Below are positions 1-64,000 of a stretch of DNA of 64,000 bases, piece after piece (the first letter of the stretch is position 1; each line of letters opens with the position of its first letter). The notes below the pieces were generated by a model. It was not told the DNA's origin. It made no database searches and was given only the letters and a program-made list of their open reading frames with translations. The DNA comes from a virus. The translations under genes were made by a program, and so were the position numbers. The stretch spans positions 36,139-100,138 of the IMG/VR virus record IMGVR_UViG_3300035659_000004. One strand, 5' to 3'.

Positions 1-800
1 TAGGGAAAATCTGTTAGGCATAGGTCTTTTGGAAAAGCTGCAACACGTTTCTTAATTTCAGAAAGAGATACCATGCCACGATAATCAGAGAGAATTGCAA
101 GAGCATCTTTTTCAGTGAGGCCCAGCATACTTTTCTGGAGGACTAGGGGGATGGGGAACTTACTTGTTTTTACTGCTTTCGTTACTTTTGGAGACAGCGT
201 CCTGTTTCCGTAAAGGCGTGCAGCATCGTACGTAGCTAAAAGGATATCGTAATCTTTTTCGATACTTAGTTGGAGAGCTTTGAGTTTATTTTGTCGTGTT
301 GTTCCTTTTAAAACTGCGGTATAGAGGGTACCGTTTGAGTGTAGTGCAATCTCATCCACCCAGTTGTCGATGGCTATGAGCGGCGCAATGATGAGGGCCT
401 TTTGTTTTAATTTTGTTAGGGCCTCAACGACCACCTTTGTTTTGCCCGTGCCCATCTCCCAGCGTAACGCCCATCGATAGTTATACAGGAGTTCCGCTAC
501 GCCTTCGTCTTGATGCGCGTAGTTTGGATAGGGTCCTAGCGAGGAGGTCTTTTTCACCTCTTCTAAAAGCACGGAATACGGAAGTACCCGGTCGATATGC
601 ACCTGAGCAGATTCGTCGTGTTCGATTTCTAGTGCTTGAAAATCATTGAGAACTTTTTCAATGAAGGGGGGATAGGCTGGATACATCCAAGCATTGTAGT
701 TTTTGAGGTATGTTCCTCCGAAGATGCGGGATAAGACGGGGTCCTCATCCTTAACGATAAATACAGGGGTTCCGGCAGAGAGCGCGAACGAAGCTTTCAT
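1..800 (-). CDS. DEAD/SNF2-type helicase, N-terminal part, cut by window edge
   Basis: The reading frame starts at the ATG complementary to 798-800 and stays open to base 1, so only about 266 residues are visible. After about 110 residues comes a Walker A motif (WEMGTGKTK). This is followed by a motif Ia-like stretch (ALIIAPLIAIDNW) and later YDILLATYDAA, in the order typical of superfamily 2 helicases of the SNF2 or DEAD type. Such proteins use ATP to move along or remodel DNA or RNA. The DExx box and the second RecA-like domain would lie outside the window. The gene is divergent from the portal gene across a 60-base gap. Confidence 0.8.
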   Translation of the reverse strand, partial: MKASFALSAGTPVFIVKDEDPVLSRIFGGTYLKNYNAWMYPAYPPFIEKVLNDFQALEIEHDESAQVHIDRVLPYSVLLEEVKKTSSLGPYPNYAHQDEGVAELLYNYRWALRWEMGTGKTKVVVEALTKLKQKALIIAPLIAIDNWVDEIALHSNGTLYTAVLKGTTRQNKLKALQLSIEKDYDILLATYDAARLYGNRTLSPKVTKAVKTSKFPIPLVLQKSMLGLTEKDALAILSDYRGMVSLSEIKKRVAAFPKDLCLTDFP

Positions 801-817
801 TTGGGGTCTCCTTACGA

Positions 818-823
818 TAGAAT
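818..823 (+). promoter_or_regulatory. TAGAAT box before the portal gene
   Basis: TAGAAT lies 37 bases before the portal ATG in the divergent gap. It resembles the TATAAT, TACAAT and TAGAAT boxes before other virion genes in this window. No clear -35 element is visible. Confidence 0.35.
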
Positions 824-860
824 TTGAACAGTCTCGCGAACGAAAAAAGAAAGTTGAATC

Positions 861-2600
861 ATGACAACGACTTCCGAAACGACGTTAATGTCCACGGGTG
901 GACTCGGGCACTCTAACCCGTATTTCACCTATAGTCAGCTCTTTGCGCCAAAGCGGTTAAAAGAACTTTTTAAAATGTGTGAGTACCTGTTTTATAACAG
1001 CCCACACATCTTCGCGGCGCTTCGGAAGTTTGGGGAATATCCGATAACAGAGATTACGTATGATACGGATAATGCTCAGTTAAAAGAGAAACAGAAGAGC
1101 CTTATGGAGAAAGTAATTCGCGCAAAAGAATTCCTTCTGAAGGCGACGCTGGATAAGTATATTTATGGAAATTCCTTCACTTCTATGTACCAACCGTTTG
1201 TCCGGTATTTGACTTGTCCCAAGTGTCGCGCCGCGACCAACATCAAGCACGTCGACTACTCTTTCACGCTGCAGACATTAACCTTTGCTTTTAAATGCAC
1301 GTCCTGTAGCAACCCGGTAACGGTGGGAGAGAAAAACGTGGAGGACCGAAAGTTGATGCTCACCAAGGACATCAACTTCATTAGGTGGGACCCGAAGTGC
1401 ATCGATATCGAGCACAACGTTTTCACTGGGGAATCCATTTACTACTATACGATCCCCGCGGACACCGCGGCGCAGGTTCGACGAGGGCAAAAGCACATCA
1501 TCGATACGACTCCCTGGGGTTTCCTGCAGGCCATCAAGGAGCACAAGCCCTTCAAGTTCGCGCCCGAGGCCATCTTCCATATGAAGTTCTGCGCGCCGGC
1601 AGGTGTGAATCCTCAGTGGGGCCTTCCTCCGTTGCTGCCGGCGTTGGACCGCTTCTTCTACACGCAAATTCTGCGGAAAGCGAATGAGGCCATCGCCCTC
1701 GAGCACCTCGTACCTTTCCGCATCGTATCCCCCGCTGCTTCTTCAAATAGCGGAGACCCTATTCAGTCTATCAACCTCGCGCGGTGGATAGAAAACATGA
1801 AGAAGAACGTGCAGGATTGGAGAAACGACCCCCTGCACATCATGTACGCGCCTGTCCCGGTAGCCGTCTCGCAGCTCAACGGACAGGGGCGAGCTCTGCT
1901 GACGCTAGGGGAAGTGCAGGAAGCGGAGAAGTCCCTCGTTGCGGCCCTCGGTATTCCCCTGGAGTTCCTCTACGGCGGACTCACGGGGCAGGGCATGAGC
2001 GCGACCCTACGCATGATTGAGAACCAGCTCGCGACGCACGTCAGCGACCTCACAGACCTTCTTCAGTGGATGAACGACTCCTGCAGCAAGTTCTTGGGTT
2101 GGGAATCCGTACAGGTGGGGTTGATTCCTTTCCGAATGGTGGACGACACGGAGAAGAAGACGATGCTCCTGCAGCTCTGGCAAGCTGGTTTGCAAGGGAT
2201 GGGTCCGCAGACTATCTCGACAACGACGATGGCGGAAATCAACGACATCGATGTTCAGAAGGAATACGGACGTATCAAAGAAGAGACGATACAAAACGCG
2301 CGCAGAGGCCAAGAGCTGCAGCGTGAGATGAGCAAGATGCAGAATACGATGGCTCAGGAAGTGCAGCAACAGGCCGGAGCAGCAGGTCCACAGGGCTATG
2401 ACCAGCAGCAAATCATCGCGCAAGCAGACCAGTTGGCTCAGCAGTTTTCACAGATGGACCCCTCGACACGACGAAGTCAATTGCATCAGCTGCAGACCGA
2501 GGACCTTGTGATGTATTCGGTCGTGATTCAGCGGCTTGAACAGCAGCAGACGGTTACGCGGCAGCAGGCGACTATTCAGACACAAGGGGGTATGGGATGA
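861..2600 (+). CDS. Portal protein
   Basis: This 579-residue protein looks like the portal, the dodecameric ring at the capsid vertex through which DNA is packaged and to which the tail attaches. Support comes from the central region (WGLPPLLPALDRFF), the later segment LGIPLEFLYGGLTGQGMSAT with its following helix, a Gln-rich coiled-coil C-terminus, a size in the portal range, and a position at the head of the structural block. An unusual feature is a zinc-ribbon-like insertion at about residues 119-155 (CPKC, then CTSC). The stop overlaps the next start (ATGA). The identification rests on pattern recognition and gene order; no search was run. Confidence 0.7.
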   Translation: MTTTSETTLMSTGGLGHSNPYFTYSQLFAPKRLKELFKMCEYLFYNSPHIFAALRKFGEYPITEITYDTDNAQLKEKQKSLMEKVIRAKEFLLKATLDKYIYGNSFTSMYQPFVRYLTCPKCRAATNIKHVDYSFTLQTLTFAFKCTSCSNPVTVGEKNVEDRKLMLTKDINFIRWDPKCIDIEHNVFTGESIYYYTIPADTAAQVRRGQKHIIDTTPWGFLQAIKEHKPFKFAPEAIFHMKFCAPAGVNPQWGLPPLLPALDRFFYTQILRKANEAIALEHLVPFRIVSPAASSNSGDPIQSINLARWIENMKKNVQDWRNDPLHIMYAPVPVAVSQLNGQGRALLTLGEVQEAEKSLVAALGIPLEFLYGGLTGQGMSATLRMIENQLATHVSDLTDLLQWMNDSCSKFLGWESVQVGLIPFRMVDDTEKKTMLLQLWQAGLQGMGPQTISTTTMAEINDIDVQKEYGRIKEETIQNARRGQELQREMSKMQNTMAQEVQQQAGAAGPQGYDQQQIIAQADQLAQQFSQMDPSTRRSQLHQLQTEDLVMYSVVIQRLEQQQTVTRQQATIQTQGGMG

Positions 2601-3151
2601 AAAGTTTCGTAGATGCCATCAATGAATCTCGTGCAAGTGCCATCGAGGACCCGGTTGCTCCGCTGGATAACATCGCAATGTTCATGCCCGAGCCCAAACA
2701 TCCCTTAAAAGGGAAGCCGACGAACTTCGGTCAGAGTTTGAATTGCTCAGGACACTCACGGGTCTTCGTGCTGTGGAGACCCTGGAGCCAATGTCACCGT
2801 TGCATCAAGGGTATCGAGCATGGAGACTACGTGCTTCCAGACGAAGGAGACCACGAATGCCCGCATACGATGCGCACGGATTATGAAGCGACCCTGAATC
2901 AAGGTCTTCGAGGCGATATCCTTTTTCAGACGCAGGAATATTTCACGCTGCACGACGGGACGCGCTGCTGCCATATGGTGTGGTTGACTCCCGACCTTAC
3001 AGCATCTGCGAAGGCCGCCAAACGACAAGAAGTAGCCGATATCTTTTCCCCTATGCACTCTTCTATCATCGCGGAACAAAAAGCGGAGGAAGAGGAAGAA
3101 GCAAAAAAAGAAGCCCTGGAGGCCTCTAATGAGAATCTGGACACGGATTGA
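2597..3151 (+). CDS. Cys/His-rich protein of unknown function, portal-coupled
   Basis: This 184-residue protein begins within the ATGA overlap with the portal gene, so the two are probably translationally coupled. The middle contains CHRC and a later CPHT that could bind a metal. The C-terminal third is a highly charged helix rich in Glu, Lys and Ala. I do not recognise a family. Its place between portal and polymerase suggests a head-associated role, which is inference only. Confidence 0.6.
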   Translation: MKSFVDAINESRASAIEDPVAPLDNIAMFMPEPKHPLKGKPTNFGQSLNCSGHSRVFVLWRPWSQCHRCIKGIEHGDYVLPDEGDHECPHTMRTDYEATLNQGLRGDILFQTQEYFTLHDGTRCCHMVWLTPDLTASAKAAKRQEVADIFSPMHSSIIAEQKAEEEEEAKKEALEASNENLDTD

Positions 3152-3171
3152 CTCTGCCTCCAGGGCCGAGC

Positions 3172-3231
3172 TTATTTACGCAACACAGCTAGAAGCAGTG
3201 CTGCTAGAATCAATCCGGGTTGGATGACCAT
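3172..3231 (-). CDS. 19-residue hydrophobic microprotein antisense to the portal-polymerase gap
   Basis: On the minus strand an ATG complementary to 3229-3231 opens a 19-codon frame, MVIQPGLILAALLLAVLRK. It is one hydrophobic helix ending in Arg-Lys. Seven bases upstream is a strong Shine-Dalgarno sequence (AGGAGGTGA), and further upstream is a GGTACAAGT motif identical to the core of the early promoters. The leader can form TCACC/GGTGA, which would hide the ribosome site. It is probably a single-pass membrane peptide. Its function is unknown. Confidence 0.5.
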   Translation of the reverse strand: MVIQPGLILAALLLAVLRK

Positions 3232-3280
3232 TCGTTCTCACCTCCTCTCAGGGGGTGATGCAAAGGTCTCCTCTCTATAT

Positions 3281-3289
3281 ACTTGTACC
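3281..3289 (-). promoter_or_regulatory. Early-type promoter motif GGTACAAGT, minus strand
   Basis: Read on the minus strand the sequence is TTTGGGTACAAGTATAT, nearly the same as the early promoter at 43262 (ATTTGGGTACAAGTATAT). It points towards the 19-residue microprotein and away from the polymerase gene. It overlaps the region just before the polymerase start, where the plus strand also has a TATACT box. Confidence 0.5.
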
Positions 3290-3306
3290 CAAAGTCGAGG
3301 TCGTAT

Positions 3307-6300
3307 ATGAATTTGACACCCATCCTTCAAAGTCCAGATGAGAAGCGCGAACGTATTCGGAATAAGGTCGTGGAAGGACTGACAGAATCATTCCCAATTA
3401 CGGCGCGTAACAAAATCATAGAAGTGACAGATGTTTCTTTTACTCCTCGAGACTACACCTCGAACGAGCAAAAGATGGCTATCTTGAGAGGTGATTCTCT
3501 TTTCGAGACCGCGAAGGGGACAGTGAAAATAAAAGACGCGAAGACGGGTAAAGTCTTGGATGAAGCGAAGGGATTTACATTAGCTCGAGTACCGTGGTTT
3601 ACTCCACGACACACGCTTATTGTCGGAGGAAATGAATATTCGATTGCGAATATGGTGCGTCCTAAACCAGGGGTGTACGCTCGCAAGCGCGCTAATGGAA
3701 TTCTCGAAGCAAGTTTTAATACCATAGGTACTTCGAACTTTAATGTAACGATGGACCCTGAAAAAGGTGAGCCAGAACTCGAATATGAATCCTCGAAGAT
3801 TCCCCTTTACACCATTCTTCGTGCATCGGGTATGTCCCATGAGACTATCGCGAAGAAGTGGGGTACTGCTCTTGCGAATGAGAATCGAAAGAAGCTAGAA
3901 AAGAATCTTCCGCAACACGTAGACCGTCTTTATAAAAAAGTCGTACCGGCGTATGCCCTTCTTCCCGATCTTACTGTCGATGCGAAGATGGCTGAGATTG
4001 TTAAGCGTTATGGTACGGCTAAGATGGACCCAAAAGTAAATGAAAAAACGTTGGGACACGCGTATGGACACGTAACTCCTGACAGTCTTTTGGATGCATC
4101 AGCTAAAGTTTTGAGTATTTTCCGTAACCCAGAAGAAGTCGATGACCGAGATAATCTCGACTTCAAATCTTTGCGTTCAGTAGAGGACTTTTTCAAGGAG
4201 CGTATCCAACTCGATGCTCGAGACATTGGACGTAGAGCTGCTATTAAAATCGAGAATACCCCTGAGGTACGCAAGGCCATGGCTCCCGGGGCGTTCACTC
4301 CTGGCCTCGTCAAATTCATCACGGGCTCGCAGTTGGCAGCTGTTCCGACGCAGACCAACCCCATGGAGCTCATCGATGCCGCAGTACGTGTGACGGCATT
4401 GGGTGAAGGTGGTATTAGTTCCGAACGTGCTATTCCAATGGAAGCACGGATGATTCATCCGACGCAGATTGGAGCTATCGACCCTGTTCGAACGCCTGAG
4501 TCTTTTCGAGCGGGTATTGACGTCCGTGCTGCTATTGGAGCGCATCATGATAAAGATGGTAACATCTATGTTCCCATGTTCGATTTGGCGACGGGGAAAC
4601 AAAAGCATATTCGGGCAGGAGAAATTGCAACTTCAATCGTGGCATTCCCTCAGCAAGTTTTAAAGGGGAAGGTCTCAGCGCTTGTTAATGGACGTGTGGC
4701 GATGGTTCCTGCTAGTAAAGTTCAGTATCAAATACCACACTCATCTGCGATGTATGGACCTACTTCAAATCTCATTCCGTTCATCGAATCGTTGCAAGGG
4801 AATCGCCAACTGATGGGGTCCAAGCATCAGACCCAAGCTATCTCGTTAGTTGATCGAGAAGCTCCCTATGTACAGGTAATGGCGCCGGGTGGAAAATCTT
4901 TTGAGCATCTCATGGCGACGATTGTTAATCCAACAGCGCCAGTTGCGGGAACAATTGAGAAAGTAGATGGGGATTACATCTACATTCGACCACATGATAA
5001 GACAGCAGCCGTTAAAAAGGATAAAGACTCGGACCTCGTGCGCGTGTCATATGATACGTACTTGCCGATGGCTGCTAAGACCTATCTCAACCATACCGTC
5101 ACGGTGAAAGCGGGGGATGAGGTTAAGAAGGATGAGATCCTCGCGGAGTCTAATTTCACGAAAGATAAGACGCTAGCTCTCGGTAAAAATCTTTCCGTTG
5201 CATACATGCCTTATTACGGAGCAAATTCAAATGACGCGGTAGTTATCAGTTCCGGCGCCGCTAAAAAGCTGACGTCCGAACGTCTCTATAAAATTGTGCT
5301 CCCGCGTGACGCTGACATGGTTTTCAATAGTACGAAGCATAAGACGTATTACGGACATACCTACGGACATGACTATTACAAGGGCGTAGATGAAGAAGGA
5401 GTAGTACGCCCGGGTGCGAAAATTAATAGTGGGGAACCTGTCGTATTTGGGTTGCGGAAATCGACCCTGACTTCTGATGATATTCTTCTGGGACGTCTGC
5501 ACAAATCTCTCGTCCGACCTTTCCGAGATGCGACGCAGACCTGGGACCATGACCATCCCGGAGAAGTTATGGATGTCGTAAAGACGCCTAAGAGAATTGC
5601 AATCACAATAAAAACACAGGAACCTATGCAGATAGGTGATAAACTCTGTTACACGGAAGATACAGAAGTCCTGACGACAACGGGGTGGAAGTACATTGTA
5701 GATGTTACCACCGATGATATTTGTTATACGCTCGATACGCAGGGCATAATTCATTTATATAATCCTACACATACTAACTATTATTCTAAAGCAGGACAAC
5801 TTTTTTTAGTACGTTCACAGCATGCAGATTTATCTGTGACGTTGGACCATAGTCAGGTAATTAAAGATGGTGATAGGAATAAATTAGTCCCATCGCGTGA
5901 ATTGGTTAATAAGCCTTTTCAATTGGTGCGCACAGGAATTTGGACGCCGAAGAGTGCTCCTGAGTCAGACTCATGGTGTGCACTAGTTGGTTTATACGCC
6001 GTAAAAGGACATCTTATTCCTGCGACGCTTATACAGGGAGTTATGGACCATTCTGTAGAGATTTATCTACGTCCGCGTATGTTAGAAGAAGAACGTCCTT
6101 GGTTGGACCTTATTTTGCAAGATACGCACCTGAAAGATAAGAGTTATATTCAAGGTGATATTTTGATTATCCGAGACCGAGATTTTTATTTAAGTTGTCA
6201 AGTATTAGGGGACGTCGTAGAACGGCGACTTCCAACATTGGTATTCACTCTGGCTCCTAGCCAAGCCGGGATAATTATTGATAGCGTTTTAAAAGCCGCA

Positions 6301-8667
6301 GGTCATCAGACAGGACGAAGTCATATTCAGTACGGAGATGGGACTGATGTCTGTGTCGTGTATTCGCGGCAGTTAGCGGATGATCTACAGCGCTTGGCGC
6401 TACACGCGGGGTATTCTGCAAACATCGCAACGCATACAGTGAAACGCCCGCAATATGCGAAACGTTATTCGCTGCGGTTCCTCCGAAAACGTAGCAATCC
6501 GTTCATCAATAACCCGAGAGGTAACCAACAGAACACGCGAGTTATCGATTCAGATGCTCCAGTGTTTGGTATTACCATTCCAAATCACACCTTGTACGTG
6601 CGTGTGAATGGAAAGCCTGTGTGGTCAGGTAACTCCGGGCGATACGGGAATAAGGGTGTGGTATCTGAAATCGTTCCGGATGACCAGATGATTAAAGACG
6701 AAGCAGGACGACCTATCGATGTTCTTTTAACGTCAGCAGGTGTTGTCTCGCGCGTGAATCCCGCACAAATAATTGAGACAGCTGTAGGAAAGGTCGTCGA
6801 GAAGACGGGCAAGCCACTCATCGTCGAAAGCTTTTCAGGAAGAGATAATGTGAAGTGGGCGAAAGACCTTCTTCAGGAGCACGGTCTAAAAGACAAAGAG
6901 ATGGTTTTTGACCCGCGTTCTGGAAAGAGTATCCCGAACGTGATGGTGGGACGCCAATACATCTTCAAGATGTTCAAGTCCACGGACACCAACTACAGCG
7001 CACGAGGTGTGGATACCTACGACGCAAATCTTCAGCCTACGAAGGGTGGGTCTGAGAGTGCAAAGGCCATAGGTAAGATGGAGTTCGACGCGCTTGTCGC
7101 ACACAACGCCCGGAATGTGTTGCGTGAGTCTTCGGTCCTGAAGAGTCAGAAGAACGATGAGTACTGGAGAGCTCTTCAGCTAGGATATCCCACGCCTCCT
7201 CCGCGCACGTCTTTCGCTTCGGACAAGTTCTTCAATATGCTGACAGGCGCGGGAGTTCGTGTTGATCGTAAAGGCTCGAAGATAGGGTTGGCGCCTCTCA
7301 CAGACGCGGACGTGATGGAGATGTCGGCAGGTGAGATACAGGACGCGAAGCTCGTCAGTGCTAAGAATTTAATGCCTGAAAAGGGTGGGCTCTTTGATCC
7401 TGCAATCACCGGTGGAATGAAAGGAACGAAGTGGTCACATATCAATTTGGCCGAGCCTATTATCAATCCTATTTTTAATGACCCAGTTCGGCGGTTGTTA
7501 GGGATGACTAACGCGCAGCTCGATAATACCGTGCGCACAAAGGGTATCGGTTACGTTAAATCCGAGCTCGCGAAGATAGACGTCACGAAACGTGAGAGTG
7601 AACTCATGGATATGGCGAATAATAAGAAGGGAAATGTGCTCGATGATGTCACCAAGCAGATAAAGTATTTGCGGGCATTGAAGGCGCAGAACATATCTCC
7701 GGAGAAGGCTTACATCTCGAGCGTTATCCCGGTTCTTCCTCCGATCTTTCGCCCGGTGTTGCCAGGTAAGGGTGGGCAGGAGCTCATTTACGGCGACATC
7801 AATCCGCTGTACCGCGACTTGGTGTACGTGAACAACCAGTTCAAAGAGCTGAAGAAGTCTGGGAAGCTTCCTGACGAAGAGGCCAAGTTGCGAGGAACTC
7901 TCCAATCAGCGGTTGGAGCTGTGTATGGGATGAACGACCCCATCACACAGAAGTCAAAGAGTAGAAATCACAAGGGATTCCTGACGTATATCGCAGGACA
8001 GGGGAGCCCCAAGTACGGGTACGTGCATTCCAAGCTCCTGAAGAAACAGCAGGACTTGGCCGGCCGCGGAACGATTGTCCCGGATACGACTCTGGGAATG
8101 GACGAGGTCGGTCTCCCGGAGAATATGATTTGGACGATGTATAAACCGTTCATGATCACGCGCCTCGTGGGACAGGGGTATCCAGCGCTGCAGGCGAAGC
8201 AGATGGTCGATGATAAGCATCCCGCGGCGCGCGAGGCGATGATGCGCGAGACCCGGGAGCGGCCGGTCATGATCAACCGTGCGCCGACGCTGCATCGATA
8301 TGGAATAGTTGGAGCATATGCCATACCCAATGCCGGAAAGACCATAAGAATCAATCCTTTCGCGGAGGTAGGTACGAACAGCGATTTCGATGGGGATACG
8401 ATGATGGTCCACGTTCCAGCTGGAGCGAACGCTGTCGAAGATGTGAAGCGCATGACGCTTTCGAACACGCTTTATACTGACAAGATTCGCGGCGACCTAC
8501 TCGTGGCGCCTCGGATGGAATCGGTCATGGGGCTCGCGCAAGCTACGGCGGTTACGGGAAGCGGGAAGGCAAAGGTTTACCAAACCAAAGCCGAAGCGAT
8601 GGCGGACTACAATTCAGGAAAGATAGACCTGGGAACGAGGGTCACCATCAAGGACCGCAAGCCGTGA
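3307..8667 (+). CDS. Multisubunit-type RNA polymerase: fused beta and beta-prime N-terminal half, with intein
   Basis: The ATG at 3307 is preferred over an upstream TTG and gives 1786 residues. Beta motifs appear in order: VGGNEYSIANMVRPKPGVY near residue 105, IHPTQIGAIDPVRTPES near 385, NRQLMGSKHQTQA, and LALGKNLSVAYMPYYGANSNDA. Next comes GDKL, an intein, then SGRYGNKGVVSEIVP. Beta-prime motifs follow: MPEKGGLFDP, QDLAGRGTIVPDTTLG, INRAPTLHRYG, and the catalytic loop NSDFDGD (Asp1693, Asp1695, Asp1697), which binds the active-site magnesium. The N-terminal zinc-binding domain of beta-prime appears to be missing. The chain ends soon after the catalytic domain, and the rest of beta-prime is encoded at 10140-11942. 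No alpha or sigma subunit is seen in the window. Confidence 0.93.
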   Translation: MNLTPILQSPDEKRERIRNKVVEGLTESFPITARNKIIEVTDVSFTPRDYTSNEQKMAILRGDSLFETAKGTVKIKDAKTGKVLDEAKGFTLARVPWFTPRHTLIVGGNEYSIANMVRPKPGVYARKRANGILEASFNTIGTSNFNVTMDPEKGEPELEYESSKIPLYTILRASGMSHETIAKKWGTALANENRKKLEKNLPQHVDRLYKKVVPAYALLPDLTVDAKMAEIVKRYGTAKMDPKVNEKTLGHAYGHVTPDSLLDASAKVLSIFRNPEEVDDRDNLDFKSLRSVEDFFKERIQLDARDIGRRAAIKIENTPEVRKAMAPGAFTPGLVKFITGSQLAAVPTQTNPMELIDAAVRVTALGEGGISSERAIPMEARMIHPTQIGAIDPVRTPESFRAGIDVRAAIGAHHDKDGNIYVPMFDLATGKQKHIRAGEIATSIVAFPQQVLKGKVSALVNGRVAMVPASKVQYQIPHSSAMYGPTSNLIPFIESLQGNRQLMGSKHQTQAISLVDREAPYVQVMAPGGKSFEHLMATIVNPTAPVAGTIEKVDGDYIYIRPHDKTAAVKKDKDSDLVRVSYDTYLPMAAKTYLNHTVTVKAGDEVKKDEILAESNFTKDKTLALGKNLSVAYMPYYGANSNDAVVISSGAAKKLTSERLYKIVLPRDADMVFNSTKHKTYYGHTYGHDYYKGVDEEGVVRPGAKINSGEPVVFGLRKSTLTSDDILLGRLHKSLVRPFRDATQTWDHDHPGEVMDVVKTPKRIAITIKTQEPMQIGDKLCYTEDTEVLTTTGWKYIVDVTTDDICYTLDTQGIIHLYNPTHTNYYSKAGQLFLVRSQHADLSVTLDHSQVIKDGDRNKLVPSRELVNKPFQLVRTGIWTPKSAPESDSWCALVGLYAVKGHLIPATLIQGVMDHSVEIYLRPRMLEEERPWLDLILQDTHLKDKSYIQGDILIIRDRDFYLSCQVLGDVVERRLPTLVFTLAPSQAGIIIDSVLKAAGHQTGRSHIQYGDGTDVCVVYSRQLADDLQRLALHAGYSANIATHTVKRPQYAKRYSLRFLRKRSNPFINNPRGNQQNTRVIDSDAPVFGITIPNHTLYVRVNGKPVWSGNSGRYGNKGVVSEIVPDDQMIKDEAGRPIDVLLTSAGVVSRVNPAQIIETAVGKVVEKTGKPLIVESFSGRDNVKWAKDLLQEHGLKDKEMVFDPRSGKSIPNVMVGRQYIFKMFKSTDTNYSARGVDTYDANLQPTKGGSESAKAIGKMEFDALVAHNARNVLRESSVLKSQKNDEYWRALQLGYPTPPPRTSFASDKFFNMLTGAGVRVDRKGSKIGLAPLTDADVMEMSAGEIQDAKLVSAKNLMPEKGGLFDPAITGGMKGTKWSHINLAEPIINPIFNDPVRRLLGMTNAQLDNTVRTKGIGYVKSELAKIDVTKRESELMDMANNKKGNVLDDVTKQIKYLRALKAQNISPEKAYISSVIPVLPPIFRPVLPGKGGQELIYGDINPLYRDLVYVNNQFKELKKSGKLPDEEAKLRGTLQSAVGAVYGMNDPITQKSKSRNHKGFLTYIAGQGSPKYGYVHSKLLKKQQDLAGRGTIVPDTTLGMDEVGLPENMIWTMYKPFMITRLVGQGYPALQAKQMVDDKHPAAREAMMRETRERPVMINRAPTLHRYGIVGAYAIPNAGKTIRINPFAEVGTNSDFDGDTMMVHVPAGANAVEDVKRMTLSNTLYTDKIRGDLLVAPRMESVMGLAQATAVTGSGKAKVYQTKAEAMADYNSGKIDLGTRVTIKDRKP
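5647..6633 (+). other. Intein inside the polymerase beta region (329 residues)
   Basis: The intein interrupts the conserved beta sequence GDK-x-x-GRxGNKG. It starts with Cys (CYTEDTEVLTTTGW, block A) and ends VNGKPVWSGN, followed by Ser of the C-extein. A block B-like TLDHSQVI is present. The residue before the last Asn is Gly, not the usual His. The middle contains LVGLYAVKGHL and SVLKAAGHQ, which look like LAGLIDADG helices whose catalytic acidic residues have become Lys and Ala. The splicing domain looks complete while the homing endonuclease looks inactive. Splicing would restore GDKLSGRYGNKG. Confidence 0.85.
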
Positions 8668-10136
8668 CAGATTCTCCGACGATCATCTCCGGACCGGACT
8701 ATACCCTGACTAAACAGGAAGTGGTCGATTACTATAAAGACCCGGGGGTTCGAGAAAAGCTTCTTCAGCATATCGGGAGCAACCCTGTTCTGACTGTGAT
8801 GCAGCGCACCCCCGGGGAGCCCATCTATCGACGCTACGACGCGAAGAAGCAGCCTCTTCTTCTGAATCCCCAGTCGTTAGACGACCTTACGAGGCAACGT
8901 ACCGTGGAGTTCCACTCTACCCTCGGCGAGGGTACACGGGAAATGTGGGTAGATTTGGACCCTGGCTCGGCGGTCTCTCCCGGCCGGCTCAAGCAGACGG
9001 TGAAGCACGTTGAAGACGTGTTGCGAAAACTCCCTCAGGTCACGAATACGAATATCGTTTTTTCAGGAGGTCGAGGCTACCACGTGCGCGCCGAGCTCGA
9101 GAAGGAGCTCAAGACAGACGCCGCCCGAAAGCTTCTTCAAAAGACGTTGCGCCCGCTGCAGACGTCGAGCCCCGACCTTGTGGATGCTCCTCCTGGAGGA
9201 ACTCAGATTCGCTTGGATACCTCGACGTTCCATGCCAAAGGGTCTGTGCGGGCGCCCTACTCTTTGAACGCGACGACGGGACTGGTAGCGTTGCCTGTGG
9301 CGCGTGAAAAGTTGGACATATTCGAGCCCAAGACTGATGCGTCCATCAAGAGTGTCTTGTCCCAAAAAGACATCGGGGAGTTTGCTCCAGGGATTCCTCG
9401 AGAGCGAACGACTCAGCTCCTGCCGACTGCCAAGGGCAAGGCCTGGACGCTTGCGATACAGAAGCACGTAGCTGAAAAGGCTGGACCGCATTGGGACTTG
9501 CGCCTCGTTGACCCCGAGACAGGACAGGCCCATTCCTGGGCGGTCCCTAAGGCTTCTTTTCCGGACTCCAAGCCACGCCTTGCTTTGCAGATGCCAACGC
9601 ATAGCGCGGACTACGCCCTTTCTTTTGGTGCGAAAGGTCCGCAAACTATTCGTGAAGGGTACGGTAAGGGCACGGTGGAGATGGCGCATAAGGAGCCTAT
9701 CCAAGTTTTGGAAATCAATCCAAATAAGGTTGTTTTTCAGCGCGGCTCCGGGGACACTCTGGCGATGCGTCGAACGAACGAAAACAAGTGGTTGCTCCGA
9801 AAGGCAACGAACATGACTGAGAAGAATGCTTTTTACGTTGCTGGATACCGCGCGGCGCTTGCCAAGCTTGGGGCAGCGGCAGTTAAACCTGTGGGAATGC
9901 GTGGAAAAGAGATGTCCTATGGAGAGGGAAACCGTCCCCTGGAAAGTGGAGATTCCCATCTTCCCGCGGGACAGGTTGCGATGATGTTCCAGCAGTTGCC
10001 CCGAGCTCAACGACGAGGTGGCAGTGTATCGTTGGAGAACTCGTCAGCCGTCGGAGATAACCATGCGGATTGGGGTCCAGCAATGGACGTCTCGAGTTTT
10101 GATGGAGCTTCTCCGTATATGGCAGGACGGAACTGA
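8664..10136 (+). CDS. Archaeo-eukaryotic-type primase/polymerase fused to LigD-like 3'-phosphoesterase domain and a C-terminal tag
   Basis: The gene starts at GTG 8664, overlapping the polymerase stop (GTGA), and encodes 490 residues. Residues about 90-230 carry the three primase motifs: VDLDP (Asp97, Asp99), SGGRGYHV (His140) and RLD (Asp185), followed by GSVRAPYSLN, as in LigD-type polymerase domains. Residues about 260-380 resemble the LigD 3'-phosphoesterase: QKH (His268), PHWDLRL (His276, Asp278), SWAVPK, His313 and a final WLLRKA. No ligase domain is present. Residues 388-403 (NAFYVAGYRAALAKLG) are the tag that starts several small proteins elsewhere. An internal ATG at 9813, with AAAGG upstream, could yield the last 107 residues separately. 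The likely role is primer synthesis or end processing on DNA. Confidence 0.8.
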   Translation: MTDSPTIISGPDYTLTKQEVVDYYKDPGVREKLLQHIGSNPVLTVMQRTPGEPIYRRYDAKKQPLLLNPQSLDDLTRQRTVEFHSTLGEGTREMWVDLDPGSAVSPGRLKQTVKHVEDVLRKLPQVTNTNIVFSGGRGYHVRAELEKELKTDAARKLLQKTLRPLQTSSPDLVDAPPGGTQIRLDTSTFHAKGSVRAPYSLNATTGLVALPVAREKLDIFEPKTDASIKSVLSQKDIGEFAPGIPRERTTQLLPTAKGKAWTLAIQKHVAEKAGPHWDLRLVDPETGQAHSWAVPKASFPDSKPRLALQMPTHSADYALSFGAKGPQTIREGYGKGTVEMAHKEPIQVLEINPNKVVFQRGSGDTLAMRRTNENKWLLRKATNMTEKNAFYVAGYRAALAKLGAAAVKPVGMRGKEMSYGEGNRPLESGDSHLPAGQVAMMFQQLPRAQRRGGSVSLENSSAVGDNHADWGPAMDVSSFDGASPYMAGRN

Positions 10137-10139
10137 TCC

Positions 10140-11942
10140 ATGGCAGATAGGACTGACACATTCGGAAGATTGCTTGTAAATGACTTGTTGCCAGACGAGC
10201 ACAAGGTCACGGGACCTATATCGAAGAAATCTTTTTATAAGATGCTCGATACGATGTCGCGTGAGACTCCGGATGCGTATGTCCGCATAGTGCCCGAGTT
10301 AAAACGTCTCGGAGATTCACTTGCTACGACGGAGGGGCTCTCGGTTGGATTGGACGATATCACTCCCAACTATAAAGATAGGAATGAAACACTTGCTCCT
10401 TTTATTACGCGTTTCGATGCGGCTAAAACGGATAAGGCCCGGAGTCAAATAGCAGAAGAAGCGCATGGTAAGATGCAAGATGTGGCGATGCGCCATAAGG
10501 GAACGATGACGATGCAGGTACAGAGTGGGGCACGCGGTAACCCTACTCAGTACACCTCGATTGTGGCATCTCCAACTTCAGCACGAGACGGAAAAGGGAA
10601 TACGGAACCCTGGCTTATCCGACGGTCCCATAGCGAAGGGCTCTCTTCGGCGGATAACTGGGTCGCGGGAAATGAAGCCATTCTTAATACTATCAGTACA
10701 TACACAGCGGTATCTGAGCCGGGTGAATTGGCGAAGATTCTCGTGAGTAACATGAGCGACATCATAGTAACAGAGGATGATTGTGGAACTACTAATGGTG
10801 TGTTTATGACTGCTTTGTCTCCTTCTGTATTGGACCGTTATCTTGCGAAAGAAGTAGGTGGTTTTAAACATAACACGCTTATTACGTCACTCAATCAGTC
10901 CAAATTAGCAAAGATTTCTTCTACTATTCTCGTCCGATCTCCGATGACGTGTGAGGCAGGGGATGGTGTCTGCCAAAAGTGTCAGGGCCTAAATGAAAAG
11001 GGAAGCACGCATGATATCGGAACGAATGTTGGTGTACGCGCGGCCCAGGCAATGGCGGAACCTCTTACGCAATTCGCTCTCGGGGCCAAGCATGGGGCGC
11101 GAACAATTAAAGATGATCGTATCAAGGTGAAGGGGGTCCAAGGGTTTCGACAGATCATTGAATCCCCCCAGCAGTTTGTAAACAAGGCGACGTTGGCGCA
11201 GCTGAATGGAACTGTTGAGCGCATCACTCCGGCTCCACAAGGCGGCCATTACGTCGTGATTGGTGGACAACAACACTACGTAACTCCTAATCTCGCAGTC
11301 ACGGTAAAAGTTGGAACAGTCGTTCAGGCTGGAGACGCTGTAAGTCAAGGAATTCCCAAACCCGACGAAGTCGTACGACTGAAAGGTCTGGGAATAGGGC
11401 GTCAATATATTGTTGATACCTTGGCAGGTCTTTACAAGGACCAGGGTCGAGAATTAGATCAGCGGCATTTCGAGCTGCTCGCTAAGGGAGAGCTCAACTA
11501 CGTGCGCGTTCTCAAAGACCCAAGCCGTAATTTCGTTCCGGGGGACGTAGTTAGTTACAACGTCTTGAGGAGGGAACTGAAGAAGGGTACCAAGGTCATG
11601 CCCGTCGACGACGCCAACGGGGAGACTTTAGGTAAAGCTTATTTTCACTTTTATACAGGAACTCGTGTTACTCCCCAGATTCAGGCCTACCTGAAACAAC
11701 AGGGAGTAAAGGAAGTCATCATCGCTCCGCGTGCGCCTGAAGTAGAATTCATCATGAAAGCTGCGACCCGAGCCCCTCTTCTAAACCCCGATTGGATGGC
11801 TCGATTGTCGCATCGCAATTTGAAAAATACAATCATGCAAGCCACGCACTTTGGAGAATCTTCAGACATCCACGGAAGCCACCCTGTTCCTGCGTATATT
11901 ACGGGAGTAGAATTTGGGCAGGGTACCAAAGGAAAGTACTGA
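10140..11942 (+). CDS. RNA polymerase beta-prime, C-terminal half
   Basis: These 600 residues continue beta-prime from where the fused gene stops. It begins DTFGRLLVNDLLP, matching TxGRxxxNxxLP in cellular beta-prime. GNPTQYTS and SEGLSSADNW lie in the bridge-helix region. EDDCGT and CEAGDGVCQKC supply the four cysteines of the second zinc site, and GTNVGVRAAQAMAEPLTQF plus the following HGAR correspond to the trigger-loop region. The end (PAYITGVEFGQG) matches the cellular C-terminus. It must assemble with the product of 3307-8667 to give an active enzyme. It starts three bases after the primase stop, so all three genes probably share one mRNA. Confidence 0.9.
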   Translation: MADRTDTFGRLLVNDLLPDEHKVTGPISKKSFYKMLDTMSRETPDAYVRIVPELKRLGDSLATTEGLSVGLDDITPNYKDRNETLAPFITRFDAAKTDKARSQIAEEAHGKMQDVAMRHKGTMTMQVQSGARGNPTQYTSIVASPTSARDGKGNTEPWLIRRSHSEGLSSADNWVAGNEAILNTISTYTAVSEPGELAKILVSNMSDIIVTEDDCGTTNGVFMTALSPSVLDRYLAKEVGGFKHNTLITSLNQSKLAKISSTILVRSPMTCEAGDGVCQKCQGLNEKGSTHDIGTNVGVRAAQAMAEPLTQFALGAKHGARTIKDDRIKVKGVQGFRQIIESPQQFVNKATLAQLNGTVERITPAPQGGHYVVIGGQQHYVTPNLAVTVKVGTVVQAGDAVSQGIPKPDEVVRLKGLGIGRQYIVDTLAGLYKDQGRELDQRHFELLAKGELNYVRVLKDPSRNFVPGDVVSYNVLRRELKKGTKVMPVDDANGETLGKAYFHFYTGTRVTPQIQAYLKQQGVKEVIIAPRAPEVEFIMKAATRAPLLNPDWMARLSHRNLKNTIMQATHFGESSDIHGSHPVPAYITGVEFGQGTKGKY

Positions 11943-11945
11943 AAC

Positions 11946-12434
11946 ATGTTTCAGCAGGGATATAGCGAAGCATTAATGCATCTTGGATTTGAAAAAAATG
12001 CAGCCGGGTGGTGGGCTGCGAAAGCGGTACCTAAGTTAAAAGAGATAGGACAATCCGCTCTGACAAATTTTATAGGACAACCTAAACAGTTTGGGCGCGA
12101 ATTGCGATCAGGTACCGCTTTCGGGTCAGGCGGTTTGATACGGGAAGGTTTTAAAGCTCCTGGAATTATTCAAAAAGGTCTTATGTATGGGTTTCCCGCA
12201 GTTTCTGCTATACAAACTATTCGAAGCAACGACCCTGATAAGGGGGGTGCATTAGGTGGACTCATTGGTGGAACACTCGCAAGCTCCGCGGCGTTTGGGC
12301 CACTTGGAATGCTCGGAGCGATGCCTGCTGGATATCTAGGAGAGGTAGCAGGTAAGCGTTTAGTGCATGGAGCAAAAAATATTTTAGGTATTGGGAATCA
12401 GACTGCTCCAAGATATACTTCTTTGCAGCAGTAA
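11946..12434 (+). CDS. Small Gly-rich protein with N-terminal GY-AL-LGF tag
   Basis: This 162-residue protein starts MFQQGYSEALMHLGFEKNAA, a clear example of the recurrent tag. Residues about 95-140 are glycine-, alanine- and leucine-rich (GGALGGLIGGTLASS) and could form membrane helices or a glycine zipper. It lies three bases after the polymerase gene. Small amphipathic or membrane-active proteins in a virion block often are internal or ejected proteins, but that is inference. I do not recognise a named family. Confidence 0.65.
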   Translation: MFQQGYSEALMHLGFEKNAAGWWAAKAVPKLKEIGQSALTNFIGQPKQFGRELRSGTAFGSGGLIREGFKAPGIIQKGLMYGFPAVSAIQTIRSNDPDKGGALGGLIGGTLASSAAFGPLGMLGAMPAGYLGEVAGKRLVHGAKNILGIGNQTAPRYTSLQQ

Positions 12435-12484
12435 GGAAACAAGCCGCGGCACAATTACCCGGCTAAGAACGTAAGGAAGGTCAA

Positions 12485-12976
12485 ATGAACGCAGAACTCG
12501 TGAAGCAAGCGTATGCCTACGGTGCCGCAGTTGCGCTACAGGAACTTGGTTTCAACCCACAGCAAGCTCAGAATGGGGGAGTGAAGTTGGCGGAAGCCAA
12601 GCTCGCCGAGGGGGAAGAAGAAGGTGGAATGCATCCAGCTTTGGCCGCTCTCCTTGGCGGTGGCGCGGGTGCTCTCGGCGGTGCGGCTTTGGGTGCTGGC
12701 AGTGCGTTCATTCCTGGTTTACGCGGCGGAAGAGGTTTGAATAAACTGTTGGGGCGTCCAATGTCCGCGGCACAAGGCGGCGGTATTATGGCTGGAAAGG
12801 TCACACCCGACGCTCTGTTCAAAAACAAATTCGTGCGCAAGCATTTGATGAACCAAGGTGAAGCGGCGGCTGACTTCCTGCCAAAACTGCAGGATGCATA
12901 TCTTCGTGGAATGGGTGGCGCAGGCGTAGGCGCTCTCGGTGGAGGCCTTGCTGGCGGCCTAATGGCGGGTGAGTGA
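12485..12976 (+). CDS. Small Gly-rich protein with tag-like N-terminus
   Basis: This 163-residue protein starts MNAELVKQAYAYGAAVALQE followed by LGF, a variant of the tag. Two long glycine/alanine stretches (GGGAGALGGAALGAGS near residue 60 and GGAGVGALGGGLAGG near the end) resemble glycine-zipper membrane segments. An AAGGAAGG ribosome site precedes the ATG. It resembles its upstream neighbour in plan but not in detailed sequence. The function is unknown. Confidence 0.6.
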   Translation: MNAELVKQAYAYGAAVALQELGFNPQQAQNGGVKLAEAKLAEGEEEGGMHPALAALLGGGAGALGGAALGAGSAFIPGLRGGRGLNKLLGRPMSAAQGGGIMAGKVTPDALFKNKFVRKHLMNQGEAAADFLPKLQDAYLRGMGGAGVGALGGGLAGGLMAGE

Positions 12977-12996
12977 TTTAACAAGGAGTAACTAAA

Positions 12997-13860
12997 ATGG
13001 GTCTGTTAAAGCAAGCACACGTCCGTGGCATCAACCACGCCCTCATTGCGAATGGTATCTTGGAATTCCCCAATGCCAAAATCGCTGAAGACGTTGCCGA
13101 TGAGGTTGCGGACAACTATCCCGAGGAAGAAATCCCCGAAGAGACTCCTGAAGATGGACTCTCTGAGGAGCAAGCCTCGGACATCATCAACCAGCTCGCC
13201 GAAGTCGCCGCGGCTATTACCGAGAAGACCGGTGGAGCTCGTGACCGCGGCGTGAACAAGATTGCGGCTGAAGTCTCTCTTCAGGATGCAGCCTTTGCGC
13301 ATGCCCAGTTCTTGGTGAAGCGAGCCATGGAAGAGGGCACCACCAACCCCGGTGAAGGCGCGGTCGTTCCCGAGCTCACGGGTGCTGAGGCTCAGGTCGA
13401 TGCGGTGAACAATCCGTCATCGGCAGTGGTCGTTCCGCAGGGTTCGTCTGCTATCGACACGACCCCTGGCATCGTTGGTCACGCTGAGCCCGCAGCTCAG
13501 CAGCCCGGCGCGAGCGCATCGCCAGCTCCGGATTCCATGGCCGACGTCAAGGCTGCATCCGAAATCATCCGCATCTTGAAGAAGCTGTCGGAAGATGGAA
13601 CACTGCCTTCTGAAGGCGGTCGGATGGACCTGAATACGAATTCCGCGATTTCGACTCCGGTCGTCGCGCAGGGCACAACCAATGCCCCGACCCCGACGGA
13701 GCCCATCCCACAAAAGCCGCATCCCGCAACCGCCGAAGCCGGTCTCAATACGGCTGGTAGCGCTCCCGCGGATGTCTCCAAGGTGGCGGCGTTTTTGCAG
13801 ACCCCCGAAGGCGCGGCATTTTACCGCAAATTCCAAACTGCAAACATCCTAAATCGCTAA
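12997..13860 (+). CDS. Acidic, Pro/Ala-rich protein of unknown function
   Basis: This 287-residue protein follows the previous gene by 20 bases with AAGGAG upstream of its ATG. Its start (MGLLKQAHVRGINHALIANG) is a divergent version of the tag. Residues about 30-70 are strongly acidic, and the middle is low-complexity Ala, Pro, Gly and Thr, probably disordered. The end (FLQTPEGAAFYRKFQTANI) looks like a folded helix. It is probably a virion or assembly factor, judged only from context. Confidence 0.6.
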   Translation: MGLLKQAHVRGINHALIANGILEFPNAKIAEDVADEVADNYPEEEIPEETPEDGLSEEQASDIINQLAEVAAAITEKTGGARDRGVNKIAAEVSLQDAAFAHAQFLVKRAMEEGTTNPGEGAVVPELTGAEAQVDAVNNPSSAVVVPQGSSAIDTTPGIVGHAEPAAQQPGASASPAPDSMADVKAASEIIRILKKLSEDGTLPSEGGRMDLNTNSAISTPVVAQGTTNAPTPTEPIPQKPHPATAEAGLNTAGSAPADVSKVAAFLQTPEGAAFYRKFQTANILNR

Positions 13861-13899
13861 GTTACCACGGCTTCGCTTTCCTCTGTCCTAATTACGTCG

Positions 13900-13905
13900 T
13901 ACAAT
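13900..13905 (+). promoter_or_regulatory. TACAAT box in an 84-base gap
   Basis: The gap 13861-13944 contains TACAAT followed by TAAACG, 40 bases before the ATG of the next gene and upstream of a GGGAG ribosome site. It resembles the other virion-gene boxes. No terminator is seen in the gap. Confidence 0.4.
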
Positions 13906-13944
13906 TAAACGTTAACGTCTCGTCGACAAGGGAGTATTGCACCT

Positions 13945-16461
13945 ATGCCTACAATGTCCATGTCTCCGGAAGTTCAAGCGTATGGCCAAATGCCGTCGAA
14001 CGAACAAGCCGCGGAGATGTTCAAACAAAGATTTTCGGAGATGGCCTATAACGTAATGATGGCGAAGTTCCCGGAGCTCGCCGCACAGGTGGTGACGTTT
14101 AAGCTCATCGAAACGGACGCCGAGAGTGGCAAGGGCGTAGGCGCTTTTGTTTTGCTCATGGAAGACAAGACCATCTACATCCCTGTTGTGATGGTGGATA
14201 GTCAACTCAAACCTTTCGACATGTTCTATTTCAAGGACCTCAATATCTTCCTGCCTCTTTCCAATGAGTGGCTGGATGAGGTATCGAAGTCCGCGCTGTC
14301 TAACTTAGGCGAGCCGGCCAAGTTGCCACAAGGTGTTGCGCGGGATATGAGTATTCGCGATCTCGTAATCCCGCCCGTTATGCCCGAAGGACGTATAGGT
14401 GTCGCTTCCGATCTGTCTGAAATGTTCAAGGAGGCATCTTATAATCCCAAGCCGCGGTTTCTAGAGTTCGTAAAAAATGCGTCACATGTTGTGCTCGACG
14501 GATTAAAGTTAGCCTTTGAACGCAATCCAAGTTTTGGGCAAAAGGTGGCACGGTATTACGGGAAGAAAGCTTTGATAGAAGCTTTCCAAACGGGATACGC
14601 ACAGACGGTCAAGGTTGCGGAAGAGAAACGCACGTATATGGTTGGCGTTTATACGTCGAGTACTTTTTACGATGCAGTTCCTATGCTGAAAAAGAACTGT
14701 GGTACAAAAATTGCTTCAGACCTTTTTAAGACGATTGCGACCGACGGGTTCGCCGCGGTGGATACGCGCCCGGTCGTAAAGAATACCATCGTCAAGGTGG
14801 AATCCCCCATCGAGCTCACCCCGGCTACCTCCACGGGTTTTTACCATCTGTACTTCCCGGACAAAGCCAAGCAGCTCTGTCTGGTTTCCAAAGCGGTGGT
14901 AGGCGATGACTACGTGGTCATCTACGCCGACGGGAGCAAGGCTTGGACAGTTTACGGTGCAGATGCGAAGACACTGTTGGGAGAACCCGAACATGACGAT
15001 AAAGTTGTAAAGGCTACGGCGGTTTACAAAGCTCTCGAAGGACGCACCCAGAATAAGCCCACCACAGGGAAGTACAACGTTCCGTTGTACGTTTCGAGCA
15101 AGGGCAAACTTCAAATCGGTGCGCCGAAATTCATCACGAAGATGACCGAAGATGGTGGGACGACTTCATTTGATGGAGGCGTTATCGATTCGGATGACAC
15201 GCGCGGTCGCATCATGTCTTCTTCGAGCGGCTCTGGCAATAGTCCGTGCACCTGCGGTTGCCCAACTCTCTACTATCCGAAGAGCACATCCTGGTTTTCG
15301 GTACCGGACCCTTGGGAATCAAAGAAAGAGCCTATCACGGACCCAAGCATCATCACGCGTTGGCTCGACCAATACATCGCGGACAAGACCGATGCTGCTC
15401 CTATCAACGTGAAGAGCGCTGGCCTGGCTCAGTGGTGGGTCGAAGGCGTTCCCACGGCGTCTTATTTGGATGTGGCTATCACGAAGGTGGCCAAGGCTTA
15501 TGACCTTTCGCTAACAGATTCTGCGAACGTCCTGCACGATGCCGCGAAAAATGGTACGTGTCGTCTTCGCTTGGTGAAAAGAGCTCAGGGCGAACAGATG
15601 ATGCAGCAAGAGGCTCCTCCTCAGCAGAGCATGGACCCGGCGATGATGCAACAGCAGCAGGGCATGGACCCGGCGATGATGCAACAGGGCATGGACCCGG
15701 CGATGATGCAGCAGCAGGGCATGGACCCGTCGATGATGGGAATGGGGATGCCTATGCAGCCTCCTCAATTATCCCCGACGGATTTGGCGATTGCTGAAAC
15801 GGTACAAGGTCTGCAGCAAGAGAATCAGGTGCGGATGCAGCAGATTCAAGACCAAATGGCGCAGCAGCAACAGGCTATGCAGCAGGAGACAGAGTCTAAC
15901 GAGAAACTCATCGCTATCCTGACGCAAATTCAACAACGTGCAAATGCTATTGGACAGGCAACAGGTGGGATGGTTCCGCCACAGGCGATGGCTTCTCCGC
16001 TAGCTGCTGGGCAGATGCTCGCACCGACACCCCCGCCGCAACCCGAACCTCCTCCGATGCCCGTGATGCAGGAAGAGGGGCCAGCCTCCGCGGAGATGGT
16101 AGCTTCTCAAATTCATCCCGAGCTCGCGGAGCAGGCTGCTGATTTTCAGGACGCGGGGATGTTCGATACCTCGGTGCTGGCAGTCATGGCTGCGGCGCCC
16201 CTTCTTCGGGACATCGTCAGCACGTACATCCCGAACCTCGAGAAAGCTCTCGACAACATCGGGCGTATTCAGTTGACATTGTGGATGCGGGAGGCTGAAA
16301 CGAAAGCGGCTATCGGGAATGATGCGTACGTGCTGCTCGAGGACAAGCTGCGCAACGTGTTCAAAAATCTAGGAGAAATCGTGCTGCAAGTGAATCGCAA
16401 CGCCCTTGATACCGAAGCGGGCGCGATGCAATCACAGAGGATGTTGGGCGACCAACAATAA
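13945..16461 (+). CDS. Large probable virion protein with Met/Gln-rich repeats
   Basis: This 838-residue protein has a globular first half and a C-terminal half rich in Gln, Met and Pro. Residues about 562-600 contain four copies of a unit around GMDPAMMQQ. A cysteine pair (CTCGC) lies near residue 434. The C-terminal 130 residues look folded and helical. No family is recognised. Its size, its location and the absence of catalytic motifs fit a head-associated or internal virion protein. Confidence 0.6.
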   Translation: MPTMSMSPEVQAYGQMPSNEQAAEMFKQRFSEMAYNVMMAKFPELAAQVVTFKLIETDAESGKGVGAFVLLMEDKTIYIPVVMVDSQLKPFDMFYFKDLNIFLPLSNEWLDEVSKSALSNLGEPAKLPQGVARDMSIRDLVIPPVMPEGRIGVASDLSEMFKEASYNPKPRFLEFVKNASHVVLDGLKLAFERNPSFGQKVARYYGKKALIEAFQTGYAQTVKVAEEKRTYMVGVYTSSTFYDAVPMLKKNCGTKIASDLFKTIATDGFAAVDTRPVVKNTIVKVESPIELTPATSTGFYHLYFPDKAKQLCLVSKAVVGDDYVVIYADGSKAWTVYGADAKTLLGEPEHDDKVVKATAVYKALEGRTQNKPTTGKYNVPLYVSSKGKLQIGAPKFITKMTEDGGTTSFDGGVIDSDDTRGRIMSSSSGSGNSPCTCGCPTLYYPKSTSWFSVPDPWESKKEPITDPSIITRWLDQYIADKTDAAPINVKSAGLAQWWVEGVPTASYLDVAITKVAKAYDLSLTDSANVLHDAAKNGTCRLRLVKRAQGEQMMQQEAPPQQSMDPAMMQQQQGMDPAMMQQGMDPAMMQQQGMDPSMMGMGMPMQPPQLSPTDLAIAETVQGLQQENQVRMQQIQDQMAQQQQAMQQETESNEKLIAILTQIQQRANAIGQATGGMVPPQAMASPLAAGQMLAPTPPPQPEPPPMPVMQEEGPASAEMVASQIHPELAEQAADFQDAGMFDTSVLAVMAAAPLLRDIVSTYIPNLEKALDNIGRIQLTLWMREAETKAAIGNDAYVLLEDKLRNVFKNLGEIVLQVNRNALDTEAGAMQSQRMLGDQQ
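15628..15740 (+). repeat. Four in-frame copies of a GMDPAMMQQ-coding unit
   Basis: The unit around ATGGACCCGGCGATGATGCA occurs three times almost unchanged and a fourth time as ATGGACCCGTCGATGATGG. Spacing differs only by CAG codons. The near-identity at DNA level suggests recent slippage or unequal exchange inside the 838-residue protein gene. Confidence 0.85.
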
Positions 16462-16466
16462 CTAAA

Positions 16467-17171
16467 ATGTTGGCTCCAATACAGCCCTATTGGCGATGGT
16501 CAAACCTTACGTACGGCATCCAACATAGGACACCTCCTGCGGACCCTTGGCTGGAGCAGCTTTACGATTTGTACCTAGGGAATATAGAAGGGACTGAGTT
16601 TCAACAGGTCGTAGTAAGTCATGTTTTTTCGGAGTTCAAGCGCGACGTTATCATGGCCTATTTTTTCGCAAGGTGTTCCGCTAAGGATATCGAAGAGAGT
16701 CTCGAGCTAGCGCCCGAGATAATCGAAGGTATCGCGCGTCTTTTTTTCGACCGAACAAAGATTCGTACGAAACTCGACCACATTGAATACGCTCGAGAGT
16801 ACATGGAGAGGTTCGCTTGTCCTGAAGGCAAGAATCTCATTTACCTGGGGATGACAGGTGGACCTCTGACGCTGAAGAACAAATTTTGTCTGGGTTATGA
16901 GATGCCCGCAATAGACCAGGACTTCGTTAATCATCGTATGTATCTCACGGCAGTTTCATTTGGGCTAATGGCCAGAGGTAACGCCTTGACTTCGCGTGAA
17001 GGAAAAGAAGCATTGCACTGGTTCCAGCAAGCTTCGGATATGTCGACTACGTATAGGAAGCTTCAACAAGGCGAGGATGATTCTCAAGATGCCATCGTGG
17101 CAATTGAGCAACGTAAGTTTTTGCATAAACCCGAAGCGGTTGGAATAAACCGTAACGACATTCTTCACTGA
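16467..17171 (+). CDS. Protein of unknown function in the virion block
   Basis: This 234-residue mainly helical protein starts at ATG 16467, five bases after the preceding stop. Around residues 62-95 the sequence SAKDIEESLELAPEIIEGIA could form a helix-turn-helix-like unit of the kind used by sigma-like or terminase small-subunit proteins. This is weak. It is co-oriented and tightly packed with its neighbours. Confidence 0.5.
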   Translation: MLAPIQPYWRWSNLTYGIQHRTPPADPWLEQLYDLYLGNIEGTEFQQVVVSHVFSEFKRDVIMAYFFARCSAKDIEESLELAPEIIEGIARLFFDRTKIRTKLDHIEYAREYMERFACPEGKNLIYLGMTGGPLTLKNKFCLGYEMPAIDQDFVNHRMYLTAVSFGLMARGNALTSREGKEALHWFQQASDMSTTYRKLQQGEDDSQDAIVAIEQRKFLHKPEAVGINRNDILH

Positions 17172-17186
17172 CAAGGAGTCGGCCTA

Positions 17187-18044
17187 ATGTGGATGCGTAA
17201 CGACTACGAAAAAGCAGCGGATACAATCGCCAAAGAGTTTGCAGCTGGCAACGGCGCGGTGACCATCAACCAGCTTTCCACGAAGATTGCGACCGACGCC
17301 GGTTTGAATCCAGATGGAATTCGAACCCTCGTGCGCCTGGCCAACGTCAACGCTTTCAACGAGCTCTTCGCAAAGCAGGCCGGTAAAGAAGACCGGATGT
17401 TTGAATTTGAGACCGGGGACCCTGAGCTCATAATCTCGGCCCTGCATTCCAACGCGAAGCTTGCACATGTGAGTTCTTTCCCCGTCCAATTGGATAACCA
17501 CGATATGCTCGCGGATTACTTCGGCGGATTTTCAACGAAGGTTGCCGAGGAGATTGAGAATCTCGAAGACAACGAATCGACGGGTGGGTCCGAGTGCGAC
17601 GAGGAGTGCCAGGCCCCAGTGTTGAATAAGGCCGAAGTCACCAATCTTTATAACCGCGCCAAAGGTAAGGTTTCAGAAGAAAAGAAAGCCTCGGAAATCC
17701 GTTGGGGATTGGCCCTCGAGAAAGCTGCACGTGTGACGCGCGAAGTCGCAGGTCGAAATGTGCATTTCGATAAGACAGCTTTTTACCGTGACTTAGTATC
17801 GGCCAGCAACGGAACTTGCTTGGACGATATCAAAGGTCTGCACGCTTTCCTGACCCGAGAAGAAGACGTGGATGTTCTTGGTGGGATGAAGGTCGCAGAG
17901 GTTGTTGATACGATTGCGCCTACTCTGCGAGGTCAGACCGCGGAGATTCTCAGTTACCTAGAAGAAGCGCGGGAAGCACGCTACAATTGGGACAAGTGCG
18001 CTAGCGCTGAGAGGTTCCTAAATGGGATGGAAGTCAGTCGCTGA
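17187..18044 (+). CDS. Protein of unknown function in the virion block
   Basis: This 285-residue protein has an ACAAGGAG ribosome site at the end of the preceding gap. It is mostly helical, with an acidic segment and a CDEEC pair at about residues 128-148. Residues near position 210 (NGTCLDDIKGLHAFLTRE) look folded. Its 3' end overlaps the next gene by 23 bases in another frame. The family is not recognised. Confidence 0.5.
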   Translation: MWMRNDYEKAADTIAKEFAAGNGAVTINQLSTKIATDAGLNPDGIRTLVRLANVNAFNELFAKQAGKEDRMFEFETGDPELIISALHSNAKLAHVSSFPVQLDNHDMLADYFGGFSTKVAEEIENLEDNESTGGSECDEECQAPVLNKAEVTNLYNRAKGKVSEEKKASEIRWGLALEKAARVTREVAGRNVHFDKTAFYRDLVSASNGTCLDDIKGLHAFLTREEDVDVLGGMKVAEVVDTIAPTLRGQTAEILSYLEEAREARYNWDKCASAERFLNGMEVSR

Positions 18045-18729
18045 AAAAGTATTTGTAGACCCGGGTCCAGCGCTGAAACGTTTTATTGAAAAGGTTCAGC
18101 GTAACCCTGTTAAGTCTACATTAGCTGTTGGCACTACAGCTGCTGCCGCAAACTCGTTTGGCCCCAAGGCCATGGAACAGGAGAGTGAGTTCATGAAGAA
18201 TCGTCTTGGGTCACCCGACGCCAAGTTTGTGTATGCGTCTGAAAAGGTCGCGGCAATACTAGAAGACCTGTACGTGAAAGAAGCGGCAGGAACTCCCACG
18301 GCGTCTAATCCTTCTGCGTGGAGTAGCGCTTGGACTAAAGGTGTTGAAAGCATAGGGTCAGGAGTTGGACAAGGAGTGGGCGCCGCAGGTGTCCTGGTTT
18401 TGACGGACATCCTTCGAAAAGCAGGACGTGGATTATCTCAAAAACTTCTATATGATTCGAAACGAAAAGAAATGCTTCGAAAGATTTTGTCTCTGGACCC
18501 CATTGTCAGTGCCTTCGAAGCTCAAAATCCAGGGTTGATGCTTAAGGTTTATGCCTCGATGGTTTCAGTTGCTCCTACCTTGAGTCTCGACCAGAATGCC
18601 GTGACTTCTTTCCTGCGTGAAGCGGCTCAAACGCATGGCGCTCTGAATTACATGACGATCAAACAACTGGCTGAAACTGAAAAAGCAATAACAAGTGCTA
18701 AGGGGGACGAGCGTCCTCTAGGATTCTGA
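18022..18729 (+). CDS. Protein of unknown function with an Ala/Gly-rich segment
   Basis: The ATG at 18022 lies inside the end of the preceding gene and gives 235 residues. Residues about 92-140 (VGQGVGAAGVLVLTDILRKA) are weakly hydrophobic and could be membrane-active. The rest is helical. The overlap suggests coupled translation. No family is recognised. Confidence 0.5.
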   Translation: MGWKSVAEKVFVDPGPALKRFIEKVQRNPVKSTLAVGTTAAAANSFGPKAMEQESEFMKNRLGSPDAKFVYASEKVAAILEDLYVKEAAGTPTASNPSAWSSAWTKGVESIGSGVGQGVGAAGVLVLTDILRKAGRGLSQKLLYDSKRKEMLRKILSLDPIVSAFEAQNPGLMLKVYASMVSVAPTLSLDQNAVTSFLREAAQTHGALNYMTIKQLAETEKAITSAKGDERPLGF

Positions 18730-18738
18730 GGTGTATAC

Positions 18739-18957
18739 ATGACATTTGAAGAATTGAGTCAAATGATTCCTGATTCCGTGAAGCTCGCGATGCGCAATGG
18801 ACAGTTCCATAAAGTCGCAGCTGTGATGAATGGCTGGAAGACTACGGAGCTCCCCGAGATTCTCGAGAGCTTTGGGACGAAAGTGGCTAACCGACAAGAG
18901 AAGTACCGCGTCATTACGGACGGATTGTCGGCGCTCGAGAATCTGAAGAAGGGTTGA
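18739..18957 (+). CDS. Small protein preceding the prohead protease
   Basis: This 72-residue protein sits nine bases after its upstream neighbour and seven bases before the protease gene. It is helical and charged, with no cysteines and no membrane segment. Short genes next to protease and scaffold genes often belong to head assembly, but nothing in the sequence proves this. Confidence 0.5.
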   Translation: MTFEELSQMIPDSVKLAMRNGQFHKVAAVMNGWKTTELPEILESFGTKVANRQEKYRVITDGLSALENLKKG

Positions 18958-18964
18958 AACTTCG

Positions 18965-21046
18965 ATGATGAAGAAGATTGTCCATCTCGACTCGCACTTC
19001 CCGACCGGCGAGCAAACGGTTCAGCCGGTGATGCTGTGGTCGAGAGGAAAAAGCTTCATCGAGCCCATCACGAAGTATGCCAGCGTTGGAGCTGAGTATT
19101 TCAAGACCATCGAACCCATTCCAGGGCACAGCATTGTTTACGTTCTCGCCGTCAGTGCATGGGAGCGCTACGGCGAGAATCGTAATGGAGATGGTTTTCC
19201 GGACCAGCCGTATAAACCTCTCTCTAGTCCTCCATGGATTTCAGAAGATGAAATTCTAAGCAAGCACTACAAATCTTTTGAGCAGTTCGGTTTCAATTAC
19301 CGTCATCATCAGAACACGGACCCTGAAAAGTCTGTCGGACGTGTGATGCGTGCGTTTTGGAATCCGACCATGTATCGCGTTGAACTCCTGATTGATGTCG
19401 ATAATGCGAAGGCTCCGGATTTAGCAAACCGTATAGCCGCGGGAGAATACCCCCCTGTTTCCATGGGTACTAAGGTCCCCTGGGACGTGTGCCTAATCTG
19501 CGGAAATAGAGCTCCTACCCGCGCCCAATACTGCGACCACCTCCGTTTTCAGATGCGTGAAGTCGTCAACGGATTGAAAGTCGCAGCCTTGAATCCGAGT
19601 TGTAAGTTCTTCGACATCTCCTGGGTGGTACGTCCCGCAGACCCCAACGCTTACATGTTGAAGAAGGTCGCGGAAGAGGCCTATGAAATCAAGCTCTCGG
19701 GAGCAGCTGCAGGTGAATACTTGGACGAGATGCAAGAGCGTAAGATGGCCGCACACAAACTCGCGGTCATCGACAAGGTCGTACAGGGAATTCCAGTAGA
19801 TGCTAAAACCGAGGGTGTTGACCCCATGCATCTTCAGAATATCCAGACGATGCAACCCACCGCCCAGAGCATGAGCGCAGGTCTTCCCGAGCTCCCGGAT
19901 GATTTGCTCCGGCGCCTGGCTTCTTCTTTTTCGCTGCCGGAAATCTTCACCTCGACGTTGGCGATGGGCATGCCTCTTTGCACCCGCGAGGTCGTGAAGA
20001 TTACTATCTACCGGCAGATGCCCCAGGTTCCGAACATGGATGGGATAGCGGATGCGGCTGTTGCAGCTCGACAGCCCCTGCTCGGTCTTTTTCAAGAGCA
20101 CCCTCAAATGCTGGATGCTTTTGAAAAGGATTTGGACATCGACCAATGTCATCTCAATCCAAAAGTTGCGGAAATGATTGGCACTGGAATGGAAAAACGT
20201 TCGGGTATTTACGAGTATTTGAAACGGAAATACATCCCGGGAAAATACCGTGACGAAACTTCTCAATTGACGCCTTTCACGCTCACGGACCCTGTTTCAG
20301 GGCAGCGCTATGGGACCAATCGTTGGGCAGCTATCCAAGCTCACGACGAAATTGCGAAAAAGAATTTACGCAAAGTTATTGGTGGAGGCGCGGCGTTGGG
20401 TGGGGCTTACGGTCTCATTTCTGCAGGGCTTCGTAGCAAAGGTTTATCTAAACTGAATCCCCTCGTAGCGGGTACCTTAGGTGCTGTTGGTCTTTCTAAC
20501 TTGCCTTCCATGGGTGCTCACTACATGACCGATCAAGGTGTCCCTATCCCAGTACTCACAGAGCTCACGAAGATGAGCGTGGACTCTTCTAGTTTTTCAC
20601 GCTCCCTCGCATTGCCTCTTTTTGGTACACTTGGAACAATGGCTCTTCTTGGAATGGATCGTAGACACCGTTTAGCCCAGGGCTATATTCCGGGTGACCC
20701 TAGTGAAGGAGTCTTACGGCGAGGGGTTGATACGCTCGGCTCTGCTGCAGCTAATTACCCCCTGCTTTTTGCAGGACTAGGAACCATGGGTCTTCGTGCT
20801 GCAGGGAATACGCAAACAGCTAAATACCTCGGAGAAAATATTGTCGGACCTTTAGCGCAAAAGGGAAAGAGTTGGGCTAATAAAACGGATGAAGCTCTTC
20901 GAGGTTGGGCTAAGAAGACAGACCAGGGTGTAAAAGATTGGGCGAGTACGAAGACCTCGTCAGACACGGTAGGTCTTCCTGATTTGGATATGGACAAAAT
21001 TGCTGAAAGTCTCGGCAAAATTCTGTTAGCAAACACGGTCTTGTAG
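18965..21046 (+). CDS. Prohead maturation protease with long C-terminal extension
   Basis: This 693-residue protein begins with a region typical of phage prohead proteases: ENRNGDGFP, then NYRHHQN (His114/His115), SVGRVMRAFWN, and PPVSMGT (Ser166). The His and Ser positions match the catalytic pair of herpesvirus-assemblin-like phage proteases. CLICGNRAPTRAQYC follows, as seen in several phage relatives. From about residue 400 a long extension contains hydrophobic glycine-rich segments near 470, 550 and 600, which are unusual for this enzyme. Scaffold and capsid genes follow directly, as expected for a protease that trims them during head maturation. Confidence 0.65.
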   Translation: MMKKIVHLDSHFPTGEQTVQPVMLWSRGKSFIEPITKYASVGAEYFKTIEPIPGHSIVYVLAVSAWERYGENRNGDGFPDQPYKPLSSPPWISEDEILSKHYKSFEQFGFNYRHHQNTDPEKSVGRVMRAFWNPTMYRVELLIDVDNAKAPDLANRIAAGEYPPVSMGTKVPWDVCLICGNRAPTRAQYCDHLRFQMREVVNGLKVAALNPSCKFFDISWVVRPADPNAYMLKKVAEEAYEIKLSGAAAGEYLDEMQERKMAAHKLAVIDKVVQGIPVDAKTEGVDPMHLQNIQTMQPTAQSMSAGLPELPDDLLRRLASSFSLPEIFTSTLAMGMPLCTREVVKITIYRQMPQVPNMDGIADAAVAARQPLLGLFQEHPQMLDAFEKDLDIDQCHLNPKVAEMIGTGMEKRSGIYEYLKRKYIPGKYRDETSQLTPFTLTDPVSGQRYGTNRWAAIQAHDEIAKKNLRKVIGGGAALGGAYGLISAGLRSKGLSKLNPLVAGTLGAVGLSNLPSMGAHYMTDQGVPIPVLTELTKMSVDSSSFSRSLALPLFGTLGTMALLGMDRRHRLAQGYIPGDPSEGVLRRGVDTLGSAAANYPLLFAGLGTMGLRAAGNTQTAKYLGENIVGPLAQKGKSWANKTDEALRGWAKKTDQGVKDWASTKTSSDTVGLPDLDMDKIAESLGKILLANTVL

Positions 21047-21057
21047 GATGAAGACGA

Positions 21058-21075
21058 GCACCATATGATTGGTGC
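21058..21075 (+). promoter_or_regulatory. Hairpin between protease and assembly-protein genes
   Basis: GCACC and GGTGC pair across an eight-base loop. A ribosome site (GGAAAGAGG) and the ATG at 21100 follow. There is no T-run, so a role in mRNA processing or stability is more likely than termination. Confidence 0.35.
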
Positions 21076-21099
21076 GTAAAAGGAAAGAGGTCAAGCACC

Positions 21100-21654
21100 A
21101 TGGAATTCGGTAAGATGCTCGCTAACTTTAACGCTCCCGCTGCTTCTCAAACCAAGACAGCCAGCGCGGATAACTCCAAACAGCAGCTTGCTAGCGCCGT
21201 GGAAGCCACAAAGGTTGCCTCGGCGACGCAATCGACGGACGCGGTGGAGGCTCTCATGAAGACTGCTGCCACTTTGGCGGAAAATGAAAAGACGGCAGAG
21301 CTGGTGCATGCGCATATGAGCGGCCGGGCTTTCGCGCAGGGTGCTTTGGAAGTGTTTGCGGCAGCGGATTCTGCAGCTCAAAAAGTAGCGTCTGCGTATC
21401 CGCAACCGCAACTGCAATTACAGGATGACACAATGGTAAAAGCCGCGGCTGAGCAAGGCTACCAGGATACGATGGTTAAAGCTGCCGCCGAGCAGGGTTA
21501 TCGCGACACGATGACCAAGGCTGCCGCGGAGTACAACCAGGGCTACGAAGCGGCCGTCACTGACGCCGTCAACGCCGCCGCCAACGAGTTCTACAAGGGT
21601 GCACAAGAGGCCATGATTCTCATTCAGGCCGCTCGCAACCAGAAGAACGGTTGA
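21100..21654 (+). CDS. Ala-rich coiled-coil protein, scaffold candidate
   Basis: This 184-residue protein is dominated by Ala, Lys, Glu and Gln and should be almost entirely helical. Residues about 108-145 contain three copies of DTMxKAAAEQGY. It lies between the protease and the capsid genes, where scaffold genes usually lie, and its composition fits an internal scaffold that is degraded during maturation. The scaffold role is inferred from position and composition. Confidence 0.5.
   Translation: MEFGKMLANFNAPAASQTKTASADNSKQQLASAVEATKVASATQSTDAVEALMKTAATLAENEKTAELVHAHMSGRAFAQGALEVFAAADSAAQKVASAYPQPQLQLQDDTMVKAAAEQGYQDTMVKAAAEQGYRDTMTKAAAEYNQGYEAAVTDAVNAAANEFYKGAQEAMILIQAARNQKNG
21424..21534 (+). 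repeat. Three in-frame copies of a DTMxKAAAEQGY unit
   Basis: Three successive 36-base units encode nearly identical peptides. Their codons differ at many third positions, so the repeat is older than the one at 15628 or has been kept by selection on the protein. Confidence 0.75.
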
Positions 21655-21661
21655 GTGAACC

Positions 21662-21877
21662 ATGGCTAGACCTCTTCCGAGTGTGGATGCTGTTGTTGCC
21701 CGCGTAAAAGCGTTGGCACAAGAAGAGGCCACTAAGTTGGCTTCTTCCTCGGCGCCGATGCTCACCGACAATGTAGCCCAAGGCCTGCAGAAGTTGGCGA
21801 GTGACCTTCGGGCAGAGGCTTCGGTGCGCGTGTCTGTTCAGGACGTTCTGGACTTCGCACAGGCGGTGAACCGATGA
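21662..21877 (+). CDS. Small helical protein of the capsid-assembly cluster
   Basis: This 71-residue protein starts at ATG 21662, five bases after the preceding stop. It is Ala/Val-rich and helical, resembling the two following small genes (LASDLRAEASVRV here, AQELRKEASVREE in the next). The three probably arose from related short helical proteins. Its stop overlaps the next start. Confidence 0.5.
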   Translation: MARPLPSVDAVVARVKALAQEEATKLASSSAPMLTDNVAQGLQKLASDLRAEASVRVSVQDVLDFAQAVNR

Positions 21878-22032
21878 CATCTCCCGTGGCAAACCAACTT
21901 CGTACTGTAGCTCAAGAGCTCCGCAAAGAAGCCTCCGTGCGCGAAGAGACGAAGCTGCTGAAGGTGGCCCAAGTCCTTTCCGCAGCGCGGGCGCTGGACG
22001 AGCTCCGAGCCCTGCTGAACGGAAGGCAATAA
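21874..22032 (+). CDS. 52-residue helical protein of the capsid-assembly cluster
   Basis: An ATG at 21874 in the overlap CGATGA starts a 52-codon frame ending at TAA 22030-22032. Its residues QELRKEASVREE resemble DLRAEASVRV of the preceding protein, which argues that it is a real gene. The product is one or two charged helices. The function is unknown. Confidence 0.5.
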   Translation: MTSPVANQLRTVAQELRKEASVREETKLLKVAQVLSAARALDELRALLNGRQ

Positions 22033-22035
22033 CCA

Positions 22036-22368
22036 ATGCTAGACCTGATTAAGGTAGCGGAAGTCCTCGAGGCCGCAGCCAACTATATCGAGGCGACTGA
22101 GACTAAGCAGGCCGAAGCGGCGAATGCTATTCGGGATGCGGAAGTCTCCAAACTGGCCAGCCGTATTCGAGATGCTGTGGGAGAAAACGTTTCTCCTGAG
22201 GTTCTCAAGCTGGCCGCGGTCAACCCCGAAGTCACCGAGCTCCTTTCCCGCCTCGCGGGTGGAGACCGGGTTGATTCCCTGGGTGGCCCTGAAACGACGA
22301 AAACAGCTTCTTCTTCCTCTTCGCTGCCCGAAGCAGAAGCTGCTTTTGTAAACTTCCTTCTGAGCTGA
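22036..22368 (+). CDS. Small helical protein before the capsid genes
   Basis: This 110-residue protein starts three bases after the preceding stop. It has an Ala/Glu-rich helical N-terminus and a Ser-rich tail. It belongs to the run of short Ala-rich genes between protease and capsid and could be a scaffold or head-completion part. No family is recognised. Confidence 0.45.
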   Translation: MLDLIKVAEVLEAAANYIEATETKQAEAANAIRDAEVSKLASRIRDAVGENVSPEVLKLAAVNPEVTELLSRLAGGDRVDSLGGPETTKTASSSSSLPEAEAAFVNFLLS

Positions 22369-22394
22369 AGGACTTGAAAGGGATGAGGTAACAC

Positions 22395-22913
22395 ATGTCG
22401 ATTCTCACGAGCGGTTTCGACGTCATCACCCACGACCCGCCCGAGAACGCAAAGGCGGCCCTCGCACTGGTGTTGAGCGTCTACAATCCACCGGCCGTTA
22501 GTTCCAGCGGAACTCCGACTGCCGGTACCATCCCCGCGGGTTCCATCGTTGTGATGAACTCCACGGGATACGCCATTCCAGCCGACAACGATGCGGCGAC
22601 CACCAACGCTCCGGTGTTGATGTTCATCACTATCGATGGCGACATGGACTACGATGGCTCCTTCGTGCACAAGTTGACGTGCATCCAGGGAGGCATCGAG
22701 ATTCTGACCCCACAGTATTTCGTCACGACATACGCTCCGGGCGCCATGCTGTCCTGCGGTCATGCTGGCTCTTCTCCTGTCTCTACCGGCAAGTTCCGCG
22801 CTGTCGGTTCGGGCGAGCAGATTTACGGTGTAGTTGGTCCTCGCGGTGTCAATGCCACCACGGGTCTCCTAGACGTCATTATTCCGCAGGGCATTAGCCC
22901 GGCGTCGGCATAA
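22395..22913 (+). CDS. Probable capsid decoration protein
   Basis: This 172-residue protein directly precedes the capsid gene. It has Pro, Gly, Thr and Ser-rich beta-type sequence (TPTAGTIPAGSIVVMNSTGY) without long helices. Decoration or head-stabilising proteins commonly have this size, composition and position. A GGGATGAGG ribosome site precedes it. The assignment is from context and composition. Confidence 0.45.
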   Translation: MSILTSGFDVITHDPPENAKAALALVLSVYNPPAVSSSGTPTAGTIPAGSIVVMNSTGYAIPADNDAATTNAPVLMFITIDGDMDYDGSFVHKLTCIQGGIEILTPQYFVTTYAPGAMLSCGHAGSSPVSTGKFRAVGSGEQIYGVVGPRGVNATTGLLDVIIPQGISPASA

Positions 22914-22925
22914 GGGAGGCACCAG

Positions 22926-23846
22926 ATGGCATACAACGTTGAAACCTCTACTCATTCCGCGCAGTTCCTGAACAAGTCCTTCATCTCCAAGATTGAAGGT
23001 GGCCAGACCAAGGAAGCGGTCGAGGCCAGCTCGCTGTTCATCCGCGAGCGTCTTCGTCAGGCTGCTGCTGTTCGTGAAGTGATCATCCCCCAAGGTGTGA
23101 CCGAAGAGGACATCGACCGGGACGAGAGCACCGATCAGCCGAAGATCATCATCGACAAGGAGCCGGATTCGTCGGCTACCTTCGTGCAATTCCAGGGAAC
23201 TGGTCGACGCACGTGGTTCAAGGGTCCTCGTTACTCGGTTCGCTTCGGCAAGGTCGAGTCGCAGAGATTCACCAAATCGAAGGCTGAGCTCATGACCTAC
23301 CGTTCTGACATTCGCAAGATTTTGTCAGACAATTCGGTCATGGACATGGCGGACGAAGAGGATCGTAAATTCTACGAGCTCGTCGCTGCCATCATTGCTG
23401 CGAACCCGTCGGTACAGCGTACCTCGGGTCCGTTCCAGAGCGGCACCTTCAAGACTGCCTGCCAGGCGATGCTGACCGGAACTCGCAAACGTCCCATCGG
23501 CAAGCTACTCTTGAGCAAAGAGCGCTACATGGACGCACTCGACCTGCCGGCGACCTCTGTCGGTGACGAGATCGCGAAGCGCCATTTCGATGAGGGTATC
23601 GAAGCTTCTCAGAAGCTTTGGGGACTCCCGGTCGTGACCCACGTCAAGTCGGATATCTATCCGACCGACAAGGGTTGGATCTTCTCCCCAACCTCGCCGA
23701 ACAATTTCCTCGGCAACTTTTTCACTCTGCAAGATGCAACTCTGTTCATCAAGCAGGAAGCTGACATCATCTCCTTCTGGACGTACGAATACATCGGAAT
23801 CGGTTTGGCCAATTCTTTGTCCATGCAGGAAATCGTTTTTAGTTGA
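22926..23846 (+). CDS. Major capsid protein (HK97-fold candidate)
   Basis: This 306-residue protein has the layout of a short major capsid protein: a helical N-terminal arm, a central alpha/beta region with a long helix (ADEEDRKFYELVAAIIAA), and a C-terminal beta-rich part ending ANSLSMQEIVFS. GGGAGGCACC gives it one of the best ribosome sites in the block. It follows protease, scaffold-like and decoration-like genes, the usual order. It would form the capsid shell. Confidence 0.7.
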   Translation: MAYNVETSTHSAQFLNKSFISKIEGGQTKEAVEASSLFIRERLRQAAAVREVIIPQGVTEEDIDRDESTDQPKIIIDKEPDSSATFVQFQGTGRRTWFKGPRYSVRFGKVESQRFTKSKAELMTYRSDIRKILSDNSVMDMADEEDRKFYELVAAIIAANPSVQRTSGPFQSGTFKTACQAMLTGTRKRPIGKLLLSKERYMDALDLPATSVGDEIAKRHFDEGIEASQKLWGLPVVTHVKSDIYPTDKGWIFSPTSPNNFLGNFFTLQDATLFIKQEADIISFWTYEYIGIGLANSLSMQEIVFS

Positions 23847-23867
23847 TGAGAAAGTAGGCTACTCGCC

Positions 23868-24401
23868 ATGAAACTCTGCAAGGTTAAAAACGTCACTGAT
23901 AGTCGATTGATCATCCTTGCCGTTCGCGACAGAGATGGTCAGCCAATTTCTTTTGAACCAGGTGAATGCAAACAGATGATGTCTGCCACGGTCGACCATC
24001 CCGCCGTGTCCGTGCATATCGGTCGGGGACTGCAGCTCGTGGAAGGGCAAGAACTCGTTGAGGAAGTGCCGAAGACAAAGGTGCTGGAAGTTGCTATTTC
24101 ACCAGCCCCGCCGCCTGCACCAAAGGTAGAAGCACCGGCCGTCGAGCCGGTCGTGGAAACCTTGGTGATTCAGGAAGCACCGGCTACACCTGTGGACTCA
24201 TATGCTAATGCACCTGGCATAACGGAAGAAAACATTTCGACGATTCAGGAAGCGTATCCAACCCTCGCAGATTTGGCAAATGCCAATAAAGACGCTCTCA
24301 TGAAATTAGGTTTCAGTAAATATGGCGCGCGAAAACTAACCGCGTGGGCAGCCGCGAAGTTTGAAAACGCTGTAGCTATTGAAGTCGAAGACGACGAGTA
24401 G
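23868..24401 (+). CDS. Head-tail neck candidate with C-terminal helix-hairpin-helix
   Basis: This 177-residue protein has a beta-rich N-terminal domain of about 75 residues, a Pro/Ala/Val-rich linker, and a C-terminal domain (LADLANANKDALMKLGFSKY then GARKLTAWAA). The last part resembles helix-hairpin-helix folds such as those near RAD51 N-termini. The gene follows the capsid gene. The DNA-contact role of the last domain is inferred from the motif. Confidence 0.5.
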   Translation: MKLCKVKNVTDSRLIILAVRDRDGQPISFEPGECKQMMSATVDHPAVSVHIGRGLQLVEGQELVEEVPKTKVLEVAISPAPPPAPKVEAPAVEPVVETLVIQEAPATPVDSYANAPGITEENISTIQEAYPTLADLANANKDALMKLGFSKYGARKLTAWAAAKFENAVAIEVEDDE

Positions 24402-24477
24402 CTTTTCTTCTATCTCTATCCCCTTCCCTCAATTCTCTCTTCTCCCTTAGAACCCAGTTCTATCCTACAATTCAAGC
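24402..24477 (+). promoter_or_regulatory. Polypyrimidine gap ending in a TACAAT box next to ATG
   Basis: The gap is strongly pyrimidine-rich (C/T runs) and ends TACAAT (24466-24471), TCAAGC, ATG. With a -10 box only six bases before the start codon, transcription would begin at or next to the ATG, giving a leaderless mRNA. No ribosome site is present. Confidence 0.5.
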
Positions 24478-24846
24478 ATGACTGTCGTCGTCAATCATAA
24501 CTATCCGCAGGCGCACGCCTTGCAGGTCCTTCAAGCAGACGGAACGCCTATTGAAGGCGCCCATATCATTATATATAACGCAAATACGTACCATGGTCCG
24601 TCTATGTCAGGATGGGTGACGCAGCAAAACGTTCTTTTTGAAAAGCCTTTTGATAGCACAATGATTCTTTGTGGAGATCCCGAGGCTTTCACAGTCGTCA
24701 TCCAAACCGGTTGGGTCGGGGATGTTTATACCGATGAAAATGGGGAATGGACCTCCGATATTCTTTTACCGGAGGCCCAGACTTGGCTTCTTTATATCGA
24801 TTTTTCGCCTAACTATACGCCCCGTATCGTTGAGGTGACAACGTGA
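24478..24846 (+). CDS. Small beta-sandwich-like protein, probably leaderless
   Basis: This 122-residue protein contains QVLQADGTPIEGAHIIIYNA and VYTDENGEWTSDILL, the pattern of Ig-like or carboxypeptidase-regulatory-type domains in which a small beta sandwich is decorated with a ligand-binding loop. Such domains occur on capsid fibres and tail proteins. It has no ribosome site, only the adjacent TACAAT box. Its stop overlaps the next start. Confidence 0.5.
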   Translation: MTVVVNHNYPQAHALQVLQADGTPIEGAHIIIYNANTYHGPSMSGWVTQQNVLFEKPFDSTMILCGDPEAFTVVIQTGWVGDVYTDENGEWTSDILLPEAQTWLLYIDFSPNYTPRIVEVTT

Positions 24847-25577
24847 CAGAAGACAAAACAACTAGGAAAACAATTCCGCCAGTTCCTCCATCAAAGGACG
24901 CGAGGAAATTTGCACGATCTAGTTTGTCATGGGGTGAGATGAATGACGGCGGAAAATTCGCCACTCCGCAGGAATTAAAGATGGCACGGCTACCTGCGGT
25001 GCAACGCGCACAATCGGGGGAAAGAACTGGGGAAGAAGTATCGAGTGTCTTTATGCCAGTGGAAGACCTTTACTGGATTAAAGATTCACTTCACAACTTG
25101 CGTAAAGACAAAGCGGATAGAACTTTCCTAATGGCGTCTATCCAAACGTATGAAGAAAAATTGGAGATAATAAATATACGATTAGACGAAATCAGTCACT
25201 GCAAAAAAGAAACTGATTTTTTGGAATTAAAAGAAGCTGTGAATAGTTGGCGTACTTTTTTTCGTAATATCGTAGCTGTCGGGTCTATCGGAGTTTTAGT
25301 CGTTATAGGTGGATGGTTGTGGCAGTATTATACTATCGTTAGCCAGGTAACTAAAACGAGCGAAATTATAATACAAGTTTCGCAGAGTACGGAGACTCTT
25401 AGAAGTAATTATGAAAAGTATAGGCAGGAACATTTTGCGGAGAGTGTTAAGGCTTTAGCTGAAAATGATGCTAAATTTGTGCGATTAGAGTACAAATTAC
25501 TTTCAGCTATATCGCAGTTGTCACAAGGTGTTACACTAATAGAACCTGAAAAACCAAAGGCTCCATTAAAGAAATAG
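24843..25577 (+). CDS. Single-pass membrane protein with coiled coils
   Basis: The GTG at 24843 lies in the GTGA overlap with the preceding stop and gives 244 residues. A predicted coiled coil (about 85-120) is followed by one transmembrane helix (about 140-162, AVGSIGVLVVIGGWLW) and a second coiled coil. There is no signal peptide. The plan resembles a membrane-anchored tether. It lies among virion genes, but its function is unknown. Confidence 0.5.
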   Translation: MTEDKTTRKTIPPVPPSKDARKFARSSLSWGEMNDGGKFATPQELKMARLPAVQRAQSGERTGEEVSSVFMPVEDLYWIKDSLHNLRKDKADRTFLMASIQTYEEKLEIINIRLDEISHCKKETDFLELKEAVNSWRTFFRNIVAVGSIGVLVVIGGWLWQYYTIVSQVTKTSEIIIQVSQSTETLRSNYEKYRQEHFAESVKALAENDAKFVRLEYKLLSAISQLSQGVTLIEPEKPKAPLKK

Positions 25578-25586
25578 GAGAAAATA

Positions 25587-26060
25587 ATGAGCAACTATAC
25601 TTACCCAATCATCCCCGGTAAAACCGTGATAGGGATACGTCAAACTATTGTGGGAAGTGCCTTTACGGGAGTAGCTCCTACTTTTCCACTCGTCCCGGGT
25701 CCGGGTTCAGGTACGGCATCTGCGGCTAAGTTCGTAGGGGGCATGTACACCTACGGAGACCCGGAAGACCTTTCGGTTGTGACGCTGGATGCGGGCGGCT
25801 TGTTCGATTTGTCGAACAATTATTGCCTGTCGTTGAGGTGTATTCGTGCTTTTTGCGGAACTGGAAAAATTTATAACCTTTATATTCAAGACCGGGATGG
25901 ATCGAATATTACCACTGTTTTAACTTCAGCTGATGCGGATAAAACGAATAGGGAATTTGCAGGAACGAGTCTCATCGTTCTTCCCAGCCAAACAGTGAAA
26001 ATTACAACCAACGCCGCAGGGACCGTTGATTTGTATTTTTGTCGCTACGAGTATCCCTGA
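25587..26060 (+). CDS. Virion protein candidate, tandem paralogue 1
   Basis: This 157-residue beta-rich protein is about half identical to the next one. Shared landmarks include SNYTYP, GKTV, TYGDPE, LDAGGLFDLSNN, LSLRCIRAFCG, IVLPSQTVKITT and an end YEYP. A good GGAGAAAATA ribosome site precedes it. Small beta-rich duplicated proteins in a tail region are often fibre or decoration parts. No family is recognised. Confidence 0.55.
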   Translation: MSNYTYPIIPGKTVIGIRQTIVGSAFTGVAPTFPLVPGPGSGTASAAKFVGGMYTYGDPEDLSVVTLDAGGLFDLSNNYCLSLRCIRAFCGTGKIYNLYIQDRDGSNITTVLTSADADKTNREFAGTSLIVLPSQTVKITTNAAGTVDLYFCRYEYP

Positions 26061-26077
26061 GAGGAATAGGTGAAAGC

Positions 26078-26533
26078 GTGAGCAACTATACTTATCAAGT
26101 CGTCGTAGGTAAAACAGTTGTAGCCGTGCGTCAAACTACGAGTGTTGCTATGATAGGGGCCGCTCCTACTATCGCTGTTGTAGGAGCAGCCTACCCTGCT
26201 AAGTATGCCAATGGTTTGTACACCTATTGTGATCCGGCAAACCACTCTACCGTGACTTTGAATGCGGGAGGCTTATTCGATTTTTCGGATAATGCCTGTC
26301 TGTCGTTACGTTGCGTTCGTGCATTTTGTGGCGGAGGCCAGACTTACAGTGTCTTCGTCCAAGACCGCGGCGGAGCAAATGTTGCAACTATTCTGGCAGG
26401 TGAAGGTGCAAACGCCACGAGCCATGAATTTGATGGAACGGGCATCATCGTTCTTCCCGGACAGAACGTGAAGATAACGACCACTGCAGCGGGAATCATC
26501 GATGCGTATTTTACACGCTACGAGTTTCCCTGA
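26078..26533 (+). CDS. Virion protein candidate, tandem paralogue 2
   Basis: The GTG at 26078 is chosen because the following SNYTYQ aligns with the start of paralogue 1 and AGGAATAGG lies upstream. It gives 151 residues. It matches paralogue 1 along its whole length (LNAGGLFDFSDNACLSLRCV here), so the pair arose by tandem duplication followed by divergence. Confidence 0.55.
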   Translation: MSNYTYQVVVGKTVVAVRQTTSVAMIGAAPTIAVVGAAYPAKYANGLYTYCDPANHSTVTLNAGGLFDFSDNACLSLRCVRAFCGGGQTYSVFVQDRGGANVATILAGEGANATSHEFDGTGIIVLPGQNVKITTTAAGIIDAYFTRYEFP

Positions 26534-26549
26534 GCAAAAGAGGTGAGCG

Positions 26550-27017
26550 ATGCCAGTTGTTCTTCCTTCGACCGGTGACCCATTAACCACGGATGACGTT
26601 CGTTGGTTCTTGCGTGATACCCCTGAGCACAACATCATCCTCCCGGATAATGTTGAGTTCAGCACGGAAGATATTAACCGCGCGATCCGTTTCACCGTGG
26701 CCAAGTACAACGTGCTGCCTCCTCTGACCACGTACACGTACGACATGATCAATGAGTACGTTCTCCTGTGTGGGGTCTGTGCCATCCTTCTTCGGTCCGA
26801 GGGTCTTCGACAGAATCGAAATGAAGTGCGAGCACAGGACGGAAATATCGCTCCCGTAAATCTGGATGAAAAGCAGGCTCAGTACGCGGCCTGGGCGGAC
26901 CGTCTACAGCAGGAGTTCGATCTCCATTGTCGCCTCTCGAAGACAGAGGCCAACATGGAAGCGTGCTATGATGGCCAGGCTTCCGGGTACCGCTACCTCG
27001 GGCGCTGGACAACCTGA
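26550..27017 (+). CDS. Neck or connector candidate
   Basis: This 155-residue protein starts after an AAGAGGTGAGCG ribosome site. It is helical, with a central DMINEYVLLCGVCAILL segment and a long charged helix towards the end. Size and position (between capsid and sheath) fit a head-tail connector, but no family motif is recognised. Confidence 0.45.
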   Translation: MPVVLPSTGDPLTTDDVRWFLRDTPEHNIILPDNVEFSTEDINRAIRFTVAKYNVLPPLTTYTYDMINEYVLLCGVCAILLRSEGLRQNRNEVRAQDGNIAPVNLDEKQAQYAAWADRLQQEFDLHCRLSKTEANMEACYDGQASGYRYLGRWTT

Positions 27018-27020
27018 CCC

Positions 27021-27899
27021 ATGCCACTCTACCCTTCTTCTGTCATCCATTCCGTCAGTAATCCGCCTCTTCGAACCGATGCGTACATCGAAATTACGCG
27101 GATGTTTCCGATATTTCCTAGACGAGTTTTCGTCCAGTGGGTTCTTCGAAATCCGGTTATAGGAGAGGCATACCAGTTCACGGTGGAGAGATCCGGTAGT
27201 GCCGCGGGTCCTTGGGAGATGCTGACCACCAACCCGACGAATGAGTTCTATTATGCGGACACGAATTTTCCAGCGAACCCCCTCGAGGGCGAGCCTGACC
27301 TCATGTCCATATCCCGCGTCGTCTATTACCGGGTGACGGCTATACCCCATGGGGCCAATGACACCCTCACGATTATAAAAAAAGTAGAGCCTTGGCTCGA
27401 CCGCCGACGTGAGGGCATCCATCGGAAGCTCGTGCGAGACGCGATGATATCCCTGCAGCGTGTTGTCGGGACGGAGATGGCCGCGCTGAAGAAGAAGCGG
27501 TGGGGTCACCGCTGTTCTCTCTGCCTGAGCAAGTCGGGGATGTCGGTCGACCCCTATTGTCCCGAATGCTATGGCACGGGCATTACAGACGGATTCTGGG
27601 CTCCTGTTTACGGGTGGGCTCAACTTTTCACGGCGCCTATTTCCGTCCAGTCCGCTCTTCAGGGCGAGACGGAGATGCGTCAGACCCGGGTGCTGATGGC
27701 GAACGTCCCGCAGATGAATGAAGAAGACTTTCTCGTTTTTCTACGGAGCAACCGACGTTTTCGGGTCTTGGAAGTGACCCCCACGCAGATACACAACGTT
27801 GATGTTCATCAGGAGCTTATTGTTTCTGAGCTGAGTCCGGATAGCACAGAGTACAATATAGGCGTGGACCCGTGGCGCGAATCATGCTGGTGGGTGTAA
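27021..27899 (+). CDS. Neck or tail protein with zinc-binding motif
   Basis: This 292-residue protein has an N-terminal part that resembles a fibronectin-type domain (FVQWVLRNP, YQFTVERSGSAAGPWEML, YYRVTAIP). In the middle are CSLCLSKSG and CPECYGTG, a four-cysteine zinc site. The C-terminal half is beta-rich. It lies three bases after the preceding gene. A structural role at the head-tail junction is likely from position. Confidence 0.5.
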   Translation: MPLYPSSVIHSVSNPPLRTDAYIEITRMFPIFPRRVFVQWVLRNPVIGEAYQFTVERSGSAAGPWEMLTTNPTNEFYYADTNFPANPLEGEPDLMSISRVVYYRVTAIPHGANDTLTIIKKVEPWLDRRREGIHRKLVRDAMISLQRVVGTEMAALKKKRWGHRCSLCLSKSGMSVDPYCPECYGTGITDGFWAPVYGWAQLFTAPISVQSALQGETEMRQTRVLMANVPQMNEEDFLVFLRSNRRFRVLEVTPTQIHNVDVHQELIVSELSPDSTEYNIGVDPWRESCWWV

Positions 27900-27902
27900 C
27901 CG

Positions 27903-28700
27903 ATGGCCATCTTTCAAGTAGCGCAGACCTATAACGGAAAGGCTCTTCCCCTAGAAATAGGAGAGCACAAAAATATAACGGTGGGCTCACCGTTAGCCGT
28001 TATCGGTCTTTTCGTTTTGGCGCTACAGCATCGGTTCAGCCCCTCGTCTATTGGGACGGATAATTTGGTTGGTGATTCTCCTGACCTTCGTGTACCTGTC
28101 GAATGGGAAGATCCCACGGTCCCAGAGCCTCTTCCTTGGATTTGGTCGGGAGATTTGAAGCCCGCGGATGAATGCAATCCTTCGAATGCAGGGGCTTCTC
28201 GTCCGATCTATATTGGTCCGTCGTTCGACCGGAATAAAAACATCCGTAATTACCAGCCCGCCATCTATGTCGACCGTGGGAATGTCACCGTACAAAAAGT
28301 GTCGAATAACAATTTTGTAGGTCAGCACTGCGCCAGCGGTCTGGAAGCTTTCGGCGCCATCGCTCGAATCCCTATCCAAATTGATTGCACGGCGTTGAGC
28401 TACGGAGATTCGAACATCATCGCGGACACGGTGTGGTTCTACATTTTGGCGAGTCGTAATATTCTCAGCCGCTCGTTTGGATTTCATCAAATCGTAGAAC
28501 CTGTACTCGGGGCAACCGTTCCAGAAGAGACGGATAAGCAGATTTTTCACACGCAAATCTATTGCGATGTGGAGGTATTTATCCGTTGGAGTTCACGCCC
28601 GATTGCTCCGCTTATTAACGACATCGTATTGCGCGTTGGCAAGGCTGGAAGTGTAGATGACGTACTCGTAGACATCGTGCTTCGGGAAAGTCGAAGCTGA
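27903..28700 (+). CDS. Virion protein of unknown function before the tail sheath
   Basis: This 265-residue beta-rich protein starts three bases after the previous gene. It has no membrane segment and no catalytic motif that I recognise. Its place directly before the sheath gene suggests a neck or tail-completion role. Confidence 0.45.
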   Translation: MAIFQVAQTYNGKALPLEIGEHKNITVGSPLAVIGLFVLALQHRFSPSSIGTDNLVGDSPDLRVPVEWEDPTVPEPLPWIWSGDLKPADECNPSNAGASRPIYIGPSFDRNKNIRNYQPAIYVDRGNVTVQKVSNNNFVGQHCASGLEAFGAIARIPIQIDCTALSYGDSNIIADTVWFYILASRNILSRSFGFHQIVEPVLGATVPEETDKQIFHTQIYCDVEVFIRWSSRPIAPLINDIVLRVGKAGSVDDVLVDIVLRESRS

Positions 28701-28703
28701 CCA

Positions 28704-28709
28704 TATAAT
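28704..28709 (+). promoter_or_regulatory. TATAAT box before the tail sheath gene
   Basis: CCATATAATTCCG lies in the 38-base gap before the sheath gene. It is followed by an AGAGGAG ribosome site and the ATG 29 bases later. It is the best TATAAT match of the virion-gene class. No -35 hexamer is recognisable. Confidence 0.5.
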
Positions 28710-28738
28710 TCCGTAGCAACCAGAGGAGTGAAAATACG

Positions 28739-31453
28739 ATGCCTCTATCTAGACCGAACACTGTCATTTATCAAGAGTACGCGGACCTTTCCGTTGTTCC
28801 GGCCACCCCATTCCTGAACAGCCTCATTGTGGGTCCCTGCTACCAGCTGTTGGACTACCTCGATGACATGGATGACTGTTATGCCGGATTGTACGGGACG
28901 CTACGGATGGCGTATCCCCGCACGACTCCGACGGCCGCCGTAGTCATCGCGACTCCTCCTGAGCTCGAAACTGGGGCAATCCTCGAAGATGACAGCGTGT
29001 CGATTTTCTTCGATGAGGCACAGGTGGTGATAACAGAGGTAACGGGCTCAGGCAGTCCGACCAACGGCATATTTTACGCAAGTGATAATCTGTTTACGAC
29101 CACGAATAACACAGGCTTTCACATGAATGATAAATATGTGCAAGCTGGAGACACGCTCATCGCGCAAGCCAATGGCGCTGCAGACTGCATCAAAACTGTA
29201 AAAGAGTTGGCTTTTACTTTTTACGATAAGGGGGCCGGAAATCCACTGAGCTTCACAACAGCAGGAGTGGATATTGGAGATATCATCACAGTGTCTGCGG
29301 ATGCTGCGACTCCTTCTCGCGACGGCATTTACACCGTAAAAAAGAAGTACATCGTCAATGGGTCCGTGGTTGCTGATGCCATCGAGATCGAAGATGCGAC
29401 GAGTCTTTCCACGGGATCAGAAGGATTGGCGCATGTCCGTATTACCTCAGCAGGTGGTACTAAGAAATTTGATAGCACGACTGACGGTACTACGGGGAAA
29501 GTAAATTTGGGTGATTGGTGCAACCTACGAGTCACAACCGATTTCGATACGGCGAATGCGGCGAACTGCCGTTGGCGCGTCGAGCGTCAGCTGAGCGACG
29601 TGGAGCTTGCATCGTCAGATTTCTCGGTAAATACGACGACCAAAGCTGTTACATTGATTGCCGGAGTTACCGCGACTGTGAGCACCGTCATCGGCGCGAA
29701 GCCTGTCTCCTACGCGAAGATGTACATGCAGTACAAGGCCTTGCGCCTCGACCTGCAAAACATCGCGGAGGTTTCATCCCCGTCTGAAGCTATCGCGCTT
29801 TTGGGAAAATATGATGCGCGTAACCCGCTCTGCGTGGGCGTGCACGTCGCATTGGCGAATACCACGACTCCCATCAAGTGCTACGGTATCGCGGCGGATA
29901 CCCTGGCAGGATATGGCGATTTCATCGAGCGCACCAGCCATCTATCGGATATCTACGCTGTCACACCACTGACATATGACACCAGCATCATCGGTTCTCT
30001 GAAAGATGCGTGGGAAAACTACGCTGACCCAGACTACGTGCTGCAGCGCGGCATCAAGCAAAAGTTCCGGACGACTCTCGGCGCCGTGGACCTCGTCACG
30101 CAGAGTGACGTTATCGTAGCGAAGGGTGGTGCGTCGACGCTGGTGAAAGCTGGCACGACCCCGACGGGGAATAAGACGCTCACGCTTTCGGGTCTCGTAG
30201 GTCAAACTGCCGATTTTAGCGCAGCCAGTGTCCTTCCGGGTGACATTGTGCATGCTACCATCGGCGGTGTCGTCTTGGGACCTTTCACAGTTGCACATGT
30301 TAATACTGCTTTGATTCTGGAAACAGAAGAAGCTCTCGCAGGTCTGGGTGCTGCTAGTAATGCACTCGACACTTTGGACATCACAGACCCGACTGGAGTT
30401 ATTCATCGGTTCACAGCTCTCACGTACTCCGTTGGTGTAAAAGAATTCGTCCTCGGAGCAAGTGTTCTTGACGCCCTTTATCTGACGCTGAGTTCTTCAA
30501 ACTCGACGTTCATCACCAGTGGCGTCGTTCCGGGTGACCTCCTTCAGATGCCGAGCGATCCCGAGACAACGACCTGGACGACCTACGACACGTGGGAAGT
30601 AGCCTCGGTGGACAGCGAGACACGCATCACGATTGCCAACAACGGCAACAATTCGTCCGACCTCGAAAACGAGTTCCCACACTTGGTCAAGCGCACAGCC
30701 GCAACAGACCGCTCCGTAACACAGGGCACGCTTTACTTCCGCGTCAAGCGTGACATGACCAAGACCGAGCAGGTCAACTACATGCTCGCGGTCGCGCACA
30801 GCTTGGATAGCAAGCGCGCGCTGCTCTACTACCCAAACAGCGTGGACGTGACCGACCTCGTGGACGGCAGCAAGACGCGTACTGGTACCGCCGCCGAGCT
30901 CGCCGATCCCCAGCCGGGTTACTACCTGGCCTGCATGGTCGCGGGACAGACCGCGAGCCAGCCGTCGCAGCAGGGCTTCACGAACATGGGTGGAAACGGT
31001 ATCTCCCGTGTTTATAACTCGAACGACTACTTCAGCGAAGAGCAGCTGACCAGTTTGTCGAACGGCGGCGTGTACGTCTTCGTGCAGGATGCTCCGACTG
31101 CGCTACCTTATACAATTCATGCGGTGACGACGGACGTTCTTTCGCTCGAGACTGGTGAGTACATGCACGTGAAGAATTTGGATTACCTTTCGATGTCCTT
31201 CCTCGAGACCTTGCGCCCCTTCAACGGGAAGTGGAACATCACGCCCGACGCTCTCCAATTCATCACGCAGGCTTTGTACGCGGTTATCACCACGCACAAG
31301 ACAGCCTACAGAGCTCGGATTGGTGCGCCACTTATCAACGCTACGGTACGCACGGTTTACCAGAACACCGATGTTGAAGACCGGATTGAAGCGTATATTG
31401 ACGTTAACCTGCCCACGGTGCTCAACACCATCGGCCTGCACTTGGTGTCATAA
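28739..31453 (+). CDS. Contractile tail sheath protein
   Basis: This 904-residue protein is recognised by its C-terminal third: LLYYPNSVDVTD, YLACMVAGQTASQPSQQGFT, YNSNDYFSEEQLTSLSNGGV, and the final part with IEAYIDVNLPTVL. This is the conserved core of contractile sheath subunits, including the strand that joins neighbouring subunits. The long N-terminal and middle regions would be variable outer domains. Sheath contraction drives the tail tube through the host envelope, so the phage is probably a myovirus. Confidence 0.8.
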   Translation: MPLSRPNTVIYQEYADLSVVPATPFLNSLIVGPCYQLLDYLDDMDDCYAGLYGTLRMAYPRTTPTAAVVIATPPELETGAILEDDSVSIFFDEAQVVITEVTGSGSPTNGIFYASDNLFTTTNNTGFHMNDKYVQAGDTLIAQANGAADCIKTVKELAFTFYDKGAGNPLSFTTAGVDIGDIITVSADAATPSRDGIYTVKKKYIVNGSVVADAIEIEDATSLSTGSEGLAHVRITSAGGTKKFDSTTDGTTGKVNLGDWCNLRVTTDFDTANAANCRWRVERQLSDVELASSDFSVNTTTKAVTLIAGVTATVSTVIGAKPVSYAKMYMQYKALRLDLQNIAEVSSPSEAIALLGKYDARNPLCVGVHVALANTTTPIKCYGIAADTLAGYGDFIERTSHLSDIYAVTPLTYDTSIIGSLKDAWENYADPDYVLQRGIKQKFRTTLGAVDLVTQSDVIVAKGGASTLVKAGTTPTGNKTLTLSGLVGQTADFSAASVLPGDIVHATIGGVVLGPFTVAHVNTALILETEEALAGLGAASNALDTLDITDPTGVIHRFTALTYSVGVKEFVLGASVLDALYLTLSSSNSTFITSGVVPGDLLQMPSDPETTTWTTYDTWEVASVDSETRITIANNGNNSSDLENEFPHLVKRTAATDRSVTQGTLYFRVKRDMTKTEQVNYMLAVAHSLDSKRALLYYPNSVDVTDLVDGSKTRTGTAAELADPQPGYYLACMVAGQTASQPSQQGFTNMGGNGISRVYNSNDYFSEEQLTSLSNGGVYVFVQDAPTALPYTIHAVTTDVLSLETGEYMHVKNLDYLSMSFLETLRPFNGKWNITPDALQFITQALYAVITTHKTAYRARIGAPLINATVRTVYQNTDVEDRIEAYIDVNLPTVLNTIGLHLVS

Positions 31454-31887
31454 TGAAAAGCGTTTTTTACCAAGCAGGTTACGACGAAGCCCTCGTGAAG
31501 ATGGGCGGCTGGGGTTCGGCGATACAAAAAGGTGTCTCGGCTGCTGGCAAATGGATAGGAAATCTTGGAGCCAAGATGGGTCCTGTAGCGCCTGCGGGAG
31601 TAGGTAAGGCTGCTCCAACGGGATGGCTTGCGGGGAAAGCCCAAGGTGCGGCCCAAGGTTTGGGTCAATCCATCAGCAACCTCGCCGCGGCCCCGGGTCA
31701 AACCCTTTGGCAGGGCGCTGGAAACTTCGGAAAGAACATGCTCGGGATGGGAAATGCCGCGACTACAAGCGGTGTCTTAGGCCGCGGCGCCATGGGCGTT
31801 GGCCTGGTGGGTGGCGCTACGGGTGGATTTGGACAAAGATCGCAACCAGGGCCGGGGAAACTACCGGGTCCGGGACAGATGCAATAG
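31453..31887 (+). CDS. Small Gly-rich protein with N-terminal tag
   Basis: The ATG overlaps the sheath stop (TAATG). The 144-residue product starts SVFYQAGYDEALVKMGG, matching the tag also found in the primase fusion (FYVAGYRAALAKLG). The rest is Gly, Ala and Pro-rich with hydrophobic glycine segments (GVGLVGGATGGFG). Its place between sheath and the next tail gene fits a virion component. Confidence 0.6.
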   Translation: MKSVFYQAGYDEALVKMGGWGSAIQKGVSAAGKWIGNLGAKMGPVAPAGVGKAAPTGWLAGKAQGAAQGLGQSISNLAAAPGQTLWQGAGNFGKNMLGMGNAATTSGVLGRGAMGVGLVGGATGGFGQRSQPGPGKLPGPGQMQ

Positions 31888-31896
31888 GAGGCTCGG

Positions 31897-32655
31897 ATGC
31901 CGCTTGGAATCACTCACGGTCTAGGTAGCTGGAGAATCCAGCAGAATAACGTCGAGCGTCATACCGATAATGCTGCCTACACCGCAGCTAACCCGGAGGA
32001 TACGCTCATCCTCGCCGGCCCTCCGCGGTTCATGGACGTCATGCAAGCCGAGGACAGTGGCGTTGGTAGCCTCCTAGCCATCGGCATGACCCAGACCTTT
32101 CAGTTCACGAGCCAGGTGCCACTGCAGCCCATGCAGGCCATCGGTTCGTCACGCCTCTTCTTCACCCGAGGAAAGAGCCAGACGTCCTGGAGGCTCGGTC
32201 GTCTGCTGACGAACGGTAGGAACCTCCTGCGCGTGCTCTATCACAACGCGGTGGCCGCGGGGTTGGATGTTGGAGAGCTCGACGAGCCCCCAGTTCCAGC
32301 CGGGCAGGGAACGCAGAACACCATGTTCTACGCCAACCTCGACTCCGAGCTCTTTTACGTGCCCTTCGGTATCGCGGTTCTCTTCCGTGACCGCGCGAAG
32401 GACCTACTCGGCGCCTTCTACTTCGAGCTGTGCATGGTCAACATGTATACCCTCGGCTTCACCATCGGTCAGAACATGGTGATGGAAGACATCAGCGGAT
32501 TGTGCGACCGCGTCGTTCCATTCTCCCCCAGCACGTTGTTGGCAACTCCCGGACTTGACCGCAAGGCCTTGGACGAAGTCATCGGCTTCACCTCTGCCGG
32601 CGACCCGAGCGTCCCGACCGACTGGATTACCGGAATGGACGACCTGCCTGTCTGA
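31897..32655 (+). CDS. Tail protein, possibly tail tube
   Basis: This 252-residue protein follows the sheath region, where tube genes usually lie. It is soluble, beta and helix mixed, without membrane segments. I do not see a decisive tube motif, so tube is a guess from gene order. A virion structural role is likely. Confidence 0.45.
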   Translation: MPLGITHGLGSWRIQQNNVERHTDNAAYTAANPEDTLILAGPPRFMDVMQAEDSGVGSLLAIGMTQTFQFTSQVPLQPMQAIGSSRLFFTRGKSQTSWRLGRLLTNGRNLLRVLYHNAVAAGLDVGELDEPPVPAGQGTQNTMFYANLDSELFYVPFGIAVLFRDRAKDLLGAFYFELCMVNMYTLGFTIGQNMVMEDISGLCDRVVPFSPSTLLATPGLDRKALDEVIGFTSAGDPSVPTDWITGMDDLPV

Positions 32656-32677
32656 TTCTTTTCTTTTGGTCCCGTGC

Positions 32678-32683
32678 TAGTAT
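32678..32683 (+). promoter_or_regulatory. TAGTAT box five bases before an ATG
   Basis: TAGTAT, TTGGC, ATG at 32678-32691 fits the leaderless pattern. The upstream stretch is T-rich (TTCTTTTCTTTTGG). No ribosome site precedes the start. Confidence 0.4.
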
Positions 32684-32688
32684 TTGGC

Positions 32689-34227
32689 ATGAGCACCCCA
32701 GAAGATATCTCCAAAACAATACGCTTCGGAAAAACCCCACTATCCAGTGCACCGTTTTCATCTGGCGGAAAAGTCTTAGGGACCATCGAGTCCTATAACG
32801 ACAACACGAAAACGTACACGGTCATCACGCAGGGGAATAAGCGAAACCCAAATGCCCTTGGAGGACGTCTTCAGGGTATCCCAAGAAAGCTCACGCATTC
32901 AGGGGACCAGGTCGTCTTGAGTCCGGAGACAACGGTCATCGTCGACTTCGAGCTCGGCATCCCCTACATCGACGGCGTCCTGCCCCAAGCCGCGACTTCT
33001 TCAGCTGCATATTCTGTTGCTCCTAATATGGGGGCAACCCCCGGGAGCGGGGCGGCCAACGTCCGGGACTCCGGGGGAACGTACCGAACGGCAAACGCCC
33101 CGACGGGAATGCTCCCCGGAGACCAGGTCCTCGCGGGCGAAGACGGGAACTATGTCGCGGCGCTGCGGGGAAAGATTTCAAAGCTGCATGGAAGCGAGCG
33201 GGCACAGGTCATCGTCTCGGGATTGCATGATCTCGTGCGTGTCATCAGCGAAAACTACGAGAACTTTTCATCGTTCGGAAACCTCGAGATAAAAAACAAG
33301 GACGGGAGGAGCTCCCTTTCTTTTCGCGGGGGCTCTGACCAGGCATCGCAAACGGGTGGAGAGCTCGAGGCCTGGACCTTCCGTTTGGATATAGGAGATA
33401 CGGGAAATCTTTTCGACCTGCGTGTGACCTCCCCGGATAACAGCAAAACATTTGCACGTATTAAAATGTCGCCAGATGGCTTCCTGGAAATCTTCGGGGA
33501 GCTCGCGCGAGCGGATAGCACCGCGGGCGACAGATATACGACGACAGGGACTAACCATTACGTGCGCACGTCTGGAAATCATAAAGAAGATATTCGAGGG
33601 ACGTCTTCAAAAAATATTCAAAGCGGCTCGACGGAAAACGTTGCAGCCAACCGCGTAGTCAATGTGGGAATGGATGATATCGTTTCCGCTAATCGTAATG
33701 AAATCAAGAGCATAGGAGCGCAACAAATCACAACCGTGATGGGAGGTCTACCCCTCAATGCAAAGCCTACGGATAAAGCTAAAGAAGTTAAAATCGTCAA
33801 TGGAAGCTATGTTATCGAGATTGGAAGCCCTAAAGACGGAGGCGTTCCGTCCGCTATGTCAGGCTATAAGGTTTTTGTGCACAATGGTGCAATTATCATT
33901 GGAGAAAATCCCCTATTACCCGCTACGCAGTGTAGCGTAAATCTCAACACGCTTAAACCCGGTTCTATTGGATTGGGTTGTATCGTCCCAGGCCCCTGGA
34001 CAGAAGCCGCGATGAACCCGCCCACGGGGTCGGCCATGGTCTATGAAAAATGGCTCATCCTTTTCAACGTGCTCATTCAAGCTCTGGATAATCACCAACA
34101 TGTTGCAACGTATGGGGGAGGTCCTACACTCTCTACGATCCCTGGAACTCCCGGAGTCTATTTTCAAGGGATCACTAGCAGCCTCACGGCAGCGGTGAAA
34201 AGTCTGAAGGTAAAGATCGGCGCCTAA
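32689..34227 (+). CDS. Baseplate spike or hub candidate (OB fold plus beta-helix-like part)
   Basis: The ATG at 32689 (rather than GTG 32674) gives 512 residues. The N-terminal part (GTIESYNDNTKTYTV, GDQVVLSPETTVIVDFELG) looks like the OB-fold of spike proteins such as gpV or gp5. The later region with short polar repeats (GTSSKNIQSGSTENVAANRV) looks like a beta-helix shaft. Spikes pierce the host envelope. Evidence is pattern-level only. Confidence 0.5.
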   Translation: MSTPEDISKTIRFGKTPLSSAPFSSGGKVLGTIESYNDNTKTYTVITQGNKRNPNALGGRLQGIPRKLTHSGDQVVLSPETTVIVDFELGIPYIDGVLPQAATSSAAYSVAPNMGATPGSGAANVRDSGGTYRTANAPTGMLPGDQVLAGEDGNYVAALRGKISKLHGSERAQVIVSGLHDLVRVISENYENFSSFGNLEIKNKDGRSSLSFRGGSDQASQTGGELEAWTFRLDIGDTGNLFDLRVTSPDNSKTFARIKMSPDGFLEIFGELARADSTAGDRYTTTGTNHYVRTSGNHKEDIRGTSSKNIQSGSTENVAANRVVNVGMDDIVSANRNEIKSIGAQQITTVMGGLPLNAKPTDKAKEVKIVNGSYVIEIGSPKDGGVPSAMSGYKVFVHNGAIIIGENPLLPATQCSVNLNTLKPGSIGLGCIVPGPWTEAAMNPPTGSAMVYEKWLILFNVLIQALDNHQHVATYGGGPTLSTIPGTPGVYFQGITSSLTAAVKSLKVKIGA

Positions 34228-34229
34228 CC

Positions 34230-34235
34230 TATAAT
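34230..34235 (+). promoter_or_regulatory. TATAAT box before a tail gene
   Basis: ACCTATAATTCTCG starts two bases after the preceding stop and lies 40 bases before the next ATG, with an ATGGAGGA ribosome site in between. It closely matches the box before the sheath gene. Confidence 0.45.
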
Positions 34236-34275
34236 TCTCGAAAAGTGGGCAAACACAGCCCTATGGAGGATTCAG

Positions 34276-35115
34276 ATGCCAACAGTAAGATTGAACGCAT
34301 TAGTCGGGGCTGTACACATTCAAGACCCCTATCCGGCAACTGGCGGTCTTTCCGTCACCGCTCCGGCTCTTTCATACGCAACCTTCTCCTGTAACTGGGA
34401 TGTCTTTCAGCGTATCGCTCCACAGATTGCGACGCTAGAAGCAGCCGGTCTTGCTACGTATGTAATCAGCGGTGGGACAGACAATCTCTGGGCCATTGAA
34501 GGCGACCTCCCGGGTATGCCCCGCATCGACCGCGTATCGAAGCACGCCTTAACCCTGACTGGTGAGACAGGCCTGGTCATCGAGGGATATAAGTTCACGG
34601 GTGGACAGAGCTTCGCCAGCACGCGCCTGGATTACGCAGCAGCAAATACGGACTTGGTCATCTCCGCGCGAGTCCCAGGTTACACGGGAAATGCGCTTTA
34701 TGTGGAAATCATTGATAGTGGCACTAGCGGTCTTGCGGTATCCTTAACCCATGGAAATACTTGCACTGTTAACCTGGGTGCTGCTACTCCTACAGCAACG
34801 CAAATTGCGGCCGCTATCAATGCAGAAATTACCCTCTACCTGCTCTTTAAAGCCTTGGTAGATGGAACAGGCGGTGGAAAACCTACCATCAAAACGGCGC
34901 AAGCCCTCACAGGTGGTGAAGGTCCAGGGATGGTTGTGACGTGCGCGGGTCTGGCATGCGACATTCGCACCATCACAACTTCGTCTGATCCCTTGCACGC
35001 CATGACCGTGGACGTCCCGAACATGACCTCCGTCTCGGGCGCTGGAGAAGCTGTAAACTTTGAACTTCGTTCGGGTGGAAAAATTGCAACCATATCGTTG
35101 CAGATAGCTCCGTGA
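34276..35115 (+). CDS. Probable tail protein of unknown function
   Basis: This 279-residue protein is rich in Thr, Ala and Gly and largely beta in character. It contains VPGYTGNALYVEIIDSGTSG and later ALTGGEGPG, patterns seen in sheath-like and fibre-like domains. It lies between the spike candidate and the ATP-grasp gene. Confidence 0.45.
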   Translation: MPTVRLNALVGAVHIQDPYPATGGLSVTAPALSYATFSCNWDVFQRIAPQIATLEAAGLATYVISGGTDNLWAIEGDLPGMPRIDRVSKHALTLTGETGLVIEGYKFTGGQSFASTRLDYAAANTDLVISARVPGYTGNALYVEIIDSGTSGLAVSLTHGNTCTVNLGAATPTATQIAAAINAEITLYLLFKALVDGTGGGKPTIKTAQALTGGEGPGMVVTCAGLACDIRTITTSSDPLHAMTVDVPNMTSVSGAGEAVNFELRSGGKIATISLQIAP

Positions 35116-35134
35116 TTCTTTGCCCTGATTCGCA

Positions 35135-35140
35135 TAGAAT
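35135..35140 (+). promoter_or_regulatory. TAGAAT box six bases before an ATG
   Basis: TAGAAT, TAGGGC, ATG at 35135-35149 fits the leaderless pattern. The preceding stretch contains TTCTTTGCCC. There is no ribosome site at a useful distance. Confidence 0.45.
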
Positions 35141-35146
35141 TAGGGC

Positions 35147-37753
35147 ATGAAAAAGAGTGCAAACCAATTAGTAGATTCAATTCGTGAAAAAATAGAAGCA
35201 CCCGGTGCTTTACGAGAAGCTGCTCCTTGGCTTGCAGCTGCTGGAACAGGTGCCTTGGGATACGGACTCTTACGGCATAAGAGTTTCGCTCCTTTGGGGA
35301 CACAACTTCGAAGTTTGCAAGAGGCTACTAAGGGGAAACCTTTTAGAATTGCTACTGGTGAGAATACCACTCTTTTAGATAGAATAAAGCAGTCTCTTGT
35401 TTTTGGGTCCCCTGTAATACCTACAGGTCAAAAAGCACGGGGGACAGTTCTTCACCATACAAACGCTCCGTTAGGTGGAGGTGACGTTGAAATAAATACA
35501 GGATCAATTGTTGATGATCTTCTTGATAAATGGACGTTTGATAAGGTGATGCGTACGGGTGTTGGAGCTGGGCCTGGGATGACTTCAGCTCTACCTAATA
35601 CGATGCGCCTGGATGAAGCTTTAAAGCGTGTCGGAGGTGACCCCAAACGCTTGAAAGAAATCTTTCCAGACTTCATATTAAAGGTTCGAGATTCATCGAT
35701 GGGGCGTGGAATATTTAAGTCCCTTGACGACTCGGGTGTGAGTGAAGCTTTTAAAGATCCGACACAATTTATTTTCCAAGAGAAGATGCCGATTAAGAAT
35801 GAGTACCGTGTACACACTTTGAACAATGAGCCTTTCACTGCTACACATCGGTATTTACCTGAGCCGTTACGTGGGTTGTGGGATAAAACAATGGAGAAAC
35901 TTTTTAGGGCGGGGGGAGGTGGAGGAGCTGTTGTACCTTTGATGGGAAAAAGGCGAAGAGACCTACACGACTTCATTCGAAAAAGTACTGCGCATTTAAA
36001 ACCTGCAGATGGAAAAAGTCTTTCAGATGTAGGTGAGTCGATGCATATTGCATGGGATGTTGCAGAACTCCCAGATGGGACTTTTAAATTAATAGAAGCT
36101 AACCCAATTCCTGGTACTTTGATGAATCCCATAGTAGGGAGAAAACTTCGACGCCAAGTAATGGGTAATTGGTCTAGACCTATTTCAGCTCTAGGAGGTG
36201 CGGCCTTAGCGGCACCTACAGGACTACTAACGAATGAAGCTTTGAAGCGTTTTGCTCCTGACCAAAACACTCCAATGAAAAAGACCGCGGAGCAGCTCAG
36301 TTGGGCTGTACTCTTCAAGTTTGCGGCACGGGAGGGAGACCCGAGGGTATGGCGGAAAATCGTAGATACTGTAGCTAAGGCTAAGGGGTATAACCCTCCA
36401 ACTGATGAAGAGTTGAATGAAATGTTTACACCAGACTGGGAGTCCAAACATCCCAGCACTGAATCCGCAATATTTGATTCTCCATGGTTTAAACGCAACA
36501 TGGATGCTGGAGCACGTACTAGAGCAGGTAGTGCTCGAAATTACACAGGCCCCATAAATGATCCGAGCGATGCTGCCGATGCGGCTGAAGCTGCTCGAGC
36601 TGCCGAGCAAGCTGCACAACAAATGAGTGTTCAGCGTCAACAAATGTTAGATGCTCTTGCAAGTAATAGTAAGTTAGAGATGGGAATGGGAGCGCTTGCA
36701 ACCATAGGGGCAATTCAACCTACCTGGATGGGTATTCAGAGTACACAACAAGCCAAAACACCAGAAGAACGTTATGCCATATTAGGGTTAGGTGGCGGAT
36801 TATCGGGCTTATCTGGAGGACAAGCTTTTGATAGCTTTAGACGGGCAGGATGGAGTAAAGAATTACATAAGATGATAACTAATCCAGACAATATTGATTT
36901 AAAACGTTTTTCTTTTTTGGCTGGAAAGATTAATAACCCCCCTTCAAGATTTAGTTCGCGCTATAAGGGAGGATTAGCAGGACTGGGATTGGGATTAGGA
37001 GGGGCGGCTATTTGGAATCAATTATCTAAAAATAAGACGTTAGATAAAGCGGCTTCTATAACTCCAGAAGAAATTGCACTCGGATTAGCTGGAAAAGCTG
37101 CACGTCCCGGGATCACAGAAGAAGAGATTCTAGAGTTAGGCCAAAAAATAAAAGAGGACGAGCTCGCAGCAAACAAATGGGAACCGGTTAAAAAGGGTAT
37201 AGGTGGCGGTGTATTAGGCGCAGGGTTGGGAAGAGTTATACCAAAGATGCAGCGCCTCGGAAAAGTACCTGGAATTCTTGCAGGTGCAGGGATAGGTGCA
37301 GGGGTAGGTGGGTTAGCTGGAATGCTTGATCGTTATTTATCGGGTGTTTTAGGTGAGGACAAAGGACAGATATTAGGGAACACCGCTAGGACAGGACGCT
37401 TAACAAAAGAAGACCAGGGTGTTTTTCACGCTACGGAGTTCGCGCCGTATGCGATTGGTACACAACCTGGAGCTAAGCCCCTATCTACAGCGCGTACACG
37501 TGACCTTCGGAATACAGTGCTAGCTCGTAATATGGCGACGGGTGCTGCTGTCAGTATTCCTAGTGCCGTTATGGCAGGACTTTTAATGCGCTCAGCTGGA
37601 GTATCTAAGACTAACATTCTGGATGCGGGTCTAGCTGCTATTCTTGGAGGTACTGGAGGAGGAGCTTTCATTTCTCCAGCGCATTCCAATATGATTATTG
37701 ATTTACATAATAGAGGATATAGTCGTCTAGCTAACCGAATTGAAAGGGATTAA
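35147..37753 (+). CDS. ATP-grasp domain protein fused to a membrane-rich tag-bearing domain
   Basis: This 868-residue protein starts MKKSANQLV. Residues about 170-330 have ATP-grasp features: FILKVRDSSMGRGIF (phosphate-loop region), FIFQEKMPIKNEYRVHTL, and IAWDVAELPDGTFKLIEANP with the acidic and Asn metal ligands. At residue 376 (nt 36274) an internal MKKTAEQLSWAVLFKFA begins a region clearly paralogous to the start of the next gene, with no stop between. Several glycine-rich hydrophobic segments follow (for example GLGLGLGGAAIWNQ). ATP-grasp enzymes join carboxyl groups to amines or thiols. A protein-modifying role is possible, but the substrate is unknown. The gene is AT-richer than its neighbours. 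Confidence 0.6.
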   Translation: MKKSANQLVDSIREKIEAPGALREAAPWLAAAGTGALGYGLLRHKSFAPLGTQLRSLQEATKGKPFRIATGENTTLLDRIKQSLVFGSPVIPTGQKARGTVLHHTNAPLGGGDVEINTGSIVDDLLDKWTFDKVMRTGVGAGPGMTSALPNTMRLDEALKRVGGDPKRLKEIFPDFILKVRDSSMGRGIFKSLDDSGVSEAFKDPTQFIFQEKMPIKNEYRVHTLNNEPFTATHRYLPEPLRGLWDKTMEKLFRAGGGGGAVVPLMGKRRRDLHDFIRKSTAHLKPADGKSLSDVGESMHIAWDVAELPDGTFKLIEANPIPGTLMNPIVGRKLRRQVMGNWSRPISALGGAALAAPTGLLTNEALKRFAPDQNTPMKKTAEQLSWAVLFKFAAREGDPRVWRKIVDTVAKAKGYNPPTDEELNEMFTPDWESKHPSTESAIFDSPWFKRNMDAGARTRAGSARNYTGPINDPSDAADAAEAARAAEQAAQQMSVQRQQMLDALASNSKLEMGMGALATIGAIQPTWMGIQSTQQAKTPEERYAILGLGGGLSGLSGGQAFDSFRRAGWSKELHKMITNPDNIDLKRFSFLAGKINNPPSRFSSRYKGGLAGLGLGLGGAAIWNQLSKNKTLDKAASITPEEIALGLAGKAARPGITEEEILELGQKIKEDELAANKWEPVKKGIGGGVLGAGLGRVIPKMQRLGKVPGILAGAGIGAGVGGLAGMLDRYLSGVLGEDKGQILGNTARTGRLTKEDQGVFHATEFAPYAIGTQPGAKPLSTARTRDLRNTVLARNMATGAAVSIPSAVMAGLLMRSAGVSKTNILDAGLAAILGGTGGGAFISPAHSNMIIDLHNRGYSRLANRIERD

Positions 37754-37758
37754 TTCCA

Positions 37759-39012
37759 ATGCGCAAAACCGCTGAACAACTATCCTGGTCCGTTCTTTTT
37801 AAATACGCTGAACGTGAAGGGAACCCCACTCTGTGGCGGAAAATGATAAACATTGTGGCCCGAAGCCAGGGTTTTAATCCCCCAACTGACGCGGAGTTTG
37901 CTGAAATCTTTACGCCAGATTGGCAATCCCGTCATCCACATATCGAAGACGCTATTAATAATTCAGCGTGGTATCAACGCAGTAGAGAAGCAAATCGTTC
38001 GGCACCTGGGGGAACCAAAGAGAGACCTAGATCGAAACCTCGGGAACCTGTTACGCCTGAACAAGAAGCCGCAAATCGTGCGTATGACGCGGAACAAGCT
38101 AAATCACGGAATGCCGAGCAAGCTAAGTCGCGTTCATCTCGTGCCAAAGCTGATCCTTATGGGGACCCTGGGTGGTCTAACTATGATCCTTATAGTTCAC
38201 GCGGGAAGAGTAGGTCCGGAGCCGGGTCAGGGTATTATGGAGCAGGATATGGGGCGGGAGCCGGGGCAGGGTATGGTGCGAGAACTGGTCCAGCGTACGG
38301 TTCGGGTCCTGCAGCTGATCCTTTCGGAGCATGGAACAGTTGGAATGATCGCTACCATAACACGCAGCGTGAAGAAGAGAGAGCTAGAGCTGCTGCAGAC
38401 GCCGCGGAAAAGAATAGAAGGGCAGAAGCAGATTACGCGGAACAAAAGCGTAGAAGTGATGAGTGGCGTGCAGAAAATGCCAGGAGAGCCGAGGAGCACA
38501 GGCGCCAAAGAGACGCGGAATATGCGGCTACGCGCGAACAAGGTGTGCGTAGGGACGCCGCCTATGGCCAAAGTCGCGCACACCGTTCGAAGATGTGGGC
38601 GGCACGAGACGCGGCAGTACAGCACGGAATAGTTGCACCTTTGGTATGGGGTGGAATGGGTCTAGCATCGGGCGCGTCGACGGAAGATCCCGCTACACGC
38701 TATGGTGTAATGGGCACAACTGGAGCATTTGCTGGAGCTCATGCTGGCTATGGGTTAGGCGAAAATATAAATGCGGGGCGTATGTCTAATGCATCTGTAG
38801 ATGTTCCATTCCACGTCCCTGCAGGATTTGAAGCCGTCAAACCATATTCCCGATTTAATTCCGGTTTAGCTAGCGGTGTCGGAGGAGTTTTAGGCTTAGG
38901 TACAGGATTAGGAGTGTCGCATCTAATCCAAAAATATTACGATAAGAAAAAGAAAAATAATCCGATGAAGAAAGCGGCGAGCGTGATAGCGGTTAACGTT
39001 TTAACTATTTAG
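37759..39012 (+). CDS. Tag-bearing protein with Gly/Tyr-rich disordered region
   Basis: This 417-residue protein starts MRKTAEQLSWSVLFKYAE, a paralogue of residues 376-470 of the preceding protein (shared NPPTDAEF, IFTPDWQS). Residues about 150-190 are Gly/Tyr/Ala repeats (GYGAGAGAGYGARTG), a prion-like low-complexity segment, followed by a long Arg/Glu/Ala coiled coil and two glycine-rich hydrophobic segments. The 3' end overlaps the convergent gene by eight bases. The family is not recognised. Confidence 0.55.
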   Translation: MRKTAEQLSWSVLFKYAEREGNPTLWRKMINIVARSQGFNPPTDAEFAEIFTPDWQSRHPHIEDAINNSAWYQRSREANRSAPGGTKERPRSKPREPVTPEQEAANRAYDAEQAKSRNAEQAKSRSSRAKADPYGDPGWSNYDPYSSRGKSRSGAGSGYYGAGYGAGAGAGYGARTGPAYGSGPAADPFGAWNSWNDRYHNTQREEERARAAADAAEKNRRAEADYAEQKRRSDEWRAENARRAEEHRRQRDAEYAATREQGVRRDAAYGQSRAHRSKMWAARDAAVQHGIVAPLVWGGMGLASGASTEDPATRYGVMGTTGAFAGAHAGYGLGENINAGRMSNASVDVPFHVPAGFEAVKPYSRFNSGLASGVGGVLGLGTGLGVSHLIQKYYDKKKKNNPMKKAASVIAVNVLTI

Positions 39013-39265
39013 GACTCTGACTCCCTCCATACCCACTCTGTGTTCGCGTCGCTACAAAATCCCCATGCGTGTGCATGTACCCAGCCCTCTGCGCTTTACA
39101 GCCAGGGTACGAAGGGATGCACACCTTGCTGAGCTTTGGAGCGTTAACCCAGATGGCTACCATCGGCCCTTTGCAACCGGGGCACGTCCAATGAGTCACG
39201 TCGTTTTCGACGAGCTCTTCAATCAGCCGGCCGCAATCGGTACACTGAAAATCCTTCATCCTCAT
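39005..39265 (-). CDS. Small zinc-ribbon protein
   Basis: This 86-residue protein carries CTDCGRL near residue 8 and CPGCKGP near residue 28, a classic zinc ribbon. A further Cys pair follows. Its ATG lies in the ATGA overlap with the upstream large gene on the same strand, so it is probably coupled to it. Its 3' end meets the convergent plus-strand gene. The function is unknown. Confidence 0.6.
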   Translation of the reverse strand: MRMKDFQCTDCGRLIEELVENDVTHWTCPGCKGPMVAIWVNAPKLSKVCIPSYPGCKAQRAGYMHTHGDFVATRTQSGYGGSQSPK

Positions 39266-41118
39266 GTGGAAACCTCTATGGGTTGCAAGTCGTCACCAAA
39301 AGTTGTGGCGAGTGGTGCGGGAACTGTACAAAGTTTCAGGGGTTGTAGCGACTCGTCAAACATGGCGGACTCGACTTCCGCCGTCGCATTCAAGTCGGCG
39401 CCGAAGGTTGCTTCCTCCAACCCGCCGATGGATTCCCCGAGGGAATCAACGAGGGATTCGACCTCGGCGCTCCCCGACGCGAAGATAGCTTTAAGCAGGG
39501 CAGTCGAGGCCTGGACCCGGGCCTTGGGACCCCCGGCCATGAGGATGATGCCCATGACGTACTCGTCTCCGCGGTGGAAAGGTGGGGCGTTGGGGAAGCT
39601 CTCCGAAAGAGAGTTGGCCAGGTCCGATAGGAAGTACTGGTTCCCACCTGACCCCTCGAAAGCCCGGACGTAGACGCCTCCTACTTTTGAAGGAAGACGC
39701 AGGAGCTCAGTCAGCGCCTTTATCTGCAGGAGGATGTCTTCGACGATGGTCTCGTACCGAAGAATCTCTGCTTTCAAGAACGCGACGTAGTCCTTGAGCA
39801 TATTCCCCGGGACCTCGAGCCGGGCGGCCAGGGCCTCGATGTACCCCGCGGCGACGCGGATGAAGTACGCCAAGGGCGGGATGAGCTCGGCTACGGATGG
39901 AGACCGGACCCAGTCGGGTGGCGTGCTGTCGGGGTATGTGGGGAAGGGAAATACCTGGGGCATGTTGGAGAGGTCCCAGTAACTCATCTCCACCCCCAAG
40001 CTCGTATCCCACACACCATCCGCGATGGCACTTGTCGCCCCGTCGTACGCCGTCAACGCCCAGGCCATAGCGAAGTGGTAGGTGTCCCCATCTTCAACGG
40101 GCAGGTCACGGACGACAAAAGAGTTTTCCCCAATCTTGAATTCGCCCTCGCTCACAACCCAGATGTCGCTGCCACGTTTCGTGGATGAGGTGACGTGTTG
40201 TGTTCCAATGAGCTCGATGACGTTGTTCGCGGTGGTGGCGTGGATGTTATTTCGAATAGCGAAAATAGCCCGGCGCCGCGGTATAAGGATCATGTTGCCC
40301 AGGTCGGGCAGCACTTTGAAAGGGACATCCATTGTGTCCCACTTCAGGAGGACACTCAATTTTTTGGACTTGCCCGGTTTCACCAAGGCATAGGCCTGCA
40401 GGTTCTCGGGCTTCGGCACCTTGGACTCGTTCGATGCTTTGAAAAGACTTCCGAACGTTCCTTTCAGGCGCCACATGTCATCCAAGAATCCGAAGGGATC
40501 GACGTTCGTACCGAGCACCATGACGAGTCCACCAACCCAGTCGGCCTCGTTCATGAACTGCGGACGATTACGGTCTCCTCGGTCCTGAAGAGAAGCGGCG
40601 ACCTGTCGATAGAACCCGGCATTCCCGCCGTTGTACCTATTCGCGTTCGTTAAAAATTTGCGGGTTTCGTCCGTCATCGGAGCGTCTGTGGGTGCCGGGG
40701 CAAAGAGCTTGCTAGGAGGAGGTGTTAAATCCCCGAAGCCTGCGAAGGTCGTATTAAATCTTTTTCCACTCGGCACCAGCATCGCGTAGACGCCGGCGTC
40801 TTCGAGTAGTCCTTCGAGGAAGGCTTTTATCTGGTCGATGATTTGTTTGATGATGGCCGAGGCCGCATCCTTCAAACCGATTATCAAGTTGGCAATGACT
40901 TCGAGGAGGGCGACAACAGCATTCAATACCTTGCGCAACTCATCGATAATCTTCGCGATTCTTTCGAGGGGAGCGAAATTGGGGATTGAAAGCTCGAGCT
41001 TTCCCCAAGGAGAGGTGGGGTCTCCTGGAGTGCTCTCGTAAAAAAGGTCGCGCTCCTTTTGCTTCTTACGAAGTTGGTCTGCTTTCCAGGCCTCTATCTT
41101 TTCTCGCTGAGTTGGCAT
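39262..41118 (-). CDS. Large probable virion or baseplate protein
   Basis: This 618-residue protein has a charged N-terminal helix and amphipathic helices near residues 55-105 (ANLIIGLKDAASAIIKQIID). A beta-rich middle follows (residues about 260-400), then more helices, and an acidic Ser/Ala-rich tail. It lacks catalytic motifs. It leads a four-gene minus-strand group next to the tail genes, which suggests a baseplate or tail-tip part. No family is recognised. Confidence 0.5.
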   Translation of the reverse strand: MPTQREKIEAWKADQLRKKQKERDLFYESTPGDPTSPWGKLELSIPNFAPLERIAKIIDELRKVLNAVVALLEVIANLIIGLKDAASAIIKQIIDQIKAFLEGLLEDAGVYAMLVPSGKRFNTTFAGFGDLTPPPSKLFAPAPTDAPMTDETRKFLTNANRYNGGNAGFYRQVAASLQDRGDRNRPQFMNEADWVGGLVMVLGTNVDPFGFLDDMWRLKGTFGSLFKASNESKVPKPENLQAYALVKPGKSKKLSVLLKWDTMDVPFKVLPDLGNMILIPRRRAIFAIRNNIHATTANNVIELIGTQHVTSSTKRGSDIWVVSEGEFKIGENSFVVRDLPVEDGDTYHFAMAWALTAYDGATSAIADGVWDTSLGVEMSYWDLSNMPQVFPFPTYPDSTPPDWVRSPSVAELIPPLAYFIRVAAGYIEALAARLEVPGNMLKDYVAFLKAEILRYETIVEDILLQIKALTELLRLPSKVGGVYVRAFEGSGGNQYFLSDLANSLSESFPNAPPFHRGDEYVMGIILMAGGPKARVQASTALLKAIFASGSAEVESLVDSLGESIGGLEEATFGADLNATAEVESAMFDESLQPLKLCTVPAPLATTFGDDLQPIEVST

Positions 41119-41121
41119 GTT

Positions 41122-41748
41122 TTAGTCGTCCCCGTAAATGATGTCGTAATGGTCTGCAGGAGGTATAGGCTCCACGCCCGTGCCCGTGCTTACGAGAGGT
41201 CCATGCAGCATCGCAAGTCTTATGGCAAACTCGCAATCGTAAAGAACGAATTGACGAAGTTGCCGGATAGGCCAATCCACTATCGAATGTCGCATGGTAT
41301 AGACACAGTTGAGTAGTGTTTCGTAGGCGTCTGCCATGGGATGTGCAAATTCCCACAGGGCATCAAAAGACCTGGGACGGAGTGCTATCTTCAGGTACGC
41401 GCATTTCCAAAGGTCCGTATAGGGCGATGAAAAAAGTGAAGAATTGTTGGTATAAAGATAATGCGCCTCTCTATTCAAACTTCGACAGAAGACATAAATC
41501 GAAGCTATATCTTTTACGAGATTCTTTTTCGGTACCTCAAAGTCATTGGCATACGCCATGTCCACACGCATGACTCCTGTAGGAAGAATCGCTAGGCTCG
41601 GGTTCGTCCGAAGAATATGTGCGATACATAGGGACCTAGGGATGTCGGATTTGTACTGGTCGATGTATCCCCCGTAAATCGTTTCTACTTCACGATATGT
41701 GGACTCATTTAGTTTTGCCATATAATAGGCATCGGTTCGAATTCTCAT
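41122..41748 (-). CDS. Protein of unknown function in the minus-strand group
   Basis: This 208-residue helical protein is rich in Tyr, Leu and Arg. Its start overlaps the upstream stop by one base (TAATG on the minus strand) and its stop lies three bases before the large gene, so the group is an operon. No motif is recognised. Confidence 0.5.
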   Translation of the reverse strand: MRIRTDAYYMAKLNESTYREVETIYGGYIDQYKSDIPRSLCIAHILRTNPSLAILPTGVMRVDMAYANDFEVPKKNLVKDIASIYVFCRSLNREAHYLYTNNSSLFSSPYTDLWKCAYLKIALRPRSFDALWEFAHPMADAYETLLNCVYTMRHSIVDWPIRQLRQFVLYDCEFAIRLAMLHGPLVSTGTGVEPIPPADHYDIIYGDD

Positions 41749-42005
41749 TAAAAGTCCTCACCCTTGGATACGAAGGTCACCGCTGATTTTTCGTCCAGTA
41801 AAGCCTTCCTAATCATAGGGGTCGTCGTTATGACATGTTCCTTGTAGGCCTTCGTTAATTTATCTGCTTCTTCGAAACCCAGTGTTTTAAGCTGCGCAGC
41901 GCCACGTGCCACCATCTGGTAGGTAGCAAGGCGGCCCAATCTCGCAGCTATCAGCCCTAATTTCTGCAGCCCTAATGGTGGGGCTATCCCGTTGACCCAG
42001 TTCAT
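41748..42005 (-). CDS. Small protein starting the minus-strand group
   Basis: The ATG complementary to 42003-42005 is preferred over an upstream TTG and gives 85 residues. The start MNWVNGIAPPLGLQKLGLIA is hydrophobic and amphipathic. The rest is a charged helix. It is divergent from the next plus-strand gene with only 33 bases between the starts, so any promoters overlap. Confidence 0.5.
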   Translation of the reverse strand: MNWVNGIAPPLGLQKLGLIAARLGRLATYQMVARGAAQLKTLGFEEADKLTKAYKEHVITTTPMIRKALLDEKSAVTFVSKGEDF

Positions 42006-42038
42006 GGGACGAGCATAACACAAACGGACGGAGGAAAC

Positions 42039-42203
42039 ATGTCGGAAGGCTGGAAGGTAGTCTTTTCGGATTTGGGCCGAAAGGTACTACAGGCTGCGGT
42101 TGTTGTGGTGGTAGAAGAAGTGATTCGTAGGAATGTCCAAGCCTATCCCGAGTATCAAGACCAAAATAAATATCGAAGTAAAAAAGAACGCGTAACAGAT
42201 TAA
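42039..42203 (+). CDS. 54-residue membrane-helix protein, paralogue 1 of 3
   Basis: The ATG at 42039 follows a GGAGGA ribosome site. The product starts MSEGWKVVFSDL, then a hydrophobic helix (VLQAAVVVVVEEV) and a basic tail. It resembles the two following proteins (MSSGWSEFGKGL and MSEAWKILFKEF). This shared pattern of start, helix and VEEV supports it as a real gene. Its function is unknown. Confidence 0.6.
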   Translation: MSEGWKVVFSDLGRKVLQAAVVVVVEEVIRRNVQAYPEYQDQNKYRSKKERVTD

Positions 42204-42374
42204 AACAACGTACTCCCCCATTCGTATGCTGCGCGAAGAACTCTTTCGCACTATCCGTCCACGCGACGTAAAAAAGGGGGACCCTCTGTTACGTTCATTC
42301 ATTTGGATCTAACCAGCGCATTCCGCGTTGGAAAGGATAACAACCATGTTCTATGAAAGATAAGTAGGTAACAC
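42204..42374 (+). promoter_or_regulatory. Gap with leader hairpin and a possible five-residue leader ORF
   Basis: The gap contains a 28-codon frame at 42226 without a ribosome site, which I do not call. At 42313-42331 CCAGCGC pairs with GCGTTGG, followed by AAAGGA and a mini-frame ATGTTCTATGAAAGATAA (MFYER). This matches the hairpin-plus-ribosome-site layout of other early leaders. No clear GGTAYAAG motif lies upstream. Confidence 0.35.
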
Positions 42375-42587
42375 ATGTCATCAGGTTGGTCAGAATTCGG
42401 AAAAGGTCTCATCAAGGTATTGGCCATAGCGTTGGTGGAGGAAGTGGTACGACAAGGTTTTACGCAATACTCCGACATGAAGGAGCAAACGGAGAGGCCA
42501 CCCAGACAGGCTCGACGGAACTCGAAGCGTTCCTATACGCGTAAGGCGAAAACCACATCGAAAGCAAAAGGGACAGCTCATGTCTGA
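42375..42587 (+). CDS. Small membrane-helix protein, paralogue 2 of 3
   Basis: This 70-residue protein has the MSSGWSEFGKGL start, a hydrophobic helix (VLAIALVEEVVRQ) and a very basic Lys/Arg/Thr tail (about residues 40-68) that could bind nucleic acid or lipid head groups. It overlaps the next gene by eight bases. Confidence 0.6.
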   Translation: MSSGWSEFGKGLIKVLAIALVEEVVRQGFTQYSDMKEQTERPPRQARRNSKRSYTRKAKTTSKAKGTAHV

Positions 42588-42789
42588 AGCTTGGAAAATC
42601 CTTTTCAAAGAGTTCCTCATAAGTTTCGGACAAGCTTTTGTAGCTGCTTTCCTTGCGGAGGTTGCTTCTCAAATCCTCAGGAAGATGCCCGACCTAGTAG
42701 AGTTTCTTAGACTTCAGATGGTACAAATATATCATACCTTAACAGCAGGATATGATAGGGATTATCCTCGTCTTTTACCCACCGTTTAG
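42580..42789 (+). CDS. Small membrane-helix protein, paralogue 3 of 3
   Basis: This 69-residue protein starts MSEAWKILFKEF and has a hydrophobic helix (FGQAFVAAFLAEVASQIL). It keeps the family pattern but has a neutral tail. It is translationally coupled to paralogue 2 by overlap. Its role is unknown; small membrane proteins early in infection often interfere with host envelope functions. Confidence 0.55.
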   Translation: MSEAWKILFKEFLISFGQAFVAAFLAEVASQILRKMPDLVEFLRLQMVQIYHTLTAGYDRDYPRLLPTV

Positions 42790-42792
42790 GAG

Positions 42793-42888
42793 TCAAAAAA
42801 TGGGGTCATTTTAGGTATAAGAATATGAGGAAAACTATAGTAGTTCTCCCAAACCACCCCATGCTGCAGCGTGGGAAAGGAGTTCATC
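42793..42888 (+). promoter_or_regulatory. Early promoter (GGTATAAG) and leader hairpin
   Basis: TCAAAA (42793) and GGTATAAG (42814-42821) are followed by GAATATGAGG. The leader holds a hairpin CCCATGCTGCAGCGTGGG (42858-42875) directly before AAAGGAG and the ATG at 42889. The layout is the same as at 43242-43336. Confidence 0.6.
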
Positions 42889-43146
42889 ATGGATAACGTT
42901 CTCAAGACTGCTCTTGGTATCTGCCTGGGAATCGGGGCCTTCAAGATCACGGAATACGGCATCAGGGAAGCCTTGGCGTACGGTAAGAAGTCGGACTGGT
43001 ACGTCGAGGATCAAGGCCGCGATGCGGCCAAGAAGGCCAAGTCCGCCAAGGAGGCTGCCGCGGAGGCGGCCAAAAAGGCTGAGCGAGCCGCGGCCGCGTC
43101 GGCGGCGGCAGCCGCTGAGGCCGCGAATCCGACCCCCGCGTCCTGA
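42889..43146 (+). CDS. Small membrane protein with Ala/Lys coiled coil
   Basis: The ATG at 42889 is chosen because AAAGGAG lies upstream. The 85-residue product has a hydrophobic N-terminal segment (LKTALGICLGIGAFKITEYG) and then a long Ala/Lys/Glu helix with heptad character. It resembles the next protein in plan. The operon is a single gene with its own promoter and terminator. Confidence 0.6.
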   Translation: MDNVLKTALGICLGIGAFKITEYGIREALAYGKKSDWYVEDQGRDAAKKAKSAKEAAAEAAKKAERAAAASAAAAAEAANPTPAS

Positions 43147-43158
43147 TGTAACGGTTTA

Positions 43159-43228
43159 GAAGTCCGCTTAGAGGGGAGACCACCGGTCTCCTCTCTGAGC
43201 TCCTCCCCTCTGGGCGGACTTCTTTTTT
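43159..43228 (+). terminator. Branched intrinsic terminator
   Basis: GAAGTCCGC pairs with GCGGACTTC. Inside it AGAGGGGAG pairs with CTCCCCTCT, and GGAGACC with GGTCTCC. TTTTTT follows. It ends the 42889 gene. Confidence 0.85.
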
Positions 43229-43241
43229 GATTTCAGCGTTC

Positions 43242-43336
43242 CTAAAACGAGGGGGTATTTGGGTACAAGTATATGTAGAAGAACATGTTGTTCTATCTAC
43301 TAACCCCAGTGCTGCAGCGCTGGAGAAGGAGCTGTT
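43242..43336 (+). promoter_or_regulatory. Early promoter (GGTACAAG) and two leader hairpins
   Basis: CTAAAA (43242) and GGTACAAG (43262-43269) are 16 bases apart measured to TACAAG. The leader has AGAACATGTTGTTCT (43279-43293) and CCAGTGCTGCAGCGCTGG (43306-43323). GAGAAGGAG and the ATG at 43337 follow. Confidence 0.6.
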
Positions 43337-43558
43337 ATGGAAAAGAAGAACCGAATAGCCGCATCCATTCTTGGTGTTCTGTCGGGAACCCTGGGAGTGG
43401 TGATCGCAGGTATCACCTTGATCGCGGCCAATGCGGCGTTGGCCGAGGAGGCCAAGAAATCCGAAGTGGACGAATTTATGGAGGCCTTGAAAGAGGCGAA
43501 TGAGCGCCTGGCTCAAGCGATGGCGGCGCTCCAAGTGAAGATGGCGCCAAAGGCTTAA
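43337..43558 (+). CDS. Small membrane protein with coiled coil
   Basis: This 73-residue protein has one transmembrane helix (ILGVLSGTLGVVIAGITLIA, residues about 10-30) and a C-terminal acidic-to-neutral coiled coil. It has the same plan as the product of 42889-43146 and is likewise a one-gene unit with its own promoter and terminator. Its function is unknown. Confidence 0.6.
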   Translation: MEKKNRIAASILGVLSGTLGVVIAGITLIAANAALAEEAKKSEVDEFMEALKEANERLAQAMAALQVKMAPKA

Positions 43559-43569
43559 TATGTGATTCC

Positions 43570-43607
43570 GCCTGTCTCAACCACCTGTTGGGACGGGCTT
43601 CTTTTTT
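43570..43607 (+). terminator. Intrinsic terminator
   Basis: GCCTGTCTCAAC pairs with GTTGGGACGGGC across a short loop and is followed by TTCTTTTTTG. It ends the 43337 gene. Confidence 0.85.
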
Positions 43608-43668
43608 GTCTTGCACAAACTAACCCGATAGCTTATAGATTGTAAAAAGCCTACAGGAGGATTGTAAA

Positions 43669-44376
43669 ATGACAACAGGACCGTATTTCTTGGACCTGGC
43701 TCTGGACAAGTACGAAGTCTGTTGCGCCGTGCAGCACAACGGAGAGCTCTGCGAAGTCGATGCCGTTGAAGAGCTCACGGCAACGCACCCAGACGGGCAG
43801 ACGTTCTACATCCCCCTGTGCGGGGACAAGCTGCATCGCATCAAGGCTATCGGGGCAAAGAAGCACATCGAGAGCGGGCTCGACCCACGAGCCATTACAG
43901 AGATTGCTTTCAGCGGTCTCTTCCTGCAACCACAGGGAATGCAGCAGAAATGTAAGATGACCGAATGGGACCGCTTTTCAGTCCCAATCGGAATCACAGG
44001 GTACGGCGAAAAACCCAGTAGAAAAAGCGCCGGCAAGAAATCCCCCCTCAAGTCAGAACCTATCGAAGTCTCCCCAAAAATCTTGAAAGCACCCGTGTCG
44101 TGGCACTGGGTCGACGATACTTTCAAATGGATGGACACGGATGGGGAAGTGAAACCTCTATCCAAGATGTCCCAGCAACATCTCATTCTCACCGTCCTAG
44201 CCATCCGAGACGAGAACTACCAATCCTGCCCAAAAAAAATTGCCTGGACTAAAAATCTCATCGCACCTAGTTTCAAACTCCAATACCCTGATGGCGCCCT
44301 CTCTGTTGGAACTCGAGAAGCCAACGCAAAGCTTGAAGAGTTCGAAGAAGTGTTGGCTGAGCTGGGGGTGCTTTAG
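43669..44376 (+). CDS. Protein of unknown function, early region
   Basis: This 235-residue soluble protein follows a strong CAGGAGG ribosome site. A sequence TTGTAAAAAG at 43641-43650 may be a variant of the early promoter motif. The N-terminal half is alpha/beta with scattered Cys. A basic Ser/Lys linker (GKKSPLKS) separates a C-terminal domain beginning WHWVDDTFKWMD. I do not recognise a family. Confidence 0.5.
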   Translation: MTTGPYFLDLALDKYEVCCAVQHNGELCEVDAVEELTATHPDGQTFYIPLCGDKLHRIKAIGAKKHIESGLDPRAITEIAFSGLFLQPQGMQQKCKMTEWDRFSVPIGITGYGEKPSRKSAGKKSPLKSEPIEVSPKILKAPVSWHWVDDTFKWMDTDGEVKPLSKMSQQHLILTVLAIRDENYQSCPKKIAWTKNLIAPSFKLQYPDGALSVGTREANAKLEEFEEVLAELGVL

Positions 44377-44378
44377 GG

Positions 44379-44384
44379 TATACT
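44379..44384 (+). promoter_or_regulatory. TATACT box six bases before an ATG
   Basis: TATACT, TGGAGT, ATG (44379-44393) fits the leaderless pattern. GGAG is too close to the ATG to be a normal ribosome site. Confidence 0.45.
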
Positions 44385-44390
44385 TGGAGT

Positions 44391-45017
44391 ATGAACGCGT
44401 ATGGAATGTTCAAAAGAGCTATTGCCGTTGGAGTCCAAGTCCCAGGACTTCCTTTAACTATCCCAGGAAGTTTTACTCAATACGAACGTCTTCCGGGGAT
44501 GTCCGAGTGGGCACCTCATGAAGTAATCACACGTATGGGTAAAGGGATGCATAGAGGTGAAGACCTTGATGCTTTAATTGAAAAAGAAAAGGAAAAAGGT
44601 CTAGGTAAGTCTCTGGCTATAGGTGCCGCAGGTGGCGGACTCGGAGGTGGGTTGCTGGGTCGTCTTGTCTCCGGAGAAGCTGCAACAGCTCCTATTAAAG
44701 AGCTTTTACGTGAGGGAACAGGTGCATCTCTACGTGGACTTCGTGGTCTTTCTAGGATTCCAGGTGCCGCGAAAGCCCTTGCTCTTGGCGGGGTCGGACT
44801 CGGAACACTCGCAAGTGGGATAGGATGGGGGATGGGTTCTGGGGATCGCGCAGATACAGCCCGCGCTGTTGCTCGTGGGTTACGTCGCGAACAGACAATG
44901 CAGACGAATGCCAACCTGCAAAACCAAGCGTTGCGCCAACAACTTCTAACACATAACCCAATGCCTTCCGCAACCGCGGCGCAACCCCTAGTCGCACAAG
45001 TAGGAAAAGCGATATGA
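44391..45017 (+). CDS. Membrane-active Gly-rich protein, probably leaderless
   Basis: This 208-residue protein contains two glycine-rich hydrophobic stretches, IGAAGGGLGGGLLGRL (about residue 75) and LALGGVGLGTLASGIG (about 130), and a polar Gln/Asn-rich tail. It resembles the Gly-rich virion-block proteins in style, and like several virion genes it has a TATACT box against the ATG. It may be a virion protein encoded outside the main block. Confidence 0.5.
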   Translation: MNAYGMFKRAIAVGVQVPGLPLTIPGSFTQYERLPGMSEWAPHEVITRMGKGMHRGEDLDALIEKEKEKGLGKSLAIGAAGGGLGGGLLGRLVSGEAATAPIKELLREGTGASLRGLRGLSRIPGAAKALALGGVGLGTLASGIGWGMGSGDRADTARAVARGLRREQTMQTNANLQNQALRQQLLTHNPMPSATAAQPLVAQVGKAI

Positions 45018-45304
45018 TGCGGGGAATTCAAAAGATAGCGGATATTGATCCTTCAATAATAGCGGGCGGAGCCGCGGGAATTGGTGCTTATTCGCTTGCC
45101 AAAAAAATACCAAATGTCGCGGTAGCATCGCCTTTCATCGCAGGAGCAGTAACAGCTCTACTTGTGGGAGCAATGGTTGCTTCAAAAGTACGAGCTCAAG
45201 CACAACAGCCGACCTTTTCCCCACGACAAGCACAGTTTCAGCAAGATGGTTTTTTGCCCGGAGAACGCGTCAATTTTCCCGCGGGACACTCCTACTACAA
45301 ATGA
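45014..45304 (+). CDS. Small membrane protein
   Basis: The start overlaps the preceding stop (ATGATG, first ATG taken). The 96-residue product has two hydrophobic segments (IIAGGAAGIGAYSLA and SPFIAGAVTALLVGAMVA) and a polar tail with Gln and Pro. It is co-transcribed with its neighbours. The function is unknown. Confidence 0.5.
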   Translation: MMRGIQKIADIDPSIIAGGAAGIGAYSLAKKIPNVAVASPFIAGAVTALLVGAMVASKVRAQAQQPTFSPRQAQFQQDGFLPGERVNFPAGHSYYK

Positions 45305-45426
45305 CCGAGCCCACACCACGCCCGACCATCTATAAGATGCCGTCGAAGAATCTTCCGCGCAAACCCGCGTCCGAGCAGGACAAACGGCTCTGGGAAAAAA
45401 ACAAGAAAAAGCATGGTATAAAATGA
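45301..45426 (+). CDS. 41-residue basic protein
   Basis: The ATG at 45301 overlaps the preceding stop (ATGA). The frame encodes 41 residues rich in Lys, Pro and Arg (MTEPTPRPTIYKMPSKNLPR at the start). The last codons overlap the promoter motif of the RNA gene that follows. It is supported mainly by coupling and by filling the gap exactly. Confidence 0.45.
   Translation: MTEPTPRPTIYKMPSKNLPRKPASEQDKRLWEKNKKKHGIK
45415..45422 (+). promoter_or_regulatory. Early-type promoter motif (GGTATAAA) of the RNA gene
   Basis: GGTATAAAATGATG lies inside the end of the 41-residue gene and just before the start of the strongly structured region. It matches the GGTAYAAG class except for the last base. Confidence 0.45.
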
Positions 45427-45429
45427 TGT

Positions 45430-45861
45430 CGCGGCCTCCGTGTAGCTAGTTGAGTAGGCTCGCTGAGCTCAACTTCGCTGCTGTTACAGCAGTAATACAG
45501 ACTCAATACCCGGAGGGAGAAATTGGGACCGGCGGTGCCCGCTCCCAGTTTATCTCATACATTGTTGCTTCTCGGGCGGAAGCAAACAATGTACACGTAC
45601 ACGGAGGTCGTGACACTTTTGGCCGTACTGCAGCATTTCTTTTCAGAAGAATATGCTAGCTGAAGATACTTCAGTAATACAAGCACGCAACTAGAAAAAG
45701 AGTCTGACTAAGACTTTTCGCTTCTAGCTCCTCGCGACTTTTTTACGTCGGACGTTAAAAAGTCAGCTCCTCGCGTCGAAGGTAAAAGTCTTAGCGGGAA
45801 CTCTCAGGAGTGCGGCAGGAGAGGGGTACGTGTGTGACAAACATGGTACCCTTCTTTTTTT
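45430..45861 (+). ncRNA. Large structured noncoding RNA, about 430 nt, unknown class
   Basis: This stretch has an upstream promoter motif and ends in a terminator-like hairpin (GGGTAC 45824 with GTACCC 45846, then TTCTTTTTTT). Between them are many strong helices: CCTCCG/CGGAGG enclosing GTTGAG/CTCAAC and CTGCTG/CAGCAG; ACATTGTT-GCTTC with GAAGC-AACAATGT; GCAT-TTCTT with AAGAA-ATGC; CTGAAG/CTTCAG; CTAGAA/TTCTAG around AGTCT/AGACT; and GACTTTTT with AAAAAGTC around ACGT. AGCTCCTCGCG occurs twice (45726, 45765). CTAAGACTTTT and AAAAGTCTTAG could form an alternative long-range helix. The only long frame (TTG start, no ribosome site) is not convincing. It recalls large phage RNAs such as GOLLD or ROOL in kind, but identity is untested. 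Confidence 0.7.
45824..45861 (+). terminator. Intrinsic terminator of the large RNA
   Basis: GGGTAC pairs with GTACCC, with TGT/ACA inside, followed by TTCTTTTTTT. It lies just upstream of the TATACT box of the next gene. Confidence 0.65.
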
Positions 45862-45871
45862 GGTTTTGGAT

Positions 45872-45877
45872 TATACT
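45872..45877 (+). promoter_or_regulatory. TATACT box six bases before an ATG
   Basis: TATACT, TAGGAT, ATG at 45872-45886 is the clearest leaderless arrangement in the window, next to a T-rich tract. Confidence 0.5.
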
Positions 45878-45883
45878 TAGGAT

Positions 45884-46237
45884 ATGCAAGCTACCTATAA
45901 CAAACTCCTTGATTGGTACAAAAAGCAGCCATGGTGGGGGAAGGTCCTCTTCTTCGGGGTCTTCATCCTCTTGGGTGTGCTCTTCATCGCTTTCAATTTT
46001 TCGTCTCTTTTTGCAGGGACGGGATTTGTTTCTCCTAAAAAGATTTCGACGTCTCCTCCTTTTGGGAAGATAAACGAATCTCTTGATGTCCAAATTGAGA
46101 ATGCTAAAAAAGTATTGCTAACGAGACTCGAGACAGTTCGCCAGGTGGGCGTACGCTCGATGGAGCGGCAAAAAGCCATCCAAAAAGCTACGACGATGGA
46201 GGAGCTCGACAAGTTAAAGGAGAAATACGGATTATGA
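45884..46237 (+). CDS. Membrane-anchored protein, lysis candidate 1
   Basis: This 117-residue protein has a short N-terminal part, one transmembrane helix (residues about 20-40, VLFFGVFILLGVLFIAF) and a soluble helical C-terminal region. It overlaps the next gene by four bases (ATGA). The pair resembles an inner-membrane and secreted lysis pair in size and arrangement, but no spanin or holin motif is definite. Confidence 0.5.
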   Translation: MQATYNKLLDWYKKQPWWGKVLFFGVFILLGVLFIAFNFSSLFAGTGFVSPKKISTSPPFGKINESLDVQIENAKKVLLTRLETVRQVGVRSMERQKAIQKATTMEELDKLKEKYGL

Positions 46238-46686
46238 AAAAAGGTATATGGTCTTTGTCTCTTCTCCTTTTCTTGTTTCTTACTAAACCGATACAGGCTG
46301 AAGACTTCCCTGAACGAAAAGTACCAGACGTAAAAACGACGACGTTGCAAGGCAAGGACTATAAATGTTTTGACACAGCCCAATATTCGTCGCTTCTGCT
46401 TATGTCCTCGGATTACCAGGCTCTTCGGCAGGTCTATTATCTGAATGTCCCCAAGCTCTATAATGACTTGGAAGATTTGTACGTCCTCAAACTGTCGCTC
46501 AAGGATGACGAGCTTGCTGTGGTCAAAGGGCATTTGAGTAACGCACAGAAAGAACTCGCAGCTCGGTCTTTAGTCGACGAAAAAGTCGTGAAGAAACTAC
46601 AGTTGTCTGCGACAGGTTGGAAAGTTATCTCTGGAGTGGAAGCTGCGTTGCTCGTGGCCGTAACTGGTTACGCTATCTTCAAGTAA
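46234..46686 (+). CDS. Secreted or membrane protein with signal peptide, lysis candidate 2
   Basis: This 150-residue protein has a clear signal peptide (MKKGIWSLSLLLFLFL, cleavage probably after TKPIQA), a coiled-coil middle (residues about 75-115) and a C-terminal hydrophobic helix (GVEAALLVAVTGYAIF). It would sit in the periplasm anchored at its C-terminus. With the preceding gene it may act in lysis. It converges on a minus-strand gene, overlapping it by eight bases. Confidence 0.55.
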   Translation: MKKGIWSLSLLLFLFLTKPIQAEDFPERKVPDVKTTTLQGKDYKCFDTAQYSSLLLMSSDYQALRQVYYLNVPKLYNDLEDLYVLKLSLKDDELAVVKGHLSNAQKELAARSLVDEKVVKKLQLSATGWKVISGVEAALLVAVTGYAIFK

Positions 46687-47224
46687 AAAGTCCCATCGCT
46701 TCTTGCAACCCCGGACGTGCAGCTCTATTCTGGAATAAGCTATTCACGACAGGGGTCTGGGATTGAGCTTGAAGAAGTTGGTCAGCTTGCCGGAATTGTG
46801 CAGCTTGTTGGGGATAAGCTCCTGCGAATTGATTTTGGTGTGCGATATTCACAGGTGTCTTGGGGGCGGCCTGTAAGCGGACTGTCGCTGGGTCATACCC
46901 AGGGAGATTTTTAGCTCGAGCTGCAGGTGCGACAGTTGCTGATGGTGTTTGTTCCGCTAGAGTTCTAAACGGAGTTTGGGGTTCCACCGTTCGAGATTTA
47001 AGGCCTTCCATAAATTCTCTTTGTGTTGGGGTAGGAACTCCTGGGCGCACCGTCGGTCGAAGAGCTGCTCGCATGGCGGTACTCTCAGGTGCCACCATAG
47101 CCGTAGCCGGCGCGCGTGTGAAGAGGCTCTTCGCCGCTCGCGCGGCTGAGTCTAGGATACCTGCTTCTTTTTGAAATCCCAGGTCCCAAAGCGCTTGGGT
47201 ATATCCTAGCTGCTGAAAATTCAT
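46679..47224 (-). CDS. Tag-bearing Ala/Pro/Gln-rich protein
   Basis: This 181-residue protein starts MNFQQLGYTQALWDLGFQKE then AG, one of the best copies of the tag. The rest is Ala, Pro, Gln and Thr-rich and probably disordered. Its ATG lies in the ATGA overlap with the upstream tag-bearing gene. Both are minus-strand genes inside the plus-strand early region, suggesting they belong to the virion set. Confidence 0.6.
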   Translation of the reverse strand: MNFQQLGYTQALWDLGFQKEAGILDSAARAAKSLFTRAPATAMVAPESTAMRAALRPTVRPGVPTPTQREFMEGLKSRTVEPQTPFRTLAEQTPSATVAPAARAKNLPGYDPATVRLQAAPKTPVNIAHQNQFAGAYPQQAAQFRQADQLLQAQSQTPVVNSLFQNRAARPGLQEAMGLFT

Positions 47225-47664
47225 TGGTATCCTGCCTGCATTTGCATCTGTGGGTCGTACTGCTGCATGGGCTGTCCCGGAGGTGGAGCTCCCGAGCCCA
47301 TCACATATCCTAGGCCACCCGCTCCTGCGCCAGTCAGAGCTATACTCTTGAGTGGGTTACTCCGAATACGCGCTAAAAGACCCGGAGATGCTGTTGCTGC
47401 AGGCGCTGCGGCTGCTGCTTCTGTGGCTGCTGCCGCTGCCGGAGCTGCTGCCGCTGCCGGAGCTGCTGCCGCTGCCGGAGCTGCTGCCGCTGCCGGAGCT
47501 GCTGCCGCTGCCGGAGCTGCTGCCGCTGCCGGAGTTTTTGGAGTACGCGTAAAGAATCCTTTCGCTTTCGACGCTAGAGTCTTTGCCCCTGAGATTAATC
47601 CCGCTTCTTTTATCAGACCCATATCGACTAATGCCGCTTGATATCCTGCTTGTTTGAAAGGCAT
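47221..47664 (-). CDS. Tag-bearing protein with AAAAAP repeats
   Basis: This 147-residue protein starts MPFKQAGYQAALVDMGLIKE then AG after an ACGGAGGAA ribosome site. The middle is six AAAAAP-type repeats, an Ala/Pro rod-like linker. The C-terminal part has a short hydrophobic glycine-rich segment (IALTGAGAGGLGYVMGS) and a Gln/Met-rich tail. It leads a two-gene minus-strand operon. Confidence 0.6.
   Translation of the reverse strand: MPFKQAGYQAALVDMGLIKEAGLISGAKTLASKAKGFFTRTPKTPAAAAAPAAAAAPAAAAAPAAAAAPAAAAAPAAAAATEAAAAAPAATASPGLLARIRSNPLKSIALTGAGAGGLGYVMGSGAPPPGQPMQQYDPQMQMQAGYQ
47426..47533 (-). repeat. Six 18-bp tandem repeats coding AAAAAP
   Basis: GCTGCTGCCGCTGCCGGA is repeated six times without change on the plus strand. 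In the minus-strand gene it encodes Ala-Ala-Ala-Ala-Ala and Pro. Identity between copies points to recent expansion and likely length variation between isolates. Confidence 0.9.
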
Positions 47665-47701
47665 ACTGCGTTCCTCCGTGCCAAAATTTTACTCGATTAC
47701 T

Positions 47702-47709
47702 GGTACAAG
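47702..47709 (+). promoter_or_regulatory. Early promoter motif GGTACAAG
   Basis: ACTGGTACAAGCTGTTG lies 39 bases before the ATG of the 47741 gene, in the 76-base divergent gap that also carries the start region of the minus-strand tag genes. Confidence 0.55.
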
Positions 47710-47740
47710 CTGTTGAACAATTTTACAATGAGGTGCCAAC

Positions 47741-47968
47741 ATGATTTTCGAGAAAAGAATCAAAGAGTTGAAAAAGAGAAGGCGTTGGGCCACGGTCTTG
47801 GGATTCGCTTTTCCTTTTGCTCTACTTTTTACGACAGGCGGGAGCTTTTTAATTGCGTCCATAGGTGGTATCTTCTTTTCGGCGATTGCACGGACACTGA
47901 TCACGGAAGAATTGGAAGCGCTCAACAAGACCATCTACCTTGGAGGAAAAAGATATGGCCGTCACTAG
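47741..47968 (+). CDS. Small two-helix membrane protein
   Basis: This 75-residue protein has a very basic N-terminus (EKRIKELKKRRRW) and two hydrophobic segments (ATVLGFAFPFALLF and FLIASIGGIFFSAIA), so a helical hairpin in the membrane with basic N-terminus in the cytoplasm is likely. It could be holin-like, but the early promoter argues for another role. It overlaps the next gene by 14 bases. Confidence 0.55.
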   Translation: MIFEKRIKELKKRRRWATVLGFAFPFALLFTTGGSFLIASIGGIFFSAIARTLITEELEALNKTIYLGGKRYGRH

Positions 47969-48314
47969 TTTGGAAGAAGGGTTAAAGACTCGGGTGGAAG
48001 ACCTTCGTAGATTGTGGGATGACACGATGCAGATACGAGTTCCATTTACGGATACGCGGCGGGTGAAGATTGAGAATTACCTAGCAGAAATTCCGATACG
48101 TATACGGCGTCGAGAAGGATACGAGGCTCTTTTTGCATTAACACGAATCGCCACACTAATTGGGGAGGTTCGTATCGAATTCAAAGATGCTCCCAATATT
48201 GAGGTAGGAGATGTCAATGGAACTGACAAAAGAGACACTGAAAAATGTGCCGTTGAAGAGACTCCGACAGACATACGATCTGCTCAGCACCGAACTCCCA
48301 AGTCTGACCGATGA
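47955..48314 (+). CDS. Protein of unknown function
   Basis: The ATG at 47955 with TTGGAGGAAAA upstream gives 119 residues. The N-terminal 80 residues are a plausible soluble domain with many Arg and Glu. The last part lies in a region shared out-of-frame with the next gene for about 98 bases, so the tail may be poorly constrained. No family is recognised. Confidence 0.45.
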   Translation: MAVTSLEEGLKTRVEDLRRLWDDTMQIRVPFTDTRRVKIENYLAEIPIRIRRREGYEALFALTRIATLIGEVRIEFKDAPNIEVGDVNGTDKRDTEKCAVEETPTDIRSAQHRTPKSDR

Positions 48315-48636
48315 GTGCTACCTGATTATCCTCGAGCGCTTGATGTCGATAGTCGGAGAGGATGCGGTAATCACGGCGACACATGATGGAGTTGCGGGAT
48401 GCACGATTGTGCATATCGCGGGGCTTGTGGGAAAGGCTGCGGACGTCGCATCGGTAGCAGAAGAAGCCGCGGAGGTACACGGATTCGACGTGAGTCTTTT
48501 AACCGAAAACAATGGGATAGGTATGCATTACATTTTCAGGTTGCACCATCTTCCCCTCGAGCTCGACTGGATTTGGAACACGGTTAATACGACTCCAATT
48601 ACGCTCAAGACCATCATCAAAAAATTGAAGAAGTAG
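48217..48636 (+). CDS. Protein of unknown function overlapping its neighbour
   Basis: The ATG at 48217 is preferred over 48211 because the AGGTAGGAG ribosome site ends at 48210. The product has 139 residues: a charged helical N-terminus, an Ala/Val-rich central helix (LVGKAADVASVAEEAAEV), and a C-terminal LPLELDWIWN. No motif is recognised. Confidence 0.5.
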   Translation: MELTKETLKNVPLKRLRQTYDLLSTELPSLTDECYLIILERLMSIVGEDAVITATHDGVAGCTIVHIAGLVGKAADVASVAEEAAEVHGFDVSLLTENNGIGMHYIFRLHHLPLELDWIWNTVNTTPITLKTIIKKLKK

Positions 48637-48666
48637 TTCTCTACAAAAAGAAAGGCGGTGACGCTT

Positions 48667-49896
48667 ATGAAGCTTCATCACCCTGAGCGTTACGCGATCA
48701 AATATCGCGACGGCTTGCAGGACGCTATTAAGCGGTTCAACGAAAGGGAATATACCGGAGAGCATCTACTGAAATCACTCTACGCACTCACACCCATCGC
48801 GGTATACATGCAACCCTGGCTACGAAGTATCCTAAAAGATTTAGACAACCCTACCTCATACACCCTGCTCATCAATGATGTTCGGTTACAAGAAGGATTT
48901 GATGCCTTTATGCACACATTGAAGTCCCTTGGCGGCGCCCCTGAACATCTTCAGGAAGAGGTGATGACCGCGGTCAAATATGCGCATTCGTATCTGACGT
49001 GGGAGATGAACGGCAAGCGTATCTATGAAGTACACCCTGACCTTTCATGGGCTCTGCAACGTACGGAGCTTCACGACTTTCCCGCGGAGGATTTGCATCT
49101 TCCCTGCAGCTCTTTGTACCTGGAGCTTCCTCCTACATTACAGGTGCCCAACCGAATCACCGGAGACCATCCGTGTGTGGGCGCCTTCATCATGGAAGAG
49201 CTTTTGGATAACGTCCGGATTTGGCGATTCATGATTGTTGGAGGTCCGGGACCGTCGGCTGAGAGCCAGATGTGCGTGGAGAAGTTTGGAGATGATGATG
49301 CCCTGTTCCATTACTGGATGGACCTCGGACAGACCACCGCGCAGGAGTGCATCGATAAGCAACTCGAAATTAGTAAAATGAAGCAACAGCGAACGTATTA
49401 CTGGAAAGGAAAAGCTTATGATGTCATTCAACCTCCATATGTACGCAGCGATGCTGAGCGCTTGTCCTTCAATGAAACGTTAACAGCGACATTCCGATAC
49501 ATCATGAATTGCGTCATCTACGCGACCACCGCGGAGTCTGACGTTTGGTTCTACGAAGCGTCGAAAGAGTACCGAGACCTAAAAGACCGAGCAATAAAAG
49601 CGACAGGGGAAAAGCGGAAGCGTCTTTTTAAAGAGCTCAAGAACTACGAGTCCCGCACGCGGTACGTGATGGGGAGCAAGACCGTCATCGACCGCAAGCG
49701 TACGAAGGAACCTAAGGGCGAGAGCGAGGGACGTGTACTTACAAAAGGCGGGTTGGTTGCGGGACACTGGCAGCGGTATTGGATAGGGGAAGGGCGGAAA
49801 CAATGCGTACGTAAACTGAGACTTCCCTTCTGGCGTGGGCCGGGAGAAGAAGTTATTAAAGTCGACGAGGGTCGGCATGTGACGAAGCTCAAATAA
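48667..49896 (+). CDS. Protein of unknown function with GHWxRYW...PFWRG ending
   Basis: The ATG at 48667 gives 409 residues. The N-terminal 300 residues are helical and unfamiliar. The C-terminus (GHWQRYWIGEGRKQCVRKLR then LPFWRGPGEEV) matches a short motif seen at the end of uncharacterised phage and plasmid proteins, usually written GHWxxxxxGxGR...PFWRG. The role of that motif is not known to me. Confidence 0.5.
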   Translation: MKLHHPERYAIKYRDGLQDAIKRFNEREYTGEHLLKSLYALTPIAVYMQPWLRSILKDLDNPTSYTLLINDVRLQEGFDAFMHTLKSLGGAPEHLQEEVMTAVKYAHSYLTWEMNGKRIYEVHPDLSWALQRTELHDFPAEDLHLPCSSLYLELPPTLQVPNRITGDHPCVGAFIMEELLDNVRIWRFMIVGGPGPSAESQMCVEKFGDDDALFHYWMDLGQTTAQECIDKQLEISKMKQQRTYYWKGKAYDVIQPPYVRSDAERLSFNETLTATFRYIMNCVIYATTAESDVWFYEASKEYRDLKDRAIKATGEKRKRLFKELKNYESRTRYVMGSKTVIDRKRTKEPKGESEGRVLTKGGLVAGHWQRYWIGEGRKQCVRKLRLPFWRGPGEEVIKVDEGRHVTKLK

Positions 49897-49911
49897 ATCC
49901 AGCCTTTTAGT

Positions 49912-49919
49912 GGTACAAG
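49912..49919 (+). promoter_or_regulatory. Early promoter motif GGTACAAG
   Basis: TTTTAGTGGTACAAGCC lies 52 bases before the ATG at 49971, just after the stop of the preceding gene. An AAAGGAAGGA ribosome site follows. Confidence 0.55.
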
Positions 49920-49970
49920 CCTTTGTGTTTGTGGGGGTTTCAATTCATTCCGAACAGAAAGGAAGGACAC

Positions 49971-50243
49971 ATGGTTCTCAAGGCAGTGAAATGGGAGACA
50001 GAAAAAGTTGGGAGATTGATCTTAAATGAGTCCGTGGTTCAAAACGGACGGGTCTTAAGACGGGATTCACTGCGCTTAAAGAAACAAAAAGAACGGAACG
50101 GAATTAGGTTCGTCGCGTTGTTGTCCACGGACTTCGACGCGTACGACGGTTATTCAGGGTACGTCTGTCCGTCTTGCGGGGGGACGGAAAGGACCAGCTG
50201 CTGCGAGTGTGCGGCCTGTGGGATGAGGAAGATGGCATGGTAA
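49971..50243 (+). CDS. Small zinc-ribbon protein
   Basis: The ATG at 49971 gives 90 residues. The N-terminal part is basic. The C-terminus carries CPSCGGTE and CECAACGM, a zinc ribbon. It overlaps the next gene by seven bases and starts an operon of early genes. Confidence 0.55.
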   Translation: MVLKAVKWETEKVGRLILNESVVQNGRVLRRDSLRLKKQKERNGIRFVALLSTDFDAYDGYSGYVCPSCGGTERTSCCECAACGMRKMAW

Positions 50244-50578
50244 CATTCAATCGAATTCATGATAATGCGACGAAGTTGGACAGGAAGTGGCCCGGGCGCA
50301 AGACATTTTCAGCCCGGACCATCGCCGAAGTGCTTGAGGTTCGATACGAGGACTTCATCGCTATGGTCCGCTGTGGCGCCTTCCCTGCGTGGAAAGAGAG
50401 TGGCGTTTGGGCTATTCCCATGTGGGAGAGAGGATGCCCTCTAGAATGGGCAGAGAATCGGCGGTATGATGTGGCCCGGCGCTTCCGGTCGGGAAGGGTG
50501 CCGGTGGAGGCGCTGCTCGAGGAGCTCGTCATGCTCGTCGAGAAGAAGGCGAAGAAGGAGGTATCCAATGGGCTATAG
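50237..50578 (+). CDS. Helix-turn-helix DNA-binding protein (excisionase-like)
   Basis: The ATG at 50237 follows GAGGAAG and gives 113 residues. Residues about 22-62 (FSARTIAEVLEVRYEDFIAM then RCGAFPAWKESGVWAIP) have the pattern of MerR/excisionase-type winged helix-turn-helix domains. The C-terminal half is a basic helix. It could regulate early transcription. The target is unknown. Confidence 0.55.
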   Translation: MVTFNRIHDNATKLDRKWPGRKTFSARTIAEVLEVRYEDFIAMVRCGAFPAWKESGVWAIPMWERGCPLEWAENRRYDVARRFRSGRVPVEALLEELVMLVEKKAKKEVSNGL

Positions 50579-50924
50579 AAGCCAGGTGGGGCTGGTCGTC
50601 CAGGTCGAGGACTTCGAAGGGAAGCTTTTAAAAGAGGCGCAAGTAGTCCAGGATTTGGTGCGGATACTCCTCTCGGAAGCGGACGACATCGAGACGGACG
50701 ATGGGTTTTTGGGTAGCTTCCATTATGCGCTTTATAGATGGAACGATATTAAATGGTATGACGAATACGTAGCGGTTGAGTGGATCGAAAAATACAGAAA
50801 TGTAGCTTCTGAGACGACATCCTTTATTCGTCTGGGAGAGGAAGTGTGTGACCTCGAAGAGGAACATTGCACAACAGACGATTGTCCATTCCACTTGGGT
50901 TGGAGCCGTAAAATAACCTGGTAA
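50568..50924 (+). CDS. MGYRS-type phage protein of unknown function
   Basis: The ATG at 50568 has a strong AAGGAGG ribosome site and overlaps the preceding stop. The 118-residue product starts MGYRSQVGLVV, a beginning seen in a group of uncharacterised phage proteins. It is alpha/beta with many acidic residues and aromatic pairs (WNDIKWYDEYVAVEW). It has a Cys/His cluster near the end (CTTDDCPFH). Confidence 0.5.
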   Translation: MGYRSQVGLVVQVEDFEGKLLKEAQVVQDLVRILLSEADDIETDDGFLGSFHYALYRWNDIKWYDEYVAVEWIEKYRNVASETTSFIRLGEEVCDLEEEHCTTDDCPFHLGWSRKITW

Positions 50925-50931
50925 CAAAAAG

Positions 50932-50959
50932 CGTTACGGGACTCGACATCCCGTAACGT
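50932..50959 (+). terminator. Perfect hairpin without T-run
   Basis: CGTTACGGGA and TCCCGTAACG pair perfectly with an eight-base loop just after a stop codon. Only a weak pyrimidine stretch follows, so it may end or protect the mRNA rather than be a full terminator. Confidence 0.5.
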
Positions 50960-50972
50960 CATACTCTTTCAC

Positions 50973-51140
50973 ATGAAGAAATTAATCGAAACAGTTGCAC
51001 AAATAGCCCAGATTATGGAAGAGGTTTACTGGGAAGAGGTTCAGCAGGATAGGCTCCCATCTGTCGCTTATAGGGAGGCCCTTCGACGCGTACGCGTTCG
51101 ACTTTATTCACTGCAGAAAATGCAAGGGTTATTAGAATGA
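50973..51140 (+). CDS. 55-residue helical protein
   Basis: The ATG at 50973 opens a 55-codon frame ending TGA 51138-51140, overlapping the next ATG (ATGA). The product is one long charged helix (MKKLIETVAQIAQIMEEVYW at its start). No ribosome site is strong. Coupling to the next gene supports it. Confidence 0.45.
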   Translation: MKKLIETVAQIAQIMEEVYWEEVQQDRLPSVAYREALRRVRVRLYSLQKMQGLLE

Positions 51141-51640
51141 TTCTAGAAGAACAAATCGAGAATTATCTGAAAGCCGAACCCACGCGAAAATATACGACGC
51201 GGGACATATCGGTGCGCTTTGGGCGTACACGTGCTGTCACCGAAGTATTAAAAAAAATTCGCTCCGGCTTGATTCCACAGTTGCACTGCATAGTAACGGG
51301 CTCTCGTTATGAATACCTCTACATGCCTGAAGGGTGTGTGGTTGAAACGAAGGTCGTGACATTCCGTGAGCTGCTGGAATATGGGTACCTGCAAGAGGCC
51401 AATCGTCAGTTTTTTAATCCATTGGGGATGAGTCTGGCTCTTGTAGATAATGGAAATCCTTCTCTTATCGTTTACGATTTTCGGCATACGGAACAAGTAG
51501 TGGCTTTTAGCCCAGAGGTTGTGAGTAGTCCTAAGTTTAAGAAACGAATTGAATACGTAGAAAAGAAATGTATTCAACGCCTCAAACGAAAGAAAGCTGA
51601 TGTTACTTCACCGCGGAATAGCTCTGTCTATCGACCTTGA
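51137..51640 (+). CDS. Protein with N-terminal helix-turn-helix
   Basis: This 167-residue protein has a predicted helix-turn-helix at residues about 18-40 (YTTRDISVRFGRTRAVTEVL) and a mixed C-terminal domain ending in a basic helix. It may be a DNA-binding regulator. The last 41 bases overlap the next gene in another frame. Confidence 0.5.
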   Translation: MILEEQIENYLKAEPTRKYTTRDISVRFGRTRAVTEVLKKIRSGLIPQLHCIVTGSRYEYLYMPEGCVVETKVVTFRELLEYGYLQEANRQFFNPLGMSLALVDNGNPSLIVYDFRHTEQVVAFSPEVVSSPKFKKRIEYVEKKCIQRLKRKKADVTSPRNSSVYRP

Positions 51641-52229
51641 TTATTTTAATACACTTGGTTTTGTTAAATTAGATAAATTCTTTAATCTTGTTGTCCGAGC
51701 GGTGCCTCGCGTTCCAACTTTTCTTGTAAACGACCACGCAGACTTAGTGCCTTTCTTTAATCAATACGATAACTATAGCACGCTTATTAATGTAGACCAT
51801 CATTCAGACCTTATGTCTATTGAAGAGAGCAAACCTAAGATGCTTACATGCGGAAATTGGGTTGGATATGTTCCATATAAAGATAAGCATTATATCTGGC
51901 TTACACCTAATAGACATAATGCTATATATGAGAAACACGGATGCTGTTCAGACGATGTGGATTTTTGGGAAAAGGATGCACGAAAAAAGTACGGGTGGAA
52001 AAACATAACTGTCACGCAACAAATACGTGCTATAAAATGGACGGACGTCAATTCCATTGGTATTGCACTGAGTGAACCATGTTATACTGAGCGCGAAATT
52101 ATTTACTACTTCATTAAAAATTGGTACTGGAAGTTAATCGGACGGGGGCTAAACGTTTTTCCTATTTGTCAACGGCGCATAACTTGGTTGTTACAGGCAA
52201 TAAACTATACAAAAGAAAGGACGGCATGA
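51600..52229 (+). CDS. UPF0489-like (arginase-fold) protein
   Basis: This 209-residue protein begins with LSIDLDYF, and then has VNDHADLVPFF and INVDHHSDLM. The Asp/His clusters match the metal-binding positions of arginase/deacetylase-fold proteins, best those of the UPF0489 family, whose reaction is unknown. The middle has GNWVGY, also expected. A later TEREIIYYFIKNW segment closes the domain. It is AT-richer than its neighbours. A role in nucleotide or host-metabolite hydrolysis is possible but untested. Confidence 0.5.
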   Translation: MLLHRGIALSIDLDYFNTLGFVKLDKFFNLVVRAVPRVPTFLVNDHADLVPFFNQYDNYSTLINVDHHSDLMSIEESKPKMLTCGNWVGYVPYKDKHYIWLTPNRHNAIYEKHGCCSDDVDFWEKDARKKYGWKNITVTQQIRAIKWTDVNSIGIALSEPCYTEREIIYYFIKNWYWKLIGRGLNVFPICQRRITWLLQAINYTKERTA

Positions 52230-52232
52230 AAC

Positions 52233-52970
52233 ATGCCCCGTTTTGAACCCGCAACCCTGCCACGGACAAAAGCGTGGCGTCAGGTTCTCCACCTATTGTC
52301 AGTCGACGGTACTATACCGCAGATTGCCGCCGCAACTGTTGTTGCAGCCCGACTTGCTTTCAGAACTGCGGAAGAGGACCCGACTCTACTACGAACTGAA
52401 GCTTTCCTGGAAGCGCTGCGTCCGACCTCGGACGTTGAGGAGCTCGGCGCACAGCTTCGGGAACATATCAGTGACTTGCGAAACCCTATTACGGCTCTGG
52501 AGCTTCTGGGGGCGATCCCAAACGCTCTCATTAGAGACGGGGAGGAACGGGGAAACTCTGCTCTCGCCGAGCTCGCAACCCTGGCGTTGACCGAAGTGCT
52601 GTCAGAGGCATTTCGGGGCAAAGGCCTTGATCCTTTTGATGCCGGTGCCTGCCAGATTATGCGAGCTCTTAACGTCCTCACACGCCCTGACCAAAAACAT
52701 CGCCTTCGTGCGTCGTTCTGGGGAGTGTTTCTGTATCGAAGTTTGCAGTATTTCCTGTCGCGCGAAACCTCGAACCGTGTAGGGGAGCGTCGAAGGTTTC
52801 GTAGCAGTGCGGAGCTCGAAACATGGTGTCATCAGCTAAAAGATTACTGTCTAGGAATGGCCGAAAGTTTTTTGGGCCTAAGAAGAGTCGTCCATCGTTT
52901 CTCTCCTCAACTACACATCGAAGACGAGCGAATATTGCCCGCTTTGATTAAATGCGTCGCTGACGCATAA
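52233..52970 (+). CDS. Helical protein of unknown function
   Basis: This 245-residue protein is almost entirely helical, Leu/Ala/Arg-rich, with no cysteine clusters or membrane segments. AAAGGACGG precedes the ATG, and a shorter ATG frame lies eight bases upstream. No family is recognised. Confidence 0.5.
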   Translation: MPRFEPATLPRTKAWRQVLHLLSVDGTIPQIAAATVVAARLAFRTAEEDPTLLRTEAFLEALRPTSDVEELGAQLREHISDLRNPITALELLGAIPNALIRDGEERGNSALAELATLALTEVLSEAFRGKGLDPFDAGACQIMRALNVLTRPDQKHRLRASFWGVFLYRSLQYFLSRETSNRVGERRRFRSSAELETWCHQLKDYCLGMAESFLGLRRVVHRFSPQLHIEDERILPALIKCVADA

Positions 52971-53005
52971 ACTGTTTTTAAATCCAAACTGAAAGGATTG
53001 TAATC

Positions 53006-53233
53006 ATGAGTTGGGACAAATTTGGTAAGGTCGGAACGGCTGGTGTGGCAGGTGCTGCCGCTGGATATGGTGCTTCTCAGTATTTTGGAATGCGTACAGC
53101 AGGAATGGCGGGACCGGGCGGTGGCTTTGGAAGTTCTGCAGGCGTCGCAAGTGGCATATTTGGTGCATTAGCGAGTATGGCTACTTTTGCAGTCGTAGAT
53201 TCCATCATAGACGACGCCCTAACGAAAAAATAA
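53006..53233 (+). CDS. Small Gly/Ala-rich membrane protein
   Basis: This 75-residue protein follows GAAAGGATTG. Two weakly hydrophobic glycine-rich stretches (AGVAGAAAGYGASQYFG and GIFGALASMATFAVV) suggest a membrane hairpin. The function is unknown. Confidence 0.5.
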   Translation: MSWDKFGKVGTAGVAGAAAGYGASQYFGMRTAGMAGPGGGFGSSAGVASGIFGALASMATFAVVDSIIDDALTKK

Positions 53234-53236
53234 ACT

Positions 53237-53695
53237 ATGAAATACGCAGTCCAAATAGAGCGAAGTTTAATCCATTATGCTCTGGTTCACGTCGAGGCTG
53301 AAAACGTGAAGGATGCTAAAATTAAGGCAAACGCTATTCCAGATGATAAGCTAGAATGGGAGATATCCGACGAGGCGTATTGCAATGTTTCCTGTGAACC
53401 AGTCATCGAATGTATTCCCGACCCAGGCATCCCCGAGTGCCCCGCATGCGGCTGCTCAGTTTTTAACGAGCTACAGCAAATCGCAGCCGGTCAGCGCGTG
53501 CGCTGGAACGTAGTTGAAAAGTACCTTGAATACGGTGAGCTCTCAATCCACGAGGTTGAGAACGTTGAAGGAATTGAGTGCGCGGATTGCGGCAAGGATC
53601 TCGGTGTGGATTTTTTCCAGCCGTGGCATCGAGATAAGACGCGCAGTGAGATATACGGCGAACATGAACCAACACAACCAAAGGAGGATGCGTGA
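53237..53695 (+). CDS. Zinc-binding protein with a duplicated small domain
   Basis: This 152-residue protein starts with a domain of about 60 residues (VHVEAENVKDAKIKANAIPD) also found in the product of 53867-54121. Next come CPACGC and CADCGK, four cysteines of a zinc site. It starts three bases after its neighbour. Confidence 0.5.
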   Translation: MKYAVQIERSLIHYALVHVEAENVKDAKIKANAIPDDKLEWEISDEAYCNVSCEPVIECIPDPGIPECPACGCSVFNELQQIAAGQRVRWNVVEKYLEYGELSIHEVENVEGIECADCGKDLGVDFFQPWHRDKTRSEIYGEHEPTQPKEDA

Positions 53696-53991
53696 TGACG
53701 GAAGTTACAAAGCTGGTAAAAGGTGAAAAAGTACCTGTACCAGTCGCTCTGATTGGCGGTAGCGGGTCTGGATGGGTGACAGCCGACCCCGCTACAGACG
53801 GCCTCATGGTAGTTCCCAAGATGGGAGTCGAAGCGGTGATTTTGTCTGACAAAGAATTGGCAGACTTTGGATACGTACGAAAGGTGGTCGAGACACGTGC
53901 CAGTTTACCAAGTCCTCCGGACAATAAGCCGCAACGAAAGAGTACTCGTCAACGCCAACAGCGCGGCGGAGGCTCGAGAAAAAGCAGATGA
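53692..53991 (+). CDS. Small protein of unknown function with basic tail
   Basis: This 99-residue protein starts MMTEVTKLVKGEKVPVPVAL in the overlap with the preceding stop. The first 65 residues look folded. The last 35 are Arg/Lys/Pro/Ser-rich and lie in the overlap with the next gene, where the other frame encodes a conserved-looking domain. Confidence 0.4.
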   Translation: MMTEVTKLVKGEKVPVPVALIGGSGSGWVTADPATDGLMVVPKMGVEAVILSDKELADFGYVRKVVETRASLPSPPDNKPQRKSTRQRQQRGGGSRKSR

Positions 53992-54121
53992 TGTTCCAGA
54001 CGATGAGTGGATTGAAATCGATGAAGACTGCAGCGTCGAGATTTTTTCTGTAGTCGAAGATTTCGCAGACGGATCTTGCCAGGACCTTGCCCGGGACCCC
54101 TCCACTTCCGTTCGGAACTAA
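53867..54121 (+). CDS. Small paralogue of the domain in 53237-53695, heavily overlapping
   Basis: The frame can start at TTG 53867 or GTG 53897. It encodes VLVNANSAAEAREKADDVPD and a following acidic stretch, matching the domain in 53237-53695 (VHVEAENVKDAKIKANAIPD). This similarity is the main support. It overlaps the preceding gene by about 95-125 bases. Confidence 0.5.
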   Translation: MDTYERWSRHVPVYQVLRTISRNERVLVNANSAAEAREKADDVPDDEWIEIDEDCSVEIFSVVEDFADGSCQDLARDPSTSVRN

Positions 54122-54140
54122 CCCCCTGCTAGTCACCAGG

Positions 54141-54172
54141 CTCATTGGCTCATTGGCTTATTGGCTCATTGG
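54141..54172 (+). repeat. Four 8-bp tandem repeats (CTCATTGG)
   Basis: CTCATTGG occurs as four direct copies, the third reading CTTATTGG, then a diverging CTCTATGA. It lies in the 202-base gap between small genes. It could be a slippage tract or a binding site for a protein that reads repeated sites. Confidence 0.7.
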
Positions 54173-54323
54173 CTCTATGACTTTTTAATTGGGGATGCCC
54201 AATACGCATTTTCAAAAATTGGTGGTGGGGCTTCGGCCCTGCCTCAAATTTTGCTCATATACGTGGTAAAAGAGTGCGTAGTATTTTCAACCGTGTCGAT
54301 GTTCGGCACAGAAAGGATTTATA
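54173..54323 (+). promoter_or_regulatory. Gap with hairpin and early promoter motif GGTAAAAG
   Basis: A GGGC-TTCG-GCCC hairpin near 54224 could end upstream transcripts, though no T-run follows. GGTAAAAGAGTGCG at 54265-54272 then gives an early-type promoter. GAAAGGA precedes the ATG at 54324. Confidence 0.5.
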
Positions 54324-54599
54324 ATGGGTGACCCGCTAAAATATTTTAGATTAGGGTTCGTGGGGGAGCGCGTTAAAGAACCAAATATAGATTATGAAGC
54401 TGGAGTACAGGCGTACGTAGAAGTTACGACGGCCGTTAATAGGATGAGCATCCAGTACATAAAAGGTTTTAAAGACGGATGTCATCAGGTTCGACGTTAT
54501 GAAGGAGATACCATCTACGACGATGGTTATGCCGCGGGCAAGAAAGCTTTTCATACCGTCTGCGAAGAACGTCGTACCTTTTTAGGTCTGAATGATTAG
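54324..54599 (+). CDS. Small protein of unknown function
   Basis: This 91-residue protein has its own early promoter motif and GAAAGGATT ribosome site. It is helical, with IKGFKDGC and IYDDGYAAGKKAF repeated-looking segments. No family is recognised. Confidence 0.5.
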   Translation: MGDPLKYFRLGFVGERVKEPNIDYEAGVQAYVEVTTAVNRMSIQYIKGFKDGCHQVRRYEGDTIYDDGYAAGKKAFHTVCEERRTFLGLND

Positions 54600-54607
54600 G
54601 TCTCTTT

Positions 54608-54647
54608 CTGTGTTTTAAACTATCGACTAAAATAGTAAAAAACACAG
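54608..54647 (+). promoter_or_regulatory. Large hairpin before a ribosome site
   Basis: CTGTGTTTT pairs with AAAACACAG, with CTAT/ATAG inside, directly before GGGAGGAACC and the ATG at 54657. The 3' arm has AGTAAAAAA, a possible variant of the early promoter motif, so the hairpin may also be a terminator for upstream transcripts. Confidence 0.5.
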
Positions 54648-54656
54648 GGAGGAACC

Positions 54657-54923
54657 ATGCCCGCGTACCAACCCATTCTCATCTGCCCCCTTTGTCAGGA
54701 ACAGCAGTGGTTAACTTTGGGAGACGCGAAAGTACTCATAAGTACAGCAATGCACCGTGGAGATCGGTCTGTCAATTGTCCTGGCTGTGGCTGGGATTTT
54801 TCATCCAAGAAGAACATCACATTCCAACGTATTCCGGAAAGAGAGGTATACGAATGCCACGCTCTAAGCGCGAGAATCAAATCCGACACGCGCGAAGGCG
54901 TGCGCGAGAAAGGTTCGGTTTAA
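54657..54923 (+). CDS. Small zinc-ribbon protein
   Basis: This 88-residue protein has CPLCQEQ near residue 11 and CPGCGWDF near residue 41, a clear zinc ribbon. AGGGAGG is its ribosome site. Its last 70 bases overlap the next gene in another frame. Confidence 0.55.
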   Translation: MPAYQPILICPLCQEQQWLTLGDAKVLISTAMHRGDRSVNCPGCGWDFSSKKNITFQRIPEREVYECHALSARIKSDTREGVREKGSV

Positions 54924-55171
54924 ACGCAACACACCTACAACAACTCGAGAAAGATATACAAAACCAGAAGTGTCAGCTCCTCGAGCGGCAGTCTGGCATC
55001 CGTACCGTCTGGTACACCGTAGTCGAAGAGATCGAAGTCGTGGCCGTGTACGACAGCTGTCGTAACGTGGTCGTAACCCTAATTCCATTTTCATGGTGGA
55101 AGGAGAATCATAAGTGCCCAGATTTGAATGTTGGACAGACAACGAACCCACTGTCGCACCTACCCACGTAA
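54854..55171 (+). CDS. Small basic protein with VVYD-type phage domain
   Basis: The ATG at 54854 (AGAGAGGTATACGA upstream) gives 105 residues. It begins with a very basic helix (MPRSKRENQIRHARRRARER). The C-terminal half (TVWYTVVEEIEVVAVYDSCR, then VVVTLIP) matches a pattern common in small uncharacterised phage proteins. It overlaps both neighbours. Confidence 0.5.
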   Translation: MPRSKRENQIRHARRRARERFGLNATHLQQLEKDIQNQKCQLLERQSGIRTVWYTVVEEIEVVAVYDSCRNVVVTLIPFSWWKENHKCPDLNVGQTTNPLSHLPT

Positions 55172-55347
55172 ACGAACCCACTCCCGCCAAGGCTGCCGAA
55201 GCCTTCTTCAAAGGAGCAATATTGTACAAATACCCGGAGGTAGGGATAGAGGTTTTCGTGGTCACGGAGGACGGTGAAGTCCTGAGGTACCAGGTGGAAA
55301 CGATTATAACGGTGGTGTCGAAGATGCTACATAAAGAAGAGATATGA
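55114..55347 (+). CDS. Small protein of unknown function, GTG start
   Basis: GTG 55114 follows GGAAGGAGAATC and gives 77 residues, overlapping the preceding gene by 58 bases. It is alpha/beta (YPEVGIEVFVVTEDGEVLRY) without cysteine clusters beyond one Cys. No family is recognised. Confidence 0.5.
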   Translation: MPRFECWTDNEPTVAPTHVNEPTPAKAAEAFFKGAILYKYPEVGIEVFVVTEDGEVLRYQVETIITVVSKMLHKEEI

Positions 55348-55389
55348 TGTTTACTTTGTGACTCTAAGAAAACAATGAGAGGAGGGATT

Positions 55390-56055
55390 ATGACTAGACC
55401 CAAAGATATTGATTGGGATAAAGTTGAGGATTTAGGAAAAGTACCAGATCCTATTATAGCTAAACGTCTAGGATGTGGGCGCGCAAGTGTACTGCGTGCT
55501 CGCACAATACGGGGTATAGCCGCATGTAAACCCTTTCCAGATTGGACTCGCGTTTCTGACTTAGGAAAAATATGGGATTCTGTTATAGCAAAACGCCTAG
55601 GGATAAAGATTGCTACGGTGCATTCTGCGCGTAAGCGCTTAGGTATATCCCCCTATAAGGAAACTTATACTTGCATATGCTGTGGTAAGACTAAGGAGAC
55701 GCAACAGAAAAACGCTCACTTATGTAGTGAAAACTGTGGTAGTGCACTCGACCGAGCAGTTAAAATACTGGGTGCTGATAATAGGGCCGAATTGAGTATT
55801 CCGTTACTTCAGGCACATCTTAAATTAACTAAAAACCTAAAAGAATACACGGGGATTGGAGGCCAATTAGGTATAAATTGGGATGCAGTTACTGTATTAG
55901 GCAAATTTTCAGACGCTAAAATAGCGCAAATTATTGGTTGCAGTAGAACTACAGTTAAACAGGCTAGACGCAGGCGTGGAATACCCCTACAAACAAGACA
56001 GGAAAATACCAATGCAGTTCAACAAAGTCAGTGCCCTCATGAAGCTTCAAGATGA
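55390..56055 (+). CDS. Protein with three helix-turn-helix repeats and a zinc cluster
   Basis: The ATG at 55390 follows GAGGAGG and gives 221 residues. Three copies of a helix-turn-helix unit lie at about residues 6-41 (DPIIAKRLGCGRASVLRARTI), 48-84 (DSVIAKRLGIKIATVHSARK) and 160-196 (DAKIAQIIGCSRTTVKQARR). Between copies 2 and 3 is CICCGKTK with CSENC, a four-cysteine zinc site. Tandem units of this kind occur as DNA-binding parts of homing endonucleases, but no nuclease motif is seen. The AT-rich sequence differs from its neighbours and suggests acquisition. Confidence 0.6.
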   Translation: MTRPKDIDWDKVEDLGKVPDPIIAKRLGCGRASVLRARTIRGIAACKPFPDWTRVSDLGKIWDSVIAKRLGIKIATVHSARKRLGISPYKETYTCICCGKTKETQQKNAHLCSENCGSALDRAVKILGADNRAELSIPLLQAHLKLTKNLKEYTGIGGQLGINWDAVTVLGKFSDAKIAQIIGCSRTTVKQARRRRGIPLQTRQENTNAVQQSQCPHEASR

Positions 56056-56323
56056 CTACATCCAAAAACTCATCGACGGAAAGGCAAGTAAATCTGAAAT
56101 TCGAGATGCCGTTGTTCTAATGCGGGCGCAAATTAATTGCGCAAGTTTTGCTTTACGGCATGGCAAAGCTTCTAGTCGAATACACGTACATTGCGACTAT
56201 ATTCCCGAAGTCTTTTTCACTAAAGAAGCGTCCGAAGCAGCCAAAGACTCCACAGCTAATACCGTGCAAGAGGTTCGAGAAATTATGCCGTGGGAAGTCC
56301 CAGATAAAAAGGATGAGGAATGA
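56012..56323 (+). CDS. Small protein of unknown function
   Basis: The ATG at 56012 follows ACAGGAAAA and gives 103 residues, overlapping the preceding gene by 44 bases. It is helical with a basic middle (HGKASSRIHVHCDYIP). It is coupled to the next gene by ATGA. Confidence 0.45.
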   Translation: MQFNKVSALMKLQDDYIQKLIDGKASKSEIRDAVVLMRAQINCASFALRHGKASSRIHVHCDYIPEVFFTKEASEAAKDSTANTVQEVREIMPWEVPDKKDEE

Positions 56324-56910
56324 CCAAAGTAAATGCCGAACACCTCGCCAAACTCTGTTGCGTTTCCCCAGTATGGTTAGGAGGGTTTTTTGCACGAATA
56401 GATTTCGCTCTCGATTGTGAAGGGAAGTTTGACTCCGAAGATTTGTGGGACCGGTTAGAGAGGGGAAAACCAAGAGAAGCATGCGCAGAGAAAAGCGCAG
56501 AGGACACAGCTCTCAGCCTGCGCTCTTCGGTTATAGACCTCTTTCATCGGAATAAGATTTCAGCCAAATGGAAAGTTGCCTGGGGGTCGCAGAAGAATAC
56601 GATTCTGAATATAACCTTACCAGGAGGGCGTGAGATGAGTATCGCGGTACGGTCGGCTACGAAAGGTGGGAAGGGTTATAACTTCTTCCTTACGGCGCCG
56701 TATCTGCCCTGGTACTGTTTCGTATTAGGATCGCCTGACTGTGTGATGTTAAAACGTTCGGACGAACTCTCCTCGGCTGTAAATTGGAAAGACAGAGAAA
56801 AGCTCAATGTAGCGGTACAAGAACTCGATACAGATGGGCTCTTCATAAACCAAATCGAGTATCTCAAGCAAGACTTGATGTTACTCGAGAAAGATGACGA
56901 TACTGAATGA
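56320..56910 (+). CDS. Protein of unknown function
   Basis: This 196-residue protein is alpha/beta, with a beta-rich region around residues 85-135 (NTILNITLPGGREMSIAV). It has no recognisable catalytic motif. Its stop overlaps the next ATG. Confidence 0.45.
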   Translation: MTKVNAEHLAKLCCVSPVWLGGFFARIDFALDCEGKFDSEDLWDRLERGKPREACAEKSAEDTALSLRSSVIDLFHRNKISAKWKVAWGSQKNTILNITLPGGREMSIAVRSATKGGKGYNFFLTAPYLPWYCFVLGSPDCVMLKRSDELSSAVNWKDREKLNVAVQELDTDGLFINQIEYLKQDLMLLEKDDDTE

Positions 56911-57077
56911 ACATATGGGGAAGGTACCAAGGCCGCCCACCTGAGAAAATAGATTCCGACCTTCCTAAAAACGATGCGCTGCGCTGCTTATACGAGTATA
57001 GACTCGCGTTTGGGAAGGATTGGATTCTATGGCTTGGTCGAAAGAAGGATGACCCAACACGAAGGAGAGAGTTGTGA
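56907..57077 (+). CDS. 56-residue basic protein
   Basis: The ATG at 56907 in the ATGA overlap opens a 56-codon frame ending at TGA 57075-57077. The product is basic with Trp and Tyr (MNIWGRYQGRPPEKIDSD at its start). The 3' end overlaps the next GTG. Coupling on both sides supports it. Confidence 0.5.
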   Translation: MNIWGRYQGRPPEKIDSDLPKNDALRCLYEYRLAFGKDWILWLGRKKDDPTRRREL

Positions 57078-57274
57078 GTTTAGCTAAAGACGAGATATTC
57101 AGACAAATGGAAGAGGAAGTGAAATGTGTTAATTGTCGTTATTGGAGTGCCGAGAATCCGGGCCTCTACGAAACAGGTGAATGCTCTCAGTGTGGTGAGT
57201 TTACGATGGGTTCGTCGAATTGCTCTGCAACTAAAATGAGTAGTGACGAATTCGAACCCCCAGAGGACGACTGA
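57074..57274 (+). CDS. Small zinc-binding protein, GTG start
   Basis: GTG 57074 overlaps the preceding TGA and gives 66 residues with CVNCRYW, CSQCGEF and a further Cys, a zinc-ribbon-like arrangement, followed by an acidic tail. It is the last gene before a strong terminator. Confidence 0.5.
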   Translation: MSLAKDEIFRQMEEEVKCVNCRYWSAENPGLYETGECSQCGEFTMGSSNCSATKMSSDEFEPPEDD

Positions 57275-57280
57275 GTAAGC

Positions 57281-57327
57281 AGCGGGAGAGGAATGGCATA
57301 GGCTTACTTTTCTCCCGCTCTTTTTTT
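57281..57327 (+). terminator. Intrinsic terminator
   Basis: AGCGGGAGA pairs with TCTCCCGCT and is followed by TTTTTTT. It ends the operon that runs from about 55.4 kb. Confidence 0.85.
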
Positions 57328-57341
57328 AATGGGAGCTCCTC

Positions 57342-57707
57342 ATGAAATGGCGCCCAACAAAAGTAGAAAAACAAATCAAGTGGATAAAGGATGTGTACAC
57401 CCCTAGGACGCAGGCGATTTCTCCTTCCACTATCCTATCAATAATTGAACCGTTCGGGGGGAAACCCCACCCGCGCTTTCGGCAGTTCTGGTACTTCGAC
57501 ACGATGGAGTTGCGCGTCTTCTGGAAAGAATATCTGGAAGAGGAATTTGAAATTCTCATCCAACAAGACGCGACGGGATTGATGCGCATCGCAGAGGGCA
57601 TGGTGCTTATCGGACACCTCGTAAGAAATCCTGGAAAGAATAATCCCCTAACCGTGAGGCTCAACGCGCTGATTAAAAAAGAGAAGAGAAAGGGGAGACG
57701 GCGTTGA
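57342..57707 (+). CDS. Small basic protein of unknown function
   Basis: This 121-residue protein has GGGAGCTCCTC upstream. It is basic at both ends (KKEKRKGRRR at the C-terminus) with a Trp-rich middle (FRQFWYFDTMELRVFWKEYL). No family is recognised. Confidence 0.45.
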   Translation: MKWRPTKVEKQIKWIKDVYTPRTQAISPSTILSIIEPFGGKPHPRFRQFWYFDTMELRVFWKEYLEEEFEILIQQDATGLMRIAEGMVLIGHLVRNPGKNNPLTVRLNALIKKEKRKGRRR

Positions 57708-57747
57708 GGGGGAAGGCTATAATTAAAAAGAACTGAAAGGAGCTCAC

Positions 57748-57804
57748 ATGTCTGACATCGTCCTCCTTTTAATCATCATCATTCTCATCCTGCTTTTTCG
57801 CTAA
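57748..57804 (+). CDS. 18-residue single-helix membrane microprotein
   Basis: After a TATAAT box (57718-57723) and an AAAGGAG ribosome site, ATG 57748 opens MSDIVLLLIIIILILLFR, a pure hydrophobic helix with acidic N-terminus and Arg at the end. It is much like the antisense microprotein at 3172-3231. The next gene starts 11 bases after its stop. It is probably a membrane peptide acting on a host membrane protein. Confidence 0.6.
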   Translation: MSDIVLLLIIIILILLFR

Positions 57805-57814
57805 GGGGTATTGA

Positions 57815-58213
57815 ATGCGAGCGCGTATGTGCCACAAGTGTTCGTCGGATATTACTGAAAAATTTCAAGCAACTGAGTATTGCCCAACGTGTTGGGAGAA
57901 GATATTGGGAGATATTAGTTCCAACAATTACCCCTGCAGCGACCATTCCTGTGTCTTCACGCACCCCGGAGGCATGGGGACCAATGGCGGCTGCCACTGC
58001 ATGGAGACCTTTCCTATACCTAGGAAGATACGGAGACTATTGGAACGCGAGATACGAATCTCGAATGTGCGAGCAAAACAGAACGGCAAAAAAGAAGTGC
58101 TTCGATGGTTTGAACGTGCTATTAACGATAAGATTTGGCGTGACGGGGAGAGCAGCGGGACCATTGAGAAACAACTGAGATACATCCTGGAAAAAATGAG
58201 GTTTGAGCTATGA
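57815..58213 (+). CDS. Zinc-binding protein
   Basis: The ATG at 57815 follows AAGGGGTATTG and gives 132 residues. It has CHKCSSD and CPTCWEK, then a second Cys/His cluster (CSDHSCVFTHPGG and GGCHC), so at least one zinc ion is likely. The C-terminal half is a basic helix. It is coupled to the next gene by ATGA. Confidence 0.5.
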   Translation: MRARMCHKCSSDITEKFQATEYCPTCWEKILGDISSNNYPCSDHSCVFTHPGGMGTNGGCHCMETFPIPRKIRRLLEREIRISNVRAKQNGKKEVLRWFERAINDKIWRDGESSGTIEKQLRYILEKMRFEL

Positions 58214-58722
58214 GTGAAAACGATATCAGGGGATGGGGTTGGAGAGATGCTGATTCTAAAGAGCATGGGCCTTTTTCGAGTCGGGAAGAAGCTCTCTTCG
58301 ATATTGCTGAATACTTCGAGGAGTCTGGCCCCAATCACCGTGTCGAGGTGGGAAGGGTGCGCGTCCTCGAGGCCAAAGATTTTATACGCGTCGATATCGA
58401 CAACCTCTTGGAAGAGGCTGACGATAATGCTTTCGACGTGTACGGATGGGATGAGAGCCGCCTCTTCGACTTTGCGAATATGGAGACGGTGGGGATAGCT
58501 GTTAATGAACTAAAGGATTTCGTCGAGGCGTGGGTCGAAAAGTATCTTACAAACATGACGGGCTTCTGGGTGCTCGACGACGAGGAAGAAGTCCTCGTAC
58601 AGGGGAAAGGGGGCGACGCAGAAGTTGAAGAGGAGTGGTTTTGCGACGAGCCCGGAAGCAAAGAAGGGGCGGATGAAAAAGCCGATGAAGGGGAAGACGC
58701 GGAAAAGAAAGAAGACGACTAG
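58210..58722 (+). CDS. Acidic protein of unknown function
   Basis: This 170-residue protein is very acidic, with the last 40 residues nearly all Glu, Asp, Lys and Ala. Acidic phage proteins of this size sometimes mimic DNA, but no specific similarity is seen. It is the last gene of its operon. Confidence 0.45.
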   Translation: MSENDIRGWGWRDADSKEHGPFSSREEALFDIAEYFEESGPNHRVEVGRVRVLEAKDFIRVDIDNLLEEADDNAFDVYGWDESRLFDFANMETVGIAVNELKDFVEAWVEKYLTNMTGFWVLDDEEEVLVQGKGGDAEVEEEWFCDEPGSKEGADEKADEGEDAEKKEDD

Positions 58723-58745
58723 GGTTTTTCGGCCAGTGGCCTAAC

Positions 58746-59210
58746 TCAGAGGGTTGAGTGCCAGAAGGTCATCAATTCCTCATAAACAGTTCGCGTCAAT
58801 AATACATAGTAGCTACCAGCACTTCTCGTTCGAATCTCTATGAGATTCACCCAATCTACACTTTCATCCTGTTTGTTTGCAGCCTTAACGGCGTTGTCCA
58901 TTACCGCGAGTGCCAAATTACATGGAGCAATTCCGCCTATGCTGATAACTTCTTTAACAGGTACATACACTGGAGACCCGACGGGCAGATGTAGCTCGAT
59001 TGTTTTGGGATACAGTTCTTTTTCACCATCCTCTGGTGGATAGATGAGGTAGATAGGAAGGTTCAAATCTGAGAGTTCTCGCGACTTTTCAAAACCCTCC
59101 TCAATCAACTGCAGAATTCGAAGCGGTTTGAGAATGTGATTTGAGCACCCTTGGTAGATATCTTGCGCGTAGATGAGGATAGAGTCCCAGTCGATATCAC
59201 TGTACTTCAT
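58746..59210 (-). CDS. Protein of unknown function with host-type promoter
   Basis: This 154-residue protein is read on the minus strand from the ATG complementary to 59208-59210, after GAAAGGAGC. It is alpha/beta, without cysteine clusters or membrane segments. The TTGACA/TATTAT promoter upstream is the only consensus sigma-70 type seen. The gene would be readable by the host polymerase alone, perhaps a very early or independently expressed function. Confidence 0.5.
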   Translation of the reverse strand: MKYSDIDWDSILIYAQDIYQGCSNHILKPLRILQLIEEGFEKSRELSDLNLPIYLIYPPEDGEKELYPKTIELHLPVGSPVYVPVKEVISIGGIAPCNLALAVMDNAVKAANKQDESVDWVNLIEIRTRSAGSYYVLLTRTVYEELMTFWHSTL

Positions 59211-59250
59211 GTTGCTGCTCCTTTCGTGGTGGTGGTTGAACAGCGAGAGG

Positions 59251-59280
59251 ATAATAGGGGATATTAGGGGTGGATGTCAA
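59251..59280 (-). promoter_or_regulatory. Consensus sigma-70-type promoter
   Basis: On the minus strand TTGACA (59280-59275), 18 bases, TATTAT (59256-59251). Both boxes are near consensus. It drives the 154-residue minus-strand gene. Confidence 0.7.
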
Positions 59281-59304
59281 CAGCTAATATGTTATGGTTT
59301 TTAT

Positions 59305-59405
59305 GAGCGCCCCGTGCTCTCCTTGGCCGACTGGAAGGCAAAAATCGTGCACGTTGTAAATCACAGTTCGAATCTGTGAGGAGAGTGCGGGGGCGCTCTT
59401 CTTTT
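59305..59405 (+). terminator. Terminator-like helix enclosing the tRNA-like cloverleaf
   Basis: GAGCGCCCC (59305-59313) pairs with GGGGGCGCTC (59389-59398) directly outside the tRNA-like acceptor stem and is followed by TTCTTTTG. The stack from outer helix to acceptor is almost continuous. Confidence 0.55.
59317..59386 (+). tRNA. tRNA-like cloverleaf with abnormal anticodon arm
   Basis: CTCTCCT/AGGAGAG is a seven-pair acceptor stem. GCC/GGC with loop GACTGGAA gives a D arm with the usual A14 and GG. CACAG-TTCGAAT-CTGTG is a perfect T arm. The anticodon arm is weak (one mismatch, one wobble) and the loop CGTGCAC lacks U33; by position the anticodon would be TGC (Ala). No CCA is encoded. It may be a degenerate tRNA or a tRNA mimic. 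Confidence 0.5.
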
Positions 59406-59423
59406 GATGTCAGATTCTCCTCG

Positions 59424-59453
59424 TCAAAAACGTCTAGGTATTTTTGGTAAAAG
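59424..59453 (+). promoter_or_regulatory. Early promoter (TCAAAA and GGTAAAAG)
   Basis: TCAAAA at 59424 and GGTAAAAG at 59446-59453 followed by AATATGAGG, nearly the same as at 42793. It drives the structured leader and the MYG1-like gene. Confidence 0.6.
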
Positions 59454-59459
59454 AATATG

Positions 59460-59705
59460 AGGAGAAATCATCGAGTTGGAGAGCAGCCGCTATTGGTGGC
59501 GGCGCGCTACCTCCGACCCGTGTCCCTTCTAGGGGCAAGGGGAATCACCACTATTGGCCACGCACTTGGCCAGGTGGAGGGATGACGAAGGAACAAGTCC
59601 CCGCCTCCAGTGGAGAGGCAAAGGGGCGGTAGCCCGCGGGCGAAAGGTTCCATGTGCATCTTTTCTAAGAGGTTAACCGCACAACTCTACCTCTTCAACC
59701 CAAAG
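59460..59705 (+). ncRNA. Structured leader RNA before the MYG1-like gene
   Basis: About 250 nt without a gene. Helices: GCCGC/GCGGC (59490-59507); CCCT/AGGG; CACC-GGCC with GGCC-GGTG near 59550-59578; CCCCGCCTC closed by GAG, AGGC and GGGG near 59599-59627; the self-paired GCCCGCGGGC; and GGAAC with GTTCC closing the last two into a junction. It could be a riboswitch, a small RNA or a processed leader. No known class is recognised. Confidence 0.5.
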
Positions 59706-59728
59706 AGTGTGCAATGTAGGAGAGAACA

Positions 59729-60553
59729 ATGCCTAAGTACATCATCACGCACCCTGGTCAGGCTCATCGAGACGAGTTCTTGTCGATTGCGATAGCGTTC
59801 CAAGCGATTGGCCCGCTGCAGGTCTACCGCCGAGAACCCACTGAAGAAGAGCTCGAAGACCCCAACATCTTGGTGTTGGACGTGGGGGGGAGGCACGAAC
59901 CCCGAAAGATGAATTTTGACCACCATCAGCGTGGTCGGAGTGAGACGCCCGAGTGCGCACTCTCTTTGTTCGCACGGTTTCTCGGGCTTGAAGAAGTCCT
60001 CGAGTTCCGTAAATGGTACCGACCCACTATCCTGATGGATGTGCTCGGGCCGTTCGCTACCGCCAAGGAGCTCGGCCTGCCTCGGTTCCCCTTCGAGTTG
60101 AGTGGCCCCATCGAGGGGCAAATCATAGAGGAATTCGAAAAGGCGGAGGTCATAGAAGTCGGGTCTCTTATGTCTAATTTGCTGTGCATGATTGGAGATG
60201 GGATGGTCACCGCGGCTCGTGAGTACGCTGCGAAAGTGGCGGTACTCTCCGAGATGGTCAAGGTCGTCGAGATCCACGGGCTAAACGCCTTGGTGTTCGA
60301 GACTTCTGATACCGAGGGCACACAGGACCTCAGGGATAAGAAGTACCCGGACGCAGCGGTGGCCCTGTCCTGGGACGACCGCGGCGCTGGCTGGTCGTTG
60401 TACCGCTTCAACGACCATCCCCGTGTCGACTTCTCCGTCCTCGAGGGAGACCCTGTGGTAGCGTTTGCCCACAAGGGCGGCTTCATTGCAAAGACGCGTG
60501 AGCGCCTTGAGCTCAATGAAGTCCTAGGCTTGGTGGCGCGGGCCATTAGTTAG
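59729..60553 (+). CDS. MYG1-family metal-dependent hydrolase
   Basis: This 274-residue protein begins ITHPGQAHRDEFLSIAIAF, then LVLDVGGRHEP and NFDHHQRG. These His/Asp clusters are the metal-binding motifs of the MYG1 (UPF0160) family, DHH-related proteins reported to act as 3'-5' exoribonucleases. Later regions (ALSWDDRGAGWSLYRFN and the final stretch) also fit. Length is close to the family's usual size though somewhat short. It follows a promoter and structured leader and has its own terminator. A role in RNA turnover is plausible. Confidence 0.75.
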   Translation: MPKYIITHPGQAHRDEFLSIAIAFQAIGPLQVYRREPTEEELEDPNILVLDVGGRHEPRKMNFDHHQRGRSETPECALSLFARFLGLEEVLEFRKWYRPTILMDVLGPFATAKELGLPRFPFELSGPIEGQIIEEFEKAEVIEVGSLMSNLLCMIGDGMVTAAREYAAKVAVLSEMVKVVEIHGLNALVFETSDTEGTQDLRDKKYPDAAVALSWDDRGAGWSLYRFNDHPRVDFSVLEGDPVVAFAHKGGFIAKTRERLELNEVLGLVARAIS

Positions 60554-60576
60554 TTCCTGCTCCTCGGGTAGGAGGG

Positions 60577-60610
60577 GAGAAGAAGCGAGCATTGAAGCTT
60601 CTTCTCTTTT
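60577..60610 (+). terminator. Intrinsic terminator
   Basis: GAGAAGAAGC pairs with GCTTCTTCTC and is followed by TTTT. It ends the MYG1-like gene. Confidence 0.8.
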
Positions 60611-60638
60611 GCTGCGACGTAATTCAGGGGTTCTTTTT

Positions 60639-60697
60639 GGTACAAGAAAGTAAGAGGAAACAACCGCGGTGCTGAGCGCCGCAGAAGGGGGATTACT
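60639..60697 (+). promoter_or_regulatory. Early promoter (GGTACAAG) and leader hairpin
   Basis: GGTACAAG (60639-60646) is followed by a leader with GCGGTGCTGAGCGCCGC (60666-60682), then AGAAGGGGG and the ATG at 60698. The leader AACAACCG...GCAGAAGG is nearly the same as at 61772. Confidence 0.6.
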
Positions 60698-61051
60698 ATG
60701 AAAATAGTAACTCTGAATTTTGAGAGGCTTATTCCGATGTACGGCAACCGCGACCCAAAAACGGGTTGGTTGTCGTCCGACCCGACGGGAATGGACTGTG
60801 AGGTCGACACGGCCTACCGCCACACTTGGGTGGTAGAGGACCGTGGAACGGCAGTGCGCCGCCGCGTGGCGGTCGTTCGGAGGTACACCGTCCTCTTGAC
60901 GGGGGAACGATGGTACGAACGGGGGAAATACACCACCTGGGAAGCGGCCCCGGGTGTGAATACGGACATTTGCGTCTACTGCGGCTACGACAATGGGCCG
61001 CAGGGAGAGGGGCGACAGGGATGGGACTGTGGGATGTGTGGGGGGAATTAA
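60698..61051 (+). CDS. Protein with C-terminal zinc ribbon
   Basis: This 117-residue protein has a basic beta-rich N-terminal part (VRRRVAVVRRYTVLLTGERW) and a C-terminal CVYCGYDN with CGMCGGN, a zinc ribbon. It has its own promoter and may share an mRNA with the next gene. Confidence 0.55.
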   Translation: MKIVTLNFERLIPMYGNRDPKTGWLSSDPTGMDCEVDTAYRHTWVVEDRGTAVRRRVAVVRRYTVLLTGERWYERGKYTTWEAAPGVNTDICVYCGYDNGPQGEGRQGWDCGMCGGN

Positions 61052-61092
61052 TGTGATGCAAACGCGCCTGCGGGCGCAGAACGGAGCGAACC

Positions 61093-61662
61093 ATGTTTGA
61101 GTATCCTAAGGTCTTCAAGCGGAGGGGTGACCCTCTCCGCGGCACGGGGGTGGAAGCCCCGGTGCTGGCCCTGGCCATGCAAGTGGCCTGCGCTCTCGAG
61201 GAGTGCCTCCGAGGGGAGGGTTCTCTCCAGGCTCAAAAGGCTGCAGAAGCTATCGAGCTCCTGCGGCCGACGGGCCGGCTCGGCGCGTATCTCCTCGAGC
61301 GCGCCCGAGAGTTCGACGTCGAGGAACTTGTCCACCCGGACGAGTTCCCCCGCATCACCTGGATATTGCGTATCCGGGTGGTGCTCGAAGAGCTCAGAGT
61401 CGGGTGCCAGGCACTTGACGCAGAGCTCGCCTCCGCGGAAGGGGCAGTCCTGGCCCTGCCCGCGGATACGTTCTATGCGACCACCGGGGGAGTCGCCCGC
61501 AAGGGTACCTGGTGGTCATCCCGGTTCGACCTCGACGTTGACCTCCCGGAGGAGGACATCGTTGAGGCCCTCCAATGGCGCGAGTGCGCCACGGGTTGTC
61601 CCATCTGTGGGGACACTCGCGAGGGAGAGGGGTGGGAGTGTCCGGGATGTGGAACAATATGA
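61093..61662 (+). CDS. Protein with C-terminal zinc ribbon
   Basis: This 189-residue protein is GC-rich and helical in its first 130 residues, then has CPICGDTR and CPGCGTI at the end, a zinc ribbon. GGAGCGAACC lies upstream. Another frame on the same strand stays open but has no support. No family is recognised. Confidence 0.55.
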   Translation: MFEYPKVFKRRGDPLRGTGVEAPVLALAMQVACALEECLRGEGSLQAQKAAEAIELLRPTGRLGAYLLERAREFDVEELVHPDEFPRITWILRIRVVLEELRVGCQALDAELASAEGAVLALPADTFYATTGGVARKGTWWSSRFDLDVDLPEEDIVEALQWRECATGCPICGDTREGEGWECPGCGTI

Positions 61663-61669
61663 ACGCAAC

Positions 61670-61716
61670 CCCCGCACCGTACACAATGCCGTGTATGCGT
61701 GCGGGGCTTTTCTTTT
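61670..61716 (+). terminator. Intrinsic terminator
   Basis: CCCCGCAC pairs with GTGCGGGG, with TACAC/GTGTA inside, followed by CTTTTCTTTT. Confidence 0.8.
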
Positions 61717-61730
61717 GCTCCAGCGTCAAT

Positions 61731-61809
61731 TCAAATTGGAAGACTTTTTCAGGTATAAGGAAGTAACGCGAACAACCGCGGTGCTGAGCGCCGCAGAAGG
61801 GTAAATATC
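61731..61809 (+). promoter_or_regulatory. Early promoter (GGTATAAG) and leader hairpin
   Basis: TCAAAT (61731) and GGTATAAG (61752-61759) lead to the hairpin GCGGTGCTGAGCGCCGC (61778-61794), AGAAGGG and the ATG at 61810. Confidence 0.6.
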
Positions 61810-62007
61810 ATGACAAGTGCAGAGTTTGCTAGGTTCATAGACCCCCCGAGCTATCAAGAAATAGAAGCATCAATTAAACAAATAACAGAAGAATTCCGGT
61901 GGGTAAGTGCCCACGGAGTTCGGTTTAAAGTGGTGGAAAAGAATGAAAGAAATATCCTGGTTGCCGTTCTGAAAACAGGGCGGGAGATTCAGATAGGATG
62001 TTTCTGA
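61810..62007 (+). CDS. Small protein of unknown function
   Basis: This 65-residue protein has its own early promoter and leader hairpin. It is alpha/beta (FKVVEKNERNILVAVLKTGR) and ends in Cys-Phe. It may fold into one small domain. No family is recognised. Confidence 0.5.
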   Translation: MTSAEFARFIDPPSYQEIEASIKQITEEFRWVSAHGVRFKVVEKNERNILVAVLKTGREIQIGCF

Positions 62008-62140
62008 GGGCGCTAGCTGGTCCAGATAACCGGGGGTGTCGCCGACAAATGGGATGACGCCAGCCGCCGATTAGTTGCCCTCGCCAAGTGCCTCACTCTC
62101 ATCTAGCCCTATTCTGGGCATTTCTTTTGCTCCTAACGCA
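62008..62140 (+). other. Gap with possible RNA structure, no gene
   Basis: GCTGG pairs with CCAGC around an inner stretch with GGTGTCGCC, and GCCC-TATTCT-GGGC near 62106 is followed by ATTTCTTTT, a weak terminator. No frame of useful length with a ribosome site is seen. Confidence 0.3.
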
Positions 62141-62223
62141 TCAAAATCCTCCATCTTTTCAGGTACATAGAGATGAGACAGAACAACCGTGGTCCTGAAG
62201 GCCACAGAATGGAAGACATAAAA
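62141..62223 (+). promoter_or_regulatory. Early promoter (GGTACATA) and leader hairpin
   Basis: TCAAAA (62141) and GGTACATA (62162-62169) lead to GTGGTCCTGAAGGCCAC (62189-62205). The bases of the hairpin differ from those at 60666 and 61778, but most pairs are kept. GGAAG and the ATG at 62224 follow. Confidence 0.55.
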
Positions 62224-62592
62224 ATGAGAACTCTAATTTACAACGTCACAACCCCCAACACCCTCAGCCGTGAAGGGTACGTCGTGGCCGTCTCGACGAT
62301 GCGTCACGGCTATTGGTGCAAGCACACCAGTACGGGCATTATCCAGCTGGCCCACCTCTCAGTCGGCGACATGTTCTTCGACGAGAGCAACAGCCGCATC
62401 GTGAAGATTTGTATGAACGGCATTCGGGTCTCGAAGACGGGGCGAGTACTACGATACGAAATCGATGTTGAAGACTGGATCAAGCCAACGACGACGTGGG
62501 AAGAAGTTATGAAGGTGGCGGAGGGAGCAGGGAAGCGTTGCCTCAAATTGCAGGAGCAACTGACAAACAAAAAAACATTTTTCGCACTTTAA
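62224..62592 (+). CDS. Small protein of unknown function
   Basis: The ATG at 62224 is chosen by alignment with neighbouring leaders, where the gene starts shortly after the hairpin; two upstream ATGs lie in the leader. The 122-residue product is alpha/beta with LSVGDMFFDESNSRIVKICM in the middle, similar in feel to small RNA- or DNA-binding domains but not recognised. Confidence 0.5.
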   Translation: MRTLIYNVTTPNTLSREGYVVAVSTMRHGYWCKHTSTGIIQLAHLSVGDMFFDESNSRIVKICMNGIRVSKTGRVLRYEIDVEDWIKPTTTWEEVMKVAEGAGKRCLKLQEQLTNKKTFFAL

Positions 62593-62664
62593 TGTTTACA
62601 AATCTGTGAACATGCCTCAAATATGTAGATAGAGGACTTGCGAAAAAAGCAAGGAGAAAAAATC

Positions 62665-62847
62665 ATGAGCCAAGTAATACTAGCATCGCCCGGTCGGAAG
62701 ACGCGCGGTGTCTTCCATACGCGAGAGGACGCCCGCGAGTTCCAGAACGAGAGACCGGACTGGACTGAAGACGTTCCGAGGTGCAAAAAGTGTGGCTTGG
62801 AGCTAGTTGTTACCGACGGTCTGCCACATAAATGTCCGCATTTCTAG
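62665..62847 (+). CDS. Small zinc-binding protein
   Basis: The ATG at 62665 follows CAAGGAG and gives 60 residues. RGVFHTREDAREFQNERP resembles an alpha/beta unit, and CKKCGLE with CPHF gives a Cys/His zinc site. It is ended by a strong hairpin. Confidence 0.55.
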   Translation: MSQVILASPGRKTRGVFHTREDAREFQNERPDWTEDVPRCKKCGLELVVTDGLPHKCPHF

Positions 62848-62854
62848 CGTTTAC

Positions 62855-62922
62855 GCTCCACCCCACGCGCGAACGTAACTAGGCGCTACCATCCTAACGC
62901 TGGGGTGGAGCTCTCCTCTTTT
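62855..62922 (+). terminator. Intrinsic terminator with large loop
   Basis: GCTCCACCCC pairs with GGGGTGGAGC across about 37 bases and is followed by TCTCCTCTTTT. Confidence 0.7.
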
Positions 62923-62960
62923 CTAAGCCTGCCTTTCATCCCACATTAGGAGTCATAAAA

Positions 62961-63659
62961 ATGAAAATACGCCACGAAACTATAGAAGCTAAGCTGAAGC
63001 GCTTCTCAAAGCTCGACCCCGATACGGGGTGTCTCATTTGGACTGGGCCGAAGGGCGGAGGGTATGGCAGGCTATGGATACCAGCAAAAGGGAGGAGAAG
63101 AGCACATGTACTGGCGTGGGAATGTGTCCACGGTCCACGGCCTGAAGGATGTGAAATACGCCATACGTGCAGGAATAAACTCTGCATTAACGTCCTTCAT
63201 CTGGTTCTATCTAAGGTTTCAGCGACAGAAGACGATATCGAGTGGCAACTAGAACGCCTAAAAAGAAGAATAATTGTTAATCCTCGTACGGGTTGTTGGG
63301 AATGGCAAGGTTCTAAGACTTCTAGAGGATACGGACGCTTAAAAATCGGAAAGCACCTCGTTTATGTGCATCGTCTGATGTGGGAATGTGTGTATGGTGA
63401 CACTCAAGGGCTTCAGGTTCTTCATAAATATGATAATCCAAGTTGCGTACGCCCTAATCATTTATTCCTCGGAACACATGCGGAGAATATGCAGGATAAA
63501 GCACGCAAAAATCGGTCAGGTTTTAAATTAAATATAAAGGCCGTTAGAGATGTCCGCGTAAGTAAACTCTCTCCGAAAGAACTAGCCGAAAAGTACGGAG
63601 TATCTATTAAAACTATCTATCGTATTTTAAACCGCAGCATATGGAAACACGTCGAATAA
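62961..63659 (+). CDS. Double HNH endonuclease with C-terminal helix-turn-helix
   Basis: This 232-residue protein has two HNH_3-type units. The first has GCLIWTGPKGGGYGRLWIP, AHVLAWECVHG and RHTCRNKLCINVLHL. The second has GCWEWQGSKTSRGYGRLKIG, VHRLMWECVYG and LHKYDNPSCVRPNHLFLGT. The C-terminus (SPKELAEKYGVSIKTIYRIL) is a helix-turn-helix. Such proteins are usually homing or mobile endonucleases that nick or cut DNA. The second half is AT-richer. It lies between two terminators as a free-standing gene with only a weak ribosome site (AGGAGTC). Confidence 0.8.
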   Translation: MKIRHETIEAKLKRFSKLDPDTGCLIWTGPKGGGYGRLWIPAKGRRRAHVLAWECVHGPRPEGCEIRHTCRNKLCINVLHLVLSKVSATEDDIEWQLERLKRRIIVNPRTGCWEWQGSKTSRGYGRLKIGKHLVYVHRLMWECVYGDTQGLQVLHKYDNPSCVRPNHLFLGTHAENMQDKARKNRSGFKLNIKAVRDVRVSKLSPKELAEKYGVSIKTIYRILNRSIWKHVE

Positions 63660-63720
63660 TTTTTTAGAATATTGTTCTCCCACTCGCGGAAAAATACCGC
63701 CGCGAGTACGGGGGACACTA

Positions 63721-63744
63721 AAGAGCCTTTATGGCTCTTTTTTT
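63721..63744 (+). terminator. Intrinsic terminator
   Basis: AGAGCC pairs with GGCTCT across a five-base loop, followed by TTTTTT. It ends the HNH gene. Confidence 0.85.
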
Positions 63745-63757
63745 GGTTCTATCCCTC

Positions 63758-63836
63758 CTAAAAGAATCTCGATAAAAGTGGTAAAAGATGACGGTGTAGT
63801 TTTGCACCTATAAATCTAGATAAAGGAGAAAGGAAA
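63758..63836 (+). promoter_or_regulatory. Early promoter (CTAAAA, GGTAAAAG) and leader
   Basis: CTAAAA (63758) and GGTAAAAG (63780-63787) are followed by GATGACGG and a small hairpin GGTG-TAGTTTTG-CACC, then AAAGGAGAAAGG before the ATG at 63837. Confidence 0.55.
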
Positions 63837-64000
63837 ATGCCTAAGCCTATCCGTGTAAACATTAAACTCAAAAATAATATTTTAATGACTCTTAGAGAAG
63901 CTGCAGGTCTATCGACCGTACAGGTAGCTGAAAAAGCACAGATGCCTTATTACGCGTACATAGCATTAGAAAGTCTGTCGAAAAGTCCTTTAAGGAAAGA
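63837..64000 (+). CDS. Helix-turn-helix (XRE-like) protein, cut by window edge
   Basis: An open frame from ATG 63837 runs to the window edge (54 codons). NNILMTLREAAGLSTVQVAE and EKAQMPYYAYIALE fit the helix-turn-helix of XRE/Cro-type DNA-binding proteins. It has its own early promoter and a strong ribosome site. It is probably a transcription regulator. Confidence 0.6.
   Translation, partial: MPKPIRVNIKLKNNILMTLREAAGLSTVQVAEKAQMPYYAYIALESLSKSPLRK

Follow-up and report, generated by a model that had tools for sequence, protein, structure and literature searches.

A structured noncoding phage RNA built of repeated modules and its probable relatives at two conserved loci

Results

A modular RNA in a phage with its own RNA polymerase

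The window analyzed here is a 64-kb stretch of a 100-kb IMG/VR record (labeled G000), and its positions 45428 to 45861 almost certainly encode a structured noncoding RNA of ~430 nt that consists of two homologous modules and has homologs at two loci of a related phage, G002. Relatives of this virus carry, at two conserved loci, RNAs of one, two, or three such modules that very probably belong to one family.

According to domain matches, the virus is a tailed phage (the portal match is weak) with its own multisubunit RNA polymerase, by which its nearest cultured phages are Vibrio phage D69 and Salmonella phage Arash (~30% identity). The relatives G001 to G023 were gathered through the RNA polymerase subunit gene at 10140-11942, and those from IMG/VR were retrieved by pattern with the RNA polymerase gene as the query. 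The polymerase genes (3283-8667 and 10140-11942) display both a fusion and a split of subunits: in a 1794-aa protein, Rpb1 domains 1 and 2 come after those of beta (Rpb2), and a separate gene in the window encodes the remainder of beta' (Rpb1 domain 5). Between the two polymerase genes, a gene at 8664-10136 has LigD primase-polymerase and 3'-phosphoesterase-like domains. Elsewhere in the window, two short genes are preceded by an identical leader hairpin, GCGGTGCTGAGCGCCGC, at 60666-60682 and 61778-61794, whose flanks are also similar, and the minus strand at 47221-47664 encodes a 147-aa protein with a long alanine-proline repeat (AAAAAP units).

Fold and conservation of the window RNA

The predicted fold of 45428-45861 comprises two closed domains and a terminator hairpin (Table 1). 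Its minimum free energy is -182.3, compared with -130.9 ± 5.9 for dinucleotide shuffles (z score of -8.7; 0 of 100 as low), and the plus strand folds more stably than the minus strand (-183 versus -154). In a coarse scan of the plus strand of the window in 150-nt tiles, coding stretches also reach a z of -5, so that a fold z score alone is insufficient and a homolog is needed. Such a homolog is present in G002 (172.9 kb), where the corresponding region occupies the equivalent position, flanked by the same genes; its fold has an identical domain plan, a z of -8.4, and a similar strand difference (-195 versus -168). RNAalifold applied to the two sequences found 28 pairs changed on both sides.

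The 69-aa frame open in the window from TTG 45450 is broken by several stops in G002, and the homologous part of G002 contains no plus-strand open reading frame (ORF) of 40 aa or more. Because the changes in G002 are paired and this frame is broken, it is the helices, not a protein, that are conserved; a protein-coding stretch starting at TTG 45450 was accordingly rejected and has practically no probability. These results bear out the initial annotation, which had described a structured RNA without a convincing coding frame and had named homologs conserving that frame instead of the helices as evidence to the contrary; the opposite was found. By its folding, its paired changes, and its lack of a conserved frame, the RNA belongs with the large structured phage noncoding RNAs, as a kind rather than a family.

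The window RNA extends from the stop codon of the upstream gene to a terminator-like hairpin. An intrinsic terminator had been claimed, and one is indeed found, with its stem at 45823-45829/45846-45851 and T7 at 45855-45861; a different but equivalent hairpin followed by T7 occurs in G002. A generic terminator scan did not list this hairpin because its loop is long. The early-type promoter of the initial annotation fared less well, as a sigma-70 scan was negative and the TATAAA (45417-45422) falls within GGT ATA AAA TGA (G-I-K-stop), with which a 41-aa ORF ends; the product of this ORF is conserved in G002. Since TATAAA lies in codons of this conserved protein, its conservation is no evidence for a promoter. 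A separate promoter is thus unproven, and because the RNAs begin at stop codons, cotranscription with the upstream gene is likely.

A switch between mutually exclusive helices had also been suggested. The CTAAGACTTTT/AAAAGTCTTAG helix has a mean pair probability of 0.996 versus 0.0005 for the local competitor, no competing local helix was evident on inspection of the G002 sequence, and no pair of mutually exclusive conserved helices controlling the terminator was found. The repeat AGCTCCTCGCG was located at 45726-45736 and 45765-45775; both copies face each other in one internal loop of P9, a loop nearly invariant in G002.

Table 1. Coordinates of the window RNA, its flanking genes, and structured stretches next to DNA polymerase genes
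Feature	Position	Strand	Basis or remark
Conserved 41-aa ORF; last codons hold TATAAA	45301-45426	+	Ends 1 nt before RNA; protein kept in G002
Module I	45428-45614	+	One closed domain in fold; R2 match at 45433-45614
Closing helix P1, 5' strand, 17 bp, partner 45598-45614	45428-45444	+	Mean pair probability 0.98; several pairs differ in both partners in G002
Module I triloop hairpin GCUGCUG-UUA-CAGCAGU, then AA	45477-45493	+	Changed stem in G002, GCUGCAG-CUA-CUGCAGU
Closing helix P1, 3' strand	45598-45614	+	Fold and paired changes in G002
Module II	45622-45816	+	Fold; covariation over three homologs
Closing helix P6, 5' strand, partner 45809-45816	45622-45629	+	Pair probability 1.00
Hairpin P7	45632-45657	+	Fold and three-homolog alignment
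Triloop hairpin P8 GCUGAAG-AUA-CUUCAGU, then A	45659-45675	+	Fold, hairpin pattern, three-homolog alignment
Long arm P9 with nearly invariant internal loop CUUCUnGCUCCUCG/CUCCUCGCGnCGAAG	45699-45804	+	Fold and alignment
Junction motif CUCUCAG, directly 5' of closing helix	45801-45807	+	(Y)CAG here in most modules
Intrinsic terminator-like hairpin and T7	45817-45861	+	Position and U-tract matched in G002
117-aa membrane protein gene, downstream of RNA	45884-46237	+	RNA-then-gene order same in G002 and G021
150-aa protein gene, signal-peptide-like start	46234-46686	+	Gene listing and comparison with relatives
Structured noncoding stretch after DNA polymerase gene	L289 5795-6785	-	Positions on reverse complement
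Structured noncoding stretch after DNA polymerase gene	L272 12431-13036		
Structured noncoding stretch after DNA polymerase gene	L265 13757-14300	-	Positions on reverse complement
Structured noncoding stretch after DNA polymerase gene	L293 4046-4210	-	Positions on reverse complement
Structured noncoding stretch after DNA polymerase gene	L258 2506-2780	-	Positions on reverse complement
Structured noncoding stretch	G021, after DNA polymerase gene		

The two domains as copies of one module

The module II copies of this locus (locus A) in the window and G002 were used to build a covariance model (R1), which identified a second, one-module RNA in G002 at 119485-119644 on the minus strand (E value of 1.7e-12; z of -6.4). 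The covariation check on aligned homologs proposed in the initial annotation could thereby be run on three sequences: module II has 48 pairs with 98.5% of cells paired, and 21 of them are changed on both sides, as are 6 of the 9 pairs of closing helix P6. Shuffles gave 7.7 ± 2.3 such pairs (0 of 500 reached 21) and slid controls 1 to 4; fitting of the alignment to the model structure favors that structure, a concern limited by the slid controls and by the unfitted two-sequence result. A second model, R2, was built from module II of the window and of G002 and the second G002 copy, with module I left out. It matches module I (G000 81571-81752, that is, window 45433-45614) with an E value of 0.013, and because it was built without module I, the two domains are most likely one module duplicated in tandem.

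Twelve modules were tabulated. In their common plan, a closing helix encloses a triloop hairpin and a variable arm; a first hairpin is often present as well, and in most modules (Y)CAG immediately precedes the 3' strand of the closing helix. All modules share the triloop hairpin (GNUAC or GUAAC), which has a stem of at least 6 bp and a G-C pair closing over NUA or UAA; the UAA form was added post hoc, after inspection of G021. Hairpins of this type number 188 in 3.55 million strand-bases, about one per 19 kb of strand, and their density in G005 and G021 is about six in ~0.8 kb. The hairpin pattern search gave six matches in G000, G002, and G018 and none in the reversed control. A complete CUCCUCG loop, nearly invariant, occurs just in the window and G002. 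The number of modules varies (1, 2, or 3), and the triloop hairpin is kept while its stem changes freely, as expected of repeated binding sites.

Related RNAs at two loci

At locus A, the order of RNA, 117-aa-like membrane gene, and 150-aa-like gene is common to the window, G002, and G021; in G021, a structured stretch (z of -8.1) precedes the two genes. G020 has homologs of both genes, with no RNA seen before them. At locus B, an SLT-like gene is followed by the RNA and then by a deoxynucleotide monophosphate kinase (DNMK) gene, an arrangement kept in G002, G005, G018, and G021, with a gene of ~100 aa between RNA and kinase gene in three of the four phages. The SLT and DNMK assignments are Pfam matches in G002, and the locus was reached in the other three phages through the kinase gene, G018 having already been flagged by the hairpin pattern. 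The noncoding stretches of G005 (z of -6.2), G018 (z of -7.6), and G021 (z of -3.2) have two, two, and three modules, respectively, and each finishes at an intrinsic terminator; in G002, the closing helix doubles as the terminator stem. In an unfiltered R2 search over 79 kb, five of the best six matches were locus-B RNAs of the three phages, several at exact module extents. The E values are weak (0.04 to 0.7; 0.2 to 0.6 for some G018 and G021 modules), and the argument lies in rank, exact extent, and synteny. Our own motif finder gave 45 matches versus 22 in the reversed control, and solely those with good folding or synteny were kept. A TnpB guide RNA was considered and rejected: a 400-aa TnpB-like gene, recognized by eye, lies upstream of G002 locus B (L216 2881-4083, minus strand), with the SLT-like gene between it and the RNA, and in the other phages no such gene was seen adjoining the RNA within the stretches listed.

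Structured stretches of 165 to 991 nt (z of -7 to -12) also directly follow the DNA polymerase gene in G018, G012, G010, G020, G021, and G007; in G000, G002, G005, and G016, the next gene takes their place. The G018 stretch contains nine copies of a linker, CAGYAGTRYC, between folded units. R2 did not recognize these arrays, which may or may not belong to the module RNA family. In G021, a structured stretch with a GUAAC triloop hairpin lies between tRNA-Glu and tRNA-Gln genes (L299 2139-2515, minus strand; z of -6.7).

Searches in databases and other phages

Rfam returned no match for the RNA at the gathering score in the window and none for the related loci; at an E value of ≤10, nothing relevant was found in the RNA region, the sole match being a weak PreQ1 outside the RNA. 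The membership in GOLLD, ROOL, or HEARO considered initially is therefore not upheld. Protein pattern searches of IMG/VR with the genes flanking the RNA found no relatives, a DNA search of public phages gave no match, and exact-pattern scans with GCTGAAGATACTTCAGTA and GAACTCTCAGGAGTGCGG added G002 alone. With the CUCCUCG-loop pattern in viral and bacterial collections, G002 was, among the matches listed, the sole relative in the model-searched loci (nine bacterial loci left out), and a viral scan with the SLT-like protein returned just the three phages that were already known. R2 had no match in Arash or Vibrio phage D69, and the unannotated gaps of Arash, inspected by eye, held nothing resembling the module RNA. 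No description of the family was found in the literature covered, mostly outside subscription journals.

Discussion

The module is repeated in varying number, and its hairpin persists while the stem changes, a pattern that suggests several binding sites of one kind carried by a terminated RNA. Our best guess, with a probability of about 0.37, is a multivalent scaffold or decoy acting in trans. The RNA would be transcribed together with or just after the upstream genes, transcription would halt at the terminator, and the RNA would accumulate as a stable species, whose repeated modules would bind one common partner, most probably a protein of the phage or its host that recognizes the triloop hairpin and junction. 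CsrB/RsmY-type sponges follow such logic, with several copies of one hairpin motif on a terminated RNA binding several copies of one protein. The likeness lies in this proposed working logic only: the repeated hairpin and the terminator are observed and protein binding is putative, whereas the module RNA motif is not GGA in a loop and the modules are multihelix junctions. The pRNA of phi29, a small structured phage RNA with a multihelix junction, works in trans; for the module RNA, trans action is proposed, there is no Rfam match, no link to packaging genes was seen, and the module number varies. Against a trans-acting decoy, the closing helix of G002 locus B, as a terminator stem, suits a cis element equally, the triloop hairpin and (Y)CAG are short motifs, and other large structured bacterial RNAs with solved structures form assemblies of RNA itself, not decoys (PMC12286853).

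The strongest rival, and the main variant of our proposal, is an ornate RNA that, like GOLLD, ROOL, and OLE, would self-assemble by contacts between loops, giving dimers, rings, or cages of identical molecules, and would serve as a container or scaffold. We consider it somewhat unlikely. In its size, in having several long helices, and in occurring in phages, the module RNA fits the kind described previously (PMC12286853), and the repeated AGCTCCTCGCG and the triloop hairpins could serve as contact sites. GOLLD can adjoin tRNA genes, and one related structured stretch of G021 sits between two of them. However, no Rfam family matches it in sequence or by covariance model, a GNUAC triloop offers little length for a kissing loop, and the one-module form of G002 would have fewer contact sites. 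ROOL is a large noncoding RNA of phages and mobile DNA and, like GOLLD, resembles the module RNA in being large, noncoding, and phage-borne. GOLLD is elaborately folded, as is the module RNA, and its function is little understood, and ROOL forms RNA-only cages (PMC12286853). The module RNA has no covariance-model match to either; it is smaller than GOLLD, with one to three copies of a GNUAC-triloop module, and differs from ROOL in architecture, its own oligomerization being hypothetical.

Readings tied to the neighboring genes have less in their favor. The modules could form a structured 3' untranslated region that protects or regulates the upstream mRNA or is trimmed off as a 3'-derived small RNA, in keeping with a structure that starts a few to some tens of nucleotides from the stop codon at locus A, locus B, and the DNA polymerase locus, with the terminator at the RNA end, and with the fact that no separate promoter is demonstrable. 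The upstream genes differ by locus (41-aa ORF, SLT-like gene, DNA polymerase), giving no common target, and the structure exceeds the elaboration needed for stability hairpins, which makes this reading unlikely. A tandem riboswitch or attenuator, whose modules would sense a ligand and whose terminator would control the downstream gene, would match the succession of tandem modules, terminator, and gene in tandem aptamers such as the glycine riboswitches, and DNMK at locus B would be a sensible target. It is nevertheless very unlikely, because the downstream genes differ (a membrane protein at locus A versus DNMK or the ~100-aa gene at locus B, and a convergent gene after the DNA polymerase locus) and the helix proposed to act as a switch is unpopulated; moreover, the window terminator is an independent hairpin. 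There is equally little to recommend, or slightly less, a selfish or mobile RNA element inserting after stop codons: presence varies among relatives at the DNA polymerase locus, and G002 has two RNA loci, but no nuclease of its own was seen adjoining the window copy, and phages whose RNA polymerases are ~60% identical share the orthologous positions, so that movement must be rare.

Returning to the multivalent trans-acting RNA, we tentatively suggest that the phage clade with its own multisubunit RNA polymerase may carry several dispersed RNA genes that are assembled from copies of one module, differ in module number and locus, and share a trans partner, the long linker-repeat arrays at the DNA polymerase locus included. 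What is new is the modular, multilocus build; large phage RNAs are a known kind, to which GOLLD and ROOL are related in kind, not in sequence. The structures of GOLLD and ROOL are known and their function is not, and the present family adds an RNA that evolves by duplication of whole modules and can occupy several sites in one genome. Its natural one-, two-, and three-module versions allow a comparison of what one module does, and the conserved triloop hairpin and CUCUCAG junction are concrete targets in the search for a partner.
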